From NCBI GenBank assembly GCA_013289705.1, contig JABCZM010000004.1, forward strand, positions 1 through 64,000: 64,000 nt of DNA. The letters run 5' to 3'. The DNA is from Candidatus Saccharimonadota bacterium (lineage in GTDB: Bacteria; Patescibacteriota; Saccharimonadia; Saccharimonadales; UBA4665). The translations under genes were made by a program, and so were the position numbers. Each line of letters starts with the position of its first letter. Within the stretch, counting starts at the first letter, position 1. Positions 1-64,000 of the stretch are shown piece by piece. The notes below the pieces were generated by a model. That model ran no database searches, had not been told where the DNA came from, and worked only from the letters and a program-made list of their open reading frames with translations.

Positions 1-142
1 TGCTGTAGGTACCAGCTCCAGCAGCACTTACAGCGCCGGGGTTGAGGCTACCATCTGCATTATGGGCCACGGCCAAAAAGCCATTGAGGATGTCACCCCA
101 GGTACCATCGTCTTTGCCGGGAATTGGTAATCTTTGTGTCAT
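1..142 (-). CDS. Tail-fibre-like surface protein, N-terminal part (cut by window edge)
   Basis: Reading leftward from ATG at 140-142 the frame stays open to the window edge (47 codons). It begins MTQRLPIPGKDDGTWGD, followed by ILNGFLAVAHNADGSL. I know this N-terminus from many Saccharibacteria proteins that continue into fibre-like or repetitive surface or tail modules. It has no signal peptide. Only the first 47 residues are visible, so the function is not established; a phage-tail-like or surface-fibre role is an inference from the family. Confidence 0.6.
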   Translation of the reverse strand, partial: MTQRLPIPGKDDGTWGDILNGFLAVAHNADGSLNPGAVSAAGAGTYS

Positions 143-314
143 GCTACTTTCGCCTGGTTACCCCTCATAAACGCACGTAAGGTATTAAATTAATAATAGA
201 CTCGTGGAGCATACGTGTCAAACAGAGAGCTCGTTAAAAACCACCTGAGCCATAACCTTTGGTTTGTTTCTTAGGTTTGGGCAATTTGAGCCTTGGCTTC
301 CACATAGCAACCGA

Positions 315-527
315 CTAGCTTACCTTAGGAGTAGTCTTATTCTTGCCACCATAGCCACTGCCACTGTATCCCACTAGAGACTTGTGGGTACCAAGAGACT
401 TCCCCGTTAACAGCTCGATGACCGTACTAAAGCCAAAAATGGAGGCAACAGCCAGCACCATAATACCTAAGCACTCCTTACGAGAGACTTCTTTTTGCAT
501 GAGAGCTTGAAGGTGTGTAGTTTGCAT
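315..527 (-). CDS. Small single-pass membrane protein
   Basis: About 70 residues from ATG at 527, which has GGGAA six bases upstream; a longer in-frame start exists at 557. The sequence has an amphipathic N-terminus (ALMQKEVSRKECLG), one hydrophobic segment (IMVLAVASIFGFSTVIELL), then a Gly/Ser-rich tail ending GYGGKNKTTPKVS. It resembles small 'RKEFL...' membrane proteins common beside fibre-like genes in Saccharibacteria. No catalytic motif is present. The function is unknown. Confidence 0.55.
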   Translation of the reverse strand: MQTTHLQALMQKEVSRKECLGIMVLAVASIFGFSTVIELLTGKSLGTHKSLVGYSGSGYGGKNKTTPKVS

Positions 528-557
528 ATTTTTCCCGTTGTTTCTACATACCAGCAT

Positions 558-709
558 AGCATAGTGCTTACGATTCTACATTTCAAACAAGCTGGCATAC
601 TGCCGCAAAACCCCTGTAAGATATATAGTCAGGCCATGCGTCACCCGTACCTTACAGCATGCAGCCCATGGAGAAGCTGCTCCGAGGAATAGTTTTACTG
701 AGTTTTATA
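558..709. other. Intergenic region with no supported gene
   Basis: The stretch between the small membrane protein and the marR promoter has only short frames that lack a ribosome site and family resemblance. It carries the upstream region of both flanking transcription units. Confidence 0.5.
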
Positions 710-738
710 TTGACACAAATCATGTTAGTAGCTATACT
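710..738 (+). promoter_or_regulatory. Promoter of the marR-MFS-ABC operon
   Basis: TTGACA at 710-715, a 17-base spacer, and TATACT at 733-738 give a near-consensus housekeeping promoter. An imperfect 9-base inverted repeat (GTAGCTATA at 728-736 and TATATCTAC at 760-768, one mismatch) overlaps the -10 box and the start region. It is a possible operator for the MarR protein encoded just downstream; that binding is an inference. Confidence 0.7.
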
Positions 739-789
739 ATTTACATACTTAACTATATTTATATCTACGCGTCGTGAGGTGGTCTAGCT

Positions 790-1260
790 GTGACACGTGA
801 GGAGATCATTAAGAACCTGTTCGAACAGATGAGCGTTGCGAAACGCGGCATGTACACACGTATGCAAGCCATCACCAACGGCTTGCCCGTTTCACGTACA
901 CAACTTGAACTACTCTTTACCATTAAGCACTTGCAGCCAGTGAGCTTCAAGCAACTTGCGGCCCAGCTGCAATTAACACCTGGTGCCATATCTCAGCTCG
1001 CCGATGGTCTCAATCAGCATGGCCTGATTGAACGCGAAACAAATCCAAACGATCGGCGAAGCCAGACATTACAACTATCCGGAGATGGCGTAACATTGCT
1101 GCAGACAATCGAGAAGCGTCGCCGTGAAACCATGGAACGAGTTGTGAAAGATTTAACAAACGAAGAATTAACTGTATGGCTGCGCATCCAGCAGAAAATG
1201 ATCGTTGAACATCAAACCGTACTCGATAAGAAACAAACTGACAAAGGAGAACATGAGTGA
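790..1260 (+). CDS. MarR-family transcriptional regulator
   Basis: 156 residues, the usual MarR length. The start is GTG with AGGTGG eight bases upstream. The winged helix-turn-helix spans about residues 35-100: the recognition-helix region is QLTPGAISQLADGL and the wing carries NPNDRRSQTL, with the typical DRR element at 88-90. MarR proteins are dimeric repressors released by small ligands. Position as first gene of a drug-efflux operon with 4-base overlap to the MFS gene suggests it represses its own operon. The ligand is unknown. Confidence 0.9.
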   Translation: MTREEIIKNLFEQMSVAKRGMYTRMQAITNGLPVSRTQLELLFTIKHLQPVSFKQLAAQLQLTPGAISQLADGLNQHGLIERETNPNDRRSQTLQLSGDGVTLLQTIEKRRRETMERVVKDLTNEELTVWLRIQQKMIVEHQTVLDKKQTDKGEHE

Positions 1261-2900
1261 TACTTACTTCATTATTCCATAAGAAGGCTGTCCGCAAACC
1301 AAAAGTTGCAGCCCTTGCAGCCAACCAAAACGCTGCAAGCGTTACCGTTCAGGCACCAGGCGCCGAAGAACATATAGAACGCACGCATGCTGAGATAATG
1401 GTTATCGTCACGGCCCTCATGCTTTGTATGCTACTTGCTGCACTCGACCAAACCATTGTTTCAACTGCTCTTCCACGAATTGCTAGCGATCTACACGGCC
1501 TCAGTAAATACTCGTGGGTTGCAACCTCATATCTTCTTACCAGTGCGGTGGCAACGCCACTCTATGGCAAGATTAGTGACATGTTTGGCCGTAAGAAAAT
1601 CTTACAAAGCGCCATTATTATATTCCTCGTCGGCTCAGCACTTTGCGGTGTCAGCCAAACTATGAACCAATTAATCTTCTTCCGTGGCCTACAAGGAATT
1701 GGTGCCGGTGGCCTCATGACACTCGTACTAGCAACAGTCGGTGACGTCGTCTCACCAAGACAGCGAGGTAAATATCAAGGTTACTTCAGTGCGGTCTTTG
1801 CCATCGCAAGTGTTATTGGACCACTCCTTGGTGGTCTATTCACTGATCACCTAAGCTGGCGTTGGGTATTCTATATTAACCTACCGATCGGCATTTTCGC
1901 GCTGTTTGCAATTGCAGCTCGTCTCCACTTACCCGTCAAGCGAGCCCAGCACAAAATTGACTTTATTGGATCCGGCCTCTTAACCGTAAGCGTAGTGAGC
2001 CTGTTACTGGCAACCGTTTGGGGTGGCGTGAATTATCCATGGGGATCAAGCCAAATTATTGGCCTATTCGCAACGAGTATCATCGGTACAATCCTATTTG
2101 TCTGGTGTGAGCACTTTGCAGCAGAACCAATCATCCCGCTCGAGTTGTTCAAGGGTAGCGTGTTTCGCATCTCGGGTATCCTTAGCTTCCTTGTCGGTAT
2201 GGTAATGTTTGGAGCGCTCATATTCCTACCGGAGTATCAGCAGCTCGTACGTGGTGATTCCGCAACAAAATCGGGCCTTATGCTGTTACCGCTCGTTGGT
2301 GGCCTAATGGTTGCGTCATTGTCCGCCGGCAGGCTCATCTCTAAGTTTGGCCGCTACCGAATATTCCCAATTATCGGCACCATCCTCTTACCGATCAGCT
2401 TCTGGCTCTTTACGCACATCGCCGTGGACACAAGTCGTCTCTACCTCGGAATCTGGATGGTAGTTCTTGGTGTGGGTATTGGATTCGTTATGCCGGTGCT
2501 GACTCTTGCCGTACAAAATGCAGTAGACCGCAAATACCTTGGGACGGCTACCTCAATTGTCACATTCTTCAGAAGCATTGGTAGTTCGCTCGGTGCAGCA
2601 ATCTTTGGCGCCATTCTAACAAACCGTTTAGCGTACCATTTGGACCATACATTACCGGGGCACGTTGGCACCAGCGTTGCCAAAAATTTCACCAGTGGCG
2701 CCACAAGCCTGAGCCAGTTACCAACCAATACTATACATACCGTTCTGGTCGCCTTTGCAAACTCATTTCATGATGTATTCCTCCTTGCCATTCCATTTGC
2801 GATCTTAGCATTCATAACAGCACTCTTCCTCCGAGAGACGCCACTCAAGACATCCACGAAGCAAATGGCCGAAGGTGAAGGTCTGGAGATTGCCCACTAA
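1257..2900 (+). CDS. DHA2 (EmrB/QacA-type) MFS drug exporter
   Basis: 547 residues, the size of 14-helix proton/drug antiporters. The start GTG overlaps the marR stop by four bases and has AAAGGAG seven bases upstream. Family motifs are visible in order: LDQTIVSTALPRI in helix 1, GKISDMFGRKK (motif A), RGLQGIGAG (motif B) and SVIGPLLGG (motif C), followed by further hydrophobic segments to about residue 530. It should export lipophilic cations, antibiotics or similar compounds across the inner membrane. A cytoplasmic extension of about 45 residues precedes helix 1. The substrate cannot be read from sequence. Confidence 0.9.
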   Translation: MILTSLFHKKAVRKPKVAALAANQNAASVTVQAPGAEEHIERTHAEIMVIVTALMLCMLLAALDQTIVSTALPRIASDLHGLSKYSWVATSYLLTSAVATPLYGKISDMFGRKKILQSAIIIFLVGSALCGVSQTMNQLIFFRGLQGIGAGGLMTLVLATVGDVVSPRQRGKYQGYFSAVFAIASVIGPLLGGLFTDHLSWRWVFYINLPIGIFALFAIAARLHLPVKRAQHKIDFIGSGLLTVSVVSLLLATVWGGVNYPWGSSQIIGLFATSIIGTILFVWCEHFAAEPIIPLELFKGSVFRISGILSFLVGMVMFGALIFLPEYQQLVRGDSATKSGLMLLPLVGGLMVASLSAGRLISKFGRYRIFPIIGTILLPISFWLFTHIAVDTSRLYLGIWMVVLGVGIGFVMPVLTLAVQNAVDRKYLGTATSIVTFFRSIGSSLGAAIFGAILTNRLAYHLDHTLPGHVGTSVAKNFTSGATSLSQLPTNTIHTVLVAFANSFHDVFLLAIPFAILAFITALFLRETPLKTSTKQMAEGEGLEIAH

Positions 2901-3706
2901 TGAGCGTAAAGAAACCCGTCATTAAGGTCACGAACGTCACGAAGGAGTTTGGCAAGTTTACTGCGGTCAGTGATGTCAGTTTTAGCGTTGCAAAAGGCGA
3001 GCTCTTTGCACTGCTTGGCCCAAATGGTGCCGGTAAAAGTACAACAATCAAGATGCTTACGACATTACTGCAGCCGACGAGCGGGAGTCTAGAGCTGGCC
3101 GGTCACAATGTCGTCGAGGATTCTGATGCTGCTCGGCGAAGTTTTGGTATTGTCTTCCAAGATCCAAGTCTGGATAGTGAGATGACGGCATATGAAAACA
3201 TGGAGCTTCATGCAGCGTTGTACGGTGTCGCCAAGAAGGGTGTCGCTAAACGCATTCAGACCTTGCTCACACTCGTAGAGCTATGGGATCGTAGGAAGAC
3301 ACAAGTCAAAAACTTCTCTGGCGGCATGAAGCGTCGGCTGGAGATTGCCCGCGGGTTACTCCATTACCCGCATGTATTGTTTTTAGATGAGCCGACGCTT
3401 GGCTTGGATACACAAACTCGTAATTTGCTGTGGGATTATGTCAAAAAGCTTAGCCATGAAGAGGGTATGACGGTGTTCTTTACGACACATTACCTCGAAG
3501 AAGCCGAAGCCGTTGCTGATCGTATTGCCATTATTGACCACGGCAAACTCGTCGCACTTGGTACGACGAAGCAACTGACTACCGAGACAAAAACGAAGAC
3601 ACTGGAGCAAGCCTACCTTGCACTCACCGGTAAAACCGTCCGCGATGAGCAAGTCGATAGTCACGAAAACTGGCGATCAATACGTCGATCGAGGGCGATG
3701 CGATGA
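2900..3706 (+). CDS. ABC transporter ATP-binding protein (DrrA-like)
   Basis: 268 residues with a full ABC ATPase set: Walker A GPNGAGKST at 40-48, Q-loop in GIVFQDPS, signature SGGMKRRLEIARG at about 140-152, Walker B VLFLDEPT at about 159-166, and the switch His in TTHYLEEAE. The fold and the order ATPase then permease match DrrAB/ABC-2 exporters of drugs or lipids. The start ATG overlaps the MFS stop by one base (TAATG), which indicates translational coupling. Confidence 0.93.
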   Translation: MSVKKPVIKVTNVTKEFGKFTAVSDVSFSVAKGELFALLGPNGAGKSTTIKMLTTLLQPTSGSLELAGHNVVEDSDAARRSFGIVFQDPSLDSEMTAYENMELHAALYGVAKKGVAKRIQTLLTLVELWDRRKTQVKNFSGGMKRRLEIARGLLHYPHVLFLDEPTLGLDTQTRNLLWDYVKKLSHEEGMTVFFTTHYLEEAEAVADRIAIIDHGKLVALGTTKQLTTETKTKTLEQAYLALTGKTVRDEQVDSHENWRSIRRSRAMR

Positions 3707-4449
3707 GAGTAATCTATATACTTTGGCTCCGTCAAATCAAGCGCTTTTTCCGAGCAAAGTCTCGTATCTTTGGCGCAATTGGCCAGCCACTCCTGTTCCT
3801 CGTTGCCTTAGGATATGGTATTGGCTCGATCTATGCCAAGGCCGGCCAAGGTAATTATCTTGAGTTCTTGGTACCGGGTATCATGGCTCAAACAGTACTG
3901 TTCTCCGCCATGTTTTATGGTGCAATGATCATGTTTGACCGTCAATTTGGATTCTTGAAAGAGACTCTAGTCGCACCAGTTTCACGCCTAAAGATCATGC
4001 TTGGTGGAGCACTTGGTGGAGCAACAACCGCAGTCATACAAGGCCTCTTGGTACTTATTATCTCACTCGCACTTGGCTTCCGGCCAGAGCATTGGGCATT
4101 AGTGCCAGTAGCAATTGCTATCTTGTCACTCCTAGCGATAGCAATCGCCTGCTTCAGTTCCGCAATCGGTTCGTTCGTGCAAGACATGCAAGGCTTCCAA
4201 GCCATCAACCAACTGCTTGTTTTCCCCTTGTACTTCCTGAGTGGCGCACTATATCCACTTGATCACGTGCCGACATGGTTACGTATTGTTGCCGAGTTCA
4301 ACCCTATGTCCTACGCTGTTGACGCCATGCGTGACACACTAATTGGTCAAACGCATTTCGGTCTCATAAAAGATCTCATCGTCTTATTCATTGTCGTGAT
4401 TGCGATGATAAGCTTTGGTGCGTACCGCTTCCGCCACATTGAAGCCTAA
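3703..4449 (+). CDS. ABC-2 type transporter permease (DrrB-like)
   Basis: 248 residues with six predicted membrane segments and an N-terminal amphipathic stretch (LWLRQIKRFFRAKSRIFG) typical of ABC-2 permeases. Late motifs FPLYFLSGALYPLDHVP and NPMSYAVDAMR are hallmarks of the DrrB/NodJ family. The ATG overlaps the ATPase stop by four bases. With the preceding gene it forms a two-subunit exporter, so this operon holds two different export systems under one MarR-type regulator. Confidence 0.92.
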   Translation: MRVIYILWLRQIKRFFRAKSRIFGAIGQPLLFLVALGYGIGSIYAKAGQGNYLEFLVPGIMAQTVLFSAMFYGAMIMFDRQFGFLKETLVAPVSRLKIMLGGALGGATTAVIQGLLVLIISLALGFRPEHWALVPVAIAILSLLAIAIACFSSAIGSFVQDMQGFQAINQLLVFPLYFLSGALYPLDHVPTWLRIVAEFNPMSYAVDAMRDTLIGQTHFGLIKDLIVLFIVVIAMISFGAYRFRHIEA

Positions 4450-4451
4450 GG

Positions 4452-4742
4452 CTACTTTGCTAGATTTGGTCGGAAAACTCGAGCCACGACTGTACTTCGG
4501 TCAAGCCAACCAAATTGGCGGCTGTCGGTACTAGCCGATAGGCTATCGCCAATAACAAAGACTTTCTCTTTATCTATCTGCTCGATCCGCTTCACGAGTT
4601 CTCGATTATTTTTCCGCAAAATAACAACCCGTCCGGGATGTAGTCTCCGGAAAAATGATGTCGCTATAATGATCTGGCCGGGTCGTAACTTGGACGCCAT
4701 ACTTATCCCAACAACCCTTTGAAATAAGATTGGACGTTTCAT
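4452..4742 (-). CDS. S26-family signal-peptidase-like protein (SodX type)
   Basis: 96 residues, with AAGGAAG nine bases before the ATG. It keeps the soluble core of type I signal peptidases: GISM with candidate nucleophile Ser14, a general-base Lys51 in ELVKRIEQI, and the GDSLSASTDSRQFG block. There is no membrane anchor. Short S26 enzymes of this kind next to nickel superoxide dismutase genes act as maturation proteases that remove the leader so that His1 and Cys residues can bind nickel. Here the adjacent dismutase is only a remnant, so the peptidase may be orphaned. Confidence 0.75.
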   Translation of the reverse strand: MKRPILFQRVVGISMASKLRPGQIIIATSFFRRLHPGRVVILRKNNRELVKRIEQIDKEKVFVIGDSLSASTDSRQFGWLDRSTVVARVFRPNLAK

Positions 4743-4769
4743 GAGAAGCTGCTTCCTTGTATGTACTAT

Positions 4770-5039
4770 CTAGGCTTTTTTAGTAGCCCAAAAGATTTCC
4801 GCAATCTCATCAATCATGTCAAGCTGAACCAACTGGACCATCAGGACTCGTAAGTACAACGAACGGTTTTGAAACAAGAGCCGTAAACGTCTACGCAGGT
4901 TCACCGGGCGCCAAGTCCGCAGCAGCGAATCCGCACGCCGTTTCACAGTACGATGTTGCATGTTACCAGGTTTCCCAGCATTAGTTAGTATACTTGCTAG
5001 TTTTGTAGCTTCGTCGCATAATCTGCCGTATGGGTAATG
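4770..5039 (-). pseudogene. sodN: C-terminal remnant of nickel superoxide dismutase
   Basis: In one leftward frame from 5039 to a stop at 4770 the protein starts HYPYGRLCDEATKLA and ends DMIDEIAEIFWATKKA. The end matches the conserved NiSOD C-terminus (usually IDKIFWETKKA) and the start matches the HFEKYPEL...EA.KAL helix. An in-frame stop lies directly upstream at 5040-5042. I found no trace on this strand of the metal-binding N-terminus (HCDLPCGVYD) or the central helices. The product, if made from the internal ATG at 4961, could not bind nickel. The break coincides with the edge of the accessory region. Confidence 0.7.
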
Positions 5040-5269
5040 CTACGCCAGAGTTTCCAGCCCCAGATGAACCACCACGGATCCCTCCTTTTTCGATGTTACA
5101 TGCCACGCAAGATGAGATTGATGTACGTTTTGGCTATATTATGGACGATTTACATCTTAATAATATTGAACGAGGATTTGATCCCAAACCACCAGCTGCA
5201 GTTCGCCTGACACGAATTGGGAACTTCTTGTTAAAATCTTTACCCCATTTTCGTATTGAAGGCTGGTAG
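5030..5269 (+). CDS. Hypothetical protein, 79 residues
   Basis: The frame starts at ATG 5030 and overlaps the truncated dismutase remnant by ten bases on the opposite strand. The composition looks coding: a Pro-rich start (PEFPAPDEPPRIPPF), a mixed middle and a basic end (LLKSLPHFRIEGW). There is no strong ribosome site. I recognise no family or motif, and the function is unknown. Confidence 0.45.
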   Translation: MGNATPEFPAPDEPPRIPPFSMLHATQDEIDVRFGYIMDDLHLNNIERGFDPKPPAAVRLTRIGNFLLKSLPHFRIEGW

Positions 5270-5358
5270 GCATAACTAGCCGACGACTCGAATCAAGCTG
5301 ATAACCATACTATGAGAAACTACTTCCGCTTTTTTGCCATAATTAACCTGTAACTAGC

Positions 5359-5640
5359 GTTGAACTACAATTACCAATTCCAATCGAAGAACTTCGCACG
5401 CTATTGCGTAAAAACGGGGTAAAAACGGCGTCTGTTTTTGGTAGCTATGCACGCGGCGATGCAACTGCTAAAAGTGATCTCGATTTATTGGTTGAACTAG
5501 CCGATGGCAAGACATATCTCGACCTAGGTGGTCTACAATATGAGCTTCAGGAGCGTTTTTCTGTAAGAGCTGATATTGCAACAAAACTAAATCGTCACTT
5601 TGAACCATACATAACTCCTGAATTGGTCAGTATCCTGTAG
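5359..5640 (+). CDS. MNT-type nucleotidyltransferase domain protein (start uncertain)
   Basis: The core is a minimal nucleotidyltransferase (Pol-beta superfamily, MntA-like): GSYARGDATAKSDLDLLVEL contains the G-S-x-A-R-G and D-x-D elements that bind metal and nucleotide. Coding similarity begins near codon GTT 5359 (ELQLPIPIEELRTLLRKNGV matches the first helix of the family), but there is no ATG, GTG or TTG until TTG 5404, which would remove that helix. Such proteins are usually antitoxins that AMPylate a HEPN toxin. No HEPN gene follows, so this may be a solitary or decaying gene. Confidence 0.65.
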   Translation, partial: VELQLPIPIEELRTLLRKNGVKTASVFGSYARGDATAKSDLDLLVELADGKTYLDLGGLQYELQERFSVRADIATKLNRHFEPYITPELVSIL

Positions 5641-5713
5641 CATGATTATTTGGGACATCAACTTGCAAATTTGGCTGCATAGATTGACTTGCTAGCAAGC
5701 GAAGTTTGATTGT

Positions 5714-5736
5714 GATAGCAGTGACGATGGCTCTCC
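5714..5736 (+). repeat. Accessory-region repeat, copy 1
   Basis: GATAGCAGTGACGATGGCTC begins the best copy of a ~22-base element that recurs before small genes at about 6241, 6974, 7332, 7663 and 10521. It lies in the gap between the nucleotidyltransferase and the acetyltransferase. Confidence 0.55.
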
Positions 5737-5770
5737 AAGTACAAGTATCTTTACCTGATATTATTAAGTG

Positions 5771-6220
5771 ATGATTAGAATCGCAGAATCAGCACGAGAC
5801 TATACAACATTATTGGCAATTCAAATTGAGTGTATAGAAGGCTTAACTGACACCTATACACCTGATGAAATCCAGCATTGGGTTGACTATCTAAAAAATG
5901 AGACTGCCGATAGATACTCTGAGTATAACAATACAGTCTATGTCGACGATTCTGGCAAAATCGAAGGCTTCATATCGTGGAAAACGACAGAAGGCTCATC
6001 TGCCAGTATAGAAAGCCTCTACATTCGGAATTCGTATGGCGGACGAGGAATTGGCAAGCTCTTGTTACAGAATGTTGAGGCAGATCTACCAGGAAAAACA
6101 ATCCATGTTCGATCAACCCTAAACGCTCAGTCTTTCTATGAAAGAAATGGCTACATATACACAGGAAAATCAATATCTAGGGCAGGTTTTATGATTTCAT
6201 TGCTCAAGAAAAAGTTATAG
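5771..6220 (+). CDS. GNAT-family N-acetyltransferase
   Basis: 149 residues from ATG 5771; a GTG one codon earlier is possible. TATTAT at 5759-5764 lies six bases before the ATG, so the mRNA probably starts at the A of ATG. The acetyl-CoA-binding motif A is SLYIRNSYGGRGIGKLLL at about residues 80-97, preceded by the strand GFISWKT and followed by the Asn-Tyr region LNAQSFYERNGY. The substrate is unknown. It is a single-gene unit in the accessory stretch. Confidence 0.85.
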   Translation: MIRIAESARDYTTLLAIQIECIEGLTDTYTPDEIQHWVDYLKNETADRYSEYNNTVYVDDSGKIEGFISWKTTEGSSASIESLYIRNSYGGRGIGKLLLQNVEADLPGKTIHVRSTLNAQSFYERNGYIYTGKSISRAGFMISLLKKKL

Positions 6221-6240
6221 ATCGAACATCGTTAGACATA

Positions 6241-6260
6241 ACCACTGCGATAGCTCTCCA
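6241..6260 (+). repeat. Accessory-region repeat, copy 2
   Basis: ACCACTGCGATAGCTCTCCA aligns with copy 1 (CAGTGACGATGGCTCTCCA). It is followed 16 bases later by a UUCG-loop hairpin and then by the -10 box of the next gene. Confidence 0.5.
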
Positions 6261-6275
6261 GTTTAGGTTCGTGAA

Positions 6276-6297
6276 AGATTTCTTCGGAGATGTTTTT
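6276..6297 (+). terminator. UUCG-loop hairpin terminator abutting next promoter
   Basis: AGATTTC - TTCG - GAGATGT followed by TTTTGC. Six of seven stem positions pair, with one G.G mismatch. It ends three bases before the TATACT of the next gene, so one gene ends and the next begins within about 30 bases. Confidence 0.5.
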
Positions 6298-6311
6298 GCT
6301 ATACTTGGCCT

Positions 6312-6653
6312 ATGACCAAAAGCCGAAACGTTACTTTGGCACTACTTGCGTTGATAACTTTTCCGCTCATCTTTTTTGCTTTACAGATTTACATGCCATA
6401 TACCGATAGGTCATACGTCATCCCTCAAACAGGCTGTTGGAGTGGCGGTATTTCATTTATAGACAGCCGGAATTCTACTTGTTCAGGTAGCCCGTCTCAT
6501 TCGGTAGGTTTCCCATTTATTATTAACCAACAAGGCGTCAGTCTGACAAATCATGTCCTCAGTGTCTTTGCCGATTTAGCCCCAGCAATAATTGTGGAGA
6601 TACTGCTAATTCGGTTTTACAAAGCTAGTAAAGACGCGTATTTGCCTCATTAG
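6312..6653 (+). CDS. Hypothetical two-helix membrane protein
   Basis: 113 residues. TATACT at 6300-6305 lies six bases before ATG, so a leaderless transcript is expected. There is one hydrophobic helix at about residues 8-28 and another at about 83-102 (VFADLAPAIIVEILLIRF). The loop between them has two cysteines (TGCWSGG and STCSGSP) that could form a disulfide outside the cell. I recognise no family. Confidence 0.65.
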   Translation: MTKSRNVTLALLALITFPLIFFALQIYMPYTDRSYVIPQTGCWSGGISFIDSRNSTCSGSPSHSVGFPFIINQQGVSLTNHVLSVFADLAPAIIVEILLIRFYKASKDAYLPH

Positions 6654-6696
6654 GTCAGCCTGAAGCCGGTTGTCATACATGGCCAGCTTCATAAAC

Positions 6697-6742
6697 CCTC
6701 AATACACCCGTGTTTAAACCCCCCTGTGTTGAGGAGTTTTTT
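6697..6742 (+). terminator. Rho-independent terminator
   Basis: CCTCAATACAC pairs with GTGTTGAGG around a 20-base loop and is followed by AGTTTTTT. It follows the two-helix membrane protein and sits just before the -10 box of the next gene. Confidence 0.7.
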
Positions 6743-6759
6743 ATTGGTATAGTAAAGCT

Positions 6760-6960
6760 ATGAAGATCAGGAAACTTTTTCGCAACACATGGCTAATCGT
6801 CGGAGTTGCTTTGCTGATTGGTCTTGCAATTGGGAGCCTGGTTACTAGGTGGCATTACAAAACTTTGTACAAGAATTATGTCTATTGCGGTAACTCTGTG
6901 AGCTATTATGACAAGACAGGTAAGATTAAACTGTACTCGCAAAACTCCTGCTCTCAATAG
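6760..6960 (+). CDS. Small membrane-anchored protein
   Basis: 66 residues. TATAGT at 6748-6753 lies six bases before ATG (leaderless). A basic N-terminus and one hydrophobic helix at about residues 12-30 (WLIVGVALLIGLAIGSLV) are followed by a short extracytoplasmic tail with two cysteines (YVYCGNS and SQNSCSQ). This layout fits an anchored peptide of unknown role. Confidence 0.6.
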   Translation: MKIRKLFRNTWLIVGVALLIGLAIGSLVTRWHYKTLYKNYVYCGNSVSYYDKTGKIKLYSQNSCSQ

Positions 6961-6973
6961 CCCTAGTTAGATT

Positions 6974-6999
6974 GGCGTAGCAATGACGATGGCCCTCTA
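6974..6999 (+). repeat. Accessory-region repeat, copy 3
   Basis: GTAGCAATGACGATGGCCCT (from 6977) is the closest match to copy 1. The downstream order is the same as in copy 2: repeat, hairpin (7014-7033), -10 box, ATG. Confidence 0.55.
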
Positions 7000-7013
7000 G
7001 TTCAGATTCAGGA

Positions 7014-7037
7014 AAGACATCTTCTGAGGCCTTCTTT
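7014..7037 (+). terminator. Degenerate hairpin terminator before PQ-loop gene
   Basis: AAGACATC - TTCT - GAGGCCTT, six of eight stem positions paired, followed by CTTTGC and then TATACT. It occupies the same place as the hairpins at 6276 and 10545, so it is likely the same kind of element in a decayed form. Confidence 0.4.
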
Positions 7038-7052
7038 GCTATACTGCCTGTA

Positions 7053-7331
7053 ATGTACGTTCGAAAAAGTAAAAACAAAAAACTGGACAAGTTAACAACA
7101 GTGATTGGCATTTGTATGCCGATCGTTACACTGCCCCAACTTTATACCGTGTTGACTTCAAATGATCTGAAGGGAGTGTCGTTGATCACCTGGTCTTTTT
7201 ACACACTTCAAGCTGGAATATTTGCTGTATTTAGCATTAAACACAACGAGAGACCGCTCGTTATTACATACATCCCCTTGTTCGTTATTGAGTTTGGAAT
7301 TGTAATCGGCTTACTGTTACGGCAACAGTAG
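7053..7331 (+). CDS. PQ-loop (SemiSWEET-like) membrane protein
   Basis: 92 residues with three membrane helices, the size of a SemiSWEET half-transporter. The first helix has the PQ motif (PIVTLPQLYTVLTSNDLKG), followed by VSLITWSFYTLQAG, as in the MtN3/PQ-loop family. SemiSWEETs work as dimers to move sugars down a gradient. TATACT at 7040-7045 lies seven bases before the ATG. The substrate is not known. Confidence 0.8.
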   Translation: MYVRKSKNKKLDKLTTVIGICMPIVTLPQLYTVLTSNDLKGVSLITWSFYTLQAGIFAVFSIKHNERPLVITYIPLFVIEFGIVIGLLLRQQ

Positions 7332-7352
7332 CTGCAATAACGGTGGCTTTCA
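7332..7352 (+). repeat. Accessory-region repeat, diverged copy 4
   Basis: CTGCAATAACGGTGGCTTTCA aligns with the AGCAATGACGATGGC core of copy 3. It directly follows the stop codon of the PQ-loop gene. Confidence 0.4.
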
Positions 7353-7397
7353 TACTGCCACTTCTACCGGAATCTTTTTAGTCGTATACTTTAGTCA

Positions 7398-7637
7398 ATG
7401 ATCGAAAAGAATAACTCGAAATTACTAGGAATTGTTGGCATCGTTGGCACTCTTATAGGGATTGGGCTTTTTATTTTGGCAAAGTACATGCTCACGAACC
7501 ATGTTTACTCCATCTCTCAAACCAACAAATCACATGCCGTGCGGAACTTAGGCTTACTAATGCTGCTCATTGGCATTGTCGCAATAATAATCTATCTAAT
7601 TAGAGTTTTTGCTAAACAGGCTGGCAAGCAAAAGTAG
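7398..7637 (+). CDS. Small two-helix membrane protein
   Basis: 79 residues. TATACT at 7385-7390 lies seven bases before ATG (leaderless). Two hydrophobic helices, at about residues 10-32 and 50-68, are joined by a short polar loop. No family is recognised. Confidence 0.6.
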   Translation: MIEKNNSKLLGIVGIVGTLIGIGLFILAKYMLTNHVYSISQTNKSHAVRNLGLLMLLIGIVAIIIYLIRVFAKQAGKQK

Positions 7638-7662
7638 CAGGTCTATTTTCCTCAATTTTGGT

Positions 7663-7688
7663 CATAGCAGAGTGACGGTGGCCCTTCA
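7663..7688 (+). repeat. Accessory-region repeat, copy 5
   Basis: CATAGCAGAGTGACGGTGGC starts a copy with the same AGCA-TGAC-RTGGC core as copies 1 and 3. The remaining 110 bases before the next gene have no second copy. Confidence 0.5.
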
Positions 7689-7800
7689 TACCACCTATGT
7701 TTAAAGACCTTTCAAGGGAGTATTTTGGTTCCTCAGGAATCTTTCTGCTTTTAGGCAAGTACGATTCGATGCTGAGTTTAACTGTTATACTGCAGACAAC

Positions 7801-8448
7801 ATGATCAACTACGATACTGCGGTGATCCTTGGTTCAAGACCACGTGACGGAAAAACGTGGCGATTTCCTTCTCATGTCTACTACAGCCTTGACCGGGCAG
7901 TGGAGCTCTATAACAAGAAAAAAATCTCATTTATCACGGTGTCCGGAAAATGGACACTCAATTTCGACGTACTTCATATTACGCAGCCATTCACAGAATG
8001 CGAAAAGATGGCTGACTATCTACTAGCTAAAGGCATCCCAGACAATGCAATACTGCGCGAATCGGAATCAAAAGACACGATCAGTAACATCTACTACCTT
8101 AAGCGACAGATTTTTGAATCTAAGGGCTTGCGAAGTCTGCTTTTTATCGCGGCCGAGCCACGACTTCCACGGATCGAGTTCCTCTGCCAAAGAATACTGG
8201 GGCCAACATACAGTCTGCACTTCGAAGCAGTTGCGTATGCACAAGACGAGGTTTCGCCGAACGAACAGCGCACGCTCACGAAACAGACAGCTTTTTTAGC
8301 CCCCATGAAAGATGGTGACGACGCATGGTTGGATGGAAAATTTTATGTTGGACCTTACTATGATGCCGTTAGGAATCGAGTGATAGAACGTGCTGCCCAT
8401 GAGCCATTACTCTACCTTGCTAATCCGCCCTGGTCTGCTGCAGCGTAA
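7801..8448 (+). CDS. DUF218 (YdcF/ElyC-like) protein
   Basis: 215 residues. The DUF218 pattern is present: an N-terminal strand AVILGSRP, ISFITVSGKW (residues about 39-48), TECEKMADYLLAKGIP, and the ESKDTISNIYYLK block that lines the putative active site. Most characterised members are anchored and affect envelope precursors; this one has no membrane anchor, so it should be cytoplasmic. TATACT at 7786-7791 lies nine bases upstream. The 3' end overlaps the convergent gene by 29 bases. Confidence 0.75.
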   Translation: MINYDTAVILGSRPRDGKTWRFPSHVYYSLDRAVELYNKKKISFITVSGKWTLNFDVLHITQPFTECEKMADYLLAKGIPDNAILRESESKDTISNIYYLKRQIFESKGLRSLLFIAAEPRLPRIEFLCQRILGPTYSLHFEAVAYAQDEVSPNEQRTLTKQTAFLAPMKDGDDAWLDGKFYVGPYYDAVRNRVIERAAHEPLLYLANPPWSAAA

Positions 8449-9763
8449 GGGCACTTGGAATTGGACGACCCGCACTCGGTACCCACGAATAGCTTCCGCC
8501 CGGATATTTGGGCCATTGAAGATAGTGAGCGTTACCGTAGCTTATCATGCTATCTGCGGACCGAGTGACGATCTTAGCAGTACGACCAGGATCTAGAAAA
8601 CACCCCCACAATATCTTGTGCCTTGCGAAGATATACGCGACAGACTCAGCAGGCGTCACGCCCTGGAAAGTTGAGCTTTCGGGCCGCCCGTCAAACAACG
8701 TGATGTGCGTACGCTCATCAGTTGATTGGTATACCGCCAACCGTACCATTGGCACATTAATAAACGGTGGGTCACTGCCAAGGGATGGATCATCATTTAT
8801 CGGATTACTCGCAAAGTTGCTATCAGTCAGAAACGGCCCGACGGAAATCGCCCCCTGAATAGAGCTGTCCAACGGCAAAGTGTCGACCGACCGGAATTGT
8901 ATGTCGTCCTGACCATCACTTCGGAGCAGTCGAGGATTGCAGCGAAGAACGGTATCGTAGGCAAATAGGTCTAGACCACCAGACGCACTTCTGCCGACAG
9001 CCTGAAAACAGCCGTTGCTACTGGCAAGCAAGCCAACATCGACCCTCTCGTCGCTAGGGGCGATTAATGGTGAGTATCGAGAATGTTCATCAAGAATCCG
9101 GATCCGTTGTTTGCGGGCCCCAACTTCTTCATTAAAAGCATGCCGTATAACAACGTTGCCATTACCAAATACGCTGCATTCGGCCGGATGTGCAGAGCGA
9201 GAACCGCTCCATGTTACTGTGTGATTATTAATACTGAGCTCACCCAGAGCCCGGACAAACCGTACCGACAGCCTCCCGTCTATATCCGCCAATAGCGCCT
9301 CTCTATCCACGACTGGCAGGCTTGCCGCATAACCCCGCTTCTGCACTGCCAGGTTCAATGCCTGTTGGCGCGGCGTACCGGAACCCTGATCGGCAAGATA
9401 GAGGAATGCACCACTTATGGCAGCCGTCGCCTCTGGTACATTGGCCAAATAATCCGCCACACTGCGGCCATGCCGCTCCACATGAACTTCGGCAGCAACA
9501 GCATTATGAGCGAACGATAAATCATAAATATTCGTAAATCTATTATCTGCCAAAGATTCAGAACTAACGGCTAACTCGGCGTGCCCACCAAGTCTATAGG
9601 TAGCATCAAGTGCCTGCACGTCAACTTCACGCTCAATTTGCTCGCGTGCTGCCGATGGAGTCTCGAAATCATATTGGAGTGCTGGCTGCGCACCACCATC
9701 TCCAGCGGGACGGTAATACTCGATCATAGATTTACTATACAAGTTTGTTGGTTTTTTATCCAT
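8420..9763 (-). CDS. Phosphodiester-glycosidase-like protein (NAGPA/DUF2233-like)
   Basis: 447 residues, no signal peptide. The resemblance is to the NAGPA/DUF2233 fold: AISGAFLYLADQG matches the G-G-F-F region, ITLFDGRPES matches the V-D-G-R strand, and the C-terminus has LDPGRTAKIV where the family has L-D-G-G-G-S, followed by the closing GRPIPSALTL. The family cleaves phosphodiester-linked sugars. The LDGGG loop is altered and a secretion signal is absent, so activity is doubtful. The N-terminal 90 residues are unassigned. A TAAACT box lies ten bases before the ATG. Confidence 0.55.
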   Translation of the reverse strand: MDKKPTNLYSKSMIEYYRPAGDGGAQPALQYDFETPSAAREQIEREVDVQALDATYRLGGHAELAVSSESLADNRFTNIYDLSFAHNAVAAEVHVERHGRSVADYLANVPEATAAISGAFLYLADQGSGTPRQQALNLAVQKRGYAASLPVVDREALLADIDGRLSVRFVRALGELSINNHTVTWSGSRSAHPAECSVFGNGNVVIRHAFNEEVGARKQRIRILDEHSRYSPLIAPSDERVDVGLLASSNGCFQAVGRSASGGLDLFAYDTVLRCNPRLLRSDGQDDIQFRSVDTLPLDSSIQGAISVGPFLTDSNFASNPINDDPSLGSDPPFINVPMVRLAVYQSTDERTHITLFDGRPESSTFQGVTPAESVAYIFARHKILWGCFLDPGRTAKIVTRSADSMISYGNAHYLQWPKYPGGSYSWVPSAGRPIPSALTLQQTRAD

Positions 9764-9824
9764 AATATTCGATAGTTTACCTATCCTAGCTTGCCTCCTC
9801 GTATTTGGTTATAGTTAGACTGTA

Positions 9825-10517
9825 ATGAAAAACGCTCTATTTCAAACGATGTCGTTCCCGGTTGTTGGTTCAGAAAAATGTGCCTGTGTCATTGCTGGTT
9901 ATCGTGGAAAAATCGCCAGCTATAAAAAAGTCATAAAAATACTAAATAACAAGGGCTTTTCGGTCATAGCCTATGAACATAGTCCAGCCGTACTAAGCAG
10001 TGGTGACCCCCAAACACTTCTGAAACTAGTCGAGGAAATCGGTAATGATTTTCTTCATAAATCTACTAACTACAAAGAGGTGATTTGTGTTGGTGCGAGC
10101 ATCGGGGCAGGTCTTTGCTTTGCCGTCCAAAACAAAGTCCCTAACGTAAAGTATGGCGTTTATGCAGGTGCTGGCGTTTCACCACCCGAAAATATTTTTG
10201 AGGCACCTCTATTTTATGTAGTGCGAAAAAAGTTTAAGAAATCAGGCTTCACCAAACCTGAGCTTAAGAAAGCCTGGCAAGATATTGATGTTGTACCAAC
10301 AAAGCTCATAGCTCAAACACCCTTTGTTATGGCACTTGGCAAGAAAGACAGAATTGTTAAATATGACAAAGCCCTTGGCACGCTAAAGGCATGGCAGCAT
10401 CAGGGACAGCATATAAAAATCATTACTAAACCTACATTGGGGCATTTTGGAATCATTCGTTGGTATAAAGACCATATTGCAGAGTTGCTAGTTGAGGCTG
10501 AAGGTCTAGAAGCCTAA
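9825..10517 (+). CDS. Alpha/beta-hydrolase-like protein
   Basis: 230 residues. The nucleophile elbow is VGASIGAGLC (G-x-S-x-G) near residue 92, preceded by the strand KEVICV. A candidate Asp lies in ALGKKDRIVKY and a candidate His in PTLGHFGIIR, giving the usual Ser-Asp-His order. No lid or secretion signal is seen. TATAGT at 9810-9815 lies nine bases before the ATG. The substrate is unknown. Confidence 0.7.
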   Translation: MKNALFQTMSFPVVGSEKCACVIAGYRGKIASYKKVIKILNNKGFSVIAYEHSPAVLSSGDPQTLLKLVEEIGNDFLHKSTNYKEVICVGASIGAGLCFAVQNKVPNVKYGVYAGAGVSPPENIFEAPLFYVVRKKFKKSGFTKPELKKAWQDIDVVPTKLIAQTPFVMALGKKDRIVKYDKALGTLKAWQHQGQHIKIITKPTLGHFGIIRWYKDHIAELLVEAEGLEA

Positions 10518-10520
10518 TCT

Positions 10521-10540
10521 CAGTTGCGATGGCAAGCACT
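10521..10540 (+). repeat. Accessory-region repeat, short copy 6
   Basis: CAGTTGCGATGGCAAGCACT keeps only the CAGT-GCGATGGC core. It is followed five bases later by a UUCG hairpin and then the -10 box of the next gene, the same order as at 6241-6312. Confidence 0.4.
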
Positions 10541-10544
10541 ATGA

Positions 10545-10569
10545 AAGAGTTCTTCGGGGGTCTTCTTTT
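10545..10569 (+). terminator. UUCG-loop terminator
   Basis: AAGAGTTC - TTCG - GGGGTCTT, seven of eight positions paired (two G.U pairs), then CTTTT. It terminates the hydrolase gene and directly precedes TATACT at 10572. Confidence 0.65.
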
Positions 10570-10584
10570 GGTATACTTGTAGAG

Positions 10585-10929
10585 ATGAAAACGATAGACA
10601 CAACGATTAGCACTCCCGAATTGTTAGCCATGGCCGAAAAAATGTACGGAAACTTGGTTAAGGCGGTGGTTGACCTTCAAAGAAATATCCTCGTAGTCGA
10701 TGCCGAGATGCACGCCGATGAAGAACAATACTTGCTAGAACAAGGATCGAAGCAAAATGATCTTTGGGGCATTAACCTATACCCCTCTAAATTTGGAGCT
10801 GATGATTTTATCGAATTCGATTCAATGATAAACATACGTCCCCGACAACAGAACATGTCGCGTGGTATTGATAACCCTAAGATTCGAGAGCAAATCGTCA
10901 AATTAGTAAGAGAAAAGGTAATCGCATGA
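10585..10929 (+). CDS. DUF5674 family protein
   Basis: 114 residues. The family pattern is clear: MYGNLVKAVVD, VVDAEMHADEEQYLLEQGS, DLWGINLYP, FIEFDSMINIRP and a closing SRGIDNPKIREQI. Such proteins occur as the first gene of a pair with a helical partner, as here, where the next gene overlaps by four bases. The molecular role is unknown. TATACT lies seven bases before the ATG. Confidence 0.85.
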   Translation: MKTIDTTISTPELLAMAEKMYGNLVKAVVDLQRNILVVDAEMHADEEQYLLEQGSKQNDLWGINLYPSKFGADDFIEFDSMINIRPRQQNMSRGIDNPKIREQIVKLVREKVIA

Positions 10930-11261
10930 GCACTGCCTACGAGATTGACGAGTCTAGATGGGCAAAACTAGATATATTTAACCAAATGGGAAATATCTAT
11001 AGTGAAGTTGGCCGATCTTTTAAGACACAAGGACAGGAAAACTCCAAAGATCATGAAGAAGCAGTTAGTCGCGCAATTGACTTGTTTGATGTCACTGTTC
11101 GTATTCTTATTGCTAAAAAGTCACCGGAGGCAAAAGAGGTACTTCGTGCTAAAGAACAATTTCTTGATCTAGCGGTTAGCGATAAACCAACTCCTGAGTC
11201 TATACAAAGCCTCGACAGATACTTTATGCAATTTGCTGTAGCCGCACGACTTAATAGATAA
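10926..11261 (+). CDS. Helical partner of DUF5674 protein
   Basis: 111 residues, all predicted alpha-helical. The pattern WAKLDIFNQMGNIYSEVGRSFK, a central RAIDLFDVTVRIL and the end YFMQFAVAARLNR are typical of a conserved family found beside DUF5674 genes. ATG overlaps the preceding stop by four bases, so the two are translationally coupled. The small two-gene layout resembles toxin-antitoxin loci and the helical partner recalls HEPN/four-helix proteins, but I see no R-x(4-6)-H RNase motif. Confidence 0.7.
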   Translation: MSTAYEIDESRWAKLDIFNQMGNIYSEVGRSFKTQGQENSKDHEEAVSRAIDLFDVTVRILIAKKSPEAKEVLRAKEQFLDLAVSDKPTPESIQSLDRYFMQFAVAARLNR

Positions 11262-11354
11262 GCAGCAGATAAAGTTAGTTTTTGTAATTAGATGTCCTGT
11301 TTGTATCTGTTAAGTAGTTATAATCCCGTTGAATATAAGCGTATAATAGAGCCT

Positions 11355-11543
11355 GTGAGAAAGCTAGTTAATATAGTACTAGTTCTCGGCTTCCTGTTTG
11401 TGGATTTCTTGTTCTTTCATGACATTTTCAAAGCAGGAGAATCTACGAGCATAGCTCAGTATCTTACGGGTATTTTGAGCATCCTTGTTTTTGTTATTTC
11501 AATCCAATCGCTAATGAAAAATAATAAGAACGCCAAAAGCTAG
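11355..11543 (+). CDS. Small two-helix membrane protein
   Basis: 62 residues from GTG 11355. I prefer this start over ATG 11292 because TATAAT at 11342-11347 lies seven bases upstream and falls inside the longer reading. There are two hydrophobic helices, LVNIVLVLGFLFVDFLFF and YLTGILSILVFVISIQSL, with a basic tail. No family is recognised. Confidence 0.55.
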   Translation: MRKLVNIVLVLGFLFVDFLFFHDIFKAGESTSIAQYLTGILSILVFVISIQSLMKNNKNAKS

Positions 11544-11605
11544 TAATTAGTTCTGCTACACAGGCATTCGGCAACCACAAAAGAAAGGGTACACTAACGC
11601 CTGAT

Positions 11606-12385
11606 ATGACAGACCCAACGATGCGCCGAAAGGCGAGCGACAAACTCCTGCGGAAAGTCCCAGAGATCACCCTTTTATTCTGGGTCATTAAGCTGTTAAG
11701 CACGGCTATGGGCGAGTCGACATCAGACTATTTGGTTAATCAGTTCAATCCGTATGTTGTAGTTATTGCAGGTTTCATCGGGTTTGTTGTTGCACTAGCC
11801 TTGCAATTTAAAGTTCGGCGCTATATAGCTTGGATCTATTGGCTAACGGTGGTCATGGTGGCAATCTTTGGCACTATGGCTGCCGATGTGGCGCATGTTG
11901 CACTGGGGATTCCGTATATCGTATCGACCGTGCTGTTTGCCGCTGTCTTAGCTGTCATCTTTATACTTTGGAACAAGTCCGAACATACACTGTCTATCCA
12001 TAGCATCGATACCCGTCGTAGAGAGGTTTTTTATTGGGCAACGGTGCTGGCAACATTCGCGCTTGGTACTGCAGCGGGTGATTTAATCGCCTATACGGCC
12101 AACCTTGGTTTCTTTTCGGCCGGCATATTATTTGCTTTAATGTTCGCGGTTCCAGCCGCTGGCTACAAGTTTTTCCGCTGGAACCGTATACTTACTTTCT
12201 GGCTTGCTTACATTCTAACCCGACCACTTGGCGCTTCGTTTGCCGACTGGACGGGCAAAGCCCAAACCACTGGTGCGCTCGGCTGGGGTGACGGGCTCGT
12301 TGGAGGAGTTTTGGCAGTTTTAATCGTCGTATTCGTTGGCTATCTCTCGATGAGCCATAAAGATAGTGCGGCACTGGATCGCTAA
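11606..12385 (+). CDS. COG4705-type multi-pass membrane protein
   Basis: 259 residues with about eight membrane helices in two similar halves. The first half starts with KVPEITLLFWVIKLLSTAMGE and STSDYL, a signature of this uncharacterised membrane family; the second repeats AAGDLIAYTANLG and RPLGASFADWTGK. The two-fold repeat suggests a transporter-like fold. TACACT at 11590-11595 lies ten bases before the ATG. The function is unknown. Confidence 0.75.
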   Translation: MTDPTMRRKASDKLLRKVPEITLLFWVIKLLSTAMGESTSDYLVNQFNPYVVVIAGFIGFVVALALQFKVRRYIAWIYWLTVVMVAIFGTMAADVAHVALGIPYIVSTVLFAAVLAVIFILWNKSEHTLSIHSIDTRRREVFYWATVLATFALGTAAGDLIAYTANLGFFSAGILFALMFAVPAAGYKFFRWNRILTFWLAYILTRPLGASFADWTGKAQTTGALGWGDGLVGGVLAVLIVVFVGYLSMSHKDSAALDR

Positions 12386-12570
12386 TCTAGGGAAAAGTTA
12401 CGCTAGTGCGGCAGATTTTCTAAGTTTAATCTCGTGATTGTGGCGGAAAACTAGTGGGCACTCTGACATAAACAAGGCCGCGTCCCCGTACGAAAAATGA
12501 TAATTATCACCTTGACTATTAAAAATCAAAGTGAGACGATGGAAACTTCCTTTTAAATTTCAGGCATACC
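12386..12570. other. Intergenic region with a 12-base palindrome
   Basis: No gene is supported in this 185-base gap. It holds a perfect palindrome TGATAATTATCA at 12498-12509 just before TTGACT (12512-12517), upstream of the HAD gene. The core resembles half of an iron-responsive Fur box, but a full 19-base site is absent. Confidence 0.4.
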
Positions 12571-13401
12571 ATGTTTAGACCAGAAAACAACTTCCAGCTT
12601 GGCGTATTCGACATCAACGGCACGCTATGCACCGGTAAGGATGGGCTAACAGACACAATTAAGAACGGTTTTAAGAACTTACGAGCACAGTCCATCCAAA
12701 CCACTGTTGTTACTGGCCGTGGAACTGGCGGCGCAAAGGCATTACTTGGTGATGATTGGGACAAGATTGTCTCACCCGGTATGCCAATTGGCGTAGAAAA
12801 CGGTGCAAGGTTGGTGGCAGAAGACGGTAGCAATCTCCGCTTTCACCGCATTAAAAAAACAACCCTGGACGCAGTTATTGATGCAACTTTGCTGGCAGAT
12901 GGCGCAGTAGACTATCTGGCATATACTCCGCAAGAGCCAGGCGCTAAAGATGTTCTGTGGCTACCCAAAGGTAAGTCTCCCAAAGAATATCTCCTGGCAA
13001 ATGGCCGGCATGTAGAAATCATGGACGAATCCGTAACACGGTTTGCAGCACGAGTGGGCTGCGATAAAGCTTGCATGCTACGAGTAGGCACGCAGTCACC
13101 AGAAGTTAATGGCTTGTTTGAGGGGATGAATTTTTTCCTGAATCAGACCGAACTTAACGTGCTCCCTGATGGAGTCAATAAGGCAACCGGCGTAACAGAC
13201 ATTGCCGAATATGCTGGCGTTGCGCTTTCACGAGTCCTCGTAGCAGGTAACGACTACAACGACCTACCTATGCTCGACCTCCCCGTTGCTAGAAAGATAT
13301 TTATCCCTGATACGCCCGAGCTTAGACCAAGCAGTGCAGATGTCATAAGCTTGGCTTCTCCACAAGAACTAGGGGCATACTTATGGGGAGTTGGGGCGTG
13401 A
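12571..13401 (+). CDS. HAD-superfamily phosphatase (Cof/SPP-like) with altered motif I
   Basis: 276 residues. HAD motifs: motif I FDINGTL at 13-19, motif II VVTGRG, and motif IV VLVAGNDYNDLPMLD. A cap domain lies between about residues 85 and 185, as in Cof-type and sucrose-phosphatase-like enzymes. Motif I has Asn16 where the general-acid Asp of DxDGT is usual, and motif IV reads GNDYND instead of GDxxND. The nucleophile Asp14 is kept. It lies convergent to the phosphonate-type operon; any link to it is an inference. The ribosome site is weak. Confidence 0.75.
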   Translation: MFRPENNFQLGVFDINGTLCTGKDGLTDTIKNGFKNLRAQSIQTTVVTGRGTGGAKALLGDDWDKIVSPGMPIGVENGARLVAEDGSNLRFHRIKKTTLDAVIDATLLADGAVDYLAYTPQEPGAKDVLWLPKGKSPKEYLLANGRHVEIMDESVTRFAARVGCDKACMLRVGTQSPEVNGLFEGMNFFLNQTELNVLPDGVNKATGVTDIAEYAGVALSRVLVAGNDYNDLPMLDLPVARKIFIPDTPELRPSSADVISLASPQELGAYLWGVGA

Positions 13402-13479
13402 ATCAAGAGAAGACTTTACTATTACCAATTACTCCTCTGTTCTTGGAGTTGGGTTTATCAAAATTAAAAGCAGTCTGCC

Positions 13480-14805
13480 CTAAAACGTAAACTGCTTTGG
13501 ATAAACTATTGTCTGAGGATCGGTATATTGTATGAGCGTTTCCGAGAAACCCTCTTTTCCAAGACCTGCCTTACCGAAACCACCGAAAGACATTTGCGCG
13601 TGCCGAAAAGTCGGCAGATCATTGAATATGATACCTCCCCAAAGTAAATCTTTAGCCAAACTACGCATAGACGCTTGTTTTGCCACATAAATAGATAGTT
13701 GAATACCGCTGTTTATGTAATCACGTTTGATAGTACCTAGTACCTCTTGATATCCTAATTGACCATCGTACAAATGCACGAATACAATTGGGCCTGGCAG
13801 GTCAAAGCAAAGTATTTGTTTGACCCAATCACTATGGAAGCCGGAGACGGCATACATAGCTGGAGAGATATGGGCACCGTCTACTTTAAGCTCTAGCAAT
13901 GTTTCAACATGTGGTGCAAATTCTAGAATCTTTTTCACTTTGTCAGCAGAGCTACGTGCATAGTCTGCAGTGATTAATGGGCCAAGGCGACCAGTACTTT
14001 TGACTAGCTGGAGCTTCGACCGCAATTCGGTCACAAAGTTGATTCTCTCGGCTGGGATAAAAATATGTTTAATGGATACGCAACGCTGACCATTTTTGGC
14101 AACAATGCCTTCAACCAAGCGTTCCGCAAGTTGGTCATCATACTGTTTGAAGTCCGGGGCAAAGATCACTGGTGAATTACCACCAGTCAATTCCATATGG
14201 TACTTCTTGACCCCACCGCTCTTGATAATTTTCTGACCGGTGATGTAGCTACCGGTGAACGAAATAATGCCGATACGATCGTCTGACGTCACTTGGTTGA
14301 GAGTCTGTTCATCCTCCTGATCCGTGAAGTATACCAATCTGTTGCCACAGGCTTTGTGAATGAGATCATAAAGAGCCCTGCCGCTTTGCGCAGCTAGCGG
14401 AGACGGCTTAAACAGCACCGAGGTACTGGCGAGTAAGCCCGTTGAGATCTTGTGAGCTGGAGAGCTTAACGGACTGCTAAACGGTGTAATAGCCAGCAGT
14501 GGTCCGCGCGCCAATCGTCTTTCTCGTATGATTTTGTCGCCCTTTTCGGCGAGGGTATCTGTTAGCGCATCAGCATGGGTCTTAGCCATAAGAAAGGTAG
14601 CTATTGCTCGGTCTATTTCTTTGGTGGTATCTTGCTCAGTGAGCTTAACTTCGCTGACAATTAATTGACGCAAACCGTCGCGATTGTTCTCTATCTCCCG
14701 AGCAATGTCACTGAATATTTGTCGTTTACTCATAGAATCTAAGTCCGCAGCCACAAAATAGTCCGACTGGAGCTTTGTTAGTGTTGCTTCAAGCTCTGTA
14801 ACCAT
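13480..14805 (-). CDS. Aldehyde dehydrogenase, possibly acting on phosphonoacetaldehyde
   Basis: 441 residues, slightly short for the family. The catalytic pair is Glu205 in HMELTGGNSP and Cys242 in GQRCVS, the cofactor Lys is in VLFKPSP near 133, and FTGSYITGQ is the NAD-binding turn. The ATG is directly next to the stop of the phosphonopyruvate decarboxylase gene, whose product is phosphonoacetaldehyde. From that context I infer oxidation to phosphonoacetate, as done by PhnY-type enzymes; sequence alone gives only the family. Confidence 0.8.
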   Translation of the reverse strand: MVTELEATLTKLQSDYFVAADLDSMSKRQIFSDIAREIENNRDGLRQLIVSEVKLTEQDTTKEIDRAIATFLMAKTHADALTDTLAEKGDKIIRERRLARGPLLAITPFSSPLSSPAHKISTGLLASTSVLFKPSPLAAQSGRALYDLIHKACGNRLVYFTDQEDEQTLNQVTSDDRIGIISFTGSYITGQKIIKSGGVKKYHMELTGGNSPVIFAPDFKQYDDQLAERLVEGIVAKNGQRCVSIKHIFIPAERINFVTELRSKLQLVKSTGRLGPLITADYARSSADKVKKILEFAPHVETLLELKVDGAHISPAMYAVSGFHSDWVKQILCFDLPGPIVFVHLYDGQLGYQEVLGTIKRDYINSGIQLSIYVAKQASMRSLAKDLLWGGIIFNDLPTFRHAQMSFGGFGKAGLGKEGFSETLIQYTDPQTIVYPKQFTF

Positions 14806-15921
14806 CTAAGCACTTCCTAAGAAACTCATGAACTCGGCCTTATTCTCGACCGGAGTTGTGGTTGGCCGGCCAAGATCTGGTCGTGAGCCCGTGGACGCAT
14901 ATACAACCACCGCTCGTGGTCCATCGTTTGTATCAAAATCCAGAGCAATTAACTCAGCTTTGGTGTGGATGATGGTCACGCTACGATAGTTGGCGCTAGT
15001 GAATATCCCTTGCCATTTTAGGACTGTTGAGACAGTGGGCTGACCACCAGTGCTCTCGTAAGCACCGTTGTCGATAACTATGTGGGTCAAATTGCGTAAT
15101 TGGTAATAACCAATAGTCGCCAGCGTGCCCATTTTCATAAGCACCGCTCCATCACCGTCTATGACGAAAACCTTCTTGCTCGTTTGCATAGCTATACCTA
15201 AACCAATACTCGCAGCACAACCCATCGAGCCAACAGTTAAAAAATCGAAGTGATGAGACTGACCGGCCTGTTCTCTAAGCTCATAAACTTCGCGTGAGGT
15301 TTTGCCAGTCGTTGTAACTATCGGTGACTCACCAATTTTTGGCAACAACAGGCTCAAGATTTCTTCTCGTTGCATATATTCAGCCTGGACTGACTGGGCA
15401 GGACTACCCCTGGAGTTTATAATCTTTGGTCGAAAGATCAAGGCGACCGGCTTTTGATGAGAGGTCGCAGCAGCTTTCAGCGAGGTGATCGTTTCGGCTG
15501 TTTCAGTGACATCGGCGCTTGCGAATTGGTACGGTATTCCCATATCGCGCAATAGGTCAAGCATGATACGACCCATCTTCTTGTGCTGTGGTTCATCGCT
15601 CTGACCTGGTTCACCCCTCCATGATAAGAAGATTATGGCCGGGATACTGTACACCTCTTTATCCATCAATGAAGTTAGCGGATTTACGGCGTTACCCAAA
15701 CCAGAGTTTTGCATATAGATGATCGGGACTTTGCCAGTGGATAAGTGATAACCAGTAGCAATCCCGACTGCTTCGCCCTCGCTAGTAGCAATGACGTTTT
15801 GTATAGGCCCAGGCTCCGTACTAAAGCAACTCAGTAACCCTTCTAAATAGCTACATGGTACCCCTGTTAGGAACAAGAGATCTTGAGCTTTTAGTACAGT
15901 TATCAGGTCGACAGCCTTCAT
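14806..15921 (-). CDS. aepY: Phosphonopyruvate decarboxylase
   Basis: 371 residues, the normal size. It is a thiamine-diphosphate enzyme with split N- and C-terminal domains: TGVPCSYLEGLL near 19-30, the catalytic Glu in ATSEGEAVGIATGY, and the ThDP/Mg motif DGDGAVLMKMGTLATIGY ending in DNGAYESTGGQPT. These match Ppd/AepY, which converts phosphonopyruvate to phosphonoacetaldehyde and CO2, the irreversible step that drives C-P bond synthesis. It starts six bases after the PEP mutase stop and abuts the dehydrogenase gene. Confidence 0.92.
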   Translation of the reverse strand: MKAVDLITVLKAQDLLFLTGVPCSYLEGLLSCFSTEPGPIQNVIATSEGEAVGIATGYHLSTGKVPIIYMQNSGLGNAVNPLTSLMDKEVYSIPAIIFLSWRGEPGQSDEPQHKKMGRIMLDLLRDMGIPYQFASADVTETAETITSLKAAATSHQKPVALIFRPKIINSRGSPAQSVQAEYMQREEILSLLLPKIGESPIVTTTGKTSREVYELREQAGQSHHFDFLTVGSMGCAASIGLGIAMQTSKKVFVIDGDGAVLMKMGTLATIGYYQLRNLTHIVIDNGAYESTGGQPTVSTVLKWQGIFTSANYRSVTIIHTKAELIALDFDTNDGPRAVVVYASTGSRPDLGRPTTTPVENKAEFMSFLGSA

Positions 15922-15927
15922 TATGTA

Positions 15928-16869
15928 TTAAACCTTATCTGCCTGGTTTAGCGGTATTAGTTCGAGTAGCTCAGGCATTGGCATACACTGCTCATCCGTC
16001 TCGAGAGAGCGACCATTTTGTAATATTTCCTCGGCAACTAACTTCATTACTGGATAAGCGCTACGCAGTAAATGATTGGCATATATCACAACCTTCACGC
16101 CAGCATTAATAAGTTCGGCTTCAGTCACTGAATTATACGTTGTAGGCACCACTACCAATGGCAACTTCAACCCTAGTTCATGGTATCGCATACAGAAGAT
16201 CATAATCTCATCAGCGGTTTTGTGCTTACTGTGAATCATGATGGCATCGGCACCAGCCTGAGCGTAAGCCTGAGCTCGCGCCAAGGCATCATCCATACCC
16301 ATGTTACAAACTAAACTCTCAATGCGGGCAATGATCATAAAATCAGGACTGATTTGGCTGGCTTTACCAACACGAATCTTATGAGAAAAGTTCTCGATAG
16401 AATCTTGTTGCTGGTATATTTTGTCACTGTGCAGAGAATTTCGTTTCTTGCCTATTTTATCTTCTACAATAACCGCCGAAACACCTATGCGCTCCAGTCT
16501 CCTTACCGTAAATGCAAAAATCTCAGCCAGCCCCCCATTATCGGCATCAATAATTATAGGCTTAGTTGTCACGGCCATGATCTCCTGTACAGTATGTAAG
16601 CGAGAAGTCATGTCGATAACGGCAATGTCGGGCATCCCTTTTGATATTGCATCAGTGAGACTACCTTCCCACACACCGTCGAATTCAAGTTCTTGGTCAT
16701 CTTTACGTATCCGAGCGTTCTCCACTATCAAGGCAGTCAAGCCGTTGTGAGCCTCTAGTATCCGAACAATATCCTTGCTCTCCATTAATTGTCGTAGGTG
16801 TCCGATCCTTAGACTTCCTAAGCTATCCATTTTTTGTATAGTATTACGCATATAGTATCTTTCTGGCAA
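15928..16869 (-). CDS. aepX: Phosphoenolpyruvate phosphomutase
   Basis: 313 residues, isocitrate-lyase-superfamily barrel. The PEP mutase signature E-D-K-x-x-x-K-x-N-S is present as EDKIGKKRNSL at 136-146, with the metal-site strand IIIDADNGG at 105-113 and the RIESL element. It forms the C-P bond by turning PEP into phosphonopyruvate, the entry step of nearly all phosphonate synthesis. Its start overlaps the preceding P-loop gene by 26 bases; ATGs at 16851 or 16827 are also possible starts. Confidence 0.92.
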   Translation of the reverse strand: MPERYYMRNTIQKMDSLGSLRIGHLRQLMESKDIVRILEAHNGLTALIVENARIRKDDQELEFDGVWEGSLTDAISKGMPDIAVIDMTSRLHTVQEIMAVTTKPIIIDADNGGLAEIFAFTVRRLERIGVSAVIVEDKIGKKRNSLHSDKIYQQQDSIENFSHKIRVGKASQISPDFMIIARIESLVCNMGMDDALARAQAYAQAGADAIMIHSKHKTADEIMIFCMRYHELGLKLPLVVVPTTYNSVTEAELINAGVKVVIYANHLLRSAYPVMKLVAEEILQNGRSLETDEQCMPMPELLELIPLNQADKV

Positions 16870-17953
16870 CAGTATCTAGCTCTGTCACCGATAGTGAGTT
16901 AAAAATAGTTAGACCAGGCAACTCATACATTACCCGTTCGCGCGTGGTAATCGGATTTCTTCCTTTAGGTTCAGTTAGATAAATTGCAGCTTCTGGTGCA
17001 TATTTTCGAATATAAGAAACGGCACCCATCATGCCCATAACATCACCAGCAACTATCACTATTGCTTTGACGCCATGCATGAGGGCTGCGCTAGCCAGAA
17101 AAGTTGGTACGTTTGCTTCTATCAGATCACCGCCAGCTTCCGCAACAATAATATCAGGCTTGGAAGCATTCAGACGATTTAATAAGGTATACGTCCCCGC
17201 CATAAATCGATCAGGTGACGTATAAGTTGTAGCGAGACCAATCTCTGGGAAATCCATAGCCTCATGAGCCCCTGCATCACGTAACTTGTCAATGTCGCGT
17301 CTTCGACCCGTGCCAGTCAGTTTGGTGGCCGCTACGGATAGACCGCATCGAGACAGAGCCCCTATCAGCCCAGCTGCGCTAGTAGTTTTGCCAACTTCAG
17401 CACTTGTACCACAGACTAAGATGACCGGAGCAGTAGCGTTAAGCTCTGCGTCATGAGCACCATAAGCATCAAAAATATCAACCACACCATTACTGTCCGT
17501 GACTAGACCAACTGCTTTTAATGACATCGGCTTATGACCACCAGCTGGCATACCCGATGATATACCGACAACCCCTCCAGCCGATAATAAATGCAGCTCG
17601 ATTCCATCATCTATTCTAATGCCTGTCTCTGGCACATCTCCAGACTCAGAAGTCCCAGAGTGACGGCTAGCTAGTACACCGATGAAATGATCACCTTTTT
17701 TTAGTAAGCGGTCGATACCCTGCCGGTCCTCGACTTCCATTCTAAAAGCGGTATCGCTTGCTACTTCGACAAGGACAAGATTACCTTCATGGCCCAGTCC
17801 CTGCTGCACGCTACAGGTGTCCCGGAAGAGGTTATACGAGCGGATATTCGAAGCAATGCATTTGACTAGACTACCGCCGGCCGTGCCGATAGTACCTGAG
17901 AGTTTGTGATTTTCAGGAAAGTAAAAAAGAGCTTCTGCTAACGATGCCTTCAT
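16844..17953 (-). CDS. P-loop ATPase of DUF1611/dethiobiotin-synthase-like type
   Basis: 369 residues. A Walker A motif CGTSAEVGKTT lies at 181-191, followed by switch-like residues in TKLTGTGRRRDID and a Walker-B-like strand PDIIVAEAGGDL. The N-terminal 165 residues form a separate domain with GGVVGISSGMPAGGHKPMS. The layout resembles DUF1611 (DgcN-like) and DTBS-type ATPases, some of which activate carboxylates. It overlaps the PEP mutase gene and is therefore probably part of the phosphonate pathway. A role in activating a phosphonate or amino-acid carboxylate is a guess. Confidence 0.6.
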   Translation of the reverse strand: MKASLAEALFYFPENHKLSGTIGTAGGSLVKCIASNIRSYNLFRDTCSVQQGLGHEGNLVLVEVASDTAFRMEVEDRQGIDRLLKKGDHFIGVLASRHSGTSESGDVPETGIRIDDGIELHLLSAGGVVGISSGMPAGGHKPMSLKAVGLVTDSNGVVDIFDAYGAHDAELNATAPVILVCGTSAEVGKTTSAAGLIGALSRCGLSVAATKLTGTGRRRDIDKLRDAGAHEAMDFPEIGLATTYTSPDRFMAGTYTLLNRLNASKPDIIVAEAGGDLIEANVPTFLASAALMHGVKAIVIVAGDVMGMMGAVSYIRKYAPEAAIYLTEPKGRNPITTRERVMYELPGLTIFNSLSVTELDTVARKILYA

Positions 17954-18016
17954 AGCTATCCTTTGTGACGAATCGTTAATTGTATCACTAAGAATTTAAT
18001 TTTTACTGCACTGCTG

Positions 18017-18982
18017 CTACTCGATGTATCCAAGTACCCATTCAATAATAGCCATACGTACACGCAAACCATAATGTACCTGATCAAAGTAGATTGCCCT
18101 CGGATCATTATCTATAGCTGGATCGATTTCACCAACACGTGGTAGTGGGTGCATCAGCCTAGCATCCTTACGCATCAGAGCGATTTCTTTAGCTCCGATT
18201 ACATATTTCTTGTCAGCACCAGGGTTAGCTTTGAGGAATTTCGCTTGTTCGTCCGTCAAACGCTCAGTCTGAACACGAGTCCAGTAGACTATATCTGCTT
18301 CTTTAAATGCAGTTTCTAGCTCGCTGGTCTCTGTGTACTTCAGGCCTTTCTCGTCGAGCATTTGCTTGATATCATCACCCATTTCGAACGTTGGTGGAGA
18401 AATAAAGGTAAAGCTATTGCCAGGATACTTTGCCAGTAACTTCGTAAAACTTCGTGCCGTACGACCGTTTGATAGGTCACCACCCATGACTACCTTTAGA
18501 TTACTGGTACGACCAAGCTCTTCGCGTGCCGTATACAAATCATACAGCCCCTGCGTCGGATGTTCACCACTGCCGTCACCACCATTAACAATTGGGACTG
18601 AGGCAAACTCGGCAGCTCTTGCAGCGTCGCCAGCTTTGGCAGAGCGCAACACTATAAGGCTCGGTAAATATGCTGAGATGACACGAATAGTGTCTTCAAG
18701 TGTTTCACCCTTGGCTACTGAAGAAAATTGCACACTCTGGCTACCCTGCACACCCATGCCAAGATGCTCCGCGGCAAAGCCAAATGATTCGTAGGTTCGG
18801 GTCGACTCCTTGTAGAAGAGACGATGTAATATGTGACCCTGCAAGGGACCACCAGGACGATGAAAACGATTCTTATCATCAAAATTCTTTGCTGCGGCGT
18901 CGGCATAGGTAAACATTCGTTCAATCAGCTCGGTATCTAGCTGGTCAACACTCAATAAGTGACGCAAATTTTTGCTTGCCAT
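18017..18982 (-). CDS. pyrB: Aspartate carbamoyltransferase catalytic chain
   Basis: 321 residues. The carbamoyl-phosphate loop STRT is at 60-63, with Lys91 in AKGE, Arg113, GDGSGEHPTQ with His141 and Gln144, Arg174 in NGRTARS, Arg236 and Gln238 in TRVQTER, and HPLPRVGEI at 278-286. All catalytic ligands known from E. coli PyrB are kept; the usual RHP after Arg113 reads RSA. AGGAGG precedes the ATG. It makes carbamoyl-aspartate for pyrimidines. No pyrI or other pyr gene is in the window, and it lies 63 bases upstream of the phosphonate genes on the same strand. Confidence 0.93.
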   Translation of the reverse strand: MASKNLRHLLSVDQLDTELIERMFTYADAAAKNFDDKNRFHRPGGPLQGHILHRLFYKESTRTYESFGFAAEHLGMGVQGSQSVQFSSVAKGETLEDTIRVISAYLPSLIVLRSAKAGDAARAAEFASVPIVNGGDGSGEHPTQGLYDLYTAREELGRTSNLKVVMGGDLSNGRTARSFTKLLAKYPGNSFTFISPPTFEMGDDIKQMLDEKGLKYTETSELETAFKEADIVYWTRVQTERLTDEQAKFLKANPGADKKYVIGAKEIALMRKDARLMHPLPRVGEIDPAIDNDPRAIYFDQVHYGLRVRMAIIEWVLGYIE

Positions 18983-19186
18983 AAATATACTCTCCTCCTC
19001 ATAATAGTTTACTATCCTTGGCTACCCAATCCAGTATATAGCACTAAGCCTTGGATTCTAGTCCTATTCTCTAGTTTTGATAGTACCGAAGCGTCAAACA
19101 AATATGTTCAGGACCATTACAGCCAAGTCGACTACAAAAAAGCCTTCACACCAGCGGTTCGCAACAGAATCAAACAAGTACCTGGA

Positions 19187-19840
19187 CTAGAGCGACAGGC
19201 CGCTGAAGTTGCTGATGCGCCTGATGTCAGCGGGAAATAAAGTTACGTCATCGCTTCTAGCTATAAACTGAGCACCCGTAACCTGCGCGGCTTCGTAATC
19301 CGCAATGGCGTCACCGAAAAAAAGAATCTGATTTGGATCTAGTTTTAGCCTAGAAGCTATAGCCTGTAGAGCGGTCACTTTTGAATGTGGATAGGCATAG
19401 ATGTCAGTAAAATATTGCAACATATCGTGGTGCTTCAAAATTAGTTCGAGCTCAGCCTTTTCTGATGATGATGCCACAAACGCAGGCAGTTCATTCTTCT
19501 GCAAGAACTCCTTAATACTGGATATCAACGGCAGCTGTAATGCGTTCTGTTTTAGTTTGGCTCCATAACTTTCGGCCAGAGCCTCAAGGGTTTCATTGGA
19601 ATAGGGTAGCTGCAGGATATTCTTGTAAATATGCTCGAATTTTATGCGTCGATTAATTCCCCGCTCGCGCCGATTATACATATCAATCGCCTCCAGATGT
19701 TCGGGGAAATCAGTAAACAGTGACTTGAAGGTTTCAATCTTATAGGCTTCGGAGTCGATAATAACTCCGTCAAAATCGAAAGCTAACGCTTGGTAGACTA
19801 CCATTTCGTTGCCCATTATAGCATCCAAGTCAGCAGTCAT
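19187..19840 (-). CDS. HAD-superfamily hydrolase, beta-phosphoglucomutase-like
   Basis: 217 residues. Motif I FDFDGVIIDSE near 22-32, motif II FVASSSEKAE, the Lys in YPHSKVTALQAI, and motif IV ILFFGDAIADYEAA give a complete HAD phosphatase with a helical cap. Candidate substrates are sugar phosphates or phosphoglycolate. It starts six bases after the histidine phosphatase stop, so the two form a small operon. An internal start at the FDFDG-proximal Met (MVVYQALAFDF) is also possible. Confidence 0.85.
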   Translation of the reverse strand: MTADLDAIMGNEMVVYQALAFDFDGVIIDSEAYKIETFKSLFTDFPEHLEAIDMYNRRERGINRRIKFEHIYKNILQLPYSNETLEALAESYGAKLKQNALQLPLISSIKEFLQKNELPAFVASSSEKAELELILKHHDMLQYFTDIYAYPHSKVTALQAIASRLKLDPNQILFFGDAIADYEAAQVTGAQFIARSDDVTLFPADIRRISNFSGLSL

Positions 19841-19846
19841 ATACCG

Positions 19847-20395
19847 TTAGGAGAGCATCTTGGCGATGTCGAAGGTTAAAACTGTGACGTTCTTTTCTGT
19901 CTCGTAAGCCGCTTCTTTGGTCTCTAAGAATTGGAGTACTCTGATAATGCCGCCGCGTGTTACCAAAAGGACTTCACCATCCTTATAATTTGCATCGATG
20001 ACATGCAATAAGTCCTTTAACCTCGTAACAACTTCTTTCAGAGATTCGCCGCCAAACTCGCCATAGTCAAATTGCACGGTGCGATGCAGCCGTTTTAGCT
20101 CTGCGCCAGAGGGCATGTCGTCCCAAGAATTACCGGCCAATGAACCCATTTTTACTTCGGTCAATTCAGGAGTAGCAATAACCGGCACCGACAGAGCGGA
20201 CCCAAAAATACCTGCGGTCTTGGTTGCCCGTTGCAGAGGTGACGAGTGTATATGTGTAATGCCTTTGGGTAGCAACGAAACCGCATCTTTAGCCTGCTGA
20301 ATACCTTCTGCTACAAGCGGCTCATCGACTTCTCCGTTCACAATACCTTGTTGGTTCATTCCTGTAAGCCCATGACGCACAACGTAAATCTTCAT
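19847..20395 (-). CDS. Histidine-phosphatase-family protein lacking the second His
   Basis: 182 residues from ATG 20395; a GTG at 20413 would add six. The N-terminal motif is VVRHGLTGMNQQG with the phospho-accepting His, followed by HSSPLQRATKTA and ELTEVKMGSLAG. The late catalytic motif, normally V-S/T-H-G-G, reads VTRGGIIR, so the second active-site His is Arg. The protein may be a weakened enzyme or a regulatory relic. It is coupled to the downstream HAD gene. Confidence 0.8.
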   Translation of the reverse strand: MKIYVVRHGLTGMNQQGIVNGEVDEPLVAEGIQQAKDAVSLLPKGITHIHSSPLQRATKTAGIFGSALSVPVIATPELTEVKMGSLAGNSWDDMPSGAELKRLHRTVQFDYGEFGGESLKEVVTRLKDLLHVIDANYKDGEVLLVTRGGIIRVLQFLETKEAAYETEKNVTVLTFDIAKMLS

Positions 20396-20544
20396 ACTTT
20401 TATTTAACAGCACGTGACCTGTTTTGAACAGCGGGCTTCCAAGGGGGGTGTTACTCGCTGATAATCGAAGTGTACTGTAGTTGCGTCGTTAGTTTTGGTC
20501 AATTTTGGACAATGAATCTTAGGTTTATACGTTATGATGAAGTC

Positions 20545-20937
20545 ATGAAAACAATTGCAATCCGGTTACACGAAGGACAAGATTTACTGCAGGAGATACA
20601 GCGGCTTGTGGCCGAACACGGTGTTCAGGCCGGTGTTATCTTGTCTGGCGTCGGCAGTCTGAAGACGGCGGCGATTCGAACACCCGTGCTTGGTGAAATT
20701 GTAAAATATATCCGCCCGGCGACGGTAGAAATAGCTAGCTTGCAAGGGACGGTTTCGGTTAACGGTTGCCACGTACATATCACCGTGTCGGATGTCGATG
20801 GTATTGCAAAAGGTGGCCACCTCAAGGAAGGCTGCATTATTCGTACGACCTGTGAACTCGTCATTGGTATTCTGGACGACACTGTTTTCAAGCGTGAGCC
20901 CGACGAACAGACAGGCTTTAGCGAACTTGTAGTCTAA
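20545..20937 (+). CDS. PPC-domain (DUF296) protein
   Basis: 130 residues from ATG 20545, with TATGAT at 20533-20538 six bases upstream (leaderless); a longer reading from 20470 would cross this promoter. The PPC/DUF296 trimer-forming fold is recognised by GVILSGVGSLKTAAIR, the metal-site GCHVHITVSDVDG and the KGGHLKEGCIIRTTCEL block. Some bacterial members bind DNA or act as small-molecule sensors. The specific role is unknown. Confidence 0.8.
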   Translation: MKTIAIRLHEGQDLLQEIQRLVAEHGVQAGVILSGVGSLKTAAIRTPVLGEIVKYIRPATVEIASLQGTVSVNGCHVHITVSDVDGIAKGGHLKEGCIIRTTCELVIGILDDTVFKREPDEQTGFSELVV

Positions 20938-20938
20938 A

Positions 20939-21178
20939 CTACTTTGAATTCTTGGACGCGACAAACTGCGTCAGAAGCGCAGCGGCAGCCAACAATGGGA
21001 TCACGGTTGTGAGCAGCCTAAAGAAATCGTGGCCTTCTTTGTACCAGGTAATTGGAACCGCAATAGTGTAGGCCACGTAGAGTGCGTAAATCAGTCGCCC
21101 TTGCCATGATGACGGCAGATAGCTTTTACGAACAGAGACAAACCACGGCCTGTTTTTTACTTTTTTAGCTTTTTTCAT
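20939..21178 (-). CDS. Small two-helix membrane protein
   Basis: 79 residues from ATG 21178 with AGAAGGTC eight bases upstream. The N-terminus is very basic (MKKAKKVKNRPW). Two hydrophobic segments follow, LIYALYVAYTIAVPITWY and LLTTVIPLLAAAALLTQFV. It is divergent from the ArsR gene and converges one base from the PPC gene end. No family is recognised. Confidence 0.55.
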   Translation of the reverse strand: MKKAKKVKNRPWFVSVRKSYLPSSWQGRLIYALYVAYTIAVPITWYKEGHDFFRLLTTVIPLLAAAALLTQFVASKNSK

Positions 21179-21249
21179 GATAGACCTTCTGCTTATAACT
21201 ATACATAACCGCAGCGAAATTTCAACGGTCTGCCTCGCAAGTCTTTGTG

Positions 21250-21297
21250 TTGACACGATGAGTCTTGCAGCATATAGTTAACAAATAGGTTAACTAT
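21250..21297 (+). promoter_or_regulatory. Promoter and palindromic operator of the arsR-type gene
   Basis: TTGACA at 21250-21255, a 17-base spacer and TATAGT at 21273-21278. A perfect 9-base inverted repeat, ATAGTTAAC (21274-21282) and GTTAACTAT (21289-21297) with a 6-base spacer, covers the -10 box, the predicted start and the leader up to two bases before the ATG. The position fits steric autorepression by the ArsR protein encoded downstream. Confidence 0.8.
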
Positions 21298-21298
21298 T

Positions 21299-21634
21299 AT
21301 GAACACACCCTATAATTCACCTCAGTTAGATAGCGTGCTTGATGCCTTAGCGAATCAAAAGCGCCGTGGCATCATTCATGACTTATCGCTACACCCTGCC
21401 ACCGTTGGGCAGCTCGCCCGTAATCATGAACTTTCGTTGCCAGCCATCCACAAACACATTCGAACGCTTGAAAATGCAAAGCTAATTATTCGTAAAAAAG
21501 CCGGTCGCACTAATTTTGTCGCTCTCGACAACCGTACTTTGGGACTAGCTCAAAGCTGGATCATGCAATACCACACTGAGTGGGGCAATACGAAAGCCAC
21601 GCTTGAAAATTACATTTCCAGAATGCAGGAATGA
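21299..21634 (+). CDS. ArsR-type winged-helix regulator
   Basis: 111 residues. The winged helix covers about 10-85: LDALANQKRRGIIHDLS, TVGQLARNHELSLPAIHKHI as the HTH and LIIRKKAGRTNFVAL as the wing. There is no metal-binding CVC box, so it belongs to the non-metal ArsR group that often pairs with small effector genes. Its operator overlaps its own promoter. A YCII-domain gene follows 67 bases downstream. Confidence 0.87.
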   Translation: MNTPYNSPQLDSVLDALANQKRRGIIHDLSLHPATVGQLARNHELSLPAIHKHIRTLENAKLIIRKKAGRTNFVALDNRTLGLAQSWIMQYHTEWGNTKATLENYISRMQE

Positions 21635-21701
21635 ATTCTGGGAACGTGACAGTTACATAATTAGATAGCTCAGCACCCTGAGCAGAAGGAGACAAAATAT
21701 C

Positions 21702-22001
21702 ATGGGAAAATACGTATACATCTACTACGCGGGCGCAGGTTCTGACGGTGGCAACGCCGAAGAGTGGGGCGCATGGTTTGGCAAGCTTGGCGACAAATTG
21801 GTTGACGGTGGTAACCCATTTAACGATGGCGGCCAAGCCGTTCACGCTGGCGGTGTTATGCCAGTTAAAGACAAGCCAGCCACTGGTTATTCGATTGTAA
21901 CGGCCAATAGCATGGACGAAGCTACCGAGCTAGCAAAAGGCTGTCCTTTGATGTCAGCCAAAGACGGTGCAGTCTGCGTTTACGAAGCCTTAGCTATGTA
22001 G
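21702..22001 (+). CDS. YCII-related domain protein
   Basis: 99 residues, with GAAGGAGA before the ATG. EEWGAWFGKLGDKLVDGGNP, TGYSIVTANSMDEATELAKG and the closing VCVYEALAM are typical of the YCII/DGPF family of small dimeric ferredoxin-like proteins. Family members are often co-transcribed with ArsR or sigma factors. The enzymatic role is not known. A terminator lies 25 bases after the stop. Confidence 0.82.
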   Translation: MGKYVYIYYAGAGSDGGNAEEWGAWFGKLGDKLVDGGNPFNDGGQAVHAGGVMPVKDKPATGYSIVTANSMDEATELAKGCPLMSAKDGAVCVYEALAM

Positions 22002-22025
22002 TTTAGGTGGGCCATTCGTCAACTC

Positions 22026-22048
22026 AAACGACCTTTGTGGTCGTTTTT
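22026..22048 (+). terminator. Rho-independent terminator
   Basis: AAACGACC - TTTGT - GGTCGTTT followed by further Ts. It ends the arsR-YCII unit. Confidence 0.85.
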
Positions 22049-22141
22049 GTTAGCCGATGCTTACACCGAAGCCGTGTAGCGTTCGTTCAAATCAATTTTC
22101 AAAAGACCTGAAAACGCTTATGCGCTATACTAGTGCTTAAG

Positions 22142-23698
22142 ATGAGGCGGCAACGCAAAAGCGAAGGTGGGTTTACACTCGTGGAGCTGATGGTGAGCAT
22201 GGTATTGCTTGCCACCGTTGCCTTGAGCATGCTTGCGTTGTTTATATCACTCGTAACCAGCGCTGTTGTTGCCAAGCACGAAGCAGTCGCGACCACGTTG
22301 GCCACAAACCAGATTGAATACCTCAAGTCGCTTCCATACGATAGTCTGGCAGTTGCAGGTGGCCAAATTTATTCGACAACCTATCTGCCGGCCACCGCAA
22401 CCAAAACTTTGAACGGCACAACATACACCGTCACCACGGCAATTAATTATGTGGACGACGCGTACGATGGTTGCGCCAGTGGTATTAACACGTTTCCGCT
22501 TGCTCAGCGGCCAACCTATTGCCGGAATTATCCACCCCCAACCAACGTGCCAGATACCAGCCCATACGACTACAAGATTTTGGACGTCACGGTTACTAGC
22601 CGCGGTGGTGCGCATTTGGCTGAGCTTAGCACACAAGTGTCGGCCCGCGTGGCCGAAAGCGGTAGCACCAAAGGTGCACTGTTTGCCAAAGTGATAGAGA
22701 CAACAGGCAGCCCTGTTGCGGGTGCTCATGTGACGCTTGTTGATGCCAACCTTGGCGTGAGTTTGGGCGGGGACAGTGACGAAAATGGTGTCGTGCCCTT
22801 CTATGATCTGCCGCCAGATACCACTGGCTATCACTATGTCATGACTGCCTCACTGGCTGGCTATTCGACGCTCAAAACCATTGCTCCATCCGGCGCACTT
22901 CAGCCAACCTATTCCAGTCAGAATATCGTCGCACAACAGTCTTCATTTGCTACCTTGACCATCAAGCCACAAGGCGCAAACAGCCTGCTCGTGGAAGCTA
23001 CCGATCCAAACGGTACAGCACTCAGCGGCGCAAAAATCTACATCAAGGGCGGCTACAAGAACTACACTGCCACCACCGACACGACTTACTATTATGACAA
23101 CATGCAGTCCGGTGATTCGCGGCCAGTAACTGATGCAAGTGGCTTGGTTGGCATTTCTAGCCTTGTATCGGGCAGTACCAGCCTAGTGCCTGGCAACTAC
23201 ATCTTTTGTGGAGACACAGGCGCAACAAGCTGCGTCAATGGCAGCGGGTCTGCTTTGTACGTGGCTGCAGCCATACCATATAGTGGCACCACCGTGTTCA
23301 ATCCTATTACCGTACCCATAGAACCAAATACTCCGGCAAACACTACTTACACCTATAACAGCCTGAATTACATACAAAAGGTGCGGCTCATCCTGACAAC
23401 TTCATCGACATTTCCACGCATCAATACCATTACCCCCTACGATGTGAGTCTGGCGAGCGGTGCAACAAACTTTGCGTTCACTGTTAACGGCACGAACCTG
23501 AGCGGTGGCACTGTCAAATTCCTGCAAGGCGCCAGTACTTTTATTGCCACCTGCAGCGGCTCGAGTTCCCAGCTAAGCTGTACCGTGGACATATCTGCAG
23601 CAACTGCCGGCAATACCCAGATGGTCTTGACCGCAGGTGGCAATACGCTTACCATTCCGTCGAGTTTGATGCTAGGAGGACTCATTGTTACGCCATAA
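22142..23698 (+). CDS. Large type IV pilus minor-pilin-like protein
   Basis: 518 residues from ATG 22142, ten bases after TATACT (22126-22131); GTG 22133 lies too close to the -10 box. A class III signal EGGFTLVELMVSM with cleavage before Phe is followed by one hydrophobic helix. After residue about 175 come two carboxypeptidase-regulatory-like beta domains (GSPVAGAHVTLVDA and GTALSGAKIYIKGG), and the last 95 residues look like an IPT/TIG domain. It would be processed by PilD and displayed at the surface; the beta domains suggest an adhesive tip subunit. Confidence 0.8.
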   Translation: MRRQRKSEGGFTLVELMVSMVLLATVALSMLALFISLVTSAVVAKHEAVATTLATNQIEYLKSLPYDSLAVAGGQIYSTTYLPATATKTLNGTTYTVTTAINYVDDAYDGCASGINTFPLAQRPTYCRNYPPPTNVPDTSPYDYKILDVTVTSRGGAHLAELSTQVSARVAESGSTKGALFAKVIETTGSPVAGAHVTLVDANLGVSLGGDSDENGVVPFYDLPPDTTGYHYVMTASLAGYSTLKTIAPSGALQPTYSSQNIVAQQSSFATLTIKPQGANSLLVEATDPNGTALSGAKIYIKGGYKNYTATTDTTYYYDNMQSGDSRPVTDASGLVGISSLVSGSTSLVPGNYIFCGDTGATSCVNGSGSALYVAAAIPYSGTTVFNPITVPIEPNTPANTTYTYNSLNYIQKVRLILTTSSTFPRINTITPYDVSLASGATNFAFTVNGTNLSGGTVKFLQGASTFIATCSGSSSQLSCTVDISAATAGNTQMVLTAGGNTLTIPSSLMLGGLIVTP

Positions 23699-24281
23699 GC
23701 TCACAAGCCAGCAAGGCTTTACGATCGTTGAGCTCACGATGGTCATTATCGTTATTGGTATTGTTGTGCCGATGTTTTATCTGTTTTTTAACAACTCGTT
23801 GTCGCAATATTTGACGCTTCAGAAAGACGGCAGCGATTTTACCGATCTTGCCTACCAATCACAACGCATCGGCAACGTGCTGCGTGGCGCCACTGATATT
23901 GTCAGCGTCAGTGCCGATGACATCAGCTGCTATGCCTACTTTTCACCCAACGACACCTACGTATCACTCATTCACTACTACAAAACCGCCGGCAACACAC
24001 AGATGCTAGCAGACGTAACACCCATGACAGCCAATCCACCTATTGGTTCACTCATCACCGCCAAGAAGCAAACATTTAAAATCATCAACAACTTCTACCA
24101 GTCACCAAGCTTAAGTACTTTTGTATACTTGGATGAGACCGGAGCGCCATTGACTCTGCCAATTGCCGACGAACATACCATAAAAGGCGTTCAGGTAAAC
24201 CTGGCCGCAAAAGGTGGAGACAACAGCAATCAGGCCATAACACTCCAAGTTAGTTTACGAAACAGGAAGACAAATTTATGA
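23685..24281 (+). CDS. Type IV pilin-like protein
   Basis: 198 residues starting at TTG 23685, five bases after AGGAGGA; it overlaps the previous gene by 14 bases. The prepilin motif is QQGFTIVELTMVIIVIGIVV with a Glu at the fifth mature position, followed by a globular domain of about 150 residues. This is the usual size of a PilW/PulJ-type minor pilin. It is translationally coupled to the neighbouring pilus genes. Confidence 0.82.
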   Translation: MLRHKLTSQQGFTIVELTMVIIVIGIVVPMFYLFFNNSLSQYLTLQKDGSDFTDLAYQSQRIGNVLRGATDIVSVSADDISCYAYFSPNDTYVSLIHYYKTAGNTQMLADVTPMTANPPIGSLITAKKQTFKIINNFYQSPSLSTFVYLDETGAPLTLPIADEHTIKGVQVNLAAKGGDNSNQAITLQVSLRNRKTNL

Positions 24282-25945
24282 TACGCCCGCGACCACTTCG
24301 ACTCGATGAAAAAGGCTTTTTAATGCCAGCAATCTTGTCGTTTATCATCGCCATGGGAATATTATCGGGTGCGGTGCTTGAGGTAATTTTGACCAATTTT
24401 AATACCGTCGGCAACAATCTTGATAGTCAAAAAGCCTTCAATATAGCCGAAGCGGGTGTCAATTATTATTTGTGGCATTTGAGTCATAATGGTGCCGACT
24501 TTAAAGACGGCCAGAGCACCCCTGCTACGCCTGATCCAACCTTGGGCTACGGGCCATACGTCCATACCTACATCAACGCCGACGGGGCTACCGAAGGTAC
24601 CTATACGCTTTGGATTAATCCGCAAGGCAACGGTTCAACCGTGGCTACCGTTCGATCGATTGGCCAAGCAAAAGGTAGTAACATCACCCGTACCGTTAGT
24701 GCACAGCTAGGGGCACCGTCATTTGCAAGCTACGGTGTGGTGTCTGATTCAGCATTGTGGTTTGGCAATAACGAATCGTCCGATGGTCCAGTGCATTCTA
24801 ACCAGGGAATTCGTATGGACGGATCGTCAGATGCCGAAGTTAGTAGCGCAAACGTGTCCTATACGCCAACCAATGCCATAGGTGGCTGCGCCAACAGCAA
24901 TTGCTCGCACGACGGGGTTTGGTGCGATCCAAGTGTAACGGCACCCGTCAACTGCAACTCGCGGAACAAGCTCGACTGGAAGTTTAATCCCCCGGCAGCT
25001 ACCGTCGACTTTAATGCCGTGTCGAGCAGTCTTTGCACGATGAAAAAAGTTGCCTTTGGTGATGACTCCCACACATCGGCGTTGGTGGGCGGTCCAAATC
25101 CTTGCTCGCAAACACCCACGACACGGACCGCCGCCTACATTCCTCAGTATTCCAGCAGCGGCTCGTTTAGTGTCAGCAAAGGCTACCTTATTAAGCTCAA
25201 CAGTAATGGCACATACGACTTATCGCTGGTAAACAGCGAAGACGACCGGCTCACACCCTACACCAGTGCGCTCGGCACAAGCACAATCAGCACTAGCCCC
25301 TATGTTGGCAAAACCGGGATACCAATACCACCGTCTGGCGTCATTTTTGCCGAGGACAACGTGTGGGTATTAAGTGCGCCAAACTTCCATGGCAGAGTTA
25401 CTATTGCATCTGGACGATTAGCCAATAGCAATAGCACCAACATCGTCATCGCCGGCCCGCTAAAATATTCAACCAAAAACGGTAGTGATGCGATTGGCCT
25501 AGTTGCCGAAGATTCGGTGTACATTGCACCTTATGCACCCACGACATTTCCATACGAAATCGACGGCGCACTGTTGGCAGAAAACGGCAACGTTCAGTTC
25601 GGGGAAAATGGTACTAACAATAATCCTGCCAGTTATCGGCGAAATTCTAGCTCATGTGGCCCTGGCTGGATAAACAGTAACCAAAACTTCATCTTCTATG
25701 GCTCAGCCGCCATGCGCCAAACCTGGACCTGGAGCTGGCTGGTTGGTAGGCAAGGACAAAGCTGCGGTAACGCCGTATACGATCCAACCTACAGTAACGC
25801 AGGTGCAACCGGCTGGTACATAACAGGCTTTGAGTACAGTACGACACAGTACGACTACAACCTGCAGTATGCACCGCCACCAAGCTATCCTGTGACGAGC
25901 GGCTACAACGTGTTGTCGTGGCGTGAAGTACTCACAAAACCCTAA
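24278..25945 (+). CDS. PilX-like pilus assembly protein
   Basis: 555 residues. The N-terminus KGFLMPAILSFIIAMGILSG is a non-canonical prepilin-type helix, followed by AFNIAEAGVNYYLWHLSH, the signature of PilX/PulK-like proteins. The large remainder has repeated beta-rich stretches and about ten cysteines, so disulfides outside the cell are likely. The ATG overlaps the preceding stop by four bases. The three genes form one operon for a type IV pilus-like or secretion pseudopilus tip. Confidence 0.8.
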   Translation: MIRPRPLRLDEKGFLMPAILSFIIAMGILSGAVLEVILTNFNTVGNNLDSQKAFNIAEAGVNYYLWHLSHNGADFKDGQSTPATPDPTLGYGPYVHTYINADGATEGTYTLWINPQGNGSTVATVRSIGQAKGSNITRTVSAQLGAPSFASYGVVSDSALWFGNNESSDGPVHSNQGIRMDGSSDAEVSSANVSYTPTNAIGGCANSNCSHDGVWCDPSVTAPVNCNSRNKLDWKFNPPAATVDFNAVSSSLCTMKKVAFGDDSHTSALVGGPNPCSQTPTTRTAAYIPQYSSSGSFSVSKGYLIKLNSNGTYDLSLVNSEDDRLTPYTSALGTSTISTSPYVGKTGIPIPPSGVIFAEDNVWVLSAPNFHGRVTIASGRLANSNSTNIVIAGPLKYSTKNGSDAIGLVAEDSVYIAPYAPTTFPYEIDGALLAENGNVQFGENGTNNNPASYRRNSSSCGPGWINSNQNFIFYGSAAMRQTWTWSWLVGRQGQSCGNAVYDPTYSNAGATGWYITGFEYSTTQYDYNLQYAPPPSYPVTSGYNVLSWREVLTKP

Positions 25946-25946
25946 A

Positions 25947-26417
25947 TTAACGACTTTTATAGAGGCAAAATGAGTAGCGGACACCCTTTTCAATACGTGA
26001 TTCGCTTTTACTGACCAACCTATACGCGTCTTTGTAAGATGGGTAAAACTGATCGCAATCAAAGTCACCTTCAAGCTCCGTCACATACAATTCGTCGGCA
26101 AGCGGCAATGTTTCCGCAAATAATTCAGCGCCGCCAATGATCCACACGTCTGTTTTACTAGCCAGAAAAGCCTGTAAATCGTGAATAACCGTTACGCCAG
26201 GTATGGCAAGATCCTGATGTGAAAGTACAAAGTTCTCGCGACCAGGCAACGGGCGCCGAACGTCCTCGAAAAAAGTTTTGCGACCCATTAGTACTACGCC
26301 ACCATGAGATAGCGTTTGCTGGTTGAAGTATCGTTTATCGGCTGCTGGAGTCCACTCATACTTGCCGTTTTTGGCAATGCCGCGCTTGGCATCCAAGACG
26401 ACAATATGGCGAATCAT
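25947..26417 (-). CDS. folA: Dihydrofolate reductase
   Basis: 156 residues. Family positions: IVVLDAKRGIAKNG at the start, the NADPH loop VVLMGRKTFFED, PLPGRENFVLS, and IIGGAELFAETL, with a closing YSFCLYKSR. The usual catalytic acid region GIAKNGKYEW has Glu before Trp where many enzymes have L-P-W. It reduces dihydrofolate to tetrahydrofolate. Its ATG overlaps the folC stop by four bases. The gene ends one base from the convergent pilus operon. Confidence 0.9.
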   Translation of the reverse strand: MIRHIVVLDAKRGIAKNGKYEWTPAADKRYFNQQTLSHGGVVLMGRKTFFEDVRRPLPGRENFVLSHQDLAIPGVTVIHDLQAFLASKTDVWIIGGAELFAETLPLADELYVTELEGDFDCDQFYPSYKDAYRLVSKSESRIEKGVRYSFCLYKSR

Positions 26418-27709
26418 ATTAGCGCCTCACGGGCACGAAGTTGGCTCAGTAAATAAAACGAACCGGTGATAACACAGACTTTTTCTTGGGCGTTCAGCAG
26501 TGTTTCGTAGGCTTGGTGTTGATCGGCTATAGCCATAACGTTGGGCACTCCTGCTCGCAAGAATAGAGCCACAAGTGCGCTAGGTTCAATAGCGCGGGCG
26601 GGTAAATCTTGTGAGGTATTAAACGTCGTGACAATGACCTCCGAAGCAAAATGAGCCAAAATTGGACCGAGATCTTCAGGCTCCTTGCCTTGCTTAAGCG
26701 CCAATAATACCGCCGGCTTAACACCAGGATAGGCATGTTGAAAGCTCCGTACAAATGTCAAAAACTTCTGAGCATTATGAGCACCGTCCATCACAATCAT
26801 CTTGTCACCTACGCGCCGCACATCCATGCGGCCAGGCACTTGGACTGCCTGCGTTGCACGCAAGGCCTCTACTGACACATCGGGTAGACTGTCACGAGTC
26901 ACCAAGTAACGAAAGGCTCGATAGGCCAATAACCAGTTGCGTTGCTGATAGTCTGGCATGTCCGGCCGTAAATCTGTCGCATAGTTTTTGCGCTCATCTT
27001 GCTCTGTAGTGAGCACCAAATCCGCATGATGCAAAGCCGCCCAATCAACTGCTACTTGGGTAATTTCTGGAGCCTGCCGGTACATCACCGTCGTGTTGTG
27101 CTCGTGAATAATACCCACTTTTTGTGCTGCAATCTGCGGCAGTGTTTTGCCCAACACGTGCATATGATCGTAGCCGATATCCGTAATAATGCACAGTTTG
27201 TCAGCACGGTCGGCCACGTTCGTGGCATCATGCAAGCCGCCCATACCTGTTTCAATTACCGCATAATCCACACCCACACGCTGGAAAATCCAAAAACTAA
27301 AGGCATAGAGTAATTCAAAATACGACGGTTTTTCGGCAAGCGTATCAACAATTGCAAGAAACGCTGCCAGGCCATCACAGAAGTCTTTTTCGCTGATTGG
27401 CTTACCATCAATTTGGACGCGCTCGGCAATACTATCGACATGTGGCGAAACTGTAAGGCCAACTTTTTTGCCTGACGCTCGCAGCAATGCCGCAACAAAA
27501 TAAGCGGTTGAAGTTTTGCCGCTCGTACCGGCAATGTGTACCACCCGTGTCCGGTTTTGCGGATCGCCCAATAATTTCATGAGTGGGCGAATCCGGTCTA
27601 GCGTCGTATCTTTACCTGTTAATTGGGCAACTAACGGCACGTACGGCAAAAGTGCTGCGTTGGCTTCAGTAAAATTCTGAATTTTATAGGTTTTTGCCTC
27701 TTTTGACAT
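26414..27709 (-). CDS. folC: Folylpolyglutamate synthase / dihydrofolate synthase
   Basis: 431 residues, Mur-ligase superfamily. The P-loop is HIAGTSGKTSTAYF near residues 60-73, followed by SPHVDSIAERVQIDG, the ETGMGGLHDATN metal and ATP region and MDGAHNAQK in the C-terminal domain. It adds glutamate residues to folates so they are retained. Together with folA it supplies one-carbon carriers for glyA at 44.3 kb. No folP or folE is in the window. Confidence 0.92.
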   Translation of the reverse strand: MSKEAKTYKIQNFTEANAALLPYVPLVAQLTGKDTTLDRIRPLMKLLGDPQNRTRVVHIAGTSGKTSTAYFVAALLRASGKKVGLTVSPHVDSIAERVQIDGKPISEKDFCDGLAAFLAIVDTLAEKPSYFELLYAFSFWIFQRVGVDYAVIETGMGGLHDATNVADRADKLCIITDIGYDHMHVLGKTLPQIAAQKVGIIHEHNTTVMYRQAPEITQVAVDWAALHHADLVLTTEQDERKNYATDLRPDMPDYQQRNWLLAYRAFRYLVTRDSLPDVSVEALRATQAVQVPGRMDVRRVGDKMIVMDGAHNAQKFLTFVRSFQHAYPGVKPAVLLALKQGKEPEDLGPILAHFASEVIVTTFNTSQDLPARAIEPSALVALFLRAGVPNVMAIADQHQAYETLLNAQEKVCVITGSFYLLSQLRAREALI

Positions 27710-27760
27710 GTATCAATCTTACATTACTCTACGAAGATGGTACACTAGAGGAACCGCTTT

Positions 27761-27837
27761 GCGCCCGTAGCTCAGTGGATTAGAGCATCTGTCTTCGGAA
27801 CAGAGGGTCGGCGGTTCGAATCCGTCCGGGCGCACCA
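27761..27837 (+). tRNA. tRNA-Arg (anticodon TCG)
   Basis: Cloverleaf with acceptor GCGCCCG/CGGGCGC, anticodon loop CTTCGGA, T-arm GGTTCGAAT and encoded CCA at 27835-27837. The anticodon TCG reads CGA and probably other CGN codons. TACACT at about 27741 is a candidate -10 box. Confidence 0.95.
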
Positions 27838-27868
27838 AAAGATATACTGATAGGATAGATTTTGCATC

Positions 27869-27895
27869 AAGACTCTCGACAAGAGGGTCTTTTTT
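27869..27895 (+). terminator. Rho-independent terminator after tRNA-Arg
   Basis: AAGACTCTC - GACAA - GAGGGTCTT, nine paired positions with one G.U, followed by TTTT. It ends seven bases before the -10 box of the next gene. Confidence 0.85.
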
Positions 27896-27913
27896 ATTTG
27901 CTATACTTGCCCT

Positions 27914-29518
27914 ATGCAACTGCCCCACGCCAAAAACATCATACAAAAAACTGAAGCATTTTTGACAAGCCATCTGCGAGCAATTACCTTCATTACAGGA
28001 TCTGGACTTGTTGGTATGTGGACAGTCATACGGAGCCTCACAAATGGCGTTAATTTTGACGTTGTTGGGCAAATAGGCGTCACCAGCCAATGGGCTCACG
28101 GCATGCACAATGGGGCCCAATTGGGTGCCACCAATTATCTGCTCAAAATGCCATTCTACTTTGTAGTAAACCAGCTTGGGTTTTTGAGTCCCCATGCAAA
28201 GTTGCTACTGCTGGCACTCGTCTTTAATATAGCGACCTTTGTGCTGCTGATTGTGCTCTTCGAGAAGCTGCTGCGGCTCTATAAACTAACACCAAATAAT
28301 TGGTTCTATCTAACGATGCTGTGGCTGGCTTCAATTAGTGGACGCGTCTACTGGCTGGATTATGCTAACTCACGCAACCTGGAAACAGTTGGTGGCATAT
28401 GGGTACTGTATTTGGGTCTGCGCCTGTTGCAGAAACCAGATTGGCGACGAGCTGTGGCCACCCTTGGCGTTGGTGGCATTGTATTTTTTGCCGATCAATT
28501 GCAGCTATATATTATCGGCGGAGGACTAGTGTTATACGCGGGTCTGCTTTGGCTTCATCGGCGCAGCAAGCGACAATTTGTTGGCAGCGCCATTTTAGGC
28601 GGATCGATAATCGGCGGATATATAGTGGCAAAAATCCTGACAACCATTGCCACAACATTGTTACCTGTAAGTTTTCTGGTAGCGCCCAAAAGCCCCCAAA
28701 CATTGTCGCTCCATAGCATCGAACAAATCACACTTGGCTTTGGTCGCAGCACAGCGCGGATATTTGATAGCTCCTTTTACTCGGCAGCATCAGCACCTAA
28801 TATGCTGCGTGAATTTATAAACGCAGTAGTGCTCGTAGGTCTAGTACTACTGGCCATGTATTTGTGGCGACAAGCAAAACAACGAAGCTTGGCGACCGTG
28901 TGTGGCTGTTGCATACTGGCAGCATACGGAGCCTACGGAGTCAGTGGCCAAGCTTCGCAGCCAACAACCGAGCGATACCTCATTATGGTGCCCTTATTAC
29001 TCGTGCTGCTATGTAGTAGTCTAAATGGTGCAACGATCAGGCGACGGCTGGTGAACATTCAATGGGCTCTAGCCGGTATCTTGCTACTTAGCGCCGTTCT
29101 GACATTTGGCGCATTGGTTGTTAGCTGGCCAGAGCGTTATAGCAAAGACGCGTATATTACTAACACGCTCACCTTTTTGCAACAGCACAACTTCGACGTT
29201 GCCGTTTCATCGCGCAACGGCATACCAGTTACTTATTTTTCCAATGACCGCACCATTGTTGTTCCTGCTATCTGTTCGCCAGATCGTAAGCTCATAGAAA
29301 GTGACCTTTTCTTCGACAAGGCAGCATTTGCAACCGTACAAAAACAAGCCAACTTGGTGCCAATTATCATCCCGGCAGGTGGCATACGCTCCGGCAATAC
29401 AACCTGCACCGTGCAAGACATAGAAGCACAATTAGGGCAACCATCGAGTCAATTAGTCGTACCTGGCATAGGCATTGCTGATTTGTATCAGCCGAACCGT
29501 ATCCGACTAGCCGACTAA
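27914..29518 (+). CDS. GT-C-like polytopic membrane protein
   Basis: 534 residues with about ten to twelve membrane helices in the first 410 residues and a soluble C-terminal domain of about 120. The shape (first loop SQWAHGMHNGAQ, long hydrophobic core, extracytoplasmic tail) fits GT-C glycosyltransferases or O-antigen-type envelope proteins, but I see no clear DxD in the first loop. TATACT at 27902-27907 lies six bases before the ATG. Neighbours include GT2, GtrA and PIG-L genes, which supports a role in envelope glycans. Confidence 0.5.
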   Translation: MQLPHAKNIIQKTEAFLTSHLRAITFITGSGLVGMWTVIRSLTNGVNFDVVGQIGVTSQWAHGMHNGAQLGATNYLLKMPFYFVVNQLGFLSPHAKLLLLALVFNIATFVLLIVLFEKLLRLYKLTPNNWFYLTMLWLASISGRVYWLDYANSRNLETVGGIWVLYLGLRLLQKPDWRRAVATLGVGGIVFFADQLQLYIIGGGLVLYAGLLWLHRRSKRQFVGSAILGGSIIGGYIVAKILTTIATTLLPVSFLVAPKSPQTLSLHSIEQITLGFGRSTARIFDSSFYSAASAPNMLREFINAVVLVGLVLLAMYLWRQAKQRSLATVCGCCILAAYGAYGVSGQASQPTTERYLIMVPLLLVLLCSSLNGATIRRRLVNIQWALAGILLLSAVLTFGALVVSWPERYSKDAYITNTLTFLQQHNFDVAVSSRNGIPVTYFSNDRTIVVPAICSPDRKLIESDLFFDKAAFATVQKQANLVPIIIPAGGIRSGNTTCTVQDIEAQLGQPSSQLVVPGIGIADLYQPNRIRLAD

Positions 29519-29559
29519 ACTATAGGAACTATCTCTTATGATAGGTATAATGTCGCTTT

Positions 29560-30690
29560 ATGGCCCAACATACGATAGCAGCGCCAAGCCGCGCCACAAC
29601 CAAAAAGATAGCCCGGCCAAAACCACACCCAAAAACACCGGTCAAGTCAGCCAAGCGAGCAACAGCCACAGGGCACAAAGCAAAACCACAGGGCGCAAAA
29701 ATTACGCTATCATCACAGCTGCTAACGCTTTCTTTTGTAGTGGTTGCATTGCTGCTTGTTGGTAGTATCTTTGTACTGTTTCGACAACAGTCACCAGCAA
29801 CGACAGCGTCACCAACAAACCTAGCAGTATCACAGCAAGCTGGCAAACCCCAAGTCTCAGGCAATCCCAACAACACACTCACAGCATTGGGCAAGGATAA
29901 CAGCTGTACCCAAGGCATCTTGCTGGATGTTATAGCCCACGAAGATGACGACATCTTATTTATGAACCCCGACCTCCAGCAAGCCGTCGCGGCCGGTACC
30001 TGCGTCCGTACCGTGTACGTTACTGCCGGTGATGATGGCAACGACTCGACTTACTGGCAAAAACGTGAACATGGTCCAGAGGCGGCATACGCCGCCATGG
30101 CAAACATGCCCAACGCCTGGAACAGCAGTACAGCGCAAGTAAGTGGACATACCGTGGCGGTCGACCAGCTGCAAGCCGATCCCAAAATATCACTAGTTTT
30201 TTTGCGTTTGCCAGATGGTAACATATCAGGCAAAGGCTTTAGCAGTGACCATTACGAATCGCTGCAAAAATTACGAAACGGTGAGATCAACATCATGCAC
30301 ACCGTCGACGGCAAATCCAGTTACAGCGAGCTGGGACTTGTAAAAACCTTGCGTAACATCATGTACATTGATCGCCCCACTACAATTAACACCCAGGCCT
30401 TCAGCCCAGAACTAGCCAAAGGCGACCACCCCGATCACCAGGCAGTCGGCTACTTCACTAGTCTAGCCGCGCTAGCATACGCCGGTAACGCATCACTACA
30501 CCGTTATATCGGCTACCAATCAGGCTTAATGCCCATTAATCTTAGCGCCAATCAAATTACCATCAAGCAGGCCGCATTTTCGGCATACGAAGGCTATGAT
30601 TCTATGATTTGCAATACCAAATGCTTCAATAGCTTTGTCTACCAAAGATATCTTGGCCGCGAATACCAGCAAACGGGTGCAACAAATTAA
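29560..30690 (+). CDS. PIG-L family deacetylase, membrane-anchored
   Basis: 376 residues. A basic, Pro/Lys-rich cytoplasmic start of about 50 residues, one membrane helix at about 52-74, and an extracytoplasmic PIG-L domain from about 115. The zinc motif is AHEDDDILF (family AHPDDE) at 126-134 and the second is GDHPDHQAVG. Such enzymes remove N-acetyl groups from GlcNAc-containing glycans or lipids. In an outward-facing location it may act on surface glycan or peptidoglycan-linked sugar. TATAAT at 29546-29551 lies eight bases before the ATG. Confidence 0.82.
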   Translation: MAQHTIAAPSRATTKKIARPKPHPKTPVKSAKRATATGHKAKPQGAKITLSSQLLTLSFVVVALLLVGSIFVLFRQQSPATTASPTNLAVSQQAGKPQVSGNPNNTLTALGKDNSCTQGILLDVIAHEDDDILFMNPDLQQAVAAGTCVRTVYVTAGDDGNDSTYWQKREHGPEAAYAAMANMPNAWNSSTAQVSGHTVAVDQLQADPKISLVFLRLPDGNISGKGFSSDHYESLQKLRNGEINIMHTVDGKSSYSELGLVKTLRNIMYIDRPTTINTQAFSPELAKGDHPDHQAVGYFTSLAALAYAGNASLHRYIGYQSGLMPINLSANQITIKQAAFSAYEGYDSMICNTKCFNSFVYQRYLGREYQQTGATN

Positions 30691-31112
30691 TCGACAATGA
30701 CTATCGACTTGAAAATCTTGGTCTTGTACAAATAAAAATTCCAAATAACCGTAATCGCCAGGGCGATCGTCCGTGACACAACCGCTGGCCACACGTGCAC
30801 AAACAACTTTGTTACCAAAATCGTAAAACCAAGATTCCAACATAGCAACAATGTAGTGGCTATGAGCTGCGAAATGACCACACGGTGTTGCATTCGTTTG
30901 TCGCCAAACGTCACCAGCTTTTGCAGCAAGAACGACACCGCTGTGCCCGCAATAAAACTAATAATTACCGCATACACCGCACTCGCACCAAGTCGCTGCG
31001 CCACGATAATAATCAGCAATTCGAGCAAGTATACGCCGCCACCAACAAGTACATAGCGAACGCCCGAACGCTGCAACAACGTCCGTAAACTAGACTTCAC
31101 CGTCCAACCCAA
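30687..31112 (-). CDS. GtrA-family membrane protein
   Basis: 141 residues with four membrane helices. FVRYVLVGG-like SGVRYVLVGGGVYLLELLI, FIAGTAVSFLLQKLVTF and the closing VIWNFYLYKTKIF are typical of GtrA/DPMS3 proteins, which flip or stabilise polyprenyl-phosphate sugars. The start is TTG 31112 or GTG 31100. It overlaps the upstream GT2 gene by 23 bases, and its end overlaps the convergent PIG-L gene by four. Confidence 0.85.
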   Translation of the reverse strand: MGWTVKSSLRTLLQRSGVRYVLVGGGVYLLELLIIIVAQRLGASAVYAVIISFIAGTAVSFLLQKLVTFGDKRMQHRVVISQLIATTLLLCWNLGFTILVTKLFVHVWPAVVSRTIALAITVIWNFYLYKTKIFKSIVIVD

Positions 31113-32064
31113 GCGACTTAGCTTTGTCGATCACATACAATGGTCGATTCTGAGTTTCGGTATGAATGTGCGATAGATACAAGCCAATAATTCCCTGCGA
31201 CACCAGCAACACACCAACCAAAAACAGCACTAGTATCATCACATATGCTCCACCTGTGGCGTGCAAATGTAGCGGATCACCAAACAGCAAGTTTATCACC
31301 ATACCAAGGCCCAGTAACACCGATAACGGCAACACAAAGGCGCCAATATAAGCCGTTATATACAACGGCGAGATACTGAGCGAGATTACACTATCAACAG
31401 CCAATTTAAACAGTTTTCTAAATGAATAACCCGATTCACCAATCAGCCGTGGATTAGCCGTAAACTCAATGTAGTCACGCTGATAGCCCAGCCAGTCAAT
31501 CAAGCCACGTGTGATCCGATTACGCTCGGTTAAGCGCACAAATTCCTGCTGCACGGAACGATCGATCAGTCGAAAGTCACTCGAGCCAGGAATTAGTTTC
31601 ATGCCTGTAAAACGATTGAACAAACGGTAGAACCATTTTGAACCATACCGTTTTACCAGGCCCTCTTTTTGGTTGTTTGTGCGCACACCAACCACCACTT
31701 TACTGCCAGCCTGCCATTTTGCCAGAAACTCAGGAATCAATTCGACTGGATGCTGGCCATCGGCGTCAATCATGAGAATTGCTGCACCATGTGCTGCATG
31801 GATACCAGCGCTCGTGGCGATTTCTTTCCCAAAATTTCTGGATAATACCACTAATTTTGCGCGTGAATCGGCAGTATGCCAGGCCCGCACAAGTGCTGAC
31901 GTATTATCGGTGCTGCCATCGTCACAGTACACTATCTCGTATTCACCGTGGGTTGCGTGTTGTAAGACCTTTTCTAAGGCATCATGGAGCACCGCCAGGC
32001 CTGCGCTTTCGTTATACAGCGGCACTACAACAGAGAGTAATGGGTTTGTGAGTTTTGTCGTCAT
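31090..32064 (-). CDS. Family 2 glycosyltransferase (polyprenyl-phosphate sugar transferase)
   Basis: 324 residues from ATG 32064, eight bases after TATACT on this strand; a TTG three codons earlier abuts the -10 box and is unlikely. The GT-A domain has VVVPLYNESAGL, CDDGSTDNT, the metal motif MIDADGQHP and ERNRITRGLIDWLGY. Two membrane helices lie near the C-terminus. This is the GtrB/DPMS1 type that loads a sugar onto undecaprenyl phosphate, and it pairs with the overlapping GtrA gene to supply sugars for outside glycosylation. Confidence 0.9.
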   Translation of the reverse strand: MTTKLTNPLLSVVVPLYNESAGLAVLHDALEKVLQHATHGEYEIVYCDDGSTDNTSALVRAWHTADSRAKLVVLSRNFGKEIATSAGIHAAHGAAILMIDADGQHPVELIPEFLAKWQAGSKVVVGVRTNNQKEGLVKRYGSKWFYRLFNRFTGMKLIPGSSDFRLIDRSVQQEFVRLTERNRITRGLIDWLGYQRDYIEFTANPRLIGESGYSFRKLFKLAVDSVISLSISPLYITAYIGAFVLPLSVLLGLGMVINLLFGDPLHLHATGGAYVMILVLFLVGVLLVSQGIIGLYLSHIHTETQNRPLYVIDKAKSLGLDGEV

Positions 32065-32232
32065 CTCAGCCAAGTATATCAGATGCGCACCGCTGTTGTC
32101 CGGAAGCTTTACTTTTTGGTAAAAAGGTATACAGTTTGCAATAGCGAGCCAAACCCCGGTTTCGCTATCAGCTCTGTGCCAGCTTACCGCAGTAAACTAA
32201 CTTCGGAAGGCACTTCGAAAGGCACAAAAATC

Positions 32233-32433
32233 ATGGCAAAGGCCAAGAAACACCTCACCACCGGCACGCCACGCATCCGGCTTGACGTCGACAACATCGC
32301 TCCTAAACCCAGCGAACCATCTCTGTTATTGCTCCGAATCAAAGAACTAGACCGCGAATTCGCCCGTCAGACCAAACACCTCATAAAAGTCGCGAAATCC
32401 TTCAAGAAGAAACCAACCGACCACCACGATTAG
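32233..32433 (+). CDS. Small basic hypothetical protein
   Basis: 66 residues from ATG 32233 with GAAAGG nine bases upstream. It is rich in Lys and Arg with a helical middle (SLLLLRIKELDREFARQTK) and a His-rich end (TDHHD). No known family is recognised. Confidence 0.5.
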   Translation: MAKAKKHLTTGTPRIRLDVDNIAPKPSEPSLLLLRIKELDREFARQTKHLIKVAKSFKKKPTDHHD

Positions 32434-32443
32434 CTAAAGTCCG

Positions 32444-32830
32444 TTATACTATTCGATCCCAAACTGGACCAGCTACAGCTTCGGCAGCCAATTGCTGCAG
32501 CACGGCGGAATCAACTGCCGAACGATCTTCCCAGACTATTACTTCTCCTGGCGTCGCTGTCTCGGTAGCATCATCATGAAACATCACGTTAACCATCAAC
32601 GCATGGCCAACTGGCTCGCTACTTACCTCTGGCCCAGCGCATCTTGGCACAAAACGTAATCTTTCTACTTGCGCGTAGCTAGTTACTCTTCTCCCTGCTA
32701 TCTCTCCGAGGGCAAGATGCAGATCATAGCGAGTTAACGGTGTTGTGGTTCGTGCTTCGAATTCGGCGTCTGAAATTAAATCACCAATAACAGCACTAGA
32801 CGCCTCGGGCCCAGTTAATGTACCGATCAT
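32444..32830 (-). CDS. Hypothetical protein, 128 residues
   Basis: AAGGAAG precedes the ATG, and TATAAT lies about 45 bases upstream on this strand. The protein is acidic with mixed alpha/beta prediction, has LTRYDLHLALGEIAGRRV and ends EAVAGPVWDRIV. It has no signal peptide or membrane helix, and I recognise no family. Confidence 0.55.
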   Translation of the reverse strand: MIGTLTGPEASSAVIGDLISDAEFEARTTTPLTRYDLHLALGEIAGRRVTSYAQVERLRFVPRCAGPEVSSEPVGHALMVNVMFHDDATETATPGEVIVWEDRSAVDSAVLQQLAAEAVAGPVWDRIV

Positions 32831-32924
32831 TCTACTTCCTTTTGTTTAAAAACCTTGTGCTTACTATTATATTCCCACCTGTAAAGTTCTGCGAACCGCC
32901 TCTGTTATAATTAAAAAGTATCTC

Positions 32925-33001
32925 GCACCCGTAGCTCAGCTGGATAGAGCGTTGGTTTCCGGTACCAAAGGTCGTAGGTTCAAATCCTATCGGGTGTACC
33001 A
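32925..33001 (+). tRNA. tRNA-Arg (anticodon CCG)
   Basis: Acceptor GCACCCG/CGGGTGT with a G1.U72 wobble, anticodon stem TTGGT/ACCAA around loop TTCCGGT, T-arm GGTTCAAAT and encoded CCA. It reads CGG. TATAAT at 32906-32911 is the likely -10 box. Confidence 0.93.
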
Positions 33002-33041
33002 TCTTACTTATTGCTTAATTTAAAATGTCGCCAGCTCAGTC

Positions 33042-33071
33042 TTGACGCCGTGGTATAACTTTTGTTATACT
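33042..33071 (+). promoter_or_regulatory. mazEF promoter and operator
   Basis: TTGACG at 33042-33047, an 18-base spacer, and TATACT at 33066-33071, eight bases before the mazE ATG. A perfect inverted repeat GTATAAC (33053-33059) and GTTATAC (33064-33070) with a 4-base spacer overlaps the -10 box and is the expected site for MazE/MazEF autorepression. Confidence 0.75.
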
Positions 33072-33079
33072 TAAATTAT

Positions 33080-33319
33080 ATGAAAACTGCTATATCAATC
33101 CCAGATAACGTATACAAATCGGCCGAAGAGTTAGCTCGTCGGCTTGGTGAATCGAGAAGTGAATTCTACACGAAAGCAATTAAAAGCTATGTCGAGAAAC
33201 AAAAAGGCGACAAGGTTATAGAGAAGCTCAATGAAGTTTATAAAGATGATAGCTCAAAACTTGACGTTGTACTCAATAATTTTCAGATTCAATCTTGGGC
33301 CAAAAACAACCCATGGTAA
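33080..33319 (+). CDS. mazE: MazE-like ribbon-helix-helix antitoxin
   Basis: 79 residues from ATG 33080. The N-terminal RHH domain is MKTAISIPDNVYKSAEELA followed by RRLGESRSEFYTKAIKSYVE; the C-terminal tail (about 50-79) should wrap and neutralise the toxin. The stop overlaps the mazF start by seven bases. Autoregulation is supported by the perfect inverted repeat in its promoter. Confidence 0.88.
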   Translation: MKTAISIPDNVYKSAEELARRLGESRSEFYTKAIKSYVEKQKGDKVIEKLNEVYKDDSSKLDVVLNNFQIQSWAKNNPW

Positions 33320-33654
33320 AGCGTGGCCAAATATGGTGGGCGACATTGCCTACTCCAACAGGTTCTGAACCAGGTTTCACCAGACCAGTGTTAGTGGTAC
33401 AGGCTGACAGTTTTAATAAAAGTCGTATTAATACAGTCGTAGTCGTAGCAATTACTTCAAATATGGCTCTGGTTGAAGCACCAGGCAATGTGAAATTAAT
33501 AAAAGCTAAATCAGGCCTCGTTAAAGACTCCATTGCTAATGTTTCTCAAATTATCACGTTTGATAAAGACTTCCTTAGTGAAATAGTGGGCGAGGTAGAT
33601 AGACTAACAATGAATCAAGTCGACGAGGGAATTAGATTAGTGTTAGGTCTGTAG
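33313..33654 (+). CDS. mazF: MazF-family mRNA endoribonuclease toxin
   Basis: 113 residues from ATG 33313. MVKRGQIWWATLP, the S1-S2 loop with GSEPGFTRPVLVVQAD (catalytic Arg) and the strand VVVVAITSN (catalytic Thr) match MazF/PemK. It cleaves single-stranded mRNA at short motifs and is held inactive by MazE. The gene looks intact, with no frameshift. Confidence 0.92.
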   Translation: MVKRGQIWWATLPTPTGSEPGFTRPVLVVQADSFNKSRINTVVVVAITSNMALVEAPGNVKLIKAKSGLVKDSIANVSQIITFDKDFLSEIVGEVDRLTMNQVDEGIRLVLGL

Positions 33655-33746
33655 ACAATAGCCCATAGAATCTTTCTAACCGAGTCGATAATGTTGTACT
33701 ATTTTACCTATACTATCTCGATGATTAACAGGAACGAGAAAATTGA

Positions 33747-34544
33747 ATGCGATTCATAAAATTAAAATTCAGAGCTAAAGCAGAGACCAAAATTCAAAAG
33801 CGATTTCACATGCCCAAAAAGGTTTGGATTCCACTTGCCGTAGTACTGGTCATTGCTGGCGTTCCGGTACTAGCTCTGGGCTGGATGGGGTTTGTCCCAG
33901 GACTATCTACTATCATGGGCAGTACCAGTCAGCGAAACTTAGACGTGAATTTTACGCAGCAAAATCTGGCGAGCTTCCAGCAAAAAATGCCCTTGGCCAT
34001 CAAGGATGATACTCTAGCACCAATAAACCCAATTAATACTGAGCAGAAAGAGTTGTTGGCACAGCCTATACAGGCGCAAAACGTGGCACTAAGTCAAGAG
34101 GACGTAACCGCCACCCTTAACTCGTATCACTGGAGTTGGATACCCGTCAATAATATCCAAGTACGTCTTACGGACGGCACCGTAGAGGTATCGGGACTAC
34201 TGAATAATGACCACCTCGATGCCTTCGAGCAATACGTTGCCAATGGCCACTCCCTAAGTCCAAGTGTGGCGAATGCCATAAGTTGGTCAAAGCATTTTAG
34301 AAATTATGCCCCGGTGTATCTTAGAGCCAAAGTATATGTAACCAACAATGTTCTGAGCTTTAAGCTGGAACAAGCACAAATCGGCCGGCTCGACATCCCG
34401 CTTGGCCTAGCTGGATCAACACTGCGTCAAGGAGTTTATGCCAACATAAAGGCCAATAATCTCGATATCCAAACGGCTTACTTTAGTGACAAGACACTCC
34501 ATTTTGGCGGCACATACCCAAGCGTGATTTACGTTAGAAACTAG
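33747..34544 (+). CDS. Membrane-anchored extracytoplasmic protein
   Basis: 265 residues. A basic cytoplasmic start, one helix at about 25-48 (VWIPLAVVLVIAGVPVLALGW), then a soluble domain with strand-rich text such as NNIQVRLTDGTVEVSG and VYVTNNVLSFKLEQAQIG. This pattern recalls YpmS/LmeA-like lipid-binding domains, but the match is weak. AGGAA lies upstream of ATG 33747; an internal start MPKKVW at 33810 is possible. The function is not established. Confidence 0.55.
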   Translation: MRFIKLKFRAKAETKIQKRFHMPKKVWIPLAVVLVIAGVPVLALGWMGFVPGLSTIMGSTSQRNLDVNFTQQNLASFQQKMPLAIKDDTLAPINPINTEQKELLAQPIQAQNVALSQEDVTATLNSYHWSWIPVNNIQVRLTDGTVEVSGLLNNDHLDAFEQYVANGHSLSPSVANAISWSKHFRNYAPVYLRAKVYVTNNVLSFKLEQAQIGRLDIPLGLAGSTLRQGVYANIKANNLDIQTAYFSDKTLHFGGTYPSVIYVRN

Positions 34545-34590
34545 CGTATCCAAGGTGGATCGTATTAATTACCTCAATCTGACAACCGGA

Positions 34591-35853
34591 TTATACTTCT
34601 TCGATATCTGTCACGATTAGATCCTGCACCCGTTGTGTACGAGCCCGTTTTACAATCGTCAGCGCATAGAAGCCAGCACCAATTGCTGCCAAACCACCAA
34701 CAGCCAGGCCGACCCGCGGGCTGCTGTGTTCGCTAATATAGCCGATAATTGGGCCGCCAATTGGTGTTGAACCCAAGAACGCCATTGTCCACAGCGCCAT
34801 CACACGGCCGCGCATCTCTGGCGCAGTTTGTAGCTGCAACGTGCTATTAGCCACCGACGAAAAGCTGATAGAGCCAACACCAACTAGCACCATTGCTAGC
34901 CCGGCAACGATAATATTTTGAGCCAGCGAAGTCGCAATCATGGCCACGCCAAAACCGATTGCTGCAACAGCGATCGCTCGGGGCATTACCTTGCGGCGGT
35001 TTGCTGTCAAAACGCCACCAATCACCGCACCTACCCCCATGGCTGCCATCAAAAACGAGTAACCCGTGGCGTCACTATGGAAGGTTTTACTGGCAAATAT
35101 TGGTAAGACCGTTGGAAACTCATAGGCAAGCGTGCCAATCACGACCATCATAAGTAGAATCGTGCGCACCGCTGGCGTGTGCCACGCATAGTTAAAGCCT
35201 TCGCGTAGCTGACCACGAGCCCTCGCCAGCGGCTTGGAAATCTGAAAATCACGAGCCCGCATAAGCTTCAGACAAGTCAACACTGCAATGTACGAAAAAG
35301 CGTTCACCAAAAAACAGTAGCCGATGCCGATGCCCGCAATCAAAAAACCAGCAATCGCCGGACCAACAATCCGTGCCATGTTAACCTCTACCGAATTTAT
35401 AGTCACAGCGTTGGTAAGCTGTTCTCGCCCCACCATATCCAAAATAAAAGTTTGCCGCGTAGGGTTATCAACAACTTGCACAAAACCAAGCAAAGCCGCT
35501 AGCACAAACACCATCCATGGCTCAACCACATGAGTAAGCACCAACACAGCCAACGTCAGTGACAACACCAGCGCTGCCGTCTGGGTAACGTAGAGAATCC
35601 GGCGCTTTGGAAAGCGATCAGCAATCAACCCACCAATTGGCCCAAACAGTAAAACGGGCAAAAACTGCACTGCCGTAAGCAATCCAATATAGGTGCCAGA
35701 ACCAGTCAGCTTAAATATTAACCACGTCTGGCCAATAGTTTGCAGCCATGTGCCACAGAGCGAAATACCTTGGCCAATAAAGTACAGTTTATAATTCCGT
35801 ACCTTTAGCGACGAAAACGTCGTGTGGCTATAAGCTTTTAATTTTTGTTCCAT
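34591..35853 (-). CDS. MFS transporter (EntS/DHA3-like)
   Basis: 420 residues with 12 membrane helices. The start region SLKVRNYKLYFIGQGISLCG, the GLIADRFPKRR motif A and the late AMGVGAVIGGVLTANRRK loop fit the enterobactin-exporter-like MFS group. It should export a small hydrophobic compound. The start overlaps the upstream kinase gene by 16 bases, so the two are co-transcribed. Confidence 0.88.
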   Translation of the reverse strand: MEQKLKAYSHTTFSSLKVRNYKLYFIGQGISLCGTWLQTIGQTWLIFKLTGSGTYIGLLTAVQFLPVLLFGPIGGLIADRFPKRRILYVTQTAALVLSLTLAVLVLTHVVEPWMVFVLAALLGFVQVVDNPTRQTFILDMVGREQLTNAVTINSVEVNMARIVGPAIAGFLIAGIGIGYCFLVNAFSYIAVLTCLKLMRARDFQISKPLARARGQLREGFNYAWHTPAVRTILLMMVVIGTLAYEFPTVLPIFASKTFHSDATGYSFLMAAMGVGAVIGGVLTANRRKVMPRAIAVAAIGFGVAMIATSLAQNIIVAGLAMVLVGVGSISFSSVANSTLQLQTAPEMRGRVMALWTMAFLGSTPIGGPIIGYISEHSSPRVGLAVGGLAAIGAGFYALTIVKRARTQRVQDLIVTDIEEV

Positions 35854-36431
35854 AACGCCTTTCTAGCCGGTTTTGGTGATGCTTGCTGTACAAAGTCGAC
35901 AATGGTATCGTAGTCTACCTTCAAAAAGTCAGTCGTATCGACAAATAATATACGGTCCGAAAAGTGCAGTGGTTTATAGAGCAAATTAACCCCGATGATA
36001 CGAAAAACTGAGCCAAAAAGCACCGATGCGTACCAACGACGATCATGATGCCCAGGGTGGCGTCGCCCACTTTCGTTGCGAGCCACAAACCGCCTGAACG
36101 AAACCAGGCCTTTAGTTTTGCAAAATAGTTCGTTCACCACAACTCTGTCGTTTAGGCACGCTGCAAGGCGTTTTTTGTCACTGCCATAGAAGTTTGACTC
36201 AATAATAACCGACTCGTTGCGGGCAATATAGCTCTCTATAATTTTGAAGAATTCGTCTTTTGCCAGGTTTTCGTACCACGAGAAATTCCAGGTACTACGT
36301 GCTCCAACATCATACATAGGTTCCTTGATTGCATCTTTACTTTCGTAAGCTATGCCCAGACGCTCCGCAAGCACCTTGCCAATTGCCGTTTTACCGGTAG
36401 CCTCTGGTCCCGATACAATAATTAGTTGCAT
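35838..36431 (-). CDS. P-loop kinase-like protein
   Basis: 197 residues. Walker A GPEATGKTAIGK is at 8-19, a substrate-binding stretch SKDAIKEPMYD follows, and ESVIIESNFY is the Walker-B-like strand. An Arg-rich lid region (RNESGRRHPGHHDRR) follows. The layout matches small-molecule or nucleoside kinases of the AAA_33 type. The substrate is unknown. It lies 20 bases downstream of ribH on the same strand. Confidence 0.7.
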   Translation of the reverse strand: MQLIIVSGPEATGKTAIGKVLAERLGIAYESKDAIKEPMYDVGARSTWNFSWYENLAKDEFFKIIESYIARNESVIIESNFYGSDKKRLAACLNDRVVVNELFCKTKGLVSFRRFVARNESGRRHPGHHDRRWYASVLFGSVFRIIGVNLLYKPLHFSDRILFVDTTDFLKVDYDTIVDFVQQASPKPARKALWNKN

Positions 36432-36451
36432 GATTCCAACCGTAGTATCCG

Positions 36452-36910
36452 CTAATTTTGACTGATTAATCTTGCCTGCTGCAACACAGCGTCGAGGTGC
36501 TCACTACCAAGTTCAGCCCTAGAAACAGCCTGAGCTTCGTCGTTGCAGGTTAGCACACCAAAGCCAATCGGCATTGATTGATCCAACTGGACACGTAAAA
36601 TGCCGTTGTTTACAAAATTGCAGACGTAATCGAAGTGCGGTGTATCGCCTTTAATGACACAACCAACCGCTAGCAATGCGTTATACCTGCCAGACTTTGC
36701 CAGATGCTGTAAAACCAAGGGAATTTCAATTGCGCCGGCTACGGGAAAAATATCGATTTGGTCACTTGCTATCTTATAGTCAGCAGCCCGCTTGACGGCA
36801 CTTGCTTGCAGCTGCGAAGTAATGTGCTGGTTAAACTGGGCTACGACCAGTCCGATGCGCCAACCACCGGCGTCAAATGGTTCAAATTCAGCCTTTTGTG
36901 CTTTTTGCAT
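36452..36910 (-). CDS. ribH: 6,7-dimethyl-8-ribityllumazine synthase
   Basis: 152 residues from ATG 36910, chosen because AGAGG lies six bases before it, while the alternative ATG 36916 has no spacing. Motifs: GLVVAQFNQHIT, FPVAGAIEIPLVL, VGCVIKGDTPHFDYVCN (catalytic His) and PIGFGVLTCND. It condenses the ribityl-uracil with dihydroxybutanone phosphate. It overlaps the 3' end of ribE. Confidence 0.93.
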   Translation of the reverse strand: MQKAQKAEFEPFDAGGWRIGLVVAQFNQHITSQLQASAVKRAADYKIASDQIDIFPVAGAIEIPLVLQHLAKSGRYNALLAVGCVIKGDTPHFDYVCNFVNNGILRVQLDQSMPIGFGVLTCNDEAQAVSRAELGSEHLDAVLQQARLISQN

Positions 36911-37511
36911 GTTCATCCTCTTTAACTTTTTGGGCTTTCATTATGTTCACAACATACTTTCCAATAGTGTCGAATTCTAGATTTACCTTATCGCCAACAC
37001 GTAACATGTTAAGCGTTGTATGCTCTAAGGTATGTGGAATAATTGCCACACCCAGTACGTTATCGCTCAGTTCTGCCACTGTCAGCGACACACCATTAAT
37101 CGTGATCGAGCCTTTAGGAATCACCAGCTCCTTGTTCACTTCGGGAAATGCAACAGACACTCGCCAGCCGTCCGCTGTATCGATCTTTTCTACCGTGCCC
37201 GTGCCGTCAACATGCCCCTGGACAAAATGGCCGCCAAACCGATCACTGACGCTTAATGAGCGTTCTAGATTAACGCTTTCTGGAAGATCCGCTCCAAAAG
37301 AAGTCTTGTGGAGTGTTTCGGGCATCAGCAAGCATTCATAAGAATCTTCGTGAATTGCCGAAACCGTTAGACACACGCCATTGGTGGCGATTGATTCACC
37401 CAACACCAGATCGTCCCAGCCCTTTGGCCTTTTAAACGTCATGGTTAAGCCGTCTGCGCCCGACTTCGAGCCCAGCACAGCCGTCGTATGCGTAATAATC
37501 CCCGTAAACAT
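36888..37511 (-). CDS. ribE: Riboflavin synthase alpha chain
   Basis: 207 residues in two tandem lumazine-binding barrels: MFTGIITHTTAVL with ATNGVCLTV in the first, and GGHFVQGHVDGTGTV with ITINGVSLTV in the second. It dismutates two lumazines to riboflavin. Promoter: TTGCAA, 17 bases, GATACT, then eight bases to the ATG, so there is little room for an FMN riboswitch and none is seen. Confidence 0.94.
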   Translation of the reverse strand: MFTGIITHTTAVLGSKSGADGLTMTFKRPKGWDDLVLGESIATNGVCLTVSAIHEDSYECLLMPETLHKTSFGADLPESVNLERSLSVSDRFGGHFVQGHVDGTGTVEKIDTADGWRVSVAFPEVNKELVIPKGSITINGVSLTVAELSDNVLGVAIIPHTLEHTTLNMLRVGDKVNLEFDTIGKYVVNIMKAQKVKEDEHAKSTKG

Positions 37512-37614
37512 CTGCTCTAAGTATCAAGCACCGAGACAATTGTTGCAAGCCTCAGACAGTCTAGGGCCAAATACGTTTGCGAGCCTCGTCACTCCCAACG
37601 GTTGTTGGGTTCGG

Positions 37615-38001
37615 CTATACGTTAGTTGCGAACCAAGCGCGAGCAGTAGTTTCATCGTTTTTCATAGCAACCAACAGCTCATCGATTGAGTCGAAGGTCA
37701 GATTCGAACGATGAAAAAACTGCACGTCCAGCGTAATATCGTGGCCATAATAATCAACGTCAGCGATGTCCAACAGATGTGTTTCGACGCGGCGACCAGT
37801 ATCACCAACTGTTGTGGGTGTACCGATAAAGACGAGCGCTGGCTGGTGCGTATATTGTTCTAGATCGGCAAAGCCAAAATACACACCATCTGCAAGATTG
37901 GTGTTGGCATCAATATTAGCTGTTGGGTAGCCTAGCTTTCGGCCATTGCCTTTAAAATGCCTAACTGTACCTCGTAGTTTTGCTGGGAGTGCATTGCTCA
38001 T
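37615..38001 (-). CDS. Stand-alone riboflavin kinase domain
   Basis: 128 residues corresponding only to the C-terminal kinase half of RibF. GNGRKLGYPTANID is the flavin/ATP motif, LADGVYFGFADL, the catalytic-Glu strand VETHLLDIADVDYYG, and the closing LTFDSIDELLVAM follow. The FMN adenylyltransferase half is absent. It would make FMN from riboflavin. TATAAT lies eight bases before the ATG on this strand. It is separated from ribE by 103 bases holding a CCCAAC/GTTGGG hairpin. Confidence 0.85.
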   Translation of the reverse strand: MSNALPAKLRGTVRHFKGNGRKLGYPTANIDANTNLADGVYFGFADLEQYTHQPALVFIGTPTTVGDTGRRVETHLLDIADVDYYGHDITLDVQFFHRSNLTFDSIDELLVAMKNDETTARAWFATNV

Positions 38002-38072
38002 AGACCTTAATTATACGCACTTTTGTCGGAGAGCTTTTTGCTATTGGTCGTGGGTGTCGTACCATAAGAGCA

Positions 38073-39554
38073 ATGCACCATTTTACGCCGTTGAGCGTTT
38101 TGGCCTTTATTGTCTCGACCTGGTTTGTGGTGGAATGGATTATCCGGATCATAGCCGTGTTTATTGTGCCCAAAAATCGCAAGCCGTCATCTGGCACGGC
38201 ATGGCTGATAGTCATATTCCTGTCACCAACACTGGGCATTATCGCCTATTTTGTTTTGGGAAGTCCCAAATTACCAGCGTCGCGTCGATTGGCTCAAAAG
38301 ACACTGGATCATTTTATTAGCGAGACACTGGCCATGTTTAAACGAGACCGCGATAGTAGCAAATTGCTAAGTGCCGTGCCGCCAGCAAAATATCAATCAC
38401 TAGCAAAGCTGAGCGAATCACTAAGTCGCCTGCCGGTTTTTGGCGGCAATGACATAGAAATCTTGCCAGAGTACAACGAAGTAATCGACCGAATTATTAC
38501 TGACATTGATGCCGCAAAGCACAGCGTGCAGTTGGAGTATTTTATTATTGCGCTGGACACCACAACAGAACCACTATTCGACGCGCTGGCCCGCGCAGTT
38601 AAACGCGGCATTATTGTCCGGGTTATGTACGACGCATTATCGGTCCGAAAATTCCCCAATCTCAAAAAAATGAAGCAACGATTCACGGCAGATGGCGTAC
38701 TGTTCCAACCGATGCTACCGCTCAAATTTCCTGGCAAAGGTTATATGCGCCCCGACCTTCGCAATCATCGTAAACTAGTAATCATTGATGGCCGGATTGG
38801 CTACACTGGGTCACAGAACTTGGTTCAGCGCGACTATCACCGCAAGGACGAAATCTATTACGACGAGCTCGTGGTACGTGTGCAAGGTCCAATTGTTATG
38901 CAGCTAGCCGCACTATTTCTGACAGATTGGTTTTCGGAAACCGGTGTCTTGCTAGACTATGAGGCGGCTAATATCATTCCCGCCAGCATTAGCGCGTCCG
39001 GCCACTCGTTGGCACAAGTTTTGCCAAGTGGCCCAGGCTATGAAGACGAAAATAACCTCAAGTTATTTACGAGCCTTATCCACCTGGCGGAGCATAAAAT
39101 CGTCATCACTAACCCGTATTTTGTGCCTGAGGAATCACTCATCACCGCAATTACCAGCGCCGCCAAACGTGGTGTTGATGTGACCATGATAAACTCCGAA
39201 GTTATTGATCAGTGGATGGTCGGCCACGCACAACGTTCGTTTTATGAAATTCTGCTCCACGCCGGCGTAAAAATCTATTGGTACAAGGCGCCGATTTTAC
39301 TGCACTCGAAATTTATAACTGTTGATGATGATGTGGCCACAATTGGTTCAAGCAATCTAGATATTAGGTCGTTCGAATTAGATCTGGAAGTTACATTGAT
39401 TTCATACGACCGTAAAACAGTTGAAGAGTTACGCAACATCGAAGCCAGCTATTTAAGAAAATCAAAACAGGTGACGCTAGCACAGTGGCAAAAACGATCG
39501 CGTCGACAGCGGCTACTAGAAAACATTGCCCGGTTAACGTCCGCGCTGCAGTAA
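38073..39554 (+). CDS. cls: Cardiolipin synthase
   Basis: 493 residues. Two N-terminal membrane helices (FIVSTWFVVEWIIRIIAVFIV and the following LIVIFLSPTLGIIAYFVLG) precede two PLD domains. The HKD motifs are NHRKLVIIDGRIGYTGSQN and LHSKFITVDDDVATIGSSN. It joins two phosphatidylglycerols, or PG and PE, to make cardiolipin in the inner membrane. The length and domain order are those of bacterial ClsA. Confidence 0.93.
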   Translation: MHHFTPLSVLAFIVSTWFVVEWIIRIIAVFIVPKNRKPSSGTAWLIVIFLSPTLGIIAYFVLGSPKLPASRRLAQKTLDHFISETLAMFKRDRDSSKLLSAVPPAKYQSLAKLSESLSRLPVFGGNDIEILPEYNEVIDRIITDIDAAKHSVQLEYFIIALDTTTEPLFDALARAVKRGIIVRVMYDALSVRKFPNLKKMKQRFTADGVLFQPMLPLKFPGKGYMRPDLRNHRKLVIIDGRIGYTGSQNLVQRDYHRKDEIYYDELVVRVQGPIVMQLAALFLTDWFSETGVLLDYEAANIIPASISASGHSLAQVLPSGPGYEDENNLKLFTSLIHLAEHKIVITNPYFVPEESLITAITSAAKRGVDVTMINSEVIDQWMVGHAQRSFYEILLHAGVKIYWYKAPILLHSKFITVDDDVATIGSSNLDIRSFELDLEVTLISYDRKTVEELRNIEASYLRKSKQVTLAQWQKRSRRQRLLENIARLTSALQ

Positions 39555-39556
39555 AA

Positions 39557-41224
39557 CTAGGCAGCTAGCGGAGTTAGCGTCAGCTCTTCACCGCCAATAT
39601 TGCGCGCAAAATAGCTATCGTGACTAATGTAGAGCACGGCACCGTGATAATCTAACAGGGCGTTTTCGAGCTCTTCGATCGATGGCAAGTCAAGGTGGTT
39701 GGTAGGTTCATCTAGTATCAAAATCTGCGGCTCATCGCACAGCATACTAATGAGCTGGAAACGGGCTTTTTGGCCACCACTGAGTCGTTCGATTGGCACT
39801 TCGCCGTCGGTTGACGGGTTAAACAGATACTGGCTCAGCAGCTGCTTGAGTTTGCGGTCAGTAAAGGGCACATCCTTTTCGTCAAAGACTTGTTCGATGG
39901 CTTCGCCCAAGCGCAACGGCAAATACTTGGCAGCGATTTCTTGTTCATATAAGCCAAGTTTGAGTTCTTTGGCCACAGCAATGTTGCCACTAAATTGCGT
40001 AGAAGCCGGCGTTTTATCAAGAACTTTAGCCATAATTGCTCGTACCAATGTTGTCTTACCGGCACCGTTACGGCCGTGCAAACGCAGTCGTTCGCCTTCG
40101 GATAACGAAAAGTTCACGTCTACAAACAACGGCGTATCGCCATAACCTAAGCTTAGTTTTGTCCCCTGTACAAGCAGGCGCGACGTTTTGCTCTCTTTGC
40201 CAGAGGTATCGAGCGAGATATTCTGTGATTTATATTTTTCGTAGGCACCGGTCATCTTGACATTCAGTTCTCCTGCCGATTCTCGGTCAATCCAGAATGA
40301 TGGTTTTTCGGCCTGAGATAATTTGGCTAGTTCGGCCTCGGCGCGCTGTTCCTGCGATTTAAAACGGCGAATCGTGCCCGGATCACGAGCTTTTTCTTTC
40401 ATGCGTCGAAAGCGGATCACGTCGTTTTGCAGGTTGCCAATCCGCTTTTGGGTTAGGTCGTATTCGTTGACTTGCGAAGTCACTTGGCTTTTGTTGATGC
40501 GCAAATATTGCTCATAGTTGCCACGAAAGGTGTAGGCTCGGCCGTCGCGAATTTCGACAATTTTATCTACCATTTTTAAGACATCGCGGTCATGAGTAAT
40601 AACAACAACCGCTTCTTGGGCGGCCGTAAACCACTTAATAAACGACTGTTTGGCAACAAAGTCCATGTGGTTGGTGGGCTCGTCAATCAATGCGATCATG
40701 CCGCGGGCGCGCTGTACTTTTATCAGTTCGACCATCCGTTTTTGGCCACCGCTCAGATCACTGAGCGGCCCATGCAGTTTTTTAACATCAAGCTGGTAGT
40801 CGCCAAAGGCTTGCTCTAGCTCGTCTTCAATCTGAAAATAACCAAGTTGGCCAAATCGTTCCAACGCATCGCTGTAGTGCTGCATTTTGGCATTACTGTC
40901 GCTCATGTGTTCTGGATACGTCGAAATCACGTGATATAGTTCTTCGAACTCTGGCAGGTCGCCCTGGATGTACTCCAGTACTGTTTTGTGCTCATGACCA
41001 TGATGTTCCTGGCGGCTCGATACCACGACCGTGCCACGCTTAATGCTAATGGAACCTTGAAAGTCTTTATCCTCGCCTGTAATAATGTTTAACAGCGTCG
41101 ATTTGCCAGTGCCATTGCGACCAATCAGCCCAACTTTTTCGTTTTGTTCGACATCAAACTGCAAATCGGTATACAAAACTTTGTTATCGAACGACTTTTC
41201 GGATATATCAACGGTGAGTAGCAT
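39557..41224 (-). CDS. ABC-F family ATPase
   Basis: 555 residues with two ABC domains on one chain and no membrane part. Walker A motifs are GLIGRNGTGKST and LHGRNGAGKTT; signatures are LSGGQKRMVELIK and LSGGQKARFQLIS; Walker B motifs end in IDEPTNHMD and LDEPTNHLD. The linker between the domains is long and charged. ABC-F proteins bind the ribosomal E site and relieve stalling or give antibiotic resistance. Which subtype this is cannot be told from sequence alone. Confidence 0.92.
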   Translation of the reverse strand: MLLTVDISEKSFDNKVLYTDLQFDVEQNEKVGLIGRNGTGKSTLLNIITGEDKDFQGSISIKRGTVVVSSRQEHHGHEHKTVLEYIQGDLPEFEELYHVISTYPEHMSDSNAKMQHYSDALERFGQLGYFQIEDELEQAFGDYQLDVKKLHGPLSDLSGGQKRMVELIKVQRARGMIALIDEPTNHMDFVAKQSFIKWFTAAQEAVVVITHDRDVLKMVDKIVEIRDGRAYTFRGNYEQYLRINKSQVTSQVNEYDLTQKRIGNLQNDVIRFRRMKEKARDPGTIRRFKSQEQRAEAELAKLSQAEKPSFWIDRESAGELNVKMTGAYEKYKSQNISLDTSGKESKTSRLLVQGTKLSLGYGDTPLFVDVNFSLSEGERLRLHGRNGAGKTTLVRAIMAKVLDKTPASTQFSGNIAVAKELKLGLYEQEIAAKYLPLRLGEAIEQVFDEKDVPFTDRKLKQLLSQYLFNPSTDGEVPIERLSGGQKARFQLISMLCDEPQILILDEPTNHLDLPSIEELENALLDYHGAVLYISHDSYFARNIGGEELTLTPLAA

Positions 41225-41322
41225 AGTCTATAGATTGTACAGAGGTACGAGCATATCACCAAGTGTGGTAAGACGCTATTGCTTGCATAACATCGGGGCT
41301 TATCACTACACTAAGAGGTATT

Positions 41323-42570
41323 ATGGCTTACAACACACTCGATCCACTACCATCGCTCGACGATATCGCACTCGCCAACAAAGACTGGGTTCAGATGCAG
41401 CAAGAGCATGCTGATCCAATTAACGGTACGGTGGGCGTATTGCTCGACCAAAGCACCGGTAAAGCGTTACAACCAATGGTCGTCCAAGATGCTCGAAGGC
41501 AAGGCCTAGAAGAAATACTAAGTGGCAATACGTTTGGATATCAAACCCAGAAAGGTCACGAGCCATTCCTAAATGCCGTGAGCGAATGGGTGTTAGGCCC
41601 AGAATTATACGAAAACCGTCGTAATAACCTACAAAAGCTTCAGGCTTTAGGTGGAACGGGAGCATTAACGATGGCGAGTGTCGCACTCGGCGCCATGCTA
41701 AGCAACCCTGGCCAAGCAAAGCCAAGCCTAGAACTTGAAGCCGGCTGGGGCAATCACAAAAGCATCTTCGGTGACGTTTTTAACATATCTAGCTACGAGC
41801 ACCTCGACGAAGCTGGCAACTACAATCATGTAGGCGCTCTTGGGGCGATTGAAAAACTACATCCGGAAGCTGCCGTTTTACTCCAGGCTTGCGGCTATAA
41901 CGATGACGGCATAGACCGAACACCCGAACAATGGGATGAGTTATTTGTGCCTATCAAAAAGAAAGGCCACGCGGTCATTATTGATGCAGCCTATTTAGGA
42001 CTGGCTGATGGTTTTGAAGCCGACACCTATCCTATTCGCAAGTGCGTGAGTGAAGATATTTTAAGTTTCATTTGCATTTCGGCATCAAAGAACATGGGCC
42101 TGTACAATAGCCGAGTTGGTGCTCTATTAATAGCCAACGCGGACGCAAACCGTGGCCGCGATCAGGCCGAGCGTATTATAGGCAAGATTCCGGCATGGGT
42201 CAGAAAAACCTATTCAAATCCACCACTTGAAACAGTGTATGGTGCCGGACTGGTGCTCGGTGACACGAACTTACGAAGACAACTAGAGACCGAGATAGAG
42301 GCTAGCCGCCAATTACTCCAACTAAATCGACGATCACTAGCCGCGATACTTGGAGACAAAGCACCAACTATTGGCGCCGGTAAAGGCCTTTTTATGAAAT
42401 TGCAGCCGGAGGCTTTTAGTGACGAGCAACAAGCATTGTTTCGCCAAAAAGGCATCTTAGTACTCCGTAGCAGTGCACGATTTAACATCGGCGGAATTAA
42501 ACCAGAACATATACAACGAGTTGGGTCGGCGTTTCTTGAGGCACTTGCCTTAAGACCAAAACTAAGTTAG
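41323..42570 (+). CDS. Class I/II aminotransferase (aromatic/aspartate type)
   Basis: 415 residues, fold-type I PLP enzyme. GGTGALTMASVALG marks the phosphate-binding turn, QACGYNDDGIDRTPEQW matches the C.HNPTG.D region, IIDAAYLGLADGF contains the Asp and Tyr that contact PLP, and SASKNMGLYNSRVGAL holds the Schiff-base Lys. The closing RFNIGGI contains the substrate-carboxylate Arg. It likely transaminates aspartate or an aromatic amino acid. AAGAGG precedes the ATG. Confidence 0.88.
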   Translation: MAYNTLDPLPSLDDIALANKDWVQMQQEHADPINGTVGVLLDQSTGKALQPMVVQDARRQGLEEILSGNTFGYQTQKGHEPFLNAVSEWVLGPELYENRRNNLQKLQALGGTGALTMASVALGAMLSNPGQAKPSLELEAGWGNHKSIFGDVFNISSYEHLDEAGNYNHVGALGAIEKLHPEAAVLLQACGYNDDGIDRTPEQWDELFVPIKKKGHAVIIDAAYLGLADGFEADTYPIRKCVSEDILSFICISASKNMGLYNSRVGALLIANADANRGRDQAERIIGKIPAWVRKTYSNPPLETVYGAGLVLGDTNLRRQLETEIEASRQLLQLNRRSLAAILGDKAPTIGAGKGLFMKLQPEAFSDEQQALFRQKGILVLRSSARFNIGGIKPEHIQRVGSAFLEALALRPKLS

Positions 42571-42575
42571 CCGTT

Positions 42576-43145
42576 CTAAGCTTCGCCGCTGCGGTCTTTT
42601 GGAGCTGGCAAGCCAAGAGGATGGTTGAGGTATTTGGCTTTTAGGAGTGCTGTTTCTAGCGTTTTGAGGACTTGGTTGGCTTGTTCAAAGCTCATGCCGA
42701 TGCGGCCAACGGGTAGGCGCTGGTTATTATTGGCACTTTGCGTAAAATTAAGCGTAACGCCAGCTTGATTGATGCTAATATCAACGCCGTCAGAGTACAT
42801 GGTGCGCATGTCCATGGCCAGCAACATGACCATTTGTTTGTTGTGGAATGCGGCGGCGGTGTTTTCTTCAATACGGAATTTGTGTGGCGATGCCTCACCG
42901 TCGTAGCCCGCTAATTCCCAGAGCTGTACGGCTTCTTGGTCTTGCATATTGTAGTGCTGAATCAGGAGTAACAGAATATCTTCTGGTGGCCGTTCAAAGC
43001 CATTTTCGATCCGGCCAAGCTCATCAACCTCAATTTCGACCGCGCCAGACGCTTCGTGCAAGCTTTCTTTGAGCTGCTCACGCAAATACTTGAGGTGTTT
43101 GCCCAAACTTATAAACGGTGGTGTGTTGTGTCGTTGCTCACTCAT
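42576..43145 (-). CDS. HTH and DUF3467 fusion protein
   Basis: 189 residues. The N-terminal part to about residue 80 is an XRE-like helix-turn-helix (LGKHLKYLREQLKESLHEAS and VDELGRIENGFERPP). The C-terminal part from about 98 resembles DUF3467: FHNKQMVMLLAMDMRTMYS, GVTLNFTQSA and VGRIGMSFEQANQVLKTLE. DUF3467 proteins are small and structurally uncharacterised. The fusion suggests a DNA-binding regulator with this domain as sensor or oligomerisation unit. Confidence 0.75.
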   Translation of the reverse strand: MSEQRHNTPPFISLGKHLKYLREQLKESLHEASGAVEIEVDELGRIENGFERPPEDILLLLIQHYNMQDQEAVQLWELAGYDGEASPHKFRIEENTAAAFHNKQMVMLLAMDMRTMYSDGVDISINQAGVTLNFTQSANNNQRLPVGRIGMSFEQANQVLKTLETALLKAKYLNHPLGLPAPKDRSGEA

Positions 43146-43279
43146 ACCCTCCCATACTACCCCTCATGGGGGTTTCGACGCAAGCGTAACCAGGGTGCGC
43201 GAATGGAGAATCGACCTCACCGGAATAGTGCAGTTGGGGCAAAATGTGCTGTTTTGGGTAGGTCCCGTATAATACCTGT

Positions 43280-44308
43280 ATGAACATAAAAGAAAATGTG
43301 TCTTTACGAGATTATTCGACCATGCGGCTCGGTGGTACGGCACGCTACGCGGTCGATGTGACGTCACGCATGGAACTCGTTGAGGCCCTAGACTGGGCAA
43401 AAGCGCATAACTTGCCTGTGCAGATGGTTGGTGGTGGCAGTAACATTATCTGGAAAGACGAGGGCTTTTCGGGACTGCTGCTTGTGAACAAGTGCATGCA
43501 TTTTGAAATCTATGCCGAAGACGCGCAAGATCACTATGTCACCGTTGGCGCAGGTGAAAATTGGGACAGCGTGGTGGCACGTACAGTAAGTGAAGGCCTG
43601 ACAGGAATCGAAGCTTTAAGTCTAATACCAGGTAACGCCGGCGCAACCCCAGTCCAAAACGTGGGTGCCTATGGCCAAGAAATTAGTGATGTTATGTCTA
43701 GCCTAGAAGCATACGATAGCGTCGAGAAACGGTTTCTGAACATACCGACCATGGATTGCGGATTTGGCTACCGGACATCACGGTTCAAAACGACCGATAA
43801 AGGCCGATTCTTCATTACGGCCATCACGCTGCATTTACGCCGAGGCAACCCGGAACCGCCGTTTTATAAAGGCCTACAAGAATATTTTAGCCAACACCCG
43901 CTGGCACACTACACGCCACAAACCATTCGTGAAGCAGTAATTGCCATTCGATCGGCCAAGCTGCCCGATCCAGCCGTTATTGCCAATAATGGTTCATTCT
44001 TTGCCAATCCGATCATCGGTGAGGACATCTCTATACAACTGCGAGCCGACAACGCGAACGTGCCTTATTGGCCAGTGAATGATACGCATATAAAAATTTC
44101 GGCCGCATGGCTCATTGAACAAGTCGGGCTCAAAGATTATCACGACAGCGAAACTGGCATGGCAACTTGGCCAAAACAGCCATTGGTATTTGTGAACGAA
44201 CAGGCAAAAACAACGGCTGATTTATTAAAATTCAAACAAAAAATCGTGTCCGCAGTGCAACAAAAGTTTGGCATCACGCTCGAACAAGAGCCCGAACTAC
44301 TTCCCTAA
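43280..44308 (+). CDS. murB: UDP-N-acetylenolpyruvoylglucosamine reductase
   Basis: 342 residues, type I MurB. YSTMRLGGTARY at the FAD domain start, VGGGSNIIWKDEGFSG, ALSLIPGNAGATPVQNVGAYGQE, GYRTSRFK with the catalytic Arg, and NNGSFFANPII with the proton-donor Ser. TATAAT at 43268-43273 lies six bases before the ATG, so the message is leaderless. It makes UDP-MurNAc for peptidoglycan from the product of MurA, encoded 2.8 kb away. Confidence 0.95.
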   Translation: MNIKENVSLRDYSTMRLGGTARYAVDVTSRMELVEALDWAKAHNLPVQMVGGGSNIIWKDEGFSGLLLVNKCMHFEIYAEDAQDHYVTVGAGENWDSVVARTVSEGLTGIEALSLIPGNAGATPVQNVGAYGQEISDVMSSLEAYDSVEKRFLNIPTMDCGFGYRTSRFKTTDKGRFFITAITLHLRRGNPEPPFYKGLQEYFSQHPLAHYTPQTIREAVIAIRSAKLPDPAVIANNGSFFANPIIGEDISIQLRADNANVPYWPVNDTHIKISAAWLIEQVGLKDYHDSETGMATWPKQPLVFVNEQAKTTADLLKFKQKIVSAVQQKFGITLEQEPELLP

Positions 44309-44321
44309 CCGACAGCTCGTG

Positions 44322-45587
44322 CTATTTTTCACCAGGCAGCGGGAAAGCTTTGGTGAATGCAGTGATTTCTTGATGAATTTTGGCAAGTTTTTTGTCGTCA
44401 CTGGCGCTGGTAATAGCCGTGTCTATCCAGGCAGCTACTTGATCCATTTCGGCCTCTTTGAGTCCGCGGGTGGTAAGTGCCGGGGTGCCCATGCGAATAC
44501 CACTTGGGTCGAATGGTGGACGTGGGTCATATGGCACAGTGTTCTTGTTTACCGTAATGCCAGCTTTGCTCAGGGCGTCTTCGGCTTCGGCGCCCTTGAG
44601 GCCCTTGTTGGTCAGGTCTATCAACAGCAGATGGTTATCGGTGCCACCAGTTACAAGCTGGTAACCCTTGTTGTTCAGATTTTCGGCCAAACGTTTGGCG
44701 TTTTTTACAATTTGGTGACCGTATGCTTTGAACTCTGGTGTGGCTGCTTCACGAAGAGCAACCGCAATGGCGGCAGTTTGGTGGTTGTGCGGGCCACCTT
44801 GCAAGCCTGGAATAATGGCTCGGTCAATCAGCGACGGCAAATTTTCTTTGGTGCGTTCTGGCTTTTTGAGCGGATTAGATGGATTACCATTACACAAAAT
44901 CAGTGCGCCGCGTGGGCCACGAAGTGTTTTGTGGGTGGTAGTCATAATCACATCGGCAATGCCAGCCGGTGATGGATGTGCACCAGCAACAATTAAACCA
45001 GCAATGTGCGAAATATCAGCCACTAGGAATGCGCCGCAAGCATCGGCAATCTTGCGCAGCTTTTGCCAGTCAAAAATTCGTGGATATGCCGTTGCGCCAA
45101 CCATAATCAACTTTGGTTTTTCGCGCATTGCCATGTCGGCCATACCTTCGTAGTCCATATAGCCATCGTGGCCGGTACGATACTGCACCGAATTGTAGAT
45201 GGTTCCCGAAAAGTTCACCTTGAGCCCATGTGTCATGTGGCCGCCAAAGTATAGTTCTAGCCCCATAACTGTGTCGCCAGGATCAGCCAGTGCGAAGTAA
45301 ATGGCCTGGTTGGCAGGCGAGCCAGAATATGCCTGCACATTTGCATGACTCACTCCAAATAGTGCTTTTGCGCGATCGCGTGCCAGGTTTTCGACCTTAT
45401 CCACAAACTCGCAGCCACCGTAGTAACGCTTGCCTGGGTAGCCTTCGGAGTATTTGTCGGTTAACCGCGAGCCAAGCGCCGTGAGGACATCTTGTGACGT
45501 ATGATTCTCGCTTGGAATCATCTCAAGCCCATTACGCTGTCGATTTGTCTCGGCTGTAATTAGTGCTTCAATTTCTTTGTCTTGCAT
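44322..45587 (-). CDS. glyA: Serine hydroxymethyltransferase
   Basis: 421 residues, full length. SENHTSQDVLTALGSRLTDK, YSEGYPGKRYYGGCEFVD, ADISHIAGLIVAGAHPSP and TTTHKTLRGPRGAL with the PLP-binding Lys are all present. It interconverts serine and glycine while loading tetrahydrofolate, linking to folA-folC in this window. AGGGGGAG lies eight bases before the ATG. The upstream 110 bases have two GGTGGAGG repeats but no recognisable riboswitch. Confidence 0.96.
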   Translation of the reverse strand: MQDKEIEALITAETNRQRNGLEMIPSENHTSQDVLTALGSRLTDKYSEGYPGKRYYGGCEFVDKVENLARDRAKALFGVSHANVQAYSGSPANQAIYFALADPGDTVMGLELYFGGHMTHGLKVNFSGTIYNSVQYRTGHDGYMDYEGMADMAMREKPKLIMVGATAYPRIFDWQKLRKIADACGAFLVADISHIAGLIVAGAHPSPAGIADVIMTTTHKTLRGPRGALILCNGNPSNPLKKPERTKENLPSLIDRAIIPGLQGGPHNHQTAAIAVALREAATPEFKAYGHQIVKNAKRLAENLNNKGYQLVTGGTDNHLLLIDLTNKGLKGAEAEDALSKAGITVNKNTVPYDPRPPFDPSGIRMGTPALTTRGLKEAEMDQVAAWIDTAITSASDDKKLAKIHQEITAFTKAFPLPGEK

Positions 45588-45728
45588 CGAAAACTCCCCC
45601 TAAAAATAGATTACTGTCTTATACATCCTCCACCAGTAGTTCAAGTCAGCTAAATCATACCCACCATTGTATCAATCCCTCCACCAAAAACATACGTAAG
45701 TTTGGTCATTAGGGTTATAATTGCAGGC

Positions 45729-46031
45729 ATGGGTACTATTCCTCAGACTATTGATGAGCTATTGAATCTTTGGGATTCTTATCTGTCACAATTGGATAAA
45801 GAGAAACCTGAGGATGTGGCTTCATGGATTGTTGGAGCCGTTACTAGTAGCGATCATTGGGATGGGTGGGAAGAGAATGAGAAAATAGAGGAGATATTTG
45901 AACTAGCAGCGGCTCTCGAAGTTCTTCCACAACACATAAACAGCATCACTAGTGATAAAGACATCCCAAAAGATTTCGAAAGAATTAAACAGCTTATTAG
46001 TGAGCTCCGCAGTGACAACAGCTACATGTAA
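45729..46031 (+). CDS. Hypothetical acidic protein, 100 residues
   Basis: Start ATG 45729 is chosen because TATAAT at 45716-45721 lies seven bases upstream and would fall within the longer frame from 45702. The protein is acidic and helical, with TIDELLNLWDSYLSQL, a short SSDHWDGWEENEKIEEIFE stretch and IPKDFERIKQLISELR. No family is recognised. It lies on the same strand just before the HTH-MurA gene but has a separate promoter. Confidence 0.55.
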   Translation: MGTIPQTIDELLNLWDSYLSQLDKEKPEDVASWIVGAVTSSDHWDGWEENEKIEEIFELAAALEVLPQHINSITSDKDIPKDFERIKQLISELRSDNSYM

Positions 46032-46056
46032 TCCATAAACCGTTCTTGCAATTAAA

Positions 46057-46075
46057 ATACCATATATGGTATACT
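46057..46075 (+). promoter_or_regulatory. Palindromic operator over the murA -10 box
   Basis: ATACCATATATGGTAT at 46057-46072 is a perfect 16-base palindrome, and its last bases form the start of the -10 box TATACT (46070-46075). The ATG is ten bases further. A dimeric XRE-type regulator bound here would block RNA polymerase. The gene downstream itself encodes an XRE domain fused to MurA, so autoregulation is a plausible reading. Confidence 0.65.
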
Positions 46076-46085
46076 TCTTGGACTT

Positions 46086-47606
46086 ATGAACAATACGAAC
46101 GAGAAGATTGGGCATTTAATTGCTCAGATACGACAAGAGAGAAATCTCACCCAGGCCGAATTTGCGCGCCGCCTAGGCACCAGCCAATCTGCCGTTAACC
46201 GGATGGAGCACGGAAAACAAAACCTTAGTCTAGAAACACTTGGGCGCATCAGTGATGTCCTAAACAAGCAACTTATTTCCTTGAGTGGCTCTGGTACCAA
46301 CCTGCGTATCGAAGGCGGCCATGAACTCCACGGTGAAATTACCCTCAAAACTAGCAAAAACGCCGCTGTTGCGCTACTTTGTGCGTCGCTACTCAATTAC
46401 GGCGTCACCCGCTTCCAGTCGTTCCCACGCATCGAAGAGGTCTTCCGTATCATCGAAGTACTCGAAAGTATCGGCGTACAGATAAAATGGCTTCCTGGCA
46501 ACGACATCGAGGTTCGACGCCCCGAAGTATTGCAACTCGAAAACCTCAATGCCGAATCGGCTCGCAAAACTCGCTCCGTATTAATGATGATCGGCCCGCT
46601 GATGCACGATTTTAAAGAGTTTAAAATCCCCTACGCTGGTGGCTGCAAATTGGGCGAACGCACCGTGGCCCCACACCTGTTTGCACTCGAAGAATTTGGC
46701 GTTGGCATCGTGGCGACCAAAGGCCACTATAACGTCACGTCCGAAGCAAAACCAGCCGGCCGGATTGTACTCTACGAATCAGGCGACACCGTTACCGAAA
46801 ACGTCCTACTTGCCGCAGCGCGCACACCCGAAGAAACCATCATTCAGTTCGCATCGGCTAACTACATGGTCCAAGATGTTTGTTTCTTCCTAGAAAAATT
46901 GGGCGTCAAAATCGACGGCATCGGCAGCAGCAGCCTTACCGTTCGCGGCGTAAAGCACATCAAGAAAAATGTCACCTTTGCCCCTACCGAAGACCCAATC
47001 GAAGCAATGTTCTTTGTGTCTGCGGCGGTCACTACTAATTCACAAATTAGTATTAAGCGCGTACCAATCGATTTTATGGCACTAGAGCTGCTAAAGCTCA
47101 AGAAAATGGGGCTCGAAGTCGATCAAACCGAACGCTACAAAGCCACCAATGGCAAAGCCGATCTTGTCGACCTCACAGTCCACAAGCATAGCGGCAAACT
47201 GCGTGCCTTGCAGGAAAAAATTCACGCCAATGTCTACCCTGGCCTGAACCAAGACAACCTGCCCTACTTTGTGCCAATTGTTGCCGTGGCCCACGGTCGC
47301 ACGCTGATTCACGACTGGACCTACGAAAACCGCGCCATCTACTACACCGAAATGACCAAAGTCGGCGTCAACGTCGAACTAGCCGACCCACACCGTATTT
47401 ACATTAGTGGCCCCACAAAATTCAGCGCCGCCGATGTGGTGTGCCCACCGGCGCTTCGCCCAGCCAGCCTGCTCCTCATCGGCATGCTTGCCGCCAATGG
47501 CATCAGTGTCCTGCGTAACGTCTACACCATCAACCGCGGCTACGAAGACATCGCCGTCCGCCTAAACAGCCTAGGCGCCCACATCACCGTCCTCAATGAT
47601 ATGTAG
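46086..47606 (+). CDS. murA: UDP-GlcNAc enolpyruvyltransferase with N-terminal HTH domain
   Basis: 506 residues against about 420 for normal MurA. Residues 7-64 form an XRE helix-turn-helix (IGHLIAQIRQERNLTQAEFA and TSQSAVNRMEHGKQNLSLE). MurA begins at about 73 with LRIEGGHELHGEITLKTSKN, where Lys91-Asn92 match the substrate-binding pair. The fosfomycin-binding Cys is kept as Cys187 in AGGCKLGERTVAPH. It commits UDP-GlcNAc to peptidoglycan synthesis. The fusion and the palindrome in its promoter suggest direct self-regulation. Confidence 0.93.
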   Translation: MNNTNEKIGHLIAQIRQERNLTQAEFARRLGTSQSAVNRMEHGKQNLSLETLGRISDVLNKQLISLSGSGTNLRIEGGHELHGEITLKTSKNAAVALLCASLLNYGVTRFQSFPRIEEVFRIIEVLESIGVQIKWLPGNDIEVRRPEVLQLENLNAESARKTRSVLMMIGPLMHDFKEFKIPYAGGCKLGERTVAPHLFALEEFGVGIVATKGHYNVTSEAKPAGRIVLYESGDTVTENVLLAAARTPEETIIQFASANYMVQDVCFFLEKLGVKIDGIGSSSLTVRGVKHIKKNVTFAPTEDPIEAMFFVSAAVTTNSQISIKRVPIDFMALELLKLKKMGLEVDQTERYKATNGKADLVDLTVHKHSGKLRALQEKIHANVYPGLNQDNLPYFVPIVAVAHGRTLIHDWTYENRAIYYTEMTKVGVNVELADPHRIYISGPTKFSAADVVCPPALRPASLLLIGMLAANGISVLRNVYTINRGYEDIAVRLNSLGAHITVLNDM

Positions 47607-47662
47607 TCACCTCTGGGAAACGTGCTATAATCACGTGTAGCTCAAGGGAAAAGAGCAGCCGA

Positions 47663-47737
47663 GCGGGTGTAGTACAGCGGTTAGTATACAAGTTTTCCAA
47701 ACTTGGGATCGGAGTTCGATTCTCCGCACCCGCACCA
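47663..47737 (+). tRNA. tRNA-Gly (anticodon TCC)
   Basis: Acceptor GCGGGTG/CACCCGC, anticodon stem CAAGT/ACTTG around loop TTTCCAA, T-arm GAGTTCGATTC and encoded CCA. TATAAT near 47624 sits between short ACGTG/CACGT repeats and is the likely -10 box. Confidence 0.94.
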
Positions 47738-47781
47738 GTTTCTATGTAACATACGATACCTCCTATAAGCAGTAATGCCTG

Positions 47782-48088
47782 TTAGCCTTGCAACAGTTGC
47801 ACATAATCAGAACGAGCATATAGTATTCGCACAATACGGACTTCTTGGGTAGTCACTTTGTAAATAACCAAATAGTTGTCAACTAGTAGATAGCGGTAGC
47901 CCGCAAGCCTAAGATCAACATTTGCTAGGTTTGCTCCTAGTTCGGGAAAATTAGCAAGCAGGCTGTGTGCGTTGCAGTACTTTTGTGGCTATATTACGAG
48001 CCGCAATCGGATTTTGCAATTCGTCTTTAATGTATAAAAACAGATCGCCAAGATCACGCTCGGCGGCAGGCAACAGCATTACTTTCAT
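47782..48088 (-). pseudogene. ParE/RelE-type toxin with a frameshift
   Basis: From ATG 48088 (overlapping the antitoxin stop, ATGA) the reading is MKVMLLPAAERDLGDLFLYI and so on to KVLQRTQPAC and a stop. The +1 frame continues the same fold: SLLANFPELGANLANVDLRL, then GYRYLLVDNYLVIYKV and VRIVRILYARSDYVQLLQG. The total of 307 bases is one more than a multiple of three. A single extra base near 47961-47970 therefore splits a complete ParE-like toxin. Either the toxin is dead or the slip is programmed; nothing there looks like a classic slippery site. Confidence 0.8.
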
Positions 48089-48336
48089 AACTGTATATCG
48101 AGCTTCTTTGCGACTTCAGCAATTGGCACTGTCTTGCCATCTTTAGCGGATAGTTCGCCCTGCTTGATTTCGGTGAGTAAGCTTTCGGCAGCCGTTTCAC
48201 GGTCGTAATCATCAAGCTTAGAAATGACGTAGGTACCTCGACCATTACGTGTTAGGTACACTGGCTTGTCGATGTCAACTCGATTTAATACGTCTGTGTA
48301 GTTTCGCAGATCAGATATGGGTAAGATTGTAGGCAT
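48085..48336 (-). CDS. Phd/YefM-type antitoxin
   Basis: 83 residues from ATG 48336. PTILPISDLRNYTDVLNRVD, then KPVYLTRNGRGTYVISKLDDYD match the Phd/YefM DNA-binding fold. The C-terminal part, ending IAEVAKKLDIQL, would bind the toxin. It overlaps the following ParE-like gene by four bases. That toxin gene is frameshifted, so the antitoxin may now be an orphan regulator. Confidence 0.85.
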   Translation of the reverse strand: MPTILPISDLRNYTDVLNRVDIDKPVYLTRNGRGTYVISKLDDYDRETAAESLLTEIKQGELSAKDGKTVPIAEVAKKLDIQL

Positions 48337-48393
48337 AATGACTCCTTTCAACTTTATTGTAGCAAATATACACGCGAATTCAACAGCAAGTAA

Positions 48394-48981
48394 CTAATCT
48401 TTTAGAAAAGCCCTGGCATTGGATTCGTCTCTTGAGTCAACCAACAAACCATTGTCATCATCAATGATACCGTCGGTCAGAGTTGCTATTGCAACCGCAA
48501 TTGCGTTTTGTAGCACCCAGGTCTCATGTGTCCTGGAAGCAAAGGTGTCAACACTCCATTGTAGCCGAGTTGCAAGGCACTCCTTTAAGCGATCTCTAAA
48601 ACTTTCATCAATATTTGTTTGATTTGGATGCTCCGGAACTATATATTCGATAAATTCTTCAACGTTATCCTCGCGTATATCTTCACCAAATTGAGGATAA
48701 AAACCAAATCTCAAGACTGAAATGGACTCTATTTCGGTAATGTCAAAATTCTCGCCTTTTTTCTGGGCATTAACAAGGAAGTGCTGCGACAACTCAACTT
48801 CTGTATACGGTTCTGGGACGGTGGCCCCATCACGAATATAGGGCTGAACTTGGATATGTAGTCCTGTAAGTGACGTATCAGACACTGCGAGCTGATCGAT
48901 CGTCTCATTCACTGCGTTAACAAATTGTTTGAGCGTAACAGGGCCTTTGGTGCCTCCGTATATAACTACATCTCTGGACAT
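48394..48981 (-). CDS. Hypothetical protein, 195 residues
   Basis: AGGAGA lies before the ATG. The protein is acidic, with a beta-rich first half (LTGLHIQVQPYIRDG and ISVLRFGFYPQFG) and a helical second half (WVLQNAIAVAIATLTDGIID). No membrane segment, signal peptide or catalytic motif is seen. I do not recognise the family. Confidence 0.55.
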   Translation of the reverse strand: MSRDVVIYGGTKGPVTLKQFVNAVNETIDQLAVSDTSLTGLHIQVQPYIRDGATVPEPYTEVELSQHFLVNAQKKGENFDITEIESISVLRFGFYPQFGEDIREDNVEEFIEYIVPEHPNQTNIDESFRDRLKECLATRLQWSVDTFASRTHETWVLQNAIAVAIATLTDGIIDDDNGLLVDSRDESNARAFLKD

Positions 48982-49165
48982 TTTAGGTATCTCCTAATGA
49001 CAATTCATTTATAGTGTACACCACTATTCAAACCATTCGCAGGTACCGCAAACAATATAGGCCTGGGTGGTGGTAATGTTGGTTTTACAGAGTAGATGGG
49101 CTAAAATCAGATAGCAGTATCGTTCAACTTGTTTAATGATGCTGCACAAATAGTTACGGTGCATC

Positions 49166-49242
49166 GCCCTGATAGCTCAGATGGATAGAGCAGAGGACTT
49201 CTAAGCCTAAGGTCGTTGGTTCGAGTCCAACTCGGGGCACCA
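49166..49242 (+). tRNA. tRNA-Arg (anticodon TCT), imperfect anticodon stem
   Basis: Acceptor GCCCTGA/TCGGGGC, D-arm GCTCAGATGGATAGAGC, loop CTTCTAA with anticodon TCT, T-arm TTGGTTCGAGTCCAA and encoded CCA. The anticodon stem GAGGA/GCCTA pairs at only three of five positions (27-43 and 31-39 mismatched). It would read AGA and AGG. Confidence 0.85.
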
Positions 49243-49308
49243 CGTTTTTCTCATCCGTTATTTTGAATAGAATATTAAGCACCTTAGAACATCTGGTAAA
49301 ATTAAATC

Positions 49309-49491
49309 ATGAATTGTCCAACTTGTAATAAGCCAATGCGTAAAGTTCGTTGGGAAATAACGAACAATTTTAAGATTGGCAAAGATTTTAAGGAGTACGA
49401 CAAATTTACGTACGAGTGCAAGGATGACGATGTTTGGGTTACGACCGAAACACCCTTGGCCAAAAAGCAGCCGGAAAAGTCCTCAAAGTAG
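49309..49491 (+). CDS. Small zinc-finger-like protein
   Basis: 60 residues. TAAAAT at 49297-49302 lies six bases before ATG (leaderless). It begins MNCPTCNKPMRKV, a C-x-x-C knuckle, and has only one more Cys (YECKDDDV), so a full four-ligand site is not formed. It resembles the N-terminal part of YgiT-type zinc-ribbon antitoxins, with a basic tail. No toxin partner adjoins. Confidence 0.6.
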   Translation: MNCPTCNKPMRKVRWEITNNFKIGKDFKEYDKFTYECKDDDVWVTTETPLAKKQPEKSSK

Positions 49492-49535
49492 CTCCTACTT
49501 CGTCCATAATCCTGCACCAATGATATAGTTTTAGT

Positions 49536-49799
49536 ATGCCTTATATTCCAAAAAGTGATCGACCACAAATTGACGAACTATTAAAACCTCTAGTTGCACA
49601 TCTCCGTAGCCTCCCCCTAGAGTTGCAAGATGGCGCATTGAACTACGCTGTTACGAGAGCCCTGAAGGAGCTATACGAACCAAAGTATTTCAATTATAAC
49701 CGTGCGATGGGTGTCTTGAGTAGCATTCAAGCAGAGTGGTATCGCCGGGATGTTGGCCCATACGAGGACAAAAAAATTATTGAGAATGGTGACGTCTAA
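49536..49799 (+). CDS. DUF6899-like conserved small protein
   Basis: 87 residues. MPYIPKSDRPQIDELLKPL, GALNYAVTRALKELY and EWYRRDVGPYEDKKIIENGD match a family of small helical proteins of unknown function found in many bacteria and phages. TATAGT at 49524-49529 lies six bases before the ATG. Confidence 0.7.
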   Translation: MPYIPKSDRPQIDELLKPLVAHLRSLPLELQDGALNYAVTRALKELYEPKYFNYNRAMGVLSSIQAEWYRRDVGPYEDKKIIENGDV

Positions 49800-49880
49800 A
49801 CTGGTAATGCGGTTCGGACCCCAGCCAATACACTCCACCATTTTAAAACATTCCGGATATTTTTCATTGTATTTACATTT

Positions 49881-49919
49881 AGTGATGTCATTGACATTAC
49901 AAAGACATCACTCTATTAT
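49881..49919 (+). promoter_or_regulatory. vapBC promoter with inverted repeat
   Basis: TTGACA at 49891-49896, 17-base spacer, TATTAT at 49914-49919, six bases before ATG. A perfect 9-base inverted repeat AGTGATGTC (49881-49889) and GACATCACT (49904-49912) brackets the -35 box and spacer. It is the likely VapBC operator. Confidence 0.75.
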
Positions 49920-49925
49920 TATAGT

Positions 49926-50180
49926 ATGAGAAATATTCAGATTACCGTTCGAAATGTTGATCCGTTGCTAAAGCGACGCATCAACAAACTGGCAAAGCTC
50001 AAATCGATGAGTATTAATGATTTCGTGCTTAGTACCCTACAGGACAAAGTGGGAGGCGTGAGCTCAAAGGAAACAATAAACTGGCGAAGCTATAGTGGTT
50101 TAGTAGATGCAGCGGGCATCAACCAGTCGGTACTTGACGACTTTGAAGCGATTGATAAAGAGATGTGGAAAGATCTATAA
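49926..50180 (+). CDS. vapB: VapB/FitA-like ribbon-helix-helix antitoxin
   Basis: 84 residues. RNIQITVRNVDPLLKRRINK with LKSMSINDFVLSTLQDKV is a FitA-type RHH fold; the C-terminal half (INWRSYSGLVDAAGINQSVL) should bind the toxin. The message appears leaderless. The stop directly abuts the GTG of the PIN toxin. Confidence 0.8.
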   Translation: MRNIQITVRNVDPLLKRRINKLAKLKSMSINDFVLSTLQDKVGGVSSKETINWRSYSGLVDAAGINQSVLDDFEAIDKEMWKDL

Positions 50181-50561
50181 GTGATTGCCGTCGATACAAA
50201 TATTGTCAGTGCCCTGCTCCGAGGAGAGAAGCTTGAACTACCTAACGAAGAGCTCTACATACCGTATGTTGTGATGGCAGAACTACAGGCGGGGATTGCA
50301 GCAGGCAATAATCCTGGAAAGAATCAGCCAGTGCTCGAACGTTTTTTTGATGATTCAAACGTAACGACAAGCCCTGGATTGGTTCCTGAAACAATTCCCT
50401 TTTATGTGCAGATATATGGATACCTAAGAAAAAATGGTACACCAATATCTCCAAACGACTTATGGATTGCAGCTGAGTGTATGTTTTTATCGATGCCCTT
50501 GCTTACGTACGATAAAGATTTCAGTAATGTGCCTCAGATTATATTAGTCACAAACAATTGA
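50181..50561 (+). CDS. vapC: VapC-type PIN-domain RNase toxin
   Basis: 126 residues from GTG. The PIN acidic residues are in VIAVDTNIVSALLRG-type start (Asp5), YVVMAELQAGI (Glu near 34), SPNDLWIAAECM (Asp near 91) and LTYDKDFSNVP (Asp near 108). It is a Mg-dependent RNase, often cleaving tRNA or rRNA, inhibited by VapB. It appears complete. Confidence 0.88.
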   Translation: MIAVDTNIVSALLRGEKLELPNEELYIPYVVMAELQAGIAAGNNPGKNQPVLERFFDDSNVTTSPGLVPETIPFYVQIYGYLRKNGTPISPNDLWIAAECMFLSMPLLTYDKDFSNVPQIILVTNN

Positions 50562-50577
50562 ACCGAGAGAGTAACCT

Positions 50578-51171
50578 TTAGGTAAGAAAAGCAATAATGA
50601 CTACTAGCCACAAAGAAAATAGTGAAAAGAACTTTGGGCTAGCCTGAAACCGCCTCACAATGTTAATGATTACGACCCCAAATATAAAGTAGAATGGTAT
50701 ATTCTGGAACGAAGAAACGTGCCACAAGTCACCAGGGTAGTAATAGTAGAGATACCTGCCCAACAAGAGCTTAGCGCTAATTGTCAGCAAAGCTTCCAGT
50801 AGTAATGCTTCCAGACAAATAATTAGCGCCAGATGGCGAGTCCTTACTATTGATTTTGCTTTGAGCGTTCCGTGCAGAAGGTAAAGATGTAATCCATAGA
50901 TACCCCAAGTGACTACGGCATAAGACGAAGTGTAACCATCGTGAATCGGCAAAATATTGTAACGCCACAAGGGATTACCAAACACGGTGTTGTATACAGT
51001 ATCGAGGAATACCTCGCCAAACAGACCAACCATTGCCACAGTAGAGAAGTAAAGTACCGCCTGTTTTAGTTCGATTCTCTTGAATTTATGTGCAATCATG
51101 CAATTTACCACATATACGATAATCGCCCAAATCAGTGCAAATAAGACCAGTTTGATAGAATTCATTTTCAT
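50578..51171 (-). CDS. Multi-pass membrane protein, unknown family
   Basis: 197 residues with about six membrane helices. A conserved-looking segment in the middle reads NPLWRYNILPIHDGYTSSYA, followed by VTWGIYGLHLYLLH; its His, Asp and aromatic residues lie between helices and might form an active site. A short basic loop (LKAKSIVRTRHLAL) faces the cytoplasm. I cannot name the family or the function. Confidence 0.55.
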   Translation of the reverse strand: MKMNSIKLVLFALIWAIIVYVVNCMIAHKFKRIELKQAVLYFSTVAMVGLFGEVFLDTVYNTVFGNPLWRYNILPIHDGYTSSYAVVTWGIYGLHLYLLHGTLKAKSIVRTRHLALIICLEALLLEALLTISAKLLLGRYLYYYYPGDLWHVSSFQNIPFYFIFGVVIINIVRRFQASPKFFSLFSLWLVVIIAFLT

Positions 51172-51252
51172 AGCTTACGCTATTGCTGTTTCCTAGATAG
51201 AGGGACGGTTCTCGCTTTATTCACTACGACGCACCGATGTATCTGTGCGTTT

Positions 51253-51663
51253 TTAGACGTGAAGTTCGGGGTTGAAAACTTCGAGTAGCTTTTTTATCGT
51301 TGGAAAAACTTTTATCTTTTGAGCTTCTTCTACATTAAAGAATTTAAGTTCTAGGCATTCATCCGACGGTATAAAATTTAGGCTTTCGAGCTTAATTTCG
51401 TAGACAATATTTGCCATAAACGTTTCGTGACCAAGCCTAGGCCCAGTAATAAAATACTTGGGCGTTGACGAGATGTAGGTCACTTCTAGACCTGTTTCTT
51501 CTCTGATTTCGCGCCTTAAGCCTTCAATCGGGTCTTCGCCATGATCCAAGCCACCGCCAATCATATCCCAATTACCATTGTCCTCGCGTGACAACAAAAA
51601 TCGTCCGGTTTCATCAACAACTATGCCCTTCACACTCACACGGTAAAAACTCGGCTCATTCAT
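51253..51663 (-). CDS. Nudix hydrolase
   Basis: 136 residues from ATG 51663, six bases after TATTAT on this strand. The Nudix box runs from GGLDHGEDPIEGLRREIR to EETGLEV (about residues 37-61) and fits G-x5-E-x7-R-E-x-x-E-E-x-G exactly. Such enzymes hydrolyse nucleoside diphosphates linked to another group, often damaged nucleotides. The specific substrate is unknown. Confidence 0.9.
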   Translation of the reverse strand: MNEPSFYRVSVKGIVVDETGRFLLSREDNGNWDMIGGGLDHGEDPIEGLRREIREETGLEVTYISSTPKYFITGPRLGHETFMANIVYEIKLESLNFIPSDECLELKFFNVEEAQKIKVFPTIKKLLEVFNPELHV

Positions 51664-51827
51664 TGCTTCATAATAGCAGCTAGGGCTATACAAAATAAGT
51701 CCTATGAAGACGAACAAAACTGTAACGCAAGACGCGTATCAAATAAACTGTGCCGCGCGGACGCTGTTATACTAGTTAAGATCATAGTACAACCACTAAA
51801 AAATCGTAGAAGAATAGGAGACCTTAC

Positions 51828-52379
51828 GTGCAGACAATCACCCTTGTAACTGGCAATAAACATAAGCTCACCGAATGGCAGCGGATGATTCCGGCAGCAA
51901 TTGAACTAAAATCGGTTGACGTAGACTTGGACGAGATACAAAGCCTTGATGTCGAGGCGGTCATCACCGATAAAGCAAAGCGAGCATATGCAATTGTTGG
52001 CGAGCCGATTATCGTTGAAGATGTGTCGGCTGGGCTCGATGAACTCCACGGCTTGCCTGGATCGTTTATTAAGTTTTTTAACGAAAAACTAGGTAATGAT
52101 GCACTGTTTCAGATGACAAAGATGACCACTAGCCCCACTGCAACTGCAGTTTGCGTGACAGCGTATTATGACGGCACAAGGCTGTTAATTGGCCATGGTG
52201 AAGTTCGGGGCAGCGTTGTTGCGCAGCGCAGTGATAACGGCTTTGGCTTCGATAGCTGCTTTGTGCCCGCCGGCGAAACCAAAACCTATGCCGAGATGCT
52301 TCCCTCCAAAAAAGACACCCTCAGCCACCGGGCAAAAGCCATCAAACAACTCGTTATAAAAATACAAGAACTAGCCTAG
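51828..52379 (+). CDS. RdgB/HAM1-like non-canonical purine NTP pyrophosphatase
   Basis: 183 residues from GTG 51828 with AGGAG eight bases upstream. The start TITLVTGNKHKLTEW is the conserved T-x-N-x-x-K motif; IIVEDVSAGLDELHGLPGSF matches the EDxGL.....PG block, and FGFDSCFVPAGETKTYAEM and KDTLSHRAKAI complete the family. It removes dITP and XTP from the nucleotide pool. Confidence 0.9.
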   Translation: MQTITLVTGNKHKLTEWQRMIPAAIELKSVDVDLDEIQSLDVEAVITDKAKRAYAIVGEPIIVEDVSAGLDELHGLPGSFIKFFNEKLGNDALFQMTKMTTSPTATAVCVTAYYDGTRLLIGHGEVRGSVVAQRSDNGFGFDSCFVPAGETKTYAEMLPSKKDTLSHRAKAIKQLVIKIQELA

Positions 52380-52480
52380 TCAATGTACACAAATCGTGCT
52401 ACAATCACCTCTGTTCTGTTGCGATTTAGCAGCAAAACCAAAACAAGAGGCGTAGTTCTAGTAACATGCGCATCGACAAG

Positions 52481-52557
52481 GCGGACTTAGCTCAGTTGGT
52501 AGAGCGTCGGGTTGTGGTTCCGAATGTCGCGGGTTCGATCCCCGTAGTTCGCCCCAA
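52481..52557 (+). tRNA. tRNA-His (anticodon GTG)
   Basis: Acceptor GCGGACT/AGTTCGC with the extra G-1 at 52481 opposite C73, the hallmark of tRNA-His. Anticodon stem TCGGG/TCCGA around loop TTGTGGT, T-arm GGGTTCGATCCC, encoded CCA. TACAAT near 52400 is the candidate -10 box. Confidence 0.95.
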
Positions 52558-52569
52558 ATAAATTTAAAA

Positions 52570-52595
52570 ATCTATTGACAATTACGTCAATAGAT
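52570..52595 (+). other. Perfect 10-base inverted repeat after tRNA-His
   Basis: ATCTATTGAC (52570-52579) and GTCAATAGAT (52586-52595) around AATTAC. There is no T-tract, so it is not a standard terminator; it may be an operator or a 3' processing hairpin. Confidence 0.6.
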
Positions 52596-52651
52596 CCTAC
52601 ACTCCTTGAGTTATGCAATACATACAATTACCAGCAACAGGTACTGCAAAG

Positions 52652-52675
52652 AAGGCCACTTCGGGGTCTTGTTTT
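52652..52675 (+). terminator. UUCG-loop hairpin, terminator-like
   Basis: AAGGCCAC - TTCG - GGGTCTT, seven pairs with one bulged A, followed by GTTTTGC. It is the same design as the hairpins at 6276 and 10545. Confidence 0.5.
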
Positions 52676-52711
52676 GCTATTGCATAAAATAATTTAAGCA
52701 ATCGCCATCTC

Positions 52712-52740
52712 AAAGCCCCCTCAAACGAGGGGGCTTTTTT
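52712..52740 (+). terminator. Strong Rho-independent terminator
   Basis: AAAGCCCCCTC - AAAC - GAGGGGGCTTT followed by TTT. It lies 27 bases before the next ATG, so it either ends the tRNA-His unit or acts as an attenuator in the leader of the acetyltransferase-like gene. Confidence 0.9.
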
Positions 52741-52766
52741 ATTGGCAAAAAATAGGAGAAATAATA

Positions 52767-53849
52767 ATGAGTGAATTAGAAATATTTTCAAGTACCGGTC
52801 AGTTGGGCACAGATGTGCGCCAAGACGATCGACTGTACCATAACGCCGAGTTTTTCTCGGCAAACTACGACCATGTAGAAAACCAGTTTAACAAGCTGCA
52901 AGTGGAGGCGGATGCTCGGCCGGAACCGATTAGCAGGGTCGTGTATAGAGGGGTTGTGAGCACAGAAGTTTTAGAAACCATACAAACAGGCGAACTCAGG
53001 CAAAATTTGGAAGTAGCGTTGCCATTAATTGAATTTTCAGCCAGATTCAGCGCACTGCGTACCTCACCACGTTTGGGCTGGCTAATCTACCTTGGGCACA
53101 ATGCCACAGATCGAGCAGCCACACCACTGCGAGAAGCGGCCAGCGATCCGCATAGCCAGCCAGCACCATCAGCCTATTCGCCCGTTGAACGAGTAGAACG
53201 AATGTTCCAAAGAGGACAATTAATCCGAACGACAATCGAAGCAAGCGACGTAGAACCATTACAGGAACTCTGGCAGCCGACTTTTGGCTGGAGTTTGCAG
53301 GAAATTGAAGCGCTACGTAACCGCTTAGAGCATGAACGCCAAGGTCCAGAGCATGAACGCAGTGTTTGGTTTGCGGCAACCTATAGCGGCGGGCTTTTGG
53401 TAAGTGCTGCCATGGCGGAACGATTGATTATTCCGGGTCCCGACGGCCCGATAAATCTAGTCGAAAGTACCGAATGGTGCACCCTGCGTGACAACGACAA
53501 CCCACAAAGATATACGGGTCAAGGCTTGATAACAGGAGCTTTAGTAGCAGTCAATACGCAGGTTTTGCACAGTTTGCGTGACAATGTGAATGGTCCACCG
53601 TTGATCTATGCAGAATGCAACGCCACCAGCCAATCGCATCGTGCCGGATATGGTGCTGGCTTTCGAATACCAACTAGGGACTACGCTCCGCAGTTCATAC
53701 CAAAAAATGTTACGGTGAATGACGGCATCGCACCAACCGGTTTGCGCGATTTTAACTTTCTGTATTTGAAAAGGTCGATACAGGCACAACACTACAATCA
53801 ACGAGCAACCGATCGAATTTTGCAGATTATTGAGCGAGGTCAGCTATGA
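52767..53849 (+). CDS. Putative GNAT-like acetyltransferase fused to an unknown N-terminal domain
   Basis: 360 residues, with AATAGGAG before ATG. From about 145 onwards the text resembles a GNAT fold: LIRTTIEASDVEPLQELW, SVWFAATYSGGLLVSAAMAE, a strand LVESTEWCTL, then RYTGQGLITGALVAVN in the place of acetyl-CoA motif A, and AECNATSQSHRAGYGAGFRI. The first 140 residues are unassigned. The gene overlaps a polyamine-type deacetylase gene by four bases, so opposite acetylation reactions may be coupled. The family call is tentative. Confidence 0.5.
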   Translation: MSELEIFSSTGQLGTDVRQDDRLYHNAEFFSANYDHVENQFNKLQVEADARPEPISRVVYRGVVSTEVLETIQTGELRQNLEVALPLIEFSARFSALRTSPRLGWLIYLGHNATDRAATPLREAASDPHSQPAPSAYSPVERVERMFQRGQLIRTTIEASDVEPLQELWQPTFGWSLQEIEALRNRLEHERQGPEHERSVWFAATYSGGLLVSAAMAERLIIPGPDGPINLVESTEWCTLRDNDNPQRYTGQGLITGALVAVNTQVLHSLRDNVNGPPLIYAECNATSQSHRAGYGAGFRIPTRDYAPQFIPKNVTVNDGIAPTGLRDFNFLYLKRSIQAQHYNQRATDRILQIIERGQL

Positions 53850-54799
53850 TAACCGTCTACACCGATGCCCATAAGGCTCATAATCCACCTTACGAAATCT
53901 ACGACGGCAAACTTACACCCTACGCCGAATCGGCAGACCGGGCAGAAGCCATAGTTGCCGCTCTACAAGTCAATCAGCTCGGAACAATCATGGCACCACG
54001 ACAGTTTGCAGCCCACCATATACGAGCAGTGCATCAGCAAGCGTACATTGATTTTTTGCGTCAACGCTCGCAAGGTCTCAAGACTGACGAAATTCTGTAT
54101 CCATCATATTTTATGAGTGATACGTATGCGCCGGTCACCGCCAATACATATGCTGCGGCCCGTGCAGCAGTGAACGCCGCATTGACTGGTGCACAACTAG
54201 TATTGGATGGGGAGCCGGTAGTTTACAGTCTGTGCCGGCCACCGGGCCATCATGCAGGCCATCATGCTATGGGTGGGTACTGCTACTTCAATAATGCCGC
54301 GATTGCCGCGCAGTATATGTCGGTTAAAGGCCGCGTGGCGATTCTGGATATCGACTTTCACCATGGTAACGGAACACAAGATGCTTTTTACGACCGTGAT
54401 GATGTGCTGTATATATCAATTCATGCCGACCCGCGAACACGCTACCCATACAGCAGCGGTTTTAGATCGGAACGCGGCCATAGCAAAGGACGGGGATACA
54501 CCCATAACTTTCCTTTGGCAATTGGCACTAGCGATATGCAATACCTAAAAACACTGCAGCGTGCACTCAAGGAAGTTACCGATTTCAGACCAGACTTTCT
54601 GGTTGTATCTGCCGGTTTTGACACGTTTGTCGCCGACCCGATTGGTGGTTTTTCCTTAAGCAGTGATATCTACAAAGACATTGCGGAACAGATTAACATG
54701 CTCCACTTGCCCACCCTTTTGATTCAGGAAGGTGGCTATAATGTTGCATACTTGGGAACACTTGTAGCGAACTTTTTGACCGGTTTTGGCCGTATATAA
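53846..54799 (+). CDS. Histone deacetylase/acetylpolyamine amidohydrolase family protein
   Basis: 317 residues, arginase-deacetylase fold. RPPGHHAGHHAMGGYCYFN at 131-149 holds the catalytic His pair, DIDFHHGNGTQ at 168-178 supplies zinc ligands Asp170 and His172, and GFDTFVADPIGGF supplies Asp264. EGGYN near the end has the transition-state Tyr. Bacterial members deacetylate acetylpolyamines or small acetylated metabolites. Coupling to the preceding gene by a four-base overlap suggests that both act on one compound. Confidence 0.88.
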   Translation: MITVYTDAHKAHNPPYEIYDGKLTPYAESADRAEAIVAALQVNQLGTIMAPRQFAAHHIRAVHQQAYIDFLRQRSQGLKTDEILYPSYFMSDTYAPVTANTYAAARAAVNAALTGAQLVLDGEPVVYSLCRPPGHHAGHHAMGGYCYFNNAAIAAQYMSVKGRVAILDIDFHHGNGTQDAFYDRDDVLYISIHADPRTRYPYSSGFRSERGHSKGRGYTHNFPLAIGTSDMQYLKTLQRALKEVTDFRPDFLVVSAGFDTFVADPIGGFSLSSDIYKDIAEQINMLHLPTLLIQEGGYNVAYLGTLVANFLTGFGRI

Positions 54800-54814
54800 A
54801 AGTCCGGCAGGTTT

Positions 54815-55426
54815 CTATTTCTTTTTGAATAGAATACTGCCAACACTTAAGACAACGGCGATAAGACTAACTACTAGAGGGACTGTGGTGTTACTAGTTT
54901 TTTCGGTCGGAGTTGTTGCGCTGTCGGTTAAGTCGTTCACGACTTTTGTCACCGAGTATGGTCCGGCGTTGCCTGTCGCATCATCGCTACCTGCTGGCTT
55001 TTGGTCCCAGTGAACAGTGGTACCATCGGCGTAGGTTTGGTAGGCTTTCCAATCAAGTTCCGTAGCATTTGCCGGGACTTGGGCGCTAAAGCTAAAGTCC
55101 TGACGTTGACCAACCGGAATCGCGCCATCGCTCCAGGTAATTGCCATCACTTCGGGGTCTTTGCCAGTACTAGTAGTTGTCTGAATAGTCCAACCATCCC
55201 TGCTGGTTGGCGTCACGTTGGTCACGCCGACAGGAATAGCAAGCTTTAGATTCACCACTGGCGTCTGCTGCTCATTAGGTACACTAACGTTAAACGTCAG
55301 CTCGCTGCCAATACCAGTTTGGCTAGGCGTCACAATAACGTGCGCGCTAACAAATGCCGGAGCACTCAACAGCGCAAGTGCTGGGATACTTGCTAACATT
55401 TTTCGAATCAGACCAACATGCTTCAT
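54815..55426 (-). CDS. YcnI-like (DUF1775) surface protein
   Basis: 203 residues from ATG 55426 with GAGGAG upstream. A signal peptide (MLASIPALALLSAPAFVSA) is followed directly by HVIVTPSQTGIGSELTFNVSV, so the mature protein would begin with His, the copper ligand of YcnI. Trp residues in the domain (SRDGWTI and ITWSDG) fit the family. A C-terminal helix (VPLVVSLIAVVLSVGSILF) with KKK anchors it. It probably binds copper outside the cell. Confidence 0.85.
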   Translation of the reverse strand: MKHVGLIRKMLASIPALALLSAPAFVSAHVIVTPSQTGIGSELTFNVSVPNEQQTPVVNLKLAIPVGVTNVTPTSRDGWTIQTTTSTGKDPEVMAITWSDGAIPVGQRQDFSFSAQVPANATELDWKAYQTYADGTTVHWDQKPAGSDDATGNAGPYSVTKVVNDLTDSATTPTEKTSNTTVPLVVSLIAVVLSVGSILFKKK

Positions 55427-55427
55427 T

Positions 55428-55994
55428 TTAACTCCTCGTTTTACCACTTTTACGCTTTATACCAGCGAGTGATTTACGATCTACGAAGACTCGAATACCG
55501 ACCATTACCACAATTATTGCTAGTGTCATACCAACGAGCAATAGCTCTGTGTCAGCATTGGATCTTTTAACGGCCGTTGCCACGCGTAGTTCGTAGTTTG
55601 TTGTGAAGCTTTTATCGGCCGAACTTTTGGCCGTCCCAATCACCACAATTTCGTAGACATCAATCTTCGGAAAGATAACGGTTGTGATACCCGTTGAAGG
55701 ATTGCCCACAAACTCAGGGCCTACAGAAACCTGCTGAATTCGTTTGCCATGCTCAACCACCTGCAAGTTAATTGTGTACTTACTTAGCTCAAACTCGCCA
55801 GTGTTTTTGTATAAGAGGAGTTCTAGCTTGGTGGGGGCACCCGCCATGGGCTTGTCGTCTGGTGGTACATGCAATACTGCCACTGTGCCGTTATTGGTCT
55901 TGAGAATATGCGCCGAGGCAGTTGGAGCCGGTGCAAACAGTAGCAAAAGACAGAGGCACAAGCCGGATGTAAAGCGTTTGAATGTCTTGTCCAT
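55428..55994 (-). CDS. CopC-like extracytoplasmic membrane protein
   Basis: 188 residues, AAAGG before the ATG. A signal peptide ending PAPTASA is followed by HILKTNNGTVAVLHVPPDDKP, again with His at or near the mature N-terminus, a beta domain and one C-terminal helix (LLLVGMTLAIIVVMVGIRVFV) with a basic tail. The architecture and adjacency (one base from the YcnI start) suggest a second metal-handling surface protein; the family match is weaker than for YcnI. Confidence 0.6.
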   Translation of the reverse strand: MDKTFKRFTSGLCLCLLLLFAPAPTASAHILKTNNGTVAVLHVPPDDKPMAGAPTKLELLLYKNTGEFELSKYTINLQVVEHGKRIQQVSVGPEFVGNPSTGITTVIFPKIDVYEIVVIGTAKSSADKSFTTNYELRVATAVKRSNADTELLLVGMTLAIIVVMVGIRVFVDRKSLAGIKRKSGKTRS

Positions 55995-56147
55995 GTATTA
56001 CCTTTTCGAAAGTCATCAATCACTAACTGTTAACTACTATACCGTGTTGTTCTATAAATATGGACTCTAGAACTTGCGTAGCATACCGGTGGCCGTAAAT
56101 GTCTGTGCAACTTGCTATAATAGTCCTTAATTAATAGGGGGAAACGT

Positions 56148-57983
56148 GTGTTTCATAAAGTCCGACATTCCGTGCGTCAATATTGGCAACTTGTAACCGC
56201 CATCGTAGCAGCACTTATCAGCCTTGGCTTCCAGCTTTTTGGGCCACACGTTATAGGAAACTGGATACTTGGCGTCACCTCGCTACTGTTGGTCATACCA
56301 CTGCTGGTAGATATGTGGGAAGATGTTCGAACCGGCACCTACGGCATCGACATATTGGCCGCCACTGCGGTAGTTGGTTCTGTCGTTCTGCACCAATATT
56401 GGACAGCAATTGTGATTGTTATTATGGTCGCCAGCGGCGAAGGCCTAGAGGCGTTTGCACAGCGACGAGCACACGGTGAACTGAAAGCATTGCTTGCAAG
56501 AGCACCTCAGCAAGCACACCTTATTCGAGGCCGAAAAAACCTTGATGTTGCGGCAAGCGAAGTACAAGCCGGTGACAAAATAATCATTAAATCTGGCGAG
56601 GTTGTGCCAGTTGACGCAATCATCCTTGAAGGCAAAGCTAGTTTTGACGAAGCATCACTGACTGGCGAAAGCCTGCCGGTCACAAAACAAGTTGGCGAGC
56701 AAATCTTGAGCGGCACCATTAATATGGATGGTGTTATCACCGCAAAAGCAGTCCACACTGCGGCCGACAGCCAGTACGAACAGATTGTTTCATTGGTGAA
56801 AGGCGCTGCCAATAATAAAGCACCGTTTGTGCGTTTGGCTGATCGCTACAGCATTCCCTTTACAATCACAGCCTATATTATTGCGGCGGCGGCTTGGGTA
56901 ACTGGCCACCATGCTATACGTTTTTTGGAAGTTATTGTGGTTGCCACGCCTTGCCCGCTGTTGCTTGCGGCACCAATTGCTTTGATTTCCGGGATGAGCC
57001 GAGCCAGTAAGTACGGCATTATCATCAAAACTGGTTCCGCGCTAGAGCGCCTGGCAGAGGCCGAGACGTTCGCGTTTGATAAAACCGGTACGCTTACCGA
57101 AGGCGAGCCACAAGTCGATACTGTCACAGCCTTCAAGCCATATAACAAGAATGAAGTTCTGGGCCTGGCTGCCAGCCTAGAATACGGTTCGGTACACGTG
57201 CTAGCTCAGGCCATTATCAAGGCAACTGACACTAAACATGTTAACTTTACCAAGGCAAAGCACCTCCAGGAAATTTCGGGCAGTGGTATGAAAGCAATTT
57301 TGCATGGCAAGGAGGTGCTTGTTGGACGGCTTGGGCTACTCGCAGAGCATGCGGTTGATCTGGCACAGCACAGCGTGCCAAAGCAGACGGCAACCTATGT
57401 GGCAGTCGACGGCAAGTTAGCAGGAATCATCACCTTCAAAGACGAACCTCGTGCAGAGAGCAAGCGCACACTGGAACAACTCAAGAAATTCGGTGTTAAA
57501 AATCTACTCATGGTAACAGGCGATAACAAAGAGGCCGCTCAAGTGGTTGCCAAAAAATTGGGCATTGGCAAAGTCTATGCCGAAGCCTCGCCTGGTGACA
57601 AGCTATATACCATCGAAAAACTCAAAGATCGACCAGTCGCTTTTGTTGGCGACGGCGTAAACGATGCACCAGTCCTAACTGCCTCGGACATTGGCATTGC
57701 ACTCGGCGCTCGTGGCTCTACTGCAGCCAGTGAGTCAGCCGATGTGGTGATTATGCGCGATGATATCAGCTACGTAGCCCAGGCGGTTGGCATCGCGCGG
57801 CGCAGTTTTAGCATCGCCAAACAGAGCATTATCATTGGCATTATGCTCAGCCTAATCCTGATGCTAGTCTTCGCCACCGGCAAATTCTCACCACTGCTCG
57901 GTGCCGTGCTGCAGGAATTTGTTGATGTATTTGTGATCTTCAACGCCTTGCGTGCCCACTTGAATCCAAAAGCCGAGGCATAG
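56148..57983 (+). CDS. P1B-type heavy-metal ATPase with TPC motif
   Basis: 611 residues from GTG with AGGGGGAAA upstream; TATAAT at 56116-56121. There is no N-terminal metal-binding domain. Motifs: LTGESLPVTK at 171-180, the metal-site ATPCPLLLAAP with T267-P268-C269-P270, phosphorylation site DKTGTLTEG at Asp311, and GDGVNDAPVL. The usual HP motif reads SVHVLAQAI (Val for Pro). The TPC signature differs from copper (CPC) and SPC pumps. Divergent YcnI-like and CopC-like genes point to copper or a related metal. Confidence 0.88.
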   Translation: MFHKVRHSVRQYWQLVTAIVAALISLGFQLFGPHVIGNWILGVTSLLLVIPLLVDMWEDVRTGTYGIDILAATAVVGSVVLHQYWTAIVIVIMVASGEGLEAFAQRRAHGELKALLARAPQQAHLIRGRKNLDVAASEVQAGDKIIIKSGEVVPVDAIILEGKASFDEASLTGESLPVTKQVGEQILSGTINMDGVITAKAVHTAADSQYEQIVSLVKGAANNKAPFVRLADRYSIPFTITAYIIAAAAWVTGHHAIRFLEVIVVATPCPLLLAAPIALISGMSRASKYGIIIKTGSALERLAEAETFAFDKTGTLTEGEPQVDTVTAFKPYNKNEVLGLAASLEYGSVHVLAQAIIKATDTKHVNFTKAKHLQEISGSGMKAILHGKEVLVGRLGLLAEHAVDLAQHSVPKQTATYVAVDGKLAGIITFKDEPRAESKRTLEQLKKFGVKNLLMVTGDNKEAAQVVAKKLGIGKVYAEASPGDKLYTIEKLKDRPVAFVGDGVNDAPVLTASDIGIALGARGSTAASESADVVIMRDDISYVAQAVGIARRSFSIAKQSIIIGIMLSLILMLVFATGKFSPLLGAVLQEFVDVFVIFNALRAHLNPKAEA

Positions 57984-57986
57984 CCA

Positions 57987-58625
57987 CTACCGTACTTGGG
58001 TTAACACGACTGCAACCACCAGTGGTACAAGCAAGTTATCAAGGCCTTCGACAGCCAGATTCTCAAGCACGGTTGCCACAGCCGCCAAACCAAGCACGCC
58101 AAACCAAGCTAAGCGTGTTGTATCGGCGCTATATCCCAACAATATCGCCGCCGAGATTACAAAAAATGTCAGTGTGCCAATGACTGTCTTGGAATGGCCA
58201 AACACATGATATTTCTTTCCTTTTTTAATGCCGTACTCGACGCCAACCACGGCCGCCATACCATCCGCCACGCTCATTTGCAGTAGTGCTGCAGCGTAGA
58301 TACCCTTGCTGTGTGTTATAAACGTCAGTAGCCCCACAACCAGCGCAAAATACATCTCACCCCATGTTGGTCGTTGCACGCTATGAATCGCCTGGAAAAT
58401 ATGCAGCCATTTAGAAATAAGCACCACAATGGCAAAACCGACACTCAACAGACGGATTTCATTCCACGTCAAAAAAAATGGCCAGAAAGCCACAAACGAT
58501 CCAACGGTTAAGTGTATAAACTTTCGACTTAGCTCTGAATCAATCCGATGTTTACGCCACCAGAATTCCGACGCACATAAAACCAAAAAAATCAGACCCA
58601 CCGCAGCAATAAAAAGTAAAGGCAT
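57987..58625 (-). CDS. Dolichol/phytol-kinase-like membrane protein
   Basis: 212 residues, six to seven membrane helices. The family marks of SEC59/DGK1/VTE5 proteins are present: ELSRKFIHLTVGSFVAF, SVADGMAAVVGVEYG, FGHSKTVIGTLTFFV and a closing EGLDNLLVPLVVA. These enzymes phosphorylate polyprenols or diacylglycerol with CTP. Here the likely substrate is a polyprenol or lipid alcohol. TACAAT lies seven bases before the ATG on this strand. Confidence 0.8.
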   Translation of the reverse strand: MPLLFIAAVGLIFLVLCASEFWWRKHRIDSELSRKFIHLTVGSFVAFWPFFLTWNEIRLLSVGFAIVVLISKWLHIFQAIHSVQRPTWGEMYFALVVGLLTFITHSKGIYAAALLQMSVADGMAAVVGVEYGIKKGKKYHVFGHSKTVIGTLTFFVISAAILLGYSADTTRLAWFGVLGLAAVATVLENLAVEGLDNLLVPLVVAVVLTQVR

Positions 58626-58664
58626 TAGTTCTATTGTACTCCAGGATACTAAAGGCAGATGATC

Positions 58665-58741
58665 TGGTCGGGGTGGCGAGATTTGAACTCACGACCTCGT
58701 CGTCCCGAACGACGCGCGCTACCAAGCTGCGCTACACCCCG
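58665..58741 (-). tRNA. tRNA-Pro (anticodon CGG)
   Basis: On this strand the acceptor is CGGGGTG/CACCCCG, anticodon stem CGTCG/CGACG around loop TTCGGGA, T-arm GAGTTCAAATC and encoded CCA. It reads CCG. Confidence 0.95.
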
Positions 58742-58827
58742 TAATAACTAATAGGCATTTTAGCAAATTTAACCCTACACAAATAGTAAGACGAACGAAT
58801 GCTGTTTATAAATAGGAATGAACACTC

Positions 58828-58903
58828 TGGTCGGGGTGAAAGGACTCGAACCTTCGACCTCAGCGTCCCAAACGCCGCGCGCTACCAACTGCGCCACACC
58901 CCG
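58828..58903 (-). tRNA. tRNA-Pro (anticodon TGG)
   Basis: Acceptor CGGGGTG/CACCCCG, anticodon stem CGGCG/CGCTG around loop TTTGGGA, T-arm AGGTTCGAGTC and encoded CCA. It is a second Pro isoacceptor 87 bases from the first. Confidence 0.95.
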
Positions 58904-58966
58904 ATACTAGGGTGTTCATTCTTAGTCATCAACAACCGTGATTGTAGCAAATAACAGATGAAAAAG

Positions 58967-59767
58967 CTAGGGTTCGTAGATTTGGCGCACGGCTTTGGCG
59001 GCAACAGCCAGGGCCGTCTGAGTATCAACATCGACCAAAACAGCGTTAAATTGGCGACGACCGGTAGTTTCTAGCAGGTTTCGTGTTTGAATGTCATTGT
59101 ACCAGCGCGGGATGACGCTGCCGAATGTTACGCCAAGCGACGAGTCGAATGAGCCACACATGCCAACGTCGGTTTGGTGGGCCGTACCATCGCCCAACAC
59201 CTGCGTATCGGCTGTTGGCACATGCCAGTGATCACCAATTACCGCCGTTACCTTGCCGTCCAGATATTTACCAATTACCACCTTTTCACTGCTAAAATCA
59301 CCGTGAAAATTCACAATCGTCGCAACCCGTGATACATCCTTTTGTGATAGCAGCACGCTATCAATCGCTTTCAGTGGGTTGTCGACTTCTCTGCCCGCAT
59401 CGCGACCAACAATCTTGCCAAGCAAGCTCACAATTAGCACTTTGCCTTTTGGGCTATCGACGTATTTATAGCCCGGGCCTGGACAGTCATGCATGTTTAT
59501 TGGACCGGTTACTGGGACGTTTGGATCATTGAGCAGCGAAAAAATTTCATCGCGGGCTGGCGTATGATTGCCACCCGTAAAGCCATCCACGCCAGCCTTT
59601 TGAAGACGCCGATAGTCAGTCACTCGCATGCCCTTGCCTTCGCTGACGTTTTCGGCCTGTGCAATCACCACATCTATCTGTTCGTCTTTGCGGAGGGCCG
59701 GCAAAAGTTTTTCGATAACTTCAATCCCAACCTCGCCCATGACATCACCAACATATAAAATTCGCAT
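58967..59767 (-). CDS. YmdB-like metallophosphoesterase
   Basis: 266 residues. MRILYVGDVMGEVG with metal-binding Asp8, AQAENVSEGKGMR, the GGNHTPARDEI box, the VNFHGDFSSEK strand and GDHWHVPTADTQVL match the TIGR00282/YmdB family, di-iron phosphodiesterases that act on cyclic nucleotides. In Bacillus the ymdB gene follows rny, the RNase Y gene; the same two genes are close together here. Confidence 0.9.
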   Translation of the reverse strand: MRILYVGDVMGEVGIEVIEKLLPALRKDEQIDVVIAQAENVSEGKGMRVTDYRRLQKAGVDGFTGGNHTPARDEIFSLLNDPNVPVTGPINMHDCPGPGYKYVDSPKGKVLIVSLLGKIVGRDAGREVDNPLKAIDSVLLSQKDVSRVATIVNFHGDFSSEKVVIGKYLDGKVTAVIGDHWHVPTADTQVLGDGTAHQTDVGMCGSFDSSLGVTFGSVIPRWYNDIQTRNLLETTGRRQFNAVLVDVDTQTALAVAAKAVRQIYEP

Positions 59768-59829
59768 AGGCTTTATTCTACCTGCTTACTAGCATAAGAT
59801 GCATTAACAGTAACAGGCATAAGCTAACA

Positions 59830-60105
59830 TTAATACTCTAATTTCACACCGGTTTTTTGAGCAATTGTTTCTATCCAGCGTTCTAGCCGCGCAAGTTGTG
59901 CATCGCGAGCGGTGTTGTCTTTTTCGATATCATCGAGCCGTTTCAGGAACGCGTCGAGCGTTGCAGTAAGGTGATCAAACTTTTCCTCGAGTGTATCAAT
60001 CCGCGAATCGAGTTGTTTGAATTGTTTATCGAAGTACGCAAAAACTTTGACCCCAAATTCATCAAGTGCCTGATCCAAATCCTGCTTTGTAACAAAATCG
60101 CTCAT
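59830..60105 (-). CDS. Coiled-coil hypothetical protein
   Basis: 91 residues from ATG 60105, nine bases after TACAAT on this strand. Nearly the whole chain is a predicted coiled coil (FDKQFKQLDSRIDTLEEKFD and LDAFLKRLDDIEKDNTARD). It lies between YmdB and RNase Y genes. The function is unknown. Confidence 0.65.
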   Translation of the reverse strand: MSDFVTKQDLDQALDEFGVKVFAYFDKQFKQLDSRIDTLEEKFDHLTATLDAFLKRLDDIEKDNTARDAQLARLERWIETIAQKTGVKLEY

Positions 60106-60133
60106 AGGAACTTTATTGTACCACTCAGACGTG

Positions 60134-61651
60134 CTATTTGGCGAACTCGATGGCACGGGTTTCGCGAATAACGTTTACCTTGATGGTACCAGGATACTGC
60201 ATCGATGATTCGATTTTGGTGGCAATATCACGGGCTAGTTTGATGGCACTTAGGTCATCGATAGCTTGTGGTTTTACAAACACACGGACTTCGCGGCCGG
60301 CGCTGATGGCGTAAGATTTTTCGATGCCACTAAAGCCGTTAGCGATGTTTTCGAGCTCTTTCATGCGTTCCACGAAATTTTCGGCCGAGATATTGCGAGC
60401 ACCGGGGCGTGAGGCAGAAATGGCATCACAGACACGCACAATTAAGGCCTCAACGCTCGTGGCCTCGACGTCGTCGTGGTGTTGTTCGGCAGCCAGCGCA
60501 ACTTCTTCTGGCGCGCCGTATTTGCGTAGCATTTCACCAGATATGTGGTGATGCTTGCCTTCCATTTTGTGGGTCAAGGCCTTGCCCAAATCGTGGACCA
60601 ATGCTGCGTATTTTGCAGTCTTGATGTTAGCGCCAAGTTCTTCGGCAATGATACCCGCAATGTGTGCCATTTCGGTGCTGTGTTTGAGCACGTTTTGGCC
60701 ATAGCTGGTACGATATTTTAGCTCACCTAAGAGATGCAATACTTCTTTTGGAATACCGATGACACCAACTTCGCGGGCAGCATCTTCGCCAGCATGAACG
60801 ACTTCTTTTTCGACTTGTTTCTGAGCTTTATCGACGACCTCTTCGATGCGTCCAGGGTGCACACGACCATCTTTCAACAACAGTTCAAGCGCAATCCGAG
60901 CAACTTCGCGACGAACCGGATCGAAGCTCGAAAGCACGATGTAGCCAGGGGTGTCATCAACCATAATGTCGACGCCAGTGGCACGCTGCAGGGCCTGAAT
61001 GTTACGGCCTTCTTTGCCGATGATGCGGCCTTTCATTTCTTCATCTTCCAACTTGACGCTGGTAATAGTGCGTTCGGCAGTAACTTCGCTGGACATGCGT
61101 TCCATGGCGGTAGCAATCACGAGTGCGGCTCGGTCTTCAGCGTCTTCTTTGGCTTCGTTTTGCAGTTTGTTGACCAGGCCAACCAGGTCGTTTTTGATGT
61201 CGCGCTCAGTCATCTGCATTAGCTTATCGGCGGCGTCTTCTTTGGTAAGTTTGGCAATTTTTTCGAGTTTTTCTTGCTGTTTGCCTCGGATGTCACGGAT
61301 CTCGTTTTTGAGCTGTTCGACTTCGTCTTCTCCCTTGCGGAGCGATTCGGAACGCTTGTCGAGTTCATCGAGCTTGCGGTCGAGCGTGGCTTCACGTTGC
61401 ATCAGGCGGTTTTCAATATCTTTGAATTCGTGACGACGAGTTTGCTCATCTTTGCGAGCTTCTTCGGCGACTTTGTTGGCATCTTCGCGAGCAGCGAGCA
61501 CTAATTTCTCGCCTTCTTTTTTGGCATTTGCTAATGCCTTTTCGGACTTATCTTGAGCTGAGCCCATTCGTTTCTTGGTCACAACTGCATTCGCACCAAA
61601 TCCGGCACCTGCAAAAACTAGAGCAATAACAGCAAATAACACTGGCAACAT
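60134..61651 (-). CDS. rny: Ribonuclease Y
   Basis: 505 residues, normal length. N-terminal membrane helix (VLFAVIALVFAGAGFGANAVV), a long coiled coil at about 30-190, a KH domain (MKGRIIGKEGRNIQALQRAT) and an HD domain with HSTEMAHIAGI and ALVHDLGKALTHK. It starts mRNA decay from the membrane as an endonuclease. AGGGGAGG lies before the ATG. A CPR cell with leaderless messages would still depend on this enzyme for turnover. Confidence 0.96.
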   Translation of the reverse strand: MLPVLFAVIALVFAGAGFGANAVVTKKRMGSAQDKSEKALANAKKEGEKLVLAAREDANKVAEEARKDEQTRRHEFKDIENRLMQREATLDRKLDELDKRSESLRKGEDEVEQLKNEIRDIRGKQQEKLEKIAKLTKEDAADKLMQMTERDIKNDLVGLVNKLQNEAKEDAEDRAALVIATAMERMSSEVTAERTITSVKLEDEEMKGRIIGKEGRNIQALQRATGVDIMVDDTPGYIVLSSFDPVRREVARIALELLLKDGRVHPGRIEEVVDKAQKQVEKEVVHAGEDAAREVGVIGIPKEVLHLLGELKYRTSYGQNVLKHSTEMAHIAGIIAEELGANIKTAKYAALVHDLGKALTHKMEGKHHHISGEMLRKYGAPEEVALAAEQHHDDVEATSVEALIVRVCDAISASRPGARNISAENFVERMKELENIANGFSGIEKSYAISAGREVRVFVKPQAIDDLSAIKLARDIATKIESSMQYPGTIKVNVIRETRAIEFAK

Positions 61652-61831
61652 AGCATCCTCCCCTAAAAACAGACATCGGTAAAAGCAATCGCTATCACTT
61701 CACTAGCTCTCTGCCGATCTGTATCTGGTATTCAATTAAATTTTAGAAAACAGTAACGCGGATTTGTCGTCTCTCTAACGCATTTCCTACTCTAAAATAT
61801 ACGCCGAAACTCGCTCAGGCGCAATCTAATA

Positions 61832-61911
61832 GGAGAACCTACACCGAATGGTACAGTGTAAGCTGAAAGCTGAGCATCGGAGCGGAAGATTGTGCCCGGC
61901 GTAGGTCCTCT
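61832..61911. ncRNA. Candidate structured RNA or 3' hairpin
   Basis: GGAG-A-ACCTAC-A-CCG at 61832-61846 pairs with CGG-C-GTAGGT-C-CTCT at 61897-61911 (two symmetric mismatches), enclosing about 50 bases that contain AGCTGAAAGCT. The outer arm abuts the sortase stop codon. It could be the 3' structure of the sortase transcript or a separate small RNA. It does not match the SRP, 6S or RNase P cores I know. Confidence 0.3.
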
Positions 61912-63026
61912 CAAGCCTGTGTGGCGTAGACTAGTACCCGCTCATTGAATTCATTCGTACCAGGGATCACGTCACCAGTGCAAGTTATGAGGTTAAGCCC
62001 AGGCTTTGTGGGGTCAACCGGCGTAACCGCAGACTGCATATCTACGTCGTTGTGATCATACACCTGGCTTCTCACGACTTTATAGCTCATGACTTGGCCA
62101 TCACCACGTTCGACTTGAATCAAATCACCAGCCGCCAACGTCTTGATGCCGTAAAACACGCCGTGGGAAGTCCAGCTGGAAACATGGCCATCAATCAATG
62201 TTGCACCGGGCTGGCCGGGTAAGCTACTTTCGTTATACCAGCCGACATCAAACACGTTATTTGGTGTTGCTAGCGCACCGCTATTAAGAATACCGAGCGA
62301 CAACACACGAGCATGAACACCCAATTTTGGTATGTCTAGATAACGCGGCAACGTGGGGCCAACAGCGTAGTTGCTTATAACTGCAGTTGACGGCCTGGCG
62401 GTACTCGGCGGCGTCGTAGTGGTGGTTGCGGTAGCATGAGCACCGGCAACGCTAGCCGTAGCACCAGTGCTGTCGGTGGTAGCTGGCTGATCAACCGCAG
62501 CTTTTGCCAAGGCAGCAACTTTTGCGTTGGCTAAATGATTCGTGCTTAGTGTCATTGCACTAACTCCAAGGCCAACCACAAACACGGTCACAGCCATTGA
62601 TACCAATGCAAGCTGGGCTTTCGTATAGCCTTTCAGCGGGTGGCGAACTGAAAATTTCTTGGCTTCGGGCTCTACTTCTGGTGTTGCGAAGAACGGCTGG
62701 CGTAGCAACACTGCGGAACGCTGGGGCTGGTGGGCTTTGAAGTTGACTGGGTGAACTGCTCGTCGAACTGGTGCTGTCGGCGCCGCCACAACAACTGGCT
62801 GAGGCTGGGGCGCAACCGGTGCAGGAACAACAATTTTTATAGGTCCCGCATCCGCTCTATGCTTCAATGATCCTTGTTTGGCAGATACAGCCACAAAATC
62901 ATTGAAGTAACGGGCGGAAGGACGGGCGGCAGTCTTATCGCGCGACGACTGCGCCGAGCTCGAAGGCTGGCGCAGTCGTCCGCTAAAAGCGGGATTGTCG
63001 AGACCGATATGAGTTCGGTCGGACAT
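61911..63026 (-). CDS. Sortase with long cytoplasmic N-terminus
   Basis: 371 residues, AAAGGGAG before the ATG. About 135 Pro/Ala-rich residues precede one membrane helix (about 138-160), followed by a Thr-rich linker and a sortase domain. Catalytic His is in LIDGHVSSW, Cys in NLITCTGD, Arg in FNERVLVYA. The domain belongs to the class of small-cleft sortases seen in actinobacteria and CPR. It would join surface proteins with sorting signals to the envelope. The neighbouring upstream gene ends with a matching motif. Confidence 0.88.
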   Translation of the reverse strand: MSDRTHIGLDNPAFSGRLRQPSSSAQSSRDKTAARPSARYFNDFVAVSAKQGSLKHRADAGPIKIVVPAPVAPQPQPVVVAAPTAPVRRAVHPVNFKAHQPQRSAVLLRQPFFATPEVEPEAKKFSVRHPLKGYTKAQLALVSMAVTVFVVGLGVSAMTLSTNHLANAKVAALAKAAVDQPATTDSTGATASVAGAHATATTTTTPPSTARPSTAVISNYAVGPTLPRYLDIPKLGVHARVLSLGILNSGALATPNNVFDVGWYNESSLPGQPGATLIDGHVSSWTSHGVFYGIKTLAAGDLIQVERGDGQVMSYKVVRSQVYDHNDVDMQSAVTPVDPTKPGLNLITCTGDVIPGTNEFNERVLVYATQA

Positions 63027-63063
63027 ATATTTCTCCCTTTTAAGTCTTTCTTATAGTACCCGT

Positions 63064-64000
63064 CTAGCGTCGCTTTGCAACTGGCTTCATACGTCGTGCC
63101 GCAAAGAACAGTGCACCTGCGGCTGCGACCGTGGTTGCCAGTACTGGTGCTACTTTAGCACTTACAAGTGCAAAACCAGTGTCTGGAGCCTTAGGTGTTA
63201 CTGCGGCAGTTGGTGCCGCCGGAGTGGCTGCGGCAGTTGGTGTGCCCGTGCCAGTACCAGTGCTACCTGTTCCTGTTCCTGTGCCGGTTCCCGTACCGGT
63301 ACCAGTCGAGCCCTGACCTGGGTATACACCGTTGTCATTTGCGTTGCTCGCGTAGGCAGTGGTAAAACCGTTTGCGTTAAACGTGGTAGCCATTATCTTA
63401 TCGGTTGCCTCCTGGACGTCAAATGTCGTACCATTTGCCGACAAAGTCAAGACTTGCAGGTTAGCGGTACCCGTTCCGTCAATAAGAACGAAGTTACCGC
63501 CAGCACCAACAAAGGTTTCCAAATATGTACTGCCACTTCCGGTAGCACCCTGTAGAACAACTTGTGCCTTACTGTCAAATTGCAAAGTAAGGTGCACGCC
63601 AGCTGAACCAAAGTCGGACGGTGCCAACGTAAGTGCAGTCTCACGGCCAAACTCAACTGAATAACCAGAGTTTGGAATAGTTGCAAGCAAACCATTCGTT
63701 GCGTTCAGTGCAGCTGCACTGTACGTGAAGTTACCCGGATCCGTAACGTTAGTATCGCTGACTTTAAATGTTACTGGGCCAGTTACACTGCCAGCAGTAG
63801 TGCTTGGCGTATCGCTTGCCTTAACACCATCTAGTGTCAAGGGGCCGCTATCGGAAATAAAGCCGGCTCTCAGGTAGTTAGTCGATACGTGAGGCGTGTC
63901 AACTTTTAAGGTCGAACCACTAGCAAGAGCTTGAACCGATGAGCTTGTGTTACCGCTGAGCGTAATACCACCCGCCACAACTTCCATACCTGCAGGTGTG
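63064..64000 (-). CDS. Surface protein with sorting signal (5' end beyond window)
   Basis: 312 residues visible; the reading frame continues past the window edge, so Met at 63987 is internal. Most of it is beta-rich and Thr/Ser/Gly-rich, as in autotransporter-like or adhesin passengers. A low-complexity TG repeat spacer at about 63238-63312 precedes KAPDTGF, a hydrophobic helix (VAPVLATTVAAAGALFFAA) and a basic tail RRMKPVAKRR. This is an LPxTG-type cell-wall sorting signal with Ala for Leu. The sortase follows 37 bases later. Confidence 0.82.
   Translation of the reverse strand, partial: TPAGMEVVAGGITLSGNTSSSVQALASGSTLKVDTPHVSTNYLRAGFISDSGPLTLDGVKASDTPSTTAGSVTGPVTFKVSDTNVTDPGNFTYSAAALNATNGLLATIPNSGYSVEFGRETALTLAPSDFGSAGVHLTLQFDSKAQVVLQGATGSGSTYLETFVGAGGNFVLIDGTGTANLQVLTLSANGTTFDVQEATDKIMATTFNANGFTTAYASNANDNGVYPGQGSTGTGTGTGTGTGTGSTGTGTGTPTAAATPAAPTAAVTPKAPDTGFALVSAKVAPVLATTVAAAGALFFAARRMKPVAKRR
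63238..63312 (-). repeat. Thr-Gly coding low-complexity repeat
   Basis: On the coding strand GGTACCGG-type hexamers repeat and give about twelve Thr-Gly dipeptides with occasional Ser. It forms the spacer before the sorting motif of the surface protein and may vary in length between strains. Confidence 0.75.

What the first reader, a model, noticed from the sequence alone, without database searches (positions are those of the whole stretch)
13480..18982. Phosphonate biosynthesis-type operon in a CPR genome
PEP mutase, phosphonopyruvate decarboxylase, an aldehyde dehydrogenase and a P-loop ATPase are packed with overlaps or gaps of at most six bases on one strand, headed by pyrB 63 bases upstream. 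The first two steps (PEP to phosphonoacetaldehyde) are well supported by signature residues. The dehydrogenase and the ATPase in place of the usual aminotransferase suggest a phosphonoacetate-type product and not 2-aminoethylphosphonate. Such a pathway is unexpected in an organism of reduced biosynthetic capacity.
Basis: partly seen in the sequence, partly recalled or inferred. Interest (0 to 1): 0.8.

Follow-up and report, generated by a model that had tools for sequence, protein, structure and literature searches.

The report
Predicted PALA-like transcarbamoylase-inhibitor gene cluster
A tiny-genome (CPR) bacterium carries a five-gene cluster that should make phosphonoacetate and join it to an amino acid, together with a spare, slightly altered copy of aspartate transcarbamoylase; this suggests that nature makes PALA, the textbook synthetic inhibitor of that enzyme, and protects its maker with a resistant copy.

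Summary
Window 18982-13480 (-) encodes an ATCase-type carbamoyltransferase, a P-loop protein, PEP mutase, phosphonopyruvate decarboxylase and an aldehyde dehydrogenase in one tight operon. The first three chemical steps should give phosphonoacetate. The housekeeping copy lies elsewhere with carA, carB and pyrC. Related clusters occur in three Peregrinibacteria-family genomes, again each with an in-cluster ATCase plus a housekeeping one; in a fifth CPR genome without pyrB; and on a Priestia megaterium plasmid, where the carbamoyltransferase is an OTCase. Two ATCases are rare (2 of 51 ATCase-bearing phylum genomes). The in-cluster enzymes come from at least three independent origins and keep the catalytic residues but change loops at the carbamoyl-phosphate site. 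The P-loop protein is shared by all and resembles the fold of the N-acetyltransferase DgcN. Best explanation: the cluster makes N-phosphonoacetyl-L-aspartate (PALA) or a close derivative, and an ornithine analogue in Priestia, with the extra carbamoyltransferase as a self-resistant target. No product was measured. No held paper reports PALA as a natural product.

The parts
18017..18982 (-). second aspartate carbamoyltransferase (321 aa), proposed self-resistant target copy; strong ribosome-binding site gaggaggag upstream
   Evidence: TIGR00670 279 bits, cut-off 237; housekeeping copy beside carA/carB/pyrC on contig C1; catalytic residues kept but E50K, P51E, R56Y and a longer 240s loop
16844..17953 (-). 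two-domain P-loop (SIMIBI-type) protein, proposed N-acyl amino acid ligase/transferase joining phosphonoacetate to aspartate
   Evidence: weak CbiA/BioD/DUF1611; model of moderate confidence with fold matches to SRP GTPases, dethiobiotin synthetase and N-acetyltransferase DgcN 7xrj; conserved in all six clusters
15928..16851 (-). phosphoenolpyruvate mutase PepM (ATG at 16851 overlaps the P-loop stop; TTG at 16869 also in frame)
   Evidence: TIGR02320 378 bits, cut-off 319.6; best solved relative is PEP phosphomutase 5unc; EDKxxxKxNS motif
14806..15921 (-). phosphonopyruvate decarboxylase (single chain)
   Evidence: TIGR03297 417 bits, cut-off 312.5
13480..14805 (-). aldehyde dehydrogenase, proposed phosphonoacetaldehyde to phosphonoacetate
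   Evidence: PF00171 158 bits; Cys242 and Glu205 conserved with the other clusters, but Ser replaces the usual oxyanion Asn (PFSSP)

Best explanation
The operon is a small biosynthetic cluster for an inhibitor of aspartate transcarbamoylase. PepM turns PEP into phosphonopyruvate, Ppd decarboxylates it to phosphonoacetaldehyde, and the aldehyde dehydrogenase oxidises that to phosphonoacetate (steps inferred from strong family membership; the third is weaker). The P-loop protein then uses ATP (or an acyl-CoA) to form an amide with an amino acid, most likely L-aspartate, giving N-phosphonoacetyl-L-aspartate (PALA) or a close derivative (inferred). PALA is the bisubstrate analogue that binds the ATCase active site. 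The in-cluster ATCase is a working but altered copy that keeps pyrimidine synthesis going in the producer (inferred from duplication, co-occurrence and residues). The Priestia plasmid cluster, with an OTCase in place of ATCase, would make an ornithine-based analogue by the same logic.
For: (1) PepM and Ppd exceed curated cut-offs. (2) pyrB is a duplicate: a canonical ATCase sits with carA, carB and pyrC. (3) Four cluster genomes (G000, G277, G288, G379) have an in-cluster ATCase plus another; only 2 of 51 ATCase-bearing sampled phylum genomes (G000 itself and G150) have two over the cut-off, and the other 12 ATCase-bearing relatives of G000 have one. In family f68 the eight sampled cluster-free ATCase-bearing genomes have one ATCase and the three cluster-bearing ones two (Fisher p = 0.006). 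(4) Recruitment is convergent: the tree needs three changes, and an AU test rejects one clade for the CPR in-cluster ATCases, p = 3.5e-5. (5) A Priestia plasmid cluster carries a PepM-family protein, split Ppd, the P-loop protein and an OTCase. (6) In-cluster ATCases keep S52, T53, R54, S80, K84, R105, H134, Q137, R167, R229, Q231 but change E50/P51/T55/R56 or the HPLPR loop, nearly constant in the others. (7) The P-loop family has N-acylation links: fold match to DgcN, and a homologue lies between argG and N-acetylornithine carbamoyltransferase plus argH. (8) Aldehyde oxidation seems served by two divergent ALDH types and, in Priestia, perhaps a luciferase-type monooxygenase. (9) Precedents: duplicated target in the flavophos cluster (PMC12871164); phaseolotoxin-resistant OTCase ArgK (PMC4530439); PepM-Ppd-Adh to phosphonoacetate (PMC12723261).
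Against: No product or enzyme activity has been shown. The P-loop protein's reaction is inferred from remote similarity; the model is of moderate confidence (pLDDT 74.7) and its top fold matches are SRP GTPases, which only report the P-loop fold. The L014 cluster has no in-cluster pyrB (its genome has one split housekeeping ATCase and an OTCase), so ATCase immunity is not universal. The window operon has no exporter or peptide ligase beside it. The ALDH has Ser in place of the usual oxyanion Asn. The three Peregrinibacteria-family PepMs have EDN...KC(A/S) instead of EDK...NS; the two that were scored fall below the PepM cut-off. Three of the four cluster genomes with two ATCases are from one family, so the counts are not fully independent.
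Confidence: 0.66

Rival explanations
1. The cluster makes a phosphonoacetate- or phosphonoacetaldehyde-derived compound unrelated to ATCase, and pyrB is a pyrimidine gene of convenience in the operon.
For: PepM-Ppd-ALDH alone suffices for phosphonoacetate, known in actinomycetes (PMC12723261); the L014 cluster lacks pyrB.
Against: The genome already has pyrB in a pyrimidine locus; independent recruitment of ATCase twice and OTCase once next to the same P-loop/PepM core; second ATCases are rare elsewhere.
Confidence: 0.17
2. The carbamoyltransferase homologue is a biosynthetic enzyme: it transfers phosphonoacetyl (from phosphonoacetyl phosphate made by the P-loop protein) or carbamoyl to an amino acid in the product.
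For: It keeps the catalytic residues and sits in the operon; ATCase and OTCase both bind amino acids.
Against: L014 makes do without it; the phosphate-binding pocket needed for carbamoyl phosphate is kept; the ATCase-family score stays above the cut-off; at least three origins fit target copies better than a dedicated enzyme.
Confidence: 0.1
3. The operon makes a cell-surface phosphonate (AEP or hydroxyethylphosphonate on glycan or lipid), the common use of PepM in CPR.
For: Other CPR PepM genes lie in such clusters.
Against: No aminotransferase, alcohol dehydrogenase, cytidylyltransferase fusion or glycosyltransferase in the operon, unlike those clusters; does not explain the second ATCase.
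Confidence: 0.05

Closest known systems
Flavophos cluster of Burkholderia (PMC12871164)
   Same: PepM-based phosphonate cluster with a duplicated copy of the target enzyme that gives resistance
   Different: different route (phosphonomethylmalate-derived 3-OBPn) and lumazine synthase target; no carbamoyltransferase mentioned in the text searched
Phosphonoacetate-type clusters of actinomycetes (O-phosphonoacetic acid serine; Kitasatospora fiedleri, PMC12723261)
   Same: PepM, Ppd and aldehyde dehydrogenase giving phosphonoacetate
   Different: no carbamoyltransferase mentioned in the text
ArgK of the phaseolotoxin producer (PMC4530439)
   Same: inhibitor-resistant extra carbamoyltransferase protecting the maker of a carbamoyltransferase inhibitor
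   Different: OTCase, sulfodiaminophosphinyl peptide, not a PepM-type phosphonate
DgcN / DUF1611 family (PDB 7xrj)
   Same: predicted fold match over 234 columns, P-loop C-terminal domain
   Different: DUF1611 match below the curated cut-off; no sequence hit to 7xrj; substrate unknown here

Membership tests
PEP mutase (PepM) | curated equivalog score TIGR02320 and EDKxxxxxNS motif | tested here: met
   378 bits vs 319.6; EDKIGKKRNS in the translation. The Peregrinibacteria-family homologues do not meet the motif, and the two scored fall below the cut-off
phosphonopyruvate decarboxylase | TIGR03297 above cut-off, over sulfopyruvate decarboxylase models | tested here: met
   417 vs 312.5 bits; sulfopyruvate models at most 108
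phosphonoacetaldehyde dehydrogenase (PhnY-type) | TIGR03250 above cut-off | tested here: not met
   107 bits vs 635.7; a member of the ALDH superfamily only. The function is inferred from context
phosphonoacetaldehyde dehydrogenase (PhnY-type) | oxidation of phosphonoacetaldehyde | not testable with these tools
   needs an enzyme assay
aspartate carbamoyltransferase | TIGR00670 above cut-off; SxRT, HPxQ, HxLP motifs; Arg229/Gln231 | tested here: met
   279 vs 237 bits; STRT, HPTQ, HPLP, R229, Q231 present
DUF1611/DgcN family | Pfam PF07755 above gathering score | tested here: not met
   21.7 vs 25 bits; only fold similarity to 7xrj
biosynthetic cluster with duplicated self-resistant target | second copy of a housekeeping enzyme inside the cluster, housekeeping copy elsewhere | tested here: met
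biosynthetic cluster with duplicated self-resistant target | cluster copy is less sensitive to the product | not testable with these tools
   residue changes at the phosphate-binding loop are suggestive
glycan-type (AEP/cytidylyl) phosphonate pathway | aminotransferase or alcohol dehydrogenase plus nucleotidyltransferase near PepM | tested here: not met
   none in the operon

The most novel reading that the evidence does not exclude
PALA, known as a synthetic bisubstrate inhibitor of ATCase, is (with an ornithine counterpart) a natural product made by CPR bacteria and a Bacillota plasmid; it defines a family of clusters built on a P-loop N-acyl amino acid synthase with independently recruited resistant carbamoyltransferases.
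Probability: 0.55. Interest if true: 0.9.

Novelty: new variant of a known kind. Interest (0 to 1): 0.82.

Why it matters
It would give the classical ATCase inhibitor a natural origin, show that ultra-small, probably host-dependent bacteria make a targeted antimetabolite against pyrimidine synthesis (a pathway whose ATCase step most of the window genome's sampled relatives lack, while all 14 well-known control genomes have it), assign a function to a P-loop family, and make the prediction testable with five genes in E. coli. It also offers a genome-mining rule: phosphonate core plus spare carbamoyltransferase.

Tried and rejected
Glycan-type phosphonate pathway: no matching genes, though common in other CPR PepM loci. 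Phosphonopyruvate hydrolase or other lyase for the window PepM: far lower scores. pyrB as recent paralogue of the genome's own pyrB: rejected, AU p = 5e-4. One common origin for the CPR in-cluster ATCases: rejected, p = 3.5e-5. M20 hydrolase in the window genome: no homologue found, without a positive control for that query. Phage collection: one partial match without annotation. Sequence profile of the P-loop protein against the PDB: no match beyond the P-loop segment and its flank. Literature searches for PALA as a natural product or a carbamoyltransferase in phosphonate clusters found nothing relevant, but subscription journals are mostly missing.

Full report
Observation. The operon is real. 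On the minus strand, ORFs at 18982-18017, 17953-16844, 16869/16851-15928, 15921-14806 and 14805-13480 follow one another with a 63-bp gap, an overlap, a 6-bp gap and no gap. A good ribosome-binding site precedes pyrB, and the P-loop stop overlaps the PepM start codon at 16851. Base composition resembles the surroundings. Promoter and terminator scans were no better than shuffles.

Enzymes. PepM and Ppd exceed their curated cut-offs by wide margins. The ATCase exceeds TIGR00670. The aldehyde dehydrogenase is only assigned to the superfamily; its nearest curated models include lactaldehyde, sulfoacetaldehyde and phosphonoacetaldehyde dehydrogenases, all far below cut-off. The P-loop protein is essentially unassigned: an N-terminal domain of mostly strands and a C-terminal SIMIBI-like P-loop domain in a model of moderate confidence. 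Its fold matches include SRP GTPases, dethiobiotin synthetase, HypB and the N-acetyltransferase DgcN.

The second ATCase. The same genome encodes a housekeeping ATCase next to carB, carA and pyrC (car and pyrC genes named from their sequences, not scanned). Among 60 relatives only 13 have an ATCase over the cut-off and only the window genome has two. In a phylum sample 51 of 240 have one, and only the window genome and G150 have two. G150's copies are not near PepM, Ppd, ALDH or P-loop relatives.

Related clusters. A P-loop search found G277 with M20 hydrolase (divergent), PepM, PpdA, PpdB, ALDH, P-loop, ATCase and a small HAD protein. A scan of GTDB genomes added L015 (Peregrinibacteria, same order of genes) and L014 (M20, P-loop, PepM, Ppd, ALDH in the window's order, no pyrB). 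A PepM search added G379, again with the full set. The three clusters of family f68 lie in three genera, and most relatives lack them (3 of 74 genomes; G761 there is taken to be G288, the genome of L015, from contig number and coordinates). In the class of the window genome it is 1 of 393. Such patchiness is typical of specialised biosynthetic clusters.

Each of G277, G288 and G379 has a housekeeping ATCase besides the in-cluster one. Sampled genomes of the same family without the cluster, including genus mates G106 and G135, have one. Fisher tests give p = 1.6e-5 over ATCase-bearing genomes and 0.006 within the family; these ignore relatedness, and the genomes compared were drawn in different searches.

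Priestia plasmid. The best plasmid match of the P-loop protein (34% identity) lies in Priestia megaterium KF18 unnamed4: OTCase, ATP-grasp ligase, PpdA, PpdB, P-loop, ATP-grasp ligase, M20 hydrolase, luciferase-type monooxygenase, PepM-family protein, with an MFS transporter. The carbamoyltransferase is OTCase-like, just under curated cut-offs; the PepM-family protein scores 318.3 against a cut-off of 319.55. So when the amino acid side of the carbamoyltransferase changes, the phosphonate core and P-loop protein stay. Ornithine as the partner there is an inference.

Tree and residues. In-cluster carbamoyltransferases need three changes on the tree, forced by supported branches. Holding the four CPR ones together is rejected (p = 3.5e-5) and so is pairing the window's two ATCases (p = 5e-4). 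The Peregrinibacteria-family copies group with one G150 copy. Catalytic residues are intact, yet the window copy reads KESTRTY where others read E(P/A)STRTR, and the Peregrinibacteria-family copies read STRSR plus an insertion after HPLP. Low-scoring canonical sequences (L051, L052) also depart. By general knowledge of ATCase structures, this loop binds the phosphate or phosphonate of PALA; the SxRT role is also stated in PMC4581275.

Mechanism. The chain PEP, phosphonopyruvate, phosphonoacetaldehyde, phosphonoacetate follows established enzymology of PepM and Ppd and the phosphonoacetate branch described in PMC12723261. The amide step is inferred: the P-loop family contains a homologue in an arginine operon with N-acetylornithine carbamoyltransferase, where an amino acid N-acylation is needed, and resembles the fold of DgcN. 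M20 hydrolases related to ArgE/DapE deacylases accompany four CPR clusters and are alike (40-70% identity); they may hydrolyse the amide as a second safeguard. None was found in the window genome.

Confidence. Phosphonate up to phosphonoacetaldehyde about 0.9; phosphonoacetate about 0.8; carbamoyltransferase as protected target about 0.75; PALA or close derivative 0.66; exactly PALA about 0.55.

Knowledge status. No held paper found here describes PALA as natural or a carbamoyltransferase in a phosphonate cluster. The kind of logic, a duplicated target in a phosphonate cluster, is known from flavophos, and a resistant carbamoyltransferase is known from ArgK. This is therefore a new variant of a known kind.

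Noticed in passing
L011 427-5211 (G227): A P-loop homologue lies between argG and N-acetylornithine carbamoyltransferase, followed by argH, without PepM; it may be the missing amino acid N-acylating enzyme of that arginine pathway.
   Followed up: partly
L024 10487-20493 (Priestia megaterium plasmid NZ_CP085446.1): Uncharacterised phosphonate cluster with an OTCase, two amino acid ligases, an M20 hydrolase and an MFS transporter, with IS6 elements on either side.
   Followed up: partly
L062, L063, L066, L067, L068, L069: Other CPR genomes have PepM with N- or C-terminal extensions beside Ppd and, mostly, dehydrogenase, aminotransferase or nucleotidyltransferase-like genes, probably glycan phosphonates.
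   Followed up: no
window 25947-26417, 36888-37511; L003 3293-9920: Apparent dihydrofolate reductase, a riboflavin-synthase-type protein (lumazine binding domain) and a carA-carB-pyrC-pyrB locus: a richer biosynthetic gene set than in most sampled relatives, which lack ATCase.
   Followed up: partly
L010 6502-7404, L015 5501-6508, L060 8196-9176: PepM homologues of the Peregrinibacteria-family clusters have EDN...KC(A/S) in place of the EDK...NS signature; the two scored fall below the PepM cut-off.
   Followed up: no
window 22133-25945: Three consecutive proteins with prepilin-like N-termini (e.g. GFTLVELMVSM), probably type IV pilus minor pilins.
   Followed up: no
L078 1647-2588 and L079 8104-9093 (G150): A CPR genome with two canonical ATCases and no phosphonate genes nearby; one copy is the nearest relative of the Peregrinibacteria-family in-cluster ATCases.
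   Followed up: partly
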